A stretch of DNA of 16,623 nt from a bacterium (GTDB lineage: Bacteria > JALSQH01). Below the pieces are notes generated by a model. It made no database searches and was not told where the DNA came from. It saw only the letters and a list, made by a program, of their open reading frames with translations. A program made the position numbers and the translations under genes. The DNA is taken from assembly GCA_026985515.1 (NCBI GenBank), contig JALSQH010000065.1, positions 1 to 16,623 on the forward strand, read 5' to 3'. Positions 1 to 16,623 of this stretch are shown in pieces (position 1 is the first letter of the stretch; each line of letters starts with the position of its first letter).

Positions 1-1006
1 CCGGAGAAATTGCTTCTATCATAGTTTGATCAGTATTCTTTAAAAGGTAAAACAATCTAAATCCTACATAATTATTCTGGTCTTTAGCAGGCAAATTGTT
101 ACTCATTCCCGTCGACATCATCAATAAATCTCCCCATAAATGAAGATCAATTAAGGAAGGTGTAACTCCTCTCACATCATCTTCCTTATCTAATAATGTG
201 ATTCTACTATTTTTATACTCAAAAATAAAAAAAGTTGACTCATTAAGCACGTATATCCGATATATATCCTGACCCTTTTCATCTTTCCCAAAATACTCCG
301 CATAAAATTTATCAGGAGTATAATCCACAATCTTTGTTTCCTCATTTGCAAAATTACAGTATACTCCATTTTTATCAAACCTTGTATAACATCCTACCAG
401 ATGACTATCCTTTATCTGCACCGGGAAAAACTTCTTTATCCATTGGGGGAGTTTTGCCACCCTCCAATCACAAATATTGTCAGGAGAAACATAAAAAAAG
501 TAGTTATTTTCACTTTGAAAAGCATACACAGATAATACTGGCGAATCAAAATCCCAAAAAGGAATAAATTTAATCTTCAAATTTCCAGCAAGACTTTTAC
601 CAAACAACTCTACTTCCTTCACCTTCCCCGAAGATGTCTTATAAACAAGTCTTAATGACAAAATCCCTATTACACCTTTACCAATCCTGAAAAAACCAAT
701 TGATTCAGACACCGGATAATCATATTCAAGGGAGGTGCCAAAACTACTTATTTTAGATAATGCATCTTCAACCCTTTCATCTCCCCAGAATGTCACTGGA
801 GTAAAATAAAACTTTGCTGACATTATATTTTTCATCTTTTCCATCGATTCAGGATAAATAACTATTCCATCATCTACAAATTCAATCAGAAAAGGATTAG
901 GAATCTCCTCAGATTCCTGATGAGTTATTCTCTCCTTTTGGGAACAGAAAGGAAATAAAAATAAAAACAAAAACACAACTATAAATACTATCTCTTTTTT
1001 TCTCAT
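1..1006 (-). CDS. putative lipoprotein, unknown function, 3' end outside window
   Basis: The frame is open from ATG at 1006 to the left edge (335 codons), so this is a partial gene. The N-terminus (MRKKEIVFIVVFLFLFLFPF then Cys21) is a charged start followed by a long hydrophobic core ending at cysteine, as in lipoproteins; the lipobox (F-P-F-C) is imperfect. The rest is rich in Phe, Tyr and beta-strand-like segments, and I recognise no family. The start is three bases after the TGA of the upstream large gene, and in the same frame as it, so the two are surely cotranscribed. The signal peptide argues for a separate protein rather than stop-codon readthrough. It is probably an envelope partner of the upstream Cys-rich protein, by position only. 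Confidence 0.8.
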   Translation of the reverse strand, partial: MRKKEIVFIVVFLFLFLFPFCSQKERITHQESEEIPNPFLIEFVDDGIVIYPESMEKMKNIMSAKFYFTPVTFWGDERVEDALSKISSFGTSLEYDYPVSESIGFFRIGKGVIGILSLRLVYKTSSGKVKEVELFGKSLAGNLKIKFIPFWDFDSPVLSVYAFQSENNYFFYVSPDNICDWRVAKLPQWIKKFFPVQIKDSHLVGCYTRFDKNGVYCNFANEETKIVDYTPDKFYAEYFGKDEKGQDIYRIYVLNESTFFIFEYKNSRITLLDKEDDVRGVTPSLIDLHLWGDLLMMSTGMSNNLPAKDQNNYVGFRLFYLLKNTDQTMIEAISP

Positions 1007-1009
1007 TGC

Positions 1010-2941
1010 TCATTGTCCCAGTTTTATCTTCTCAATTCTAACCCCCCTTAAACCTGAAAATAACACCGTTGAATCTACTCCTTTAATCGCCCCATTTAGT
1101 CCATCCCACAAATCATTTATGATTCCTCCTACCACTTTAATTGCAGCTTCGCATCCGCCTGAGTAATGGAGACCATTATAAAAAATATTACAATGTTCCC
1201 AATTAAGATGAGCATTATCAAAATAACGAGGATAAAGCCGCATCCCAATTCCAAAAACCTTTTGTCTATCGCTCGTATTACCCCACATAAAGACCGGATA
1301 TAAGTATCCAAAATGTGAACCATTTTGCTCCGGTCTCTCGTAAATCAAAATAGTTCCATCTATTACGCCTAAAATTTTAGGCGTCTTATTGCCAATCCTG
1401 GGACCAAAAACAATTCTACCTTTTCTAATTCCCTTATAACTTTTTATTCCAATAGTAAAATCATCATATACTTCAAGTCCAAATGGCAGCCTTATTCTTA
1501 TACCCTTCACATCCCATTTGTCAGGATAATTAGTTATATCTTCCGGAAAAATTAGCTTATCTGGATAACCAGGAGGTGGAACTAAATAAATAGGGAGATC
1601 ATTTTCTTTGATCTTTTTAAGAAAACCAAGCATTTTATCTACAATTCTTTCTTTAAAACTCTCAAACCCTGAGATAGAACACCCCATCACATCTACATGC
1701 ATGGGTTCTAACTTGAACTGGCCTGAATAACACCTCTTCTCAGATTTTGAATAAAGCAAGCCACCTACAGCAATATTATCTATGTCACAATCATATTTAC
1801 ATCCTGTTTCTTCATCTGTGGCTTTGCATGAATAATCATATACAACCCTGGCATATACTGCCCTATCCCTCTTTCCGTACATGCAATGATAATGCCTATA
1901 ACCACCAAAGTAATTGATCCAACACGAATCTTCTCCCGAGACAGGAAAACATTCTTTAACGCAATTTTCTACTTTATTATACCAGGTGCCTATACTGTTA
2001 ATTTTTACATTCTCAAATTGCTCTGGAACTTCTTCTTTCCAGAAATGCTCCCACTTATAAACTAGTAGATCCGATTTATATACTGTTTCCTCCACGATTC
2101 CGAAATTCTTAAATACCGCCTCAAACCAATTTGAGTAATTATCCTTATCAGGAATATCTGCCTGTTCATACCTATCACTCGTAAAATTATAATCCTTCAA
2201 TGTATCCACATCTTTTTCTATGTTTAAGAAGGGCCTAAATATTCCTATCCTATATAAAGGTATTGTCAAATAAGTATAAACCGGCATATCCTCTCCGCAA
2301 GCACCATTGGGGCGCCTAATCTTTATATATTTACTTCCTAAATTTATTGTATCGCTTACATAAGTATCATTTAAAACTTCATGACTTACATATAGTTTTG
2401 TTCCTTTTAAATTACCATCTTCAACCTCTAATGAGCTTAAAAGATTATAAACGATGTCCATTACCCTTCGTGTAAGCGCCCAATATTCTTTGTCCCAGAT
2501 CCTGGTAGATGATGTGGGAAATTTTTCACTAAGATATTTCACATAGGGAGCCAAGTTCTTAATACCAATTACCGATTGAATGGCGTCTGTTATCATACTT
2601 GAAGAGAAACTAAAATTATCTGTATGTACCACAGGTAATAAGTTAATCTGGTAAAACAAATCCTTTAAGCTATCAGAATGAGGAGCTATTATATCATACG
2701 AGTCTATCTTATAAGCTCCGAACAGAGAGAAATCTTCTTTTGAATCAACTATTCTTCTCTTTAAATTGTTATCAGTTCTAGATATTGGATACAAATAAAG
2801 ACCCTTCAAATCTTCAGGCATATTAAGTAACCCGTCCTTCAGAAAAAAAGTATTAAACAATCTTAAATATTCTGCTAAATTCTCAACAAACTCTTCACCT
2901 TTAGTTAATGCAGGTCTCACCTCATAATCCACTATTACCAT
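1010..2941 (-). CDS. large Cys-rich hypothetical protein (probably the C-terminal part of a split gene)
   Basis: This intact 643-codon frame matches no family I recognise. About a dozen cysteines lie in the middle and C-terminal parts, densest around residues 320-420 (for example NCVKEC, GCKYDC), as in disulfide-bonded exported proteins. Yet the annotated ATG has neither a signal peptide nor a clear ribosome-binding site. Its first residues (MVIVDYEV) align by eye with an internal part of the degraded gene at 5061-6334. The frame immediately upstream (2947-3456) aligns with the preceding part of that gene. I therefore infer that this ORF and 2947-3456 were one gene, separated by a -1 frame change near 2941-2950. 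Residues 41-115 share LP/MP...P, G-Y-x-(I/L)-D and H-T-(N/D)-x...FS-x-S patterns with the degraded copy. A genuine separate cistron remains possible. Confidence 0.75.
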   Translation of the reverse strand: MVIVDYEVRPALTKGEEFVENLAEYLRLFNTFFLKDGLLNMPEDLKGLYLYPISRTDNNLKRRIVDSKEDFSLFGAYKIDSYDIIAPHSDSLKDLFYQINLLPVVHTDNFSFSSSMITDAIQSVIGIKNLAPYVKYLSEKFPTSSTRIWDKEYWALTRRVMDIVYNLLSSLEVEDGNLKGTKLYVSHEVLNDTYVSDTINLGSKYIKIRRPNGACGEDMPVYTYLTIPLYRIGIFRPFLNIEKDVDTLKDYNFTSDRYEQADIPDKDNYSNWFEAVFKNFGIVEETVYKSDLLVYKWEHFWKEEVPEQFENVKINSIGTWYNKVENCVKECFPVSGEDSCWINYFGGYRHYHCMYGKRDRAVYARVVYDYSCKATDEETGCKYDCDIDNIAVGGLLYSKSEKRCYSGQFKLEPMHVDVMGCSISGFESFKERIVDKMLGFLKKIKENDLPIYLVPPPGYPDKLIFPEDITNYPDKWDVKGIRIRLPFGLEVYDDFTIGIKSYKGIRKGRIVFGPRIGNKTPKILGVIDGTILIYERPEQNGSHFGYLYPVFMWGNTSDRQKVFGIGMRLYPRYFDNAHLNWEHCNIFYNGLHYSGGCEAAIKVVGGIINDLWDGLNGAIKGVDSTVLFSGLRGVRIEKIKLGQ

Positions 2942-2946
2942 ATCAC

Positions 2947-3456
2947 TTACCGTATCACTTCCATTACTCCCCTAAATGTACCGGGATCCCACTTGCCATT
3001 TTTAAATCCATTATCATTGAACCACTCTATCCTCTCCTGATTGAGATCTCTGGTGCGCTTTATCACCACAAGATAATATCCATCCTCCGGAAAATCAAGT
3101 TTAAACCAGGCTCCATTCCTCCCATCAGGCAACTCCTCATCTGGATTCTTAAACTCAAGTTCCGCTTTAGTAAACTTAAATGTCCTCCACTCCATCTTAC
3201 TTTCTGGATCTGGAGTAAACAATTCCACCCTCGAATCAGGGAAAAGAGTCAACTTTTCCAGCATAGACTCCGATAAAATATCCTTTATTTTAACTGATTC
3301 CTCTTTCAATTTCCTTATCCCAACAACATAATAGTCACACACATCCACATCTTCCCTGTCACACTCAGAGGGTATATTACCCACTTCGAATGTTATCTGG
3401 CCATCATAGCTGTCTATCATGGGCAATAATTCAAAATTGTTCGCATTAACCAGCAC
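2947..3456 (-). CDS. hypothetical protein, probably the N-terminal part of the split large gene
   Basis: This 169-codon frame begins at GTG 3456, with a GAGGGA stretch just upstream that could serve as ribosome-binding site. The frame stays open upstream to 3522 with protein-like sequence, so the true 5' end is uncertain. It has no signal peptide. Residues about 115-165 (GAWFKLDFPEDGYYLVVIKR, then WF...NG...P..) read like a beta-rich extracellular domain. The WF-G-P-(V/I) pattern near the C-terminus matches residues about 58-80 of the 5450-5890 fragment. The stop lies five bases before the ATG of the next frame, which is in the -1 register. Either the two are coupled genes or this is the front of a gene now broken by a one-base loss; I favour the second. 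Confidence 0.55.
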   Translation of the reverse strand: MLVNANNFELLPMIDSYDGQITFEVGNIPSECDREDVDVCDYYVVGIRKLKEESVKIKDILSESMLEKLTLFPDSRVELFTPDPESKMEWRTFKFTKAELEFKNPDEELPDGRNGAWFKLDFPEDGYYLVVIKRTRDLNQERIEWFNDNGFKNGKWDPGTFRGVMEVIR

Positions 3457-3652
3457 AAATCCCTCAAAGTTATTGAGATAACTACGTTTATATACTACTG
3501 CAGGGCTCCTTTTTATGTCAACTTATACAACATGCATATCTCTATTATCGTCTCTGAATATTTATTTAACATTGCTTACACCGAAATGATTGAGGTGGGA
3601 AATATGTAAATTTCTGACGCCGAGGAAGAGTTGGTTCATCAAATTCCATCTT

Positions 3653-4726
3653 TTATTCCCTACCCGTATGTCTTGCATCGTGTCTGAACATGGGCCAGGG
3701 AGAATCGGCAAGGCCTTTTGAAGAAGTGTAGATTGCGTAGAGGGAACCATCCTGGCCAGCAACGTAAATGATTCCGTCCCTATCTATCACAGGGGATGAA
3801 AAAGTAAAAAATTCAATTTTTTCATGTATACTATACGTCCACTCTAACTTTCCATCAGGACTGATGGCATAAACTACATAAGATACTACAGAACTAATGT
3901 AAATTGTACCATCCTTCCCCACAACAGGAGAAGAAAATATTTCACAATCACCATCCGAACAAATTCTATTTTTCCATTTAAGTGATCCATCCTGATTAAT
4001 AGCATAAAAATTACCTCCCATATCACCAATATATATAGTTCCATCCGATCCTATTACCGGTGAAGAGATAATTCCATCAATCTTCCCAAAAACAAATTTT
4101 TCAGATAAATCTTGGTTAATGGCATAAAGATAATCACCAGAACCTATATATATTGTTCCATCCTCATCTATTATAGGAGAGGAAACAATCTCTCCCAGTG
4201 TCTCATACATCCATTTCAGAGTCCCATCAGGATTAACGGCATAAAGATAATGATCTTTTGAACCCACATATATAGTCCCATCTTTCCCTATAGCAGGAGA
4301 TGAATAAATTTCGTCGCCTGTTTCTACCTTCCATTTCAATGTTCCATCAGGATTAATAGCATAAAGGAAGTGATCGCATGAACCAACATAAACTGTGCCA
4401 TCTTTCCCTATTGCTGGAGAAGACCAGATACTACCATCTGTTTTATACTTCCATTCTAAAGTACCAGTGGATTTGATCGCATAAAGATAATGATCACTTG
4501 ATCCAACATATATAATACCTTCTTCACTAACTGCAGGTGACGACCATATCCAATTGCTGGTAGAGAACTCCCACTCTATTCTTCCATCAGGATTAATTGC
4601 AATAACTGCATTGCCGCTGGAACCTATGATACTACCATCAGGTGTTAGCAATAAAGAAGAATCACCTCTTTCAAAATCAATTATCCATTTGGGCACACCA
4701 TCCTTACTGACATAGTTCTCCCGCAA
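3653..4726 (-). CDS. PQQ-type (WD40-like) beta-propeller protein, probable C-terminal part of a fn3-propeller lipoprotein
   Basis: Eight repeats of about 40 residues have the pattern (I)WSSPAIGKDGTVYVGS...LYAINPDGTLKW, which is the PQQ/quinoprotein-like propeller repeat. At this level the repeat indicates a scaffold or binding propeller, not necessarily a PQQ enzyme. The protein ends in SPWPMFRHDARHTGR, a tail or linker motif commonly seen beside such repeats. The first in-frame start is TTG at 4726, which lacks its own ribosome-binding site and signal peptide. A propeller of this sort is normally exported, and the preceding fn3 lipoprotein frame overlaps it by 46 bases in the -1 register. 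One extra base in the GGG near 4730 would join them as ...EKACGENYVSKDGVPKW. I therefore read it as the C-terminal half of one lipoprotein of about 480 residues. Confidence 0.85.
   Translation of the reverse strand: MRENYVSKDGVPKWIIDFERGDSSLLLTPDGSIIGSSGNAVIAINPDGRIEWEFSTSNWIWSSPAVSEEGIIYVGSSDHYLYAIKSTGTLEWKYKTDGSIWSSPAIGKDGTVYVGSCDHFLYAINPDGTLKWKVETGDEIYSSPAIGKDGTIYVGSKDHYLYAVNPDGTLKWMYETLGEIVSSPIIDEDGTIYIGSGDYLYAINQDLSEKFVFGKIDGIISSPVIGSDGTIYIGDMGGNFYAINQDGSLKWKNRICSDGDCEIFSSPVVGKDGTIYISSVVSYVVYAISPDGKLEWTYSIHEKIEFFTFSSPVIDRDGIIYVAGQDGSLYAIYTSSKGLADSPWPMFRHDARHTGRE
3690..4640 (-). repeat. in-gene tandem repeat, about 120-nt period (propeller blades)
   Basis: The blade-encoding DNA is periodic. 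Near-identical stretches reading acata.. then ccatctttcccta start at about 4266, 4386 and 4506, exactly 120 bases (40 codons) apart. More divergent copies continue toward 3690. The central blades are the most alike, consistent with recent internal duplication. Confidence 0.85.
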
Positions 4727-5064
4727 GCTTTTTCACTGGGAGAGGATTCATTTCCATCAATATCAACAGCAGAGACTCTAAAACAGTAAGTCGTAGAAGG
4801 CAATAAAAATGACACAACCAAGTAATTATCAAAAGTAAAAGCTATTTTTTCCCCCAAGCTATTGTATACATTATATCCTTTAACACGTACATTACCTTTA
4901 GAAGGAGACCATATGAGTTTTATCTGGGTAGCAGAAATTCCAGTGGCTACGAGTTCCTCAGGCGGAGAAGGAGGAATGGCTTTTTTCTTTCCTTCACAAG
5001 AATAAAGAAGGAAAACTAACAGAATAATAATGGGCACACAACTGGAATAAAATTTGTATCTCAA
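4681..5064 (-). CDS. fibronectin type III lipoprotein fragment, N-terminal part of the fn3-propeller lipoprotein
   Basis: I chose TTG at 5064 as the start. It is preceded by GGAAAGGGG at suitable spacing, and translation from it gives a clean lipoprotein signal: RYKFYSSCVP, a hydrophobic core, then LLYSC with Cys23. A longer frame to 5118 would spoil the signal peptide. Residues about 32-115 form a fibronectin type III domain (PPEELVATGISATQIKLIWS ... YCFRVSAVDIDGNESSPSE). The TTG start overlaps the TGA stop of the upstream degraded gene (TTGA), a translational-coupling arrangement. The frame closes ten codons after the fn3 domain (MSVRMVCPNG). The propeller continues in the -1 frame, so the gene is probably frameshifted rather than naturally this short. 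Confidence 0.7.
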   Translation of the reverse strand: MRYKFYSSCVPIIILLVFLLYSCEGKKKAIPPSPPEELVATGISATQIKLIWSPSKGNVRVKGYNVYNSLGEKIAFTFDNYLVVSFLLPSTTYCFRVSAVDIDGNESSPSEKACGRTMSVRMVCPNG

Positions 5065-5495
5065 AATATACCCCTTTCCAGTATAATTTTCATCATACAT
5101 ATAGGGTGATTGATACATATTTTTGCTGATTTTAATACTGCTTTTTCGCCTCTAAAATCATAATTAAGCTTAACATAATCCCACAGAACACTTCTTAACA
5201 AAATTTGCATTAAATGCGAAATCATTGAATATGATCCTTGAGGCGAATCACTAAATAAATCTTCCGTTCCCTTACATCCCCCAATCTTTAGTTGATCACG
5301 CAAATTCCATACGGGAAAAATTTTTTGACAACTGAGACTGAAAGCATAAGTATGATTGGTATGGTATTGAAATGAATATTGAAAAGAATAAGGAACATTC
5401 TCTCCTTCTGGATATACCATAGGAGCATCTAACTCATAAAGGCCACTAATTATTGAGACAATTTTATTAGTGTCCATGTTCTTAAGAATATCCAC
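5061..5495 (-). pseudogene. fragment 3 (C-terminal) of a degraded secreted-protein gene
   Basis: This 144-codon frame starts only at an internal GTG and overlaps the preceding fragment in the -1 register. Inserting one base in AAAATTTT near 5505 gives a continuous reading of ...PVRLIEKNFVDILKNMD.... Residues 18-29 (GLYELDAPMVYP) and 42-55 (FQYHTNHTYAFSLS) resemble residues 75-87 and 104-115 of the 1010-2941 protein. The frame ends at TGA 5061, which overlaps the TTG start of the fn3 lipoprotein. This suggests the 3' end is genuine and the copy is shorter than its relative. Confidence 0.55.
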
Positions 5496-5890
5496 AAAAT
5501 TTTCTCAATCAATCTTACGGGATAAGGAACGAAAACCGCAATTTTTGGAAGTTCTGTTATATTTTGTGGAAGAGAATATATTATTGAACTATCAATCCCT
5601 TTAAGTCTGGCTTTATTATCTACAATGGCATTCAATAAGGATTTTTTCTTCCCTATGTTAATTAAAATTACTAAGCCAATGTTAGGTGGAAGTGTTTTAT
5701 TTCCCCAAATACTAAACCAACCTACTTCTAAATCATCTTCACTTAAAAATACAGGGAAAGCAAATTTCATATAATCGGTGGGTGAGCCTCCATACTTGGA
5801 ATAATAGTTTTTGTAGATTTCATATAATCCTCTATGCCCTTTCATTTTTATCTCAATACCGGACAATTTACCAACATCTAATATATTCAA
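5450..5890 (-). pseudogene. fragment 2 (middle) of the degraded secreted-protein gene
   Basis: This 146-codon frame has only a TTG at 5890 as a start and no ribosome-binding site. Directly upstream, another frame carries KNDLIGVTGKVIEYI. Removing one base near 5880-5886 joins them as VIEYLDVGKLSGIEIK, so the apparent start is a frame break. The last 15 residues (ILWIFLRTWTLIKLSQ region) are out-of-frame sequence after the next break. No family recognised. The WFSIWGNKTLPPNIGLVILI stretch parallels the C-terminus of the 2947-3456 frame. Confidence 0.5.
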
Positions 5891-6005
5891 TTACTTTGCC
5901 AGTCACACCTATCAAATCATTCTTCTCTGGTTTCAACGCCTAAAATCTGCATCACAACTATTAAAAATCCTCCCTTTTCCCCAGCTTTTTAACAAATTTC
6001 CAAAA

Positions 6006-6334
6006 CTATGAGCCTGACATTAATGTCATACTCGCCCTGAAATACACCTGATCCACATCTTCAGGAGTAATATACGCAGGGGATGGTTCCGCCGTTACCT
6101 CTTTGAAATAAACCCACCTGAAATTCCACTTCTTTCCTCTGTGAAATTTCAAGAAATGCCTTGATAGATGCAGGTCATTAAAATTGAAAAGGGAATCAAC
6201 ACTCAACCCCCCTCTTCCACGATGATGGAACTTCTTACCTGCATGCAGGTCCCAATTTAAAAGCGGGTTAAATAAAAGAATAAATGTTAACAGGAAGGAA
6301 GAGAGTTAACTAATTGGAATTTAATGCTTTTCAT
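6006..6334 (-). pseudogene. fragment 1 (signal peptide and N-terminus) of the degraded secreted-protein gene
   Basis: ATG at 6334 has a strong ribosome-binding site (GGGAGG, six bases upstream) and its own promoter, yet its frame stops after 15 codons (TAA at 6287-6289). Shifting by -1 around 6300-6308 gives MKSIKFQLVN followed by LSSFLLTFILLFNPLLNW. That is a textbook Sec signal peptide, and the frame then continues to TAG at 6006 (VYFRASMTLMSGS). Beyond it, the same frame has stops at 5961, 5958, 5952 and 5940 before protein-like sequence resumes. The signals for expression survive but the coding sequence is broken. A short, intact secreted peptide cannot be excluded if the frameshift is a sequence error. 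Confidence 0.6.
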
Positions 6335-6368
6335 ATCAACCCTCCCGTCAAACAAGTGTTCTATTATT

Positions 6369-6397
6369 CAGATACTACTTTTGGGGTGAAAAGTCAA
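6369..6397 (-). promoter_or_regulatory. sigma70-type promoter for the minus-strand envelope cluster
   Basis: On the minus strand, TTGACT (6397-6392) is followed after 17 bases by TATCTG (6374-6369), about 35 bases upstream of the ATG at 6334. The -35 box is strong and the -10 box is weak. Confidence 0.45.
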
Positions 6398-6409
6398 GAC
6401 ATATTAATG

Positions 6410-6439
6410 ACCCAAACTCTCCAATAAAAAATTTTGGGT
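6410..6439. repeat. 7-bp inverted repeat, possible operator
   Basis: ACCCAAA (6410-6416) and TTTGGGT (6433-6439) are perfect inverted arms whose centres are 23 bp apart. They lie between the two divergent promoters and end four bases before the plus-strand -35 box. A dimeric regulator could bind here. The arms are short, so chance is a serious alternative. Confidence 0.3.
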
Positions 6440-6442
6440 AAT

Positions 6443-6471
6443 TTGCACTGTCTCTTTTTTTAAACTATAAT
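6443..6471 (+). promoter_or_regulatory. sigma70-type promoter of the metabolic operon
   Basis: TTGCAC (6443-6448), a 17-base spacer and a perfect TATAAT (6466-6471) lie just upstream of the first gene of the operon. Its AGGAG ribosome-binding site is at 6486-6490, six bases before ATG 6497. Confidence 0.8.
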
Positions 6472-6496
6472 ACCACAAACCAGAAAGGAGTGGAAA

Positions 6497-7927
6497 ATGC
6501 AGTTACCAGAAAAAGGGCTCAGCAGAGAAGAGATCAGAAAAAAACTGGATGAAGTGGCTTCAAAAGATTATGACTGGTCATCCGGGAAGATTTTTGGGTA
6601 TGTATTTGATCCGGGCAAGGAAATTCTGGAAGTTGGGGAGGAGGCTCTCCTGAAATTCTACCATAAAAATGCACTGGATTTTACAGTTTATCCAAGCATT
6701 CTCCAGATGGAAAACTACATAATCTCTTTTGCGGCACAGCATCTCGGAGGGGATGAAAATGTCTCCGGTAACTTCACAAGTGGTGGAACTGAAAGCATTA
6801 TCCTCGCTGTTAAAACTGCAAGAAATTACATGAGGGAAAAGAGGCCCGAGATAACAGAACCTGAAATAATCATTCCAATTACAGCTCACGCAGCATTTCA
6901 CAAGGCGGGACACTACCTTGGTGTGAAGGTTAAGACCATCGGTGTGGATGAAAATTTAAGAGCCGACATAAAACAGTTGAAGGAGGCAATTACCGACAAC
7001 ACGATTCTGATAGCGGGGTCTGCCCCGAGTTACGCTTACGGAGTAATAGACCCCATTGAGGAGATGGCGGCAATTGCAAAGGAAAGAGGTATCCTCTTTC
7101 ACACCGACGCATGTATGGGGGGATTTCTGCTTCCCTTCATAAGAAAATTAGGGAAAAATGTTCCTCCCTTTGACTTTTCAGTTGATGGTGTAACTTCCAT
7201 ATCCATGGATCTCCACAAATACGCCTACACACCAAAGGGAGCATCTGTGATCCTCTACAGGAACAAGGAATTGAGAAAACATCAGATTTTTGCCTGTGCA
7301 AGCTGGACAGGATACACGATGATTAACAGCACGATACAGAGCACAAAAAGCACTGGACCCCTTGCAGCCGCATGGGCAACACTTCAATATGTGGGAGAGG
7401 AAAGGTATCTTGAATTTGCCAGAAAGAAATTAGAAGCCACAGAAAAAGTTGTAAAATTTGTAAAGGAACATCCCGACCTGAGACTCATTGCGGAACCTGA
7501 CATGACACTGGTGGCTTTTACCTCTGATACGGTGAATATTTTCCACATCATTGATGAGATGAATCTCAAAGGGTGGTATATCCAGCCTGTGCTTTCCTAT
7601 GCTGGAATCAAAGAAAGCATTCACCTATCAATTAACTACTCCAATGTCTTTCACATTGATGAATTTATTGAAGATATGAATACCGCAATAGAAGAGGCGA
7701 AAAAATTACCCAGCGGAACACTTCTCCAAAAAGCGTCTGAGATTTTCAGCAGTCAAGAAGGTTTCCAGCTGACACCAGAGGTAATCAGAAACCTGATGGA
7801 ATTGGCAGGAGTGAAGGATGGGAAAATTCCAGAAAGGTTTGCCCCAATAAACGAAGTTCTCAACATACTTCCTGCGGAACTCAGAGAGACTCTCCTTGTG
7901 GAATTTGCAAATTACATGTTCAGATGA
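6497..7927 (+). CDS. PLP-dependent group II decarboxylase family, sphingosine-1-phosphate lyase-like
   Basis: This 476-residue, full-length, soluble fold-type I PLP enzyme begins at an ATG with a strong AGGAG ribosome-binding site. Family marks are DWSSGKIFGYVF (residues 26-37, the lyase-type GK-x-x-G-x-V/Y motif) and GNFTSGGTESI (91-101, phosphate-binding loop). HAAFHKA follows at 131-137 (His stacking on PLP), then HTDACMGGF (202-210, Asp204 to the pyridine nitrogen). SMDLHKYAYTPKG (236-248) carries the Schiff-base Lys241. The overall pattern is nearest to bacterial/archaeal sphingosine-1-phosphate lyase-like proteins, which cleave phosphorylated amino alcohols to an aldehyde and phosphoethanolamine. 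Relatives decarboxylate glutamate, aspartate or tyrosine. It lacks the membrane anchor of the eukaryotic lyase. The substrate is open; the neighbouring carboxylate/amino acid transporter makes an amino acid substrate reasonable. Confidence 0.88.
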   Translation: MQLPEKGLSREEIRKKLDEVASKDYDWSSGKIFGYVFDPGKEILEVGEEALLKFYHKNALDFTVYPSILQMENYIISFAAQHLGGDENVSGNFTSGGTESIILAVKTARNYMREKRPEITEPEIIIPITAHAAFHKAGHYLGVKVKTIGVDENLRADIKQLKEAITDNTILIAGSAPSYAYGVIDPIEEMAAIAKERGILFHTDACMGGFLLPFIRKLGKNVPPFDFSVDGVTSISMDLHKYAYTPKGASVILYRNKELRKHQIFACASWTGYTMINSTIQSTKSTGPLAAAWATLQYVGEERYLEFARKKLEATEKVVKFVKEHPDLRLIAEPDMTLVAFTSDTVNIFHIIDEMNLKGWYIQPVLSYAGIKESIHLSINYSNVFHIDEFIEDMNTAIEEAKKLPSGTLLQKASEIFSSQEGFQLTPEVIRNLMELAGVKDGKIPERFAPINEVLNILPAELRETLLVEFANYMFR

Positions 7928-7937
7928 GGAGGAAAAG

Positions 7938-9302
7938 ATGGCTCCAACTTTTCCCTTTAATTTCATGCTTATTTTCAGTTTCCTGTCCGCTCTTCTCATA
8001 ACAGGGTTCATTTTACGGGCAAAAATAGGTTTCATACAGAAATACCTCTTCCCAAGCTCCCTCATCGGAGGAATAATTGGTTTCATTATAGTGAATGCTT
8101 TAAAAATGGATACAAAAATATTTGAAACCTTTGCCTACCATTTTTTCAATCTCTCATTTATTTCCATAGGGCTAACTCCAACACCCCCCGAGGAAAAACT
8201 GGAAAAACACGAAAGCAGAGATTCCTTCCTCGGAGCTTTATGGATGGCACTCTTTGAAGGGGCAATCTTCCCCTTACAGGCAGCTGTGGGTGGAATATTT
8301 GTTCTCATCTTTGTCATACTGGGTATGAAACTTCACCCCGCCTTTGGTTTTCTTCTTCCCCTTGGATTTGAAGAGGGTCCCGGGCAGGCTCTATCCTTTG
8401 GAAAGGTCTGGGAAAAACTGGGATTTGAGAATGCTGCCATGGTGGGAATAACCTACGCCATTCTGGGATTTGTTGTTGCTATTGTAGTTGGTATACCTCT
8501 CGTAAACTGGGGATTGAGGAAAAAATTAAAATCAACAGATGAACACAAACTTCCTGAAGAATTCATCAAAGGTTTCTATCCTCCAGACAGAACTGAGAAC
8601 ATCACCTTGAGGCAGACCACGCATCCTGCAAATATTGAATCTCTGGCCTTTCAGCTTGGGATGGTGGGACTTGCCTATGGAATTACCTATTATATAACAT
8701 ACTGGATTGCTGCGTTGATTGGTGGCAACATGGGGAAATTGGCATGGGGTTTTTTCTTCCTGTTTGGTATGGTTATCGCAATGGGCATAAGGAGCATTCT
8801 CACTCTCTTTAAAGTTGACTATCTCCTGAGCGTACCCCTTCAAAGGAGAATAACCGGATTTTCTGTGGATTACCTTATTGTTGCAACAGGTGCAGCCATT
8901 CAGCTTGAAATAATCGGTCACTACATTGTACCAATCCTGATTATCTCTACATTTGGAGCAATTGTAACACTGTGGCTTGCGGTATATCTTGGAAGGAGAC
9001 TCCACTCTTACAACATCGAAAGAATGGCAGCAATCTTTGGGACAGTGACAGGTACAGTTTCCACCGGAATTCTTCTTTTGAGAATCGTTGACCCTGAATT
9101 CAAAACTCCTGTTATTAAAGAAATTGGATTTATGAATGTCTTTGCGGTACCAATAATTTTTGTCTTAACAATGATGGTGAATGTGCTTCCATTTAAATAC
9201 CATCTCGGAACACTGACGGTAACACTTATCTTTCTTGGAGTTACCGTAACAGTAATTGCACTCATGAAAATAATAGGCCTTATAAAAGAACCAAAATTTT
9301 AA
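7938..9302 (+). CDS. sodium/glutamate symporter-like (GltS/ESS family) membrane transporter
   Basis: I place the start at ATG 7938 because GAGGAGG ends five bases before it. The frame is open upstream to 7896, but that part overlaps the end of the previous gene. The 454-residue protein has roughly a dozen hydrophobic segments. Two Gly-rich re-entrant-like stretches resemble the two halves of the GltS family: LGFEEGPGQALSFG near residue 145, and GTVTGTVSTGILLLRIVDP near residue 365. ESS proteins import glutamate or related anionic amino acids with sodium. The cytoplasmic loop around residues 195-230 (KLKSTDEHKLPEEF...) is long and charged. Its placement directly behind the PLP enzyme suggests that it supplies that enzyme's substrate. 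Glutamate itself is only one possibility. Confidence 0.8.
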   Translation: MAPTFPFNFMLIFSFLSALLITGFILRAKIGFIQKYLFPSSLIGGIIGFIIVNALKMDTKIFETFAYHFFNLSFISIGLTPTPPEEKLEKHESRDSFLGALWMALFEGAIFPLQAAVGGIFVLIFVILGMKLHPAFGFLLPLGFEEGPGQALSFGKVWEKLGFENAAMVGITYAILGFVVAIVVGIPLVNWGLRKKLKSTDEHKLPEEFIKGFYPPDRTENITLRQTTHPANIESLAFQLGMVGLAYGITYYITYWIAALIGGNMGKLAWGFFFLFGMVIAMGIRSILTLFKVDYLLSVPLQRRITGFSVDYLIVATGAAIQLEIIGHYIVPILIISTFGAIVTLWLAVYLGRRLHSYNIERMAAIFGTVTGTVSTGILLLRIVDPEFKTPVIKEIGFMNVFAVPIIFVLTMMVNVLPFKYHLGTLTVTLIFLGVTVTVIALMKIIGLIKEPKF

Positions 9303-9305
9303 ATC

Positions 9306-10022
9306 ATGATCTGGCTTTTCCCCATTGTTTTTCTATCATTCACCATACAGGCAATGACTGGATTTGGGAGCATAGTCATAGCAGTAACACTTGCTGCGCT
9401 TTTCTATCCCATTAAATCAATTCTTCCCATTCTTGTCATACTGGACTTTATTTTAAACACTTACATCCTTCTCAGGTACTTCAGGTTTATTAATTTCAAC
9501 ATACTCTTCAAAAAAATACTCCCCGCAATGAGCATAGGTTTCATAATTGGACAGGTCATTTTTAACTATGTTGGAGCAGAATCAAAAAGACTTCTCGGCA
9601 TAATTGTGGTAACCCTTGCAGCTTTTGAGCTGTACAACTTTTACAGGAAAAACAGCAAACCCCTATCAAACCTTGCGGCCATTGGATTCTTTTTCTTTGC
9701 AGGAATTGTACATGGAATTTACGCTTCCAGTGGGCCACTTGTGGTGTATGTGGTGGGTAAATTGGGAATTGACAGAACGACATTCAGAAGCACCCTTGAT
9801 GGATTGTGGGTCCTCATGGATATTTTCCTGATCATCTCTTACTTTGTCACCGGAATACTGACTGTCACAACGGTAAAATACACCCTTTATCTGCTCCCCG
9901 TGGTGATAGCAGGACTGATCATTGGAGAGGTTCTCCACCACAGAATAAATGAGAGAAACTTCAGGGGGGTGGTGTATCACCTCCTCTTCCTAACCGGTAT
10001 ATCAATCCTGGTGCTTGGGTGA
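9306..10022 (+). CDS. TSUP (TauE/SafE, DUF81) family permease
   Basis: The protein has 238 residues and about eight hydrophobic segments in two related halves. The first half carries QAMTGFGS (15-22) and the second GIVHGIYASSGPLVVYVV (about 134-151); these paired Gly-rich motifs are typical of TSUP permeases. Characterised members move sulfite, sulfoacetate, other sulfonates or other organic anions, usually outward. The start lies three bases after the transporter stop with no good ribosome-binding site, so translation is probably coupled. In this operon an exporter role for an acidic product is plausible, and a sulfur compound is possible but not shown. Confidence 0.85.
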   Translation: MIWLFPIVFLSFTIQAMTGFGSIVIAVTLAALFYPIKSILPILVILDFILNTYILLRYFRFINFNILFKKILPAMSIGFIIGQVIFNYVGAESKRLLGIIVVTLAAFELYNFYRKNSKPLSNLAAIGFFFFAGIVHGIYASSGPLVVYVVGKLGIDRTTFRSTLDGLWVLMDIFLIISYFVTGILTVTTVKYTLYLLPVVIAGLIIGEVLHHRINERNFRGVVYHLLFLTGISILVLG

Positions 10023-10027
10023 ACAGA

Positions 10028-10069
10028 TTGACTTTTACAATTTTATGTTTTAATTTTGTGTGATACAAT
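10028..10069 (+). promoter_or_regulatory. possible internal promoter before the dehydrogenase genes
   Basis: The only sizeable gap inside the operon (10023-10076) holds TTGACT (10028-10033). It also holds an extended -10-like TGATACAAT, with the hexamer TACAAT at 10064-10069, ending seven bases before ATG 10077. The two elements are too far apart to be one promoter. The -10 element would start RNA at or next to the ATG. Confidence 0.4.
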
Positions 10070-10076
10070 TATTTTG

Positions 10077-11447
10077 ATGGAAGCTATTGATCGTTTAAAG
10101 GAAATAGTTGGAAAAGATTTCGTATTCACCTCCCCTGAAGAAACACTTCTCTACGGCAGGGACGGGGGTTCCACTCCTCCACGGAGGGTCGATGCTGTTG
10201 TTATTCCCGGAAGTGTGGAAGAAGTACAGGAAATAGTCAAATTTGCCAGCAAAAACAATATTCCCGTAACCCCCGCTGGAGCGGGTCTGACTCTCAACGG
10301 TTTAACCATTCCCCTTCACGGCGGTATTGTGGTCGACATGAGAAGAATGAACAGAATACTGGAGGTAAACAGATTATCAAGGTATGTGGTTTTGGAAGCA
10401 GGTGTCACTCAGGGATTTTTGCTTTCATATTTGAAAGAAAACCACCCTGATCTGATGCACTCCATTCCAGAAGCGCCACCCACCGCCACTGTTGTGGGAA
10501 ATCTTCTTATAAAAGGTCATGGTACCCAGGCGTTTTACGGTGAAAATTCTGACATGATAAATGGCCTTGAAGTGGTACTTCCCACAGGTGAACTTCTCTA
10601 CACCGGCTCCCTATCAGTATCAAAGTACTGGTTCACAAAGGGACCTCTTCCAGATCTAACAGGATTATTCATCTCATGGTTCGGTACCACTGGCATTGTG
10701 ACAAAAGCCTCCCTGAGATTATTTCCACGACCAGCCTACAGGGATTCAGTTATGTTCATGATGGACCAGCCTGAATACATCCCTGAATTAATCTACGAAA
10801 TAACTGCAACAAGACTTTTTGACAACATTGGCATGCTGGGGCAGGATCTTCCTGAGTATCTGAAAGGTCATCAGTTTGTGGGAGCAATGATCTCAGGAAA
10901 TTATGAGGAAGAGATAAAACTCAAAAAGGAGATCATTTCCCGGGTGGCAGAAAAATTTGGCGGGAAAGTGCTCCTTATACCTGAAATACCAGATTCAATT
11001 AAAAAGAGATTTATGGAGGAACCACCCTTCGCAGCTGTTGCGGCAGATTTCAGGAAGGGAGGCGGTTTTCAGTATTGTGGAGCAATGATTCCCCTTGAGA
11101 AAGTTCCAGAGGCGTGGAGAAAAGGAGAAGAAATTGCACACAAATACGGCTTTTACTTTTCATGTGCCAACCAGGTTCTTGCCTTCGGTCATGAAGTGAT
11201 GTTTGGCTTTAACTACTCCTTTAACCGTGCCGATCCCGAGGAAGTAGAAAGAGTCGGGGAAGCAATGAAGGAAACCAATGACCTTGTTCTCTCCCTTGAA
11301 GGAATACCATGGAAGGCAGACTTTTACGCCCAGCAAAGAATACTGGCAAAGATGTTTCCAGAAACATACAGATTGATTCAGAAGATAAGAAAAACCCTTG
11401 ACCCTGCTGGCATCATGAATCCGGGAAACTGGGAAAAAGAGGAGTAG
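10077..11447 (+). CDS. FAD-binding oxidoreductase, GlcD/D-lactate dehydrogenase type
   Basis: I chose ATG 10077 (456 residues). A TTG seven codons upstream adds only CDTIIL-type sequence that overlaps the promoter-like element. The N-terminal half is a VAO-type FAD-binding domain: VVIPGSVEEVQEIV (about 41-54), the FAD loop PAGAGLTLNG (about 66-75) and GGIVVDMRRMNRI (82-94). NGLEVVLPTGELL and GLFISWFGTTGIVTKASLRL follow. The C-terminal FAD-oxidase cap ends with the usual KTLDPAGIMNPGNW. Such enzymes oxidise 2-hydroxyacids (glycolate, D-lactate, 2-hydroxyglutarate), and some relatives act on aromatic alcohols. The Fe-S gene follows with no gap, as glcF follows glcD, so electrons probably go from FAD to that protein and on to quinone. 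No ribosome-binding site is visible. Confidence 0.88.
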   Translation: MEAIDRLKEIVGKDFVFTSPEETLLYGRDGGSTPPRRVDAVVIPGSVEEVQEIVKFASKNNIPVTPAGAGLTLNGLTIPLHGGIVVDMRRMNRILEVNRLSRYVVLEAGVTQGFLLSYLKENHPDLMHSIPEAPPTATVVGNLLIKGHGTQAFYGENSDMINGLEVVLPTGELLYTGSLSVSKYWFTKGPLPDLTGLFISWFGTTGIVTKASLRLFPRPAYRDSVMFMMDQPEYIPELIYEITATRLFDNIGMLGQDLPEYLKGHQFVGAMISGNYEEEIKLKKEIISRVAEKFGGKVLLIPEIPDSIKKRFMEEPPFAAVAADFRKGGGFQYCGAMIPLEKVPEAWRKGEEIAHKYGFYFSCANQVLAFGHEVMFGFNYSFNRADPEEVERVGEAMKETNDLVLSLEGIPWKADFYAQQRILAKMFPETYRLIQKIRKTLDPAGIMNPGNWEKEE

Positions 11448-12599
11448 ATGGGACTGGAGGAATACAGGGAAATAATCCACAGGTGCTTCAGATGTGGATA
11501 CTGTAAATTGACTTCGGATTACAACTGGAGGGGGTTCAACTGTCCAGAATATAACAGATTTAAAGTGGAAAGCTACTCCCCAGGTGGAATGCTCTGGCTA
11601 TCCTACGCCGCATTTGTAACGGGAGAGTTAAAACCTGATCAACATCTGAGTGAGATAATATACTCATGCAGCATGTGTGGAAACTGTTCGGCTCAATGCA
11701 GGTTCAAATTTGGAACAATGGTAACCGAGATGTTGAGGAGGACCCGGGAGGAAATTGTGGAAAATCATCCCGAACTTATTCCATCAATTGTGAAAAGGTT
11801 TTTTCAAAATGTTTTCAAATACGGGAATCCCTACGGATCAGTAGAAGAGAATGAAAATCTTAAAAGCGAAATTCCACTCTTCAATGAACAGGAGTACCTT
11901 CTCTTCATTTCGCCACTTTCCTTCTTTGATCCCCTTGTCACTGAATCTGCTCTTTCCCTGATCAGACTCTTCAAAAAATTGAATATCTCCTTTGGTACAC
12001 CGGGATATGAAGAAATCTGTGACGGAAATGAAATACTTATGCTTGGAGAAAAATACCTGTTCAAAGAAATAAAGAAAAGAAACATAGAATTTATGCACTC
12101 AAAAGGTGTGAAAAAAATAGTTACATACTCACCCCATACCTACAACGCAATGAAAAACTACTACAAACTGGAGGGCATAGAGGTTCTCCATTACACCCAG
12201 TTGCTCGCAGAGAAAGTGAAAAAGATCAGAATAAAAGAGAGATTTGATAAAAAGATCACATACCATGATCCATGCTTTCTTGGAAGGTACAACGGTATTT
12301 ATGAAGAACCCAGAAAAATATTAAGATATGTGGCAGAGGAGAATTTTGTGGAGATGCCCCGCAACAGGGAAAATTCATTCTGCTGCGGAGGAGGCGGTGG
12401 AAACTTTTACACAGACTTCGTCGGCGGGGGAAAGGATTCTCCACCCAGAGTGAGGATAAGAGAGGCACTATCAACAGGCGCTGAAGTTGTTGCTGTTGCC
12501 TGTCCAATCTGCAAAATGATGCTCACCAGCGGAGTTAAGGATGAAGCAGCAGACCTGAATGTTCTTGACATATCAGAAATTTTGCTACCGCTTCTCTGA
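11448..12599 (+). CDS. iron-sulfur protein, GlcF/GlpC/HdrD-like, with one intact and one degenerate CCG domain
   Basis: The start ATG directly abuts the stop of the FAD gene (TAGATG), with GAGGAG inside that gene's end as ribosome-binding site. Residues 13-32 (CFRCGYCK...NCP) and 74-84 (CSMCGNCSAQC) carry two [4Fe-4S] motifs. The second CCG domain is complete: HDPCFLGRYNG (273-283), FCCGGGGG (311-318) and ACPICK (351-356), a candidate noncubane cluster site as in heterodisulfide reductase. The first CCG domain keeps the family framework but reads EICDGN where EICCG is usual (190-194), SPHT where CPHC is usual (228-231), and has no Cys in LLFISPLSFF (151-160). It therefore probably binds no cluster. 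Likely role: electron acceptor of the preceding dehydrogenase. Confidence 0.87.
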   Translation: MGLEEYREIIHRCFRCGYCKLTSDYNWRGFNCPEYNRFKVESYSPGGMLWLSYAAFVTGELKPDQHLSEIIYSCSMCGNCSAQCRFKFGTMVTEMLRRTREEIVENHPELIPSIVKRFFQNVFKYGNPYGSVEENENLKSEIPLFNEQEYLLFISPLSFFDPLVTESALSLIRLFKKLNISFGTPGYEEICDGNEILMLGEKYLFKEIKKRNIEFMHSKGVKKIVTYSPHTYNAMKNYYKLEGIEVLHYTQLLAEKVKKIRIKERFDKKITYHDPCFLGRYNGIYEEPRKILRYVAEENFVEMPRNRENSFCCGGGGGNFYTDFVGGGKDSPPRVRIREALSTGAEVVAVACPICKMMLTSGVKDEAADLNVLDISEILLPLL

Positions 12600-13238
12600 G
12601 AATTTTTTTATCAAATCCTGAAAAATTTCAAAGGCAAGTTCTTTAACTCTGTTTAAGGTATCGATGGGCCTATCTTCCAGTTCCTGGAGAACTCCATAGT
12701 TGTAGAGGCTCACAATTCCATGCAGATTACTCCATAATTCAAGAAGGATCAATCTTGCCTTACCAGGCCCAACTTCGGGGAACGCCTCTGTAAGAATATC
12801 CAAAATAAAGTTAAAAACTTCGATCCCCGTTTTCTTACTTTCGTAAGCAAGCCTCTCCATTTCCGTACCTATAAAATCTGAATACCTGGGAGCAGAGGTC
12901 ATTAGCATTATCTCATAATAGTTTTTATTTTTTATGGCGAAATTAATATACGCCTCCCCTATTCTCATCAGTTTTTGAAGGGGGTCATTCACATCTCGTA
13001 CCATGTACCTAAGGCTATTATTTAATTTTTGAAAGGCATTTCTGAGAAGAGTCAGATAAAGCTCATCTTTACTGGAAAAATAATTGTAAAGATTTGCCGC
13101 CGTCATCCCAATTCTTCTGGCTATATTTCTCATACTGAGATTTTCATAACCTTCCCGAATTATGATATCCAGAGCCGCATTAAGGATCTTTTCCTTAATC
13201 TGTTCAACCTCTTCTTTGGGTCTTGGAGGCTTGGCCAT
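12585..13238 (-). CDS. TetR/AcrR family transcriptional regulator with WHG-type C-terminal domain
   Basis: This 217-residue regulator has a TetR N-terminal DNA-binding domain, with the helix-turn-helix at residues 34-54 (LSMRNIARRIGMTAANLYNY) and the following FSSKDELY. The C-terminal ligand domain carries W169-x3-H173-G174 (LWSNLHGIVSL), the mark of the WHG subgroup. AGAGGGAAG lies just before the ATG. It is 17 bases downstream of the DUF2378-like gene and shares its promoter. Its 3' end overlaps the end of the plus-strand Fe-S gene by 15 bases, tail to tail. It may control its own operon through the palindrome at 13863-13888. Control of the metabolic operon is possible but unsupported by a shared site. 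Confidence 0.92.
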   Translation of the reverse strand: MAKPPRPKEEVEQIKEKILNAALDIIIREGYENLSMRNIARRIGMTAANLYNYFSSKDELYLTLLRNAFQKLNNSLRYMVRDVNDPLQKLMRIGEAYINFAIKNKNYYEIMLMTSAPRYSDFIGTEMERLAYESKKTGIEVFNFILDILTEAFPEVGPGKARLILLELWSNLHGIVSLYNYGVLQELEDRPIDTLNRVKELAFEIFQDLIKKFSEKR

Positions 13239-13255
13239 AATACTTCCCTCTAAAT

Positions 13256-13810
13256 TTATTTTACAACAAACTCATATTCAATTATACCGTCATCCATCAA
13301 GGATTTTATCCGTTTAACTTCTACCTTTTTACCGCTTATTAACTCCATCGCTCTTTCAACAAAACCCATGACAGAATACTCAAGATACTTATGCCTAAAA
13401 GGCACATTTATTACTACCGCTCTACAAATATTATTTTCGCATTTCGCTTCTTTTACCTTTCCCTCTGTAAAATAAAGATTCCATAACAGATGTAGTTTCT
13501 CTTCAAAAAACTTTTCCACACTTCCTTCTTTTCTTATTGATTGATAAGGACCCTCTATAAGCGCCCAATTAGCCCCTTCCCTTCCAATTTCCCAATAAGC
13601 ATTTTCATCGCCACTATGAAAAACTTCTACAAATTTATCAATAAAAGGCAAAAAATGCTCAGCAGGGATCAGAGAACTTGGCAGTATTTTCTTCTCAAAA
13701 TAGGGATCCTCTTGTGCATATTCTCTAATAAAAGTTTTCCATCTTTCTTCTCCATACCTCTTTACAACTTCATCTCTCCTTGCCAGAAAAGCCATTCCTT
13801 TAACTTTCAT
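13256..13810 (-). CDS. DUF2378/V4R-like protein, possible small-molecule sensor
   Basis: ATG 13810 is preceded by GGAGGAGG at four bases. An in-frame ATG ten codons earlier (13840) lies inside the promoter -10 box, so I reject it. The 184-residue product looks like the TIGR02265/DUF2378 family known from Myxococcus paralogues. It opens with KVKGMAFLARRDEVVKRYGE, has a middle LPSSLIPAEHFLPFIDKFVE helix segment and a GREGANWAL segment, and ends in a strand like EYEFVVK, as in V4R/heme-NO-binding-related folds. Members have no firmly established biochemical role that I can name. Being first in an operon with a TetR regulator, it could sense or bind a ligand, but this is inference. The family call is by pattern, not by search. 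Confidence 0.65.
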   Translation of the reverse strand: MKVKGMAFLARRDEVVKRYGEERWKTFIREYAQEDPYFEKKILPSSLIPAEHFLPFIDKFVEVFHSGDENAYWEIGREGANWALIEGPYQSIRKEGSVEKFFEEKLHLLWNLYFTEGKVKEAKCENNICRAVVINVPFRHKYLEYSVMGFVERAMELISGKKVEVKRIKSLMDDGIIEYEFVVK

Positions 13811-13835
13811 ACATCCTCCTCCAGAATTTTTATTA

Positions 13836-13865
13836 ATCATATCACAGGACCTTCACATACTTCAA
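13836..13865 (-). promoter_or_regulatory. sigma70-type promoter of the DUF2378-tetR operon
   Basis: On the minus strand TTGAAG (13865-13860) is followed after 18 bases by TATGAT (13841-13836). A TGA directly before the hexamer makes an extended -10. The ATG at 13810 lies about 25 bases downstream. Confidence 0.7.
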
Positions 13866-13888
13866 GTTCTCGCTTTTGCTGGAACATG
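13863..13888. promoter_or_regulatory. imperfect palindrome, candidate TetR operator
   Basis: CAAGTTCTCGC and GCTGGAACATG form an imperfect inverted repeat (8 of 11 positions) around a TTTT centre. It overlaps and extends upstream of the -35 box of the operon that encodes the TetR regulator. Size and position suit TetR autoregulation. Confidence 0.4.
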
Positions 13889-13933
13889 TTACCAATCCCA
13901 AATATAATCTACTTTTTATTGAGAATTTCATAC

Positions 13934-15304
13934 CTACCACTCAATACGACAATCAAATTTAACACTTCCTATTTTTTTCCAAATAAAGCCAGATTCATCT
14001 GCCTTTCCACGAAAAATAGAATAAGTGGGCTTTGATGACGATTTACACCCTCCATTTATTATCTCACCTAAGTCTTCGGGAAGCGTTGTAACATTATCTT
14101 TACCCAGAGAAAAAATATAGTTATTATACTGAGTCATTCCTCCAAAACTGTTTATAAGTGAAAACCATCCCATAGGGAATTTCAATGTTATTAACTTAAG
14201 TGGCTCAGATTTTTCAAAATTCTCAAAGTACCATGCAGAAGCAAAATAATCAGGATTATTATCTGAGTCATATGGTAAATATACATCGTAACGACTTCTA
14301 TAAAACTCTCTATTATCCATCCTTGAAAAAGTAAACAAAATCCCATTATCAAATTTGAAAAGTCCTGAAAGGGTCAGAATTTTTTCCTCCTTTAATTCCC
14401 CTGTATTTGAAGTAAAAGAGAAACTATAAAAAATTTTCTCTTGATTTTCCATATTCACTAATTGAAAATTAACAGAATCAGAACTTGAAGATGTTTCACC
14501 TGCAAAGAACGGGAAAGCGAAAAAAGCTTTTTTAAACTTTCCCTTAATACCACCTATCTTTACAAAACTACAACTGTAGTTCTTTTCATTTGTTTCTTCA
14601 ATAGAAAACTTGAAAATATCAACTCCATCCGTAACAAAGGCAAGGTAATATGGAACATTACTAACAGGGTCCATATATACTTCTGCTTTTTCTATTGCTT
14701 CAGGCAATTCACAATCAAATTTTACATCTCTTGAAACTGGCTCAAAATTCCAACAGTATTTACTTCCACCACAATGCGTTACCCAGTTCCATTCACCTTC
14801 GTTGGAATAGAAAAAGAATATATCCCCTCCATATCTGAATACATAATTTGACATAACAAAAAGTCCATTAGATAAGCTCCTTCTGGAAATTATCTTTTTA
14901 TCAATTGAGTAAACAGAATACTCTACAGGCTCATTAATACTGCATCCCTTCCACCAGGTTACAATATACTCATCCGACGGAAAAGCAAGGGGGTAAATTT
15001 TATTAAAAAAATAATACTTATTTAATTCACACTTACCATCTATTTTTAAATCTTTAAGCTTTTGGAATCCAGAACTTTCCATCTTGAAAATATGCACTTT
15101 GCTATAGCATTCATCGTGATTAAAAAGGCCGCCATTAACCGCGAAATATTCAACTTTAACTAAATAAAGAGAATGTTCCTTTTTTAAAAAGAAGATCGTT
15201 GGTGAAGGTGTGCTTTCCTGTTCATAAGAAGGACAATAATTACAGGAGGAAAAAATAATTGAAACAAAAGAAATGAAAAAAAATACTAAAATCCTATTGG
15301 TCAT
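13934..15304 (-). CDS. putative lipoprotein, unknown function
   Basis: This 456-residue protein has a lipoprotein signal: MTNRILVFFFISFVSIIFSS then Cys21, with F-S-S-C as lipobox. The mature part has many short aromatic beta-strand-like segments (for example YYFFNKIYPL, IFFFYSNEGEWNW, IFYSFSF), suggesting an extracytoplasmic beta-propeller or similar. Cysteines recur (CSIN, CGGSKYCW, NYSCSF, FDCRIEW at the C-terminus), so disulfides are likely. No family recognised. It starts 12 bases after the stop of the sorting-tail protein, with AAGG as a weak ribosome-binding site, so the two form one transcription unit. The pairing resembles the large protein plus lipoprotein pair at the left edge, although I see no convincing sequence similarity between the two lipoproteins. 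Confidence 0.85.
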   Translation of the reverse strand: MTNRILVFFFISFVSIIFSSCNYCPSYEQESTPSPTIFFLKKEHSLYLVKVEYFAVNGGLFNHDECYSKVHIFKMESSGFQKLKDLKIDGKCELNKYYFFNKIYPLAFPSDEYIVTWWKGCSINEPVEYSVYSIDKKIISRRSLSNGLFVMSNYVFRYGGDIFFFYSNEGEWNWVTHCGGSKYCWNFEPVSRDVKFDCELPEAIEKAEVYMDPVSNVPYYLAFVTDGVDIFKFSIEETNEKNYSCSFVKIGGIKGKFKKAFFAFPFFAGETSSSSDSVNFQLVNMENQEKIFYSFSFTSNTGELKEEKILTLSGLFKFDNGILFTFSRMDNREFYRSRYDVYLPYDSDNNPDYFASAWYFENFEKSEPLKLITLKFPMGWFSLINSFGGMTQYNNYIFSLGKDNVTTLPEDLGEIINGGCKSSSKPTYSIFRGKADESGFIWKKIGSVKFDCRIEW

Positions 15305-15316
15305 TTTCTAACCTTT

Positions 15317-16623
15317 TTATCTTGAACGAAATAGTTTTCTTATTGGTATCCCAACAAAAAGCATTATTATTAACAGGACGTTATCAAGAGTGCCACTCTG
15401 AGAACAACCACCTCCTCCACCACTACCACCACCAGGAGGAGACGGTTTAGGGCAAATATGCCCTTTTGGATGCACTTCTACCTCATCCCAAACTGCACCT
15501 GTCGCCCACCAGTCTATTCTATGGTCCCCGAAGATTTCCTCACTTGTTGAAATTTTCGAATCTGAAAAAGCACTTTTAGGTGGAACAAAAACAAGATGCA
15601 CATAATGTCTTGTGTAAGAATAAACAGTTTCACCCCACAATGTCTTTTTTACTCTTACTGTTCTCAAACCGTAAGCAATTGCTGTATGACCATCTTGCCA
15701 GAATTGTGAACCTGATGCATAACTGTGAAGAACTGGATAATTATTGGTTATATCATTATAAAGATAATAATGAGGAACAACTCCTCCTAAATCAACATCT
15801 GTTCTTTTATCTGTACCTATTATTCTGTAACCAAAACCTGTTGCACTTCTGCCAAAACCCCTTCCATCAATTATTCCCTCAAAAGAAACTTTTGCGTTGG
15901 AAAATATTGGAATAGCAACTCCTGGCAAATCACTCACACTATCAGCATACTGTATCGTCACTACTTTACTACCAATCTGTCCAATATTTTCTTTTATAAT
16001 TTTTTCCACTATCTTCCTCATCACCATCTGACTGAACTTAACCTTCATCCTACCTCTATTGTGCAAATTGTGTGCCACGAAAAGCCCTCCGTATATCTCA
16101 ACCTCTGCATTGCAACCTGTCATCATCTGACCTGTATAAATACAGGTATTAAATCTCCCATATCCGTCAACTCTCAACATACTCCTGACAAGCAACCCTG
16201 GGCACTCAATACTTTGAAGAATAAGAGTGCTCTCGCTATCAATAATGAACGCTCCATTCACACTCAGATCCCCAAGTAAATCCACCCAAGCACCATTCAT
16301 CTTTACCCCACTTTCAAAAACGGCACTTCCCCTTACATAACCCTGTCCCTCTATAATCCACTCATCTCCATCCCATCTGAATGTTACCCCTCCAGTAGTG
16401 AATTCACCATAACCAACAATCTCTCCATCCTGAGTCACCTCTCCCGAATCAGAAAATATATATGTCGTATCAGAAATCCTTCTGCCATAATTCCTCCCAA
16501 AAAGATTATCGGGACCTTTGATACATTTATGCTTCTCAATCACATCCTCAACATCCAGCTCCCCTTCCCTGTGAATTCTCCGACAGAACAGTTCTGCATT
16601 ACTTCTGATAACACCGCAATTAT
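15317..16623 (-). CDS. beta-rich exported protein with C-terminal Gly-Cys-hydrophobic-Arg sorting tail (5' end outside window)
   Basis: The frame is open from the right edge to TAA 15317 (434 residues visible). A GTG at 16543 could start it, but protein-like sequence (RSNAELFCRRIHREGELDVED) continues upstream in frame, so the true start lies beyond the window. Residues after 16500 form short Gly-rich strands (VRGSAVFESGVKMNGAWVDL, VNGAFIIDSESTLILQS), suggesting a beta-helix or carbohydrate-type surface fold. The C-terminus is a Pro/Gly linker, GGGGGC, a hydrophobic stretch (VLLIIMLFVGIPI) and a basic end (RKLFRSR). That is the three-part plan of envelope-anchoring signals such as MYXO-CTERM and Synerg-CTERM. 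Function unknown; surface attachment is the likely fate. Confidence 0.82.
   Translation of the reverse strand, partial: NCGVIRSNAELFCRRIHREGELDVEDVIEKHKCIKGPDNLFGRNYGRRISDTTYIFSDSGEVTQDGEIVGYGEFTTGGVTFRWDGDEWIIEGQGYVRGSAVFESGVKMNGAWVDLLGDLSVNGAFIIDSESTLILQSIECPGLLVRSMLRVDGYGRFNTCIYTGQMMTGCNAEVEIYGGLFVAHNLHNRGRMKVKFSQMVMRKIVEKIIKENIGQIGSKVVTIQYADSVSDLPGVAIPIFSNAKVSFEGIIDGRGFGRSATGFGYRIIGTDKRTDVDLGGVVPHYYLYNDITNNYPVLHSYASGSQFWQDGHTAIAYGLRTVRVKKTLWGETVYSYTRHYVHLVFVPPKSAFSDSKISTSEEIFGDHRIDWWATGAVWDEVEVHPKGHICPKPSPPGGGSGGGGGCSQSGTLDNVLLIIMLFVGIPIRKLFRSR
15320..15433 (-). other. C-terminal sorting/anchor signal within the beta-rich protein
   Basis: These 38 codons encode the Gly linker ending in Cys, then SQSGTLDN, a hydrophobic segment of about 13 residues, and RKLFRSR. 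Tails of this order are processed and anchored by dedicated intramembrane or transpeptidase-like sortases in other phyla. The exact subfamily is not assigned. Confidence 0.6.

Follow-up and report, generated by a model that had tools for sequence, protein, structure and literature searches.

Two gene modules in the window

The five genes at positions 6497-12599 of the window (the whole 16,623-nucleotide stretch of DNA that was analysed) are two modules, a PLP-ESS-TSUP cassette and a GlcD-GlcF pair. The first module, which encodes a PLP enzyme, an ESS-type transporter and a TSUP transporter, is a conserved cassette of common origin that has spread horizontally among bacteria. Its probable role is the uptake and processing of a small sulfonate that resembles an amino acid, for example cysteate.

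All five open reading frames were intact and on the forward strand. The run begins with the gene for a fold type I, S1P-lyase-like PLP enzyme of 476 aa (6497-7927; PLP lysine K241), a member of the ESS-linked clade described below. It is followed by genes for a divergent ESS/GltS-type transporter of 454 aa (7938-9302), a TSUP/TauE family transporter of 238 aa (9306-10022), a GlcD-like FAD-linked dehydrogenase subunit (10077-11447; FAD_binding_4/FAD-oxidase_C) and a GlcF-like Fe-S/CCG subunit (11448-12599; CCG/Fer4_8). A gene for a TetR-family regulator (12585-13238, reverse strand) is convergent with the GlcF gene and overlaps its end by 15 nt. The original prediction described the five genes as intact and closely spaced, and re-reading of the frames and the intergenic gaps (10, 3, 54 and 0 nt) showed this to be correct, with the GlcD start taken as the ATG at 10077 (the open reading frame list begins at the upstream TTG at 10056). 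Its family assignments also held by Pfam matches for the S1P-lyase-like, TSUP and GlcD/Fe-S proteins, and the weak ESS assignment held through PF03616.

Shine-Dalgarno-like sequences were found ahead of the PLP, transporter and GlcF genes, and none was evident ahead of GlcD in its A+T-rich 54-nt gap. The strong promoter proposed for the run was the best sigma-70-like match in the region (TTTGCA-18-TATAAT at 6442-6471, forward strand, 10 of 12 positions). However, promoter-like sites were as common in shuffled sequence (16.2 ± 4.2) as in the region itself (17 observed), so this match gives no evidence of a promoter beyond chance.

Further open reading frames of the reverse strand were seen elsewhere in the window. 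An fn3-domain lipoprotein-like frame (4681-5118) overlaps a PQQ/ACSF4-type beta-propeller frame (3653-4726) in a different reading frame, and the two may be parts of a single secreted protein interrupted by a frameshift, or else separate genes that overlap. Large secreted-looking frames at 1-3456 and 13934-16621 (335, 643, 169, 456 and 434 aa) had no Pfam match, and a protein of 194 aa encoded downstream of the TetR gene (13256-13840) matched no family in Pfam or NCBIfam. The genome that carries the window had a single relative of its own family in the set of genomes searched, and all others were related to it at no closer than domain level; it thus represents a deep, poorly sampled lineage.

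Conservation and spread of the PLP-ESS-TSUP cassette

We read the gene neighbourhoods of 76 relatives of the PLP enzyme and of 3 more from one family. The PLP gene and the ESS-type transporter gene were adjacent in all 20 readable loci, which came from several phyla and included the window, and the transporter gene lay directly downstream of the PLP gene wherever a contig of the closest clade reached far enough. A TSUP gene adjoined this pair in 14 of the 20 loci. Three of these had a different TSUP gene in another position, with a divergent TSUP gene upstream of the pair at L183 and L184 and another, convergent one at L070, so the TSUP linkage is not merely an inherited position.

The ESS-linked PLP genes formed one clade (100/98) in the maximum-likelihood tree, with one change. 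Sequences from Caldifarciminota, Spirochaetota, Myxococcota, Thermodesulfobacteriota and the window's lineage were intermixed in this clade, taking the phylum labels of metagenome bins as given, and horizontal movement of the cassette is the best explanation of this pattern.

The GlcD-GlcF pair adjoined the cassette in none of the 19 other loci. In the sister genome (PLP enzyme identity 86%), an rfbA-like gene followed TauE, and the GlcD orthologue (78% identity) was found on another contig, which begins inside GlcD and continues with GlcF and the same convergent TetR gene. More distant GlcD-GlcF pairs were located downstream of a third CCG protein, in unrelated settings. These neighbourhoods, together with the sister genome, rule out the five genes as one conserved operon, and GlcD-GlcF makes up its own 2-hydroxyacid-type dehydrogenase module, which happens to lie after the cassette here. 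Of the single unit originally predicted, the PLP, ESS and TSUP genes therefore stand as a recurrent set and GlcD-GlcF does not; the possibility that the genes are neighbours only here was true for GlcD-GlcF and false for the other three.

Other neighbours were seen within and beyond the ESS-linked loci. At four loci from Desulfotignum relatives (L011, L013, L015 and L016) a gene for an EamA-type exporter lay directly upstream of the PLP gene, and at L010 the ESS-type gene (10481-11766) was read in two frames, which indicates a frameshift or a sequencing error. In many Actinomycetota and in Nannocystis (L024, L042, L028 and relatives), which carry other branches of the PLP family, the PLP homologue was preceded by an MFS_2 (GPH-type) carrier gene, and the carrier gene in turn often by a TetR gene; this gives the enzyme family a second transporter partner, of another kind. 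Still other branches had acyl-CoA ligase or enoyl-CoA hydratase-like neighbours, named by sequence inspection only.

Active site of the PLP enzyme

The PLP enzyme belongs to the Pyridoxal_deC family, has the fold type I architecture with its PLP lysine, and its closest solved relatives were all S1P lyases. Its predicted structure (pLDDT 91) aligned with the S1P lyase of Symbiobacterium thermophilum (StSPL) with a Z score of 54.5 over 432 residues at 37% identity, and the next structural neighbours were MfnA (Z about 45) and GadB (Z about 42). No close paralogue of the enzyme was found in its own genome.

The PLP lysine, Y249 and K317 of StSPL were kept in the enzyme, with K317 corresponding to K247. 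Only one of the three residues that we presume to bind the substrate phosphate in StSPL (Y105, H129 and K317) was retained, as Y105 was replaced by F37 and H129 by D61. F37, together with G34 and F62, sets the ESS-linked clade apart from the rest of the subfamily, which places part of the remodelling in the side-chain anion pocket. N58 and D61 aligned with N83 and D86 of GadB. No arginine was found at the position of GadB R422, which we take to be the alpha-carboxylate-binding arginine of group II decarboxylases, within the aligned segment 370-386 of the PLP enzyme (alignment of about 20% identity). The enzyme also scored under the cut-offs of the decarboxylase equivalogs (246.2 vs 299.4 bits for TIGR03812 and 95.6 vs 380.4 bits for TIGR01788). 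Judged by these residues, the pocket combines S1P-lyase and decarboxylase traits, and this mixture does not allow sequence alone to choose between decarboxylation and C-C cleavage.

The transporters

Filtered Pfam and NCBIfam scans and a phmmer search of PDB sequences gave no match for the 454-aa transporter. A whole-frame search matched PF03616 (Glt_symporter) with 32.9 bits against a cut-off of 26, which places the protein in the ESS family, and this unfiltered match ruled out an orphan family. An hhalign comparison with E. coli GltS was colinear over 304 columns (E = 7.5e-5, 22% identity). No second ESS-type gene was found in its own genome.

AspT, CitS and GltS-type carriers share one broad structural class. 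The predicted structure of the transporter was nearest to AspT (Z 15.6) and then CitS (Z about 12) by VIA-align, and a Foldseek search with the same model returned nothing at E < 0.001; with a mean pLDDT of 67 the model is weak, and its fold match does not separate the three types. The third gene product was assigned to the TSUP/TauE family (PF01925, 73 bits against a cut-off of 32.6).

Sulfonate genes around the cassette

At four Desulfobacterales loci with sulfate-reducing hosts (L012, L013, L016 and L070) the cassette was found in the company of sulfonate genes, among them that for sulfoacetaldehyde acetyltransferase (Xsc) or its usual neighbours. An Xsc gene (751 bits, curated cut-off 676) ended directly upstream of the PLP gene at L070, and genes for a Tpa-like aminotransferase and Xsc (902 bits) followed the PLP-ESS pair directly, in convergent orientation, at L016. 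An acetate kinase gene came after TauE at L012, and at L012, L013 and L070 the cassette was flanked by the SDR and TPP genes found alongside Xsc elsewhere. The L016 aminotransferase matched no Tpa model over its cut-off in NCBIfam; it was called Tpa-like because its homologues adjoin Xsc in most Xsc loci of a family of 86 genomes. A recurrent module of SDR, TPP enzyme, SBF carrier, SDR and Xsc genes, in places with acetate kinase, was also seen in Desulfobacterales (L070 at 5738-17502, L139, L142 and L140), with a divergent Xsc and mostly without Tpa.

Xsc was over its cut-off in 9 of 17 cassette genomes and in 0 of 14 controls. Within the 86-genome family, 9 of the 11 PLP-positive genomes had Xsc against 19 of the 75 PLP-negative ones (Fisher p = 5e-4), a test that ignores kinship, as the 11 positives amount to about four lineages, mostly Desulfotignum and its relatives. 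Several Xsc-positive hosts had no close Tpa. This co-occurrence and the Xsc, Tpa and acetate kinase neighbours agree with the earlier guess of an anionic amino compound and a sulfur-containing product.

The dissimilatory sulfite reductase DsrA was over its cut-off in 11 of 20 cassette genomes. Neither DsrA nor Xsc exceeded its cut-off in the window genome, its sister, the L004 host and the WOR-3 and spirochaete hosts, all of which keep TauE. The window's own genome is 97.6% complete and its best Xsc match reached 344 bits against the cut-off of 676, so no downstream route was seen there. TauE was present in the cassette of all 7 genomes that had neither Xsc over its cut-off nor a DsrA match (G000, G001, G060-G063 and G071), compared with 7 of the 13 others.

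Proposed function and alternatives

Gene context argues moderately strongly that the cassette handles an aminosulfonate. We tentatively favour a horizontally moved catabolic cassette that brings in L-cysteate, converts it to taurine by decarboxylation and sends out either the product or sulfite; this is quite possibly correct, at a little under an even chance. Uptake of the substrate, a small aminosulfonate anion that is most likely L-cysteate, would fall to the ESS-type transporter, its decarboxylation to the PLP enzyme, and export of the taurine, or of sulfite formed from it, to the TSUP transporter. Where the host reduces sulfate, the product would enter a Tpa-Xsc-acetate kinase route, with the sulfite being respired, while in hosts without Xsc and DsrA, including that of the window, it would leave the cell. 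Cysteate decarboxylation is our first choice because it fits both the ESS-type importer and the Tpa-Xsc context. The remodelled S1P lyase anion pocket, with D61 in place of GadB D86, is consistent with it, while the closeness of the enzyme to S1P lyases in sequence, structure and tree and the lack of the GadB R422 arginine speak against a simple decarboxylation.

The same two observations favour the most interesting alternative, a taurine-releasing lyase. Here the enzyme would cleave a C-C bond of a small 2-amino-3-hydroxy-1-sulfonate (cysteinolate- or capnine-like) to taurine, the sulfonate analogue of phosphoethanolamine, and an aldehyde, and the taurine would pass to Tpa-Xsc or leave through the TSUP transporter. 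The retained K317 equivalent fits such a reaction, the Xsc/Tpa context suits a taurine product, and cysteinolic acid is widespread among marine microalgae as a compatible solute (PMC8703288). However, two of the three presumed phosphate-site residues are changed, one of them to an aspartate, a change that does not argue for a sulfonate, an ESS-type carrier is a better match for an amino acid anion than for a zwitterion, and no marine link was established for the window organism; we consider this alternative unlikely. We are equally doubtful of a decarboxylase and exchanger for aspartate or glutamate, serving energy conservation or acid resistance in a coincidental sulfonate context. The N58 and D61 positions, the MfnA-type tyrosine/aspartate decarboxylases as next structural neighbours and the aspartate:alanine antiporter AspT as best structural match of the transporter are all in line with it, but the AspT match came from the weak model described above, and the linked TSUP, Xsc, Tpa and acetate kinase genes are left unexplained.

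Cleavage of the C-S bond of cysteate or cysteine sulfinate, with TauE exporting the sulfite, would make the cassette a fold-type I counterpart of CuyA-CuyZ. The presence of TauE in every cassette genome without Xsc and DsrA points in this direction, but that trend is small and Xsc and Tpa beside the cassette would be redundant. To our knowledge beta-elimination is also foreign to the S1P lyase and group II decarboxylase branch, and we regard this reading as improbable. That the enzyme truly is a lyase of S1P or another sphingoid phosphate, its neighbouring transporters being unrelated, is very improbable indeed: the structural closeness to StSPL favours it, but Y105 and H129 are replaced across the ESS-linked clade, the transporter that always accompanies the enzyme is of the small-anion type, and the loci read showed no sphingolipid genes.

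Among the organic sulfur compounds of sediments, cysteate, taurine and similar sulfonates hold an important place, and we know of few genes assigned to anaerobic cysteate use in sulfate reducers. An S1P-lyase-derived PLP enzyme with its own importer and exporter may form taurine anaerobically from an aminosulfonate (cysteate, cysteinolate or a capnoid), a generalization that we advance with reserve and hold to be possible but somewhat doubtful. If true, this would be a way into anaerobic sulfonate metabolism that has not been described before and has spread horizontally, and the S1P lyase branch would gain a new reaction. The short cassette, which joins uptake, PLP chemistry and export and occurs both in uncultured phyla and in Desulfotignum-type sulfate reducers, provides a marker and a direct target for assays. 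It also reveals an S1P lyase branch with an anion pocket reshaped to fit a different ligand. A search of the open-access literature returned no described PLP-ESS-TauE set and no cysteate decarboxylase in sulfate reducers, which does not prove their absence.

Comparison with known systems

The PLP enzyme resembles StSPL in its fold, its PLP lysine and the equivalents of Y249 and K317. It differs from StSPL in the exchanges at H129 and Y105, in a 4-residue insertion near residue 370 and in its constant pairing with a transporter. It shares the same PLP fold with MfnA (L-tyrosine/L-aspartate decarboxylase) and GadB (glutamate decarboxylase) and matches N83 and D86 of the latter. In contrast to these decarboxylases it falls below the TIGR03812 cut-off, has no arginine at the R422 position and carries a K317-type lysine. 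The cassette transporter is like GltS, the ESS glutamate:sodium symporter, in its PF03616 score and colinear alignment, but it is very divergent and its closest solved folds are AspT and then CitS.

CuyZ is a sulfite exporter paired with CuyA, and CuyA has another PLP fold. A Tpa-Ald-Xsc route to sulfite respiration has been described in Taurinivorans muris (PMC10507020). The cassette touches this taurine dissimilation in those sulfate reducers where Xsc, Tpa-like and acetate kinase genes adjoin it, but it has in addition a PLP step upstream and an importer of its own, and many of its hosts have no Xsc. It is also similar to CuyA-CuyZ, where CuyA is a cysteate sulfo-lyase (PMC10507020), in joining a PLP enzyme to a sulfite exporter for an aminosulfonate, and it differs from that pair by including an ESS-type importer.
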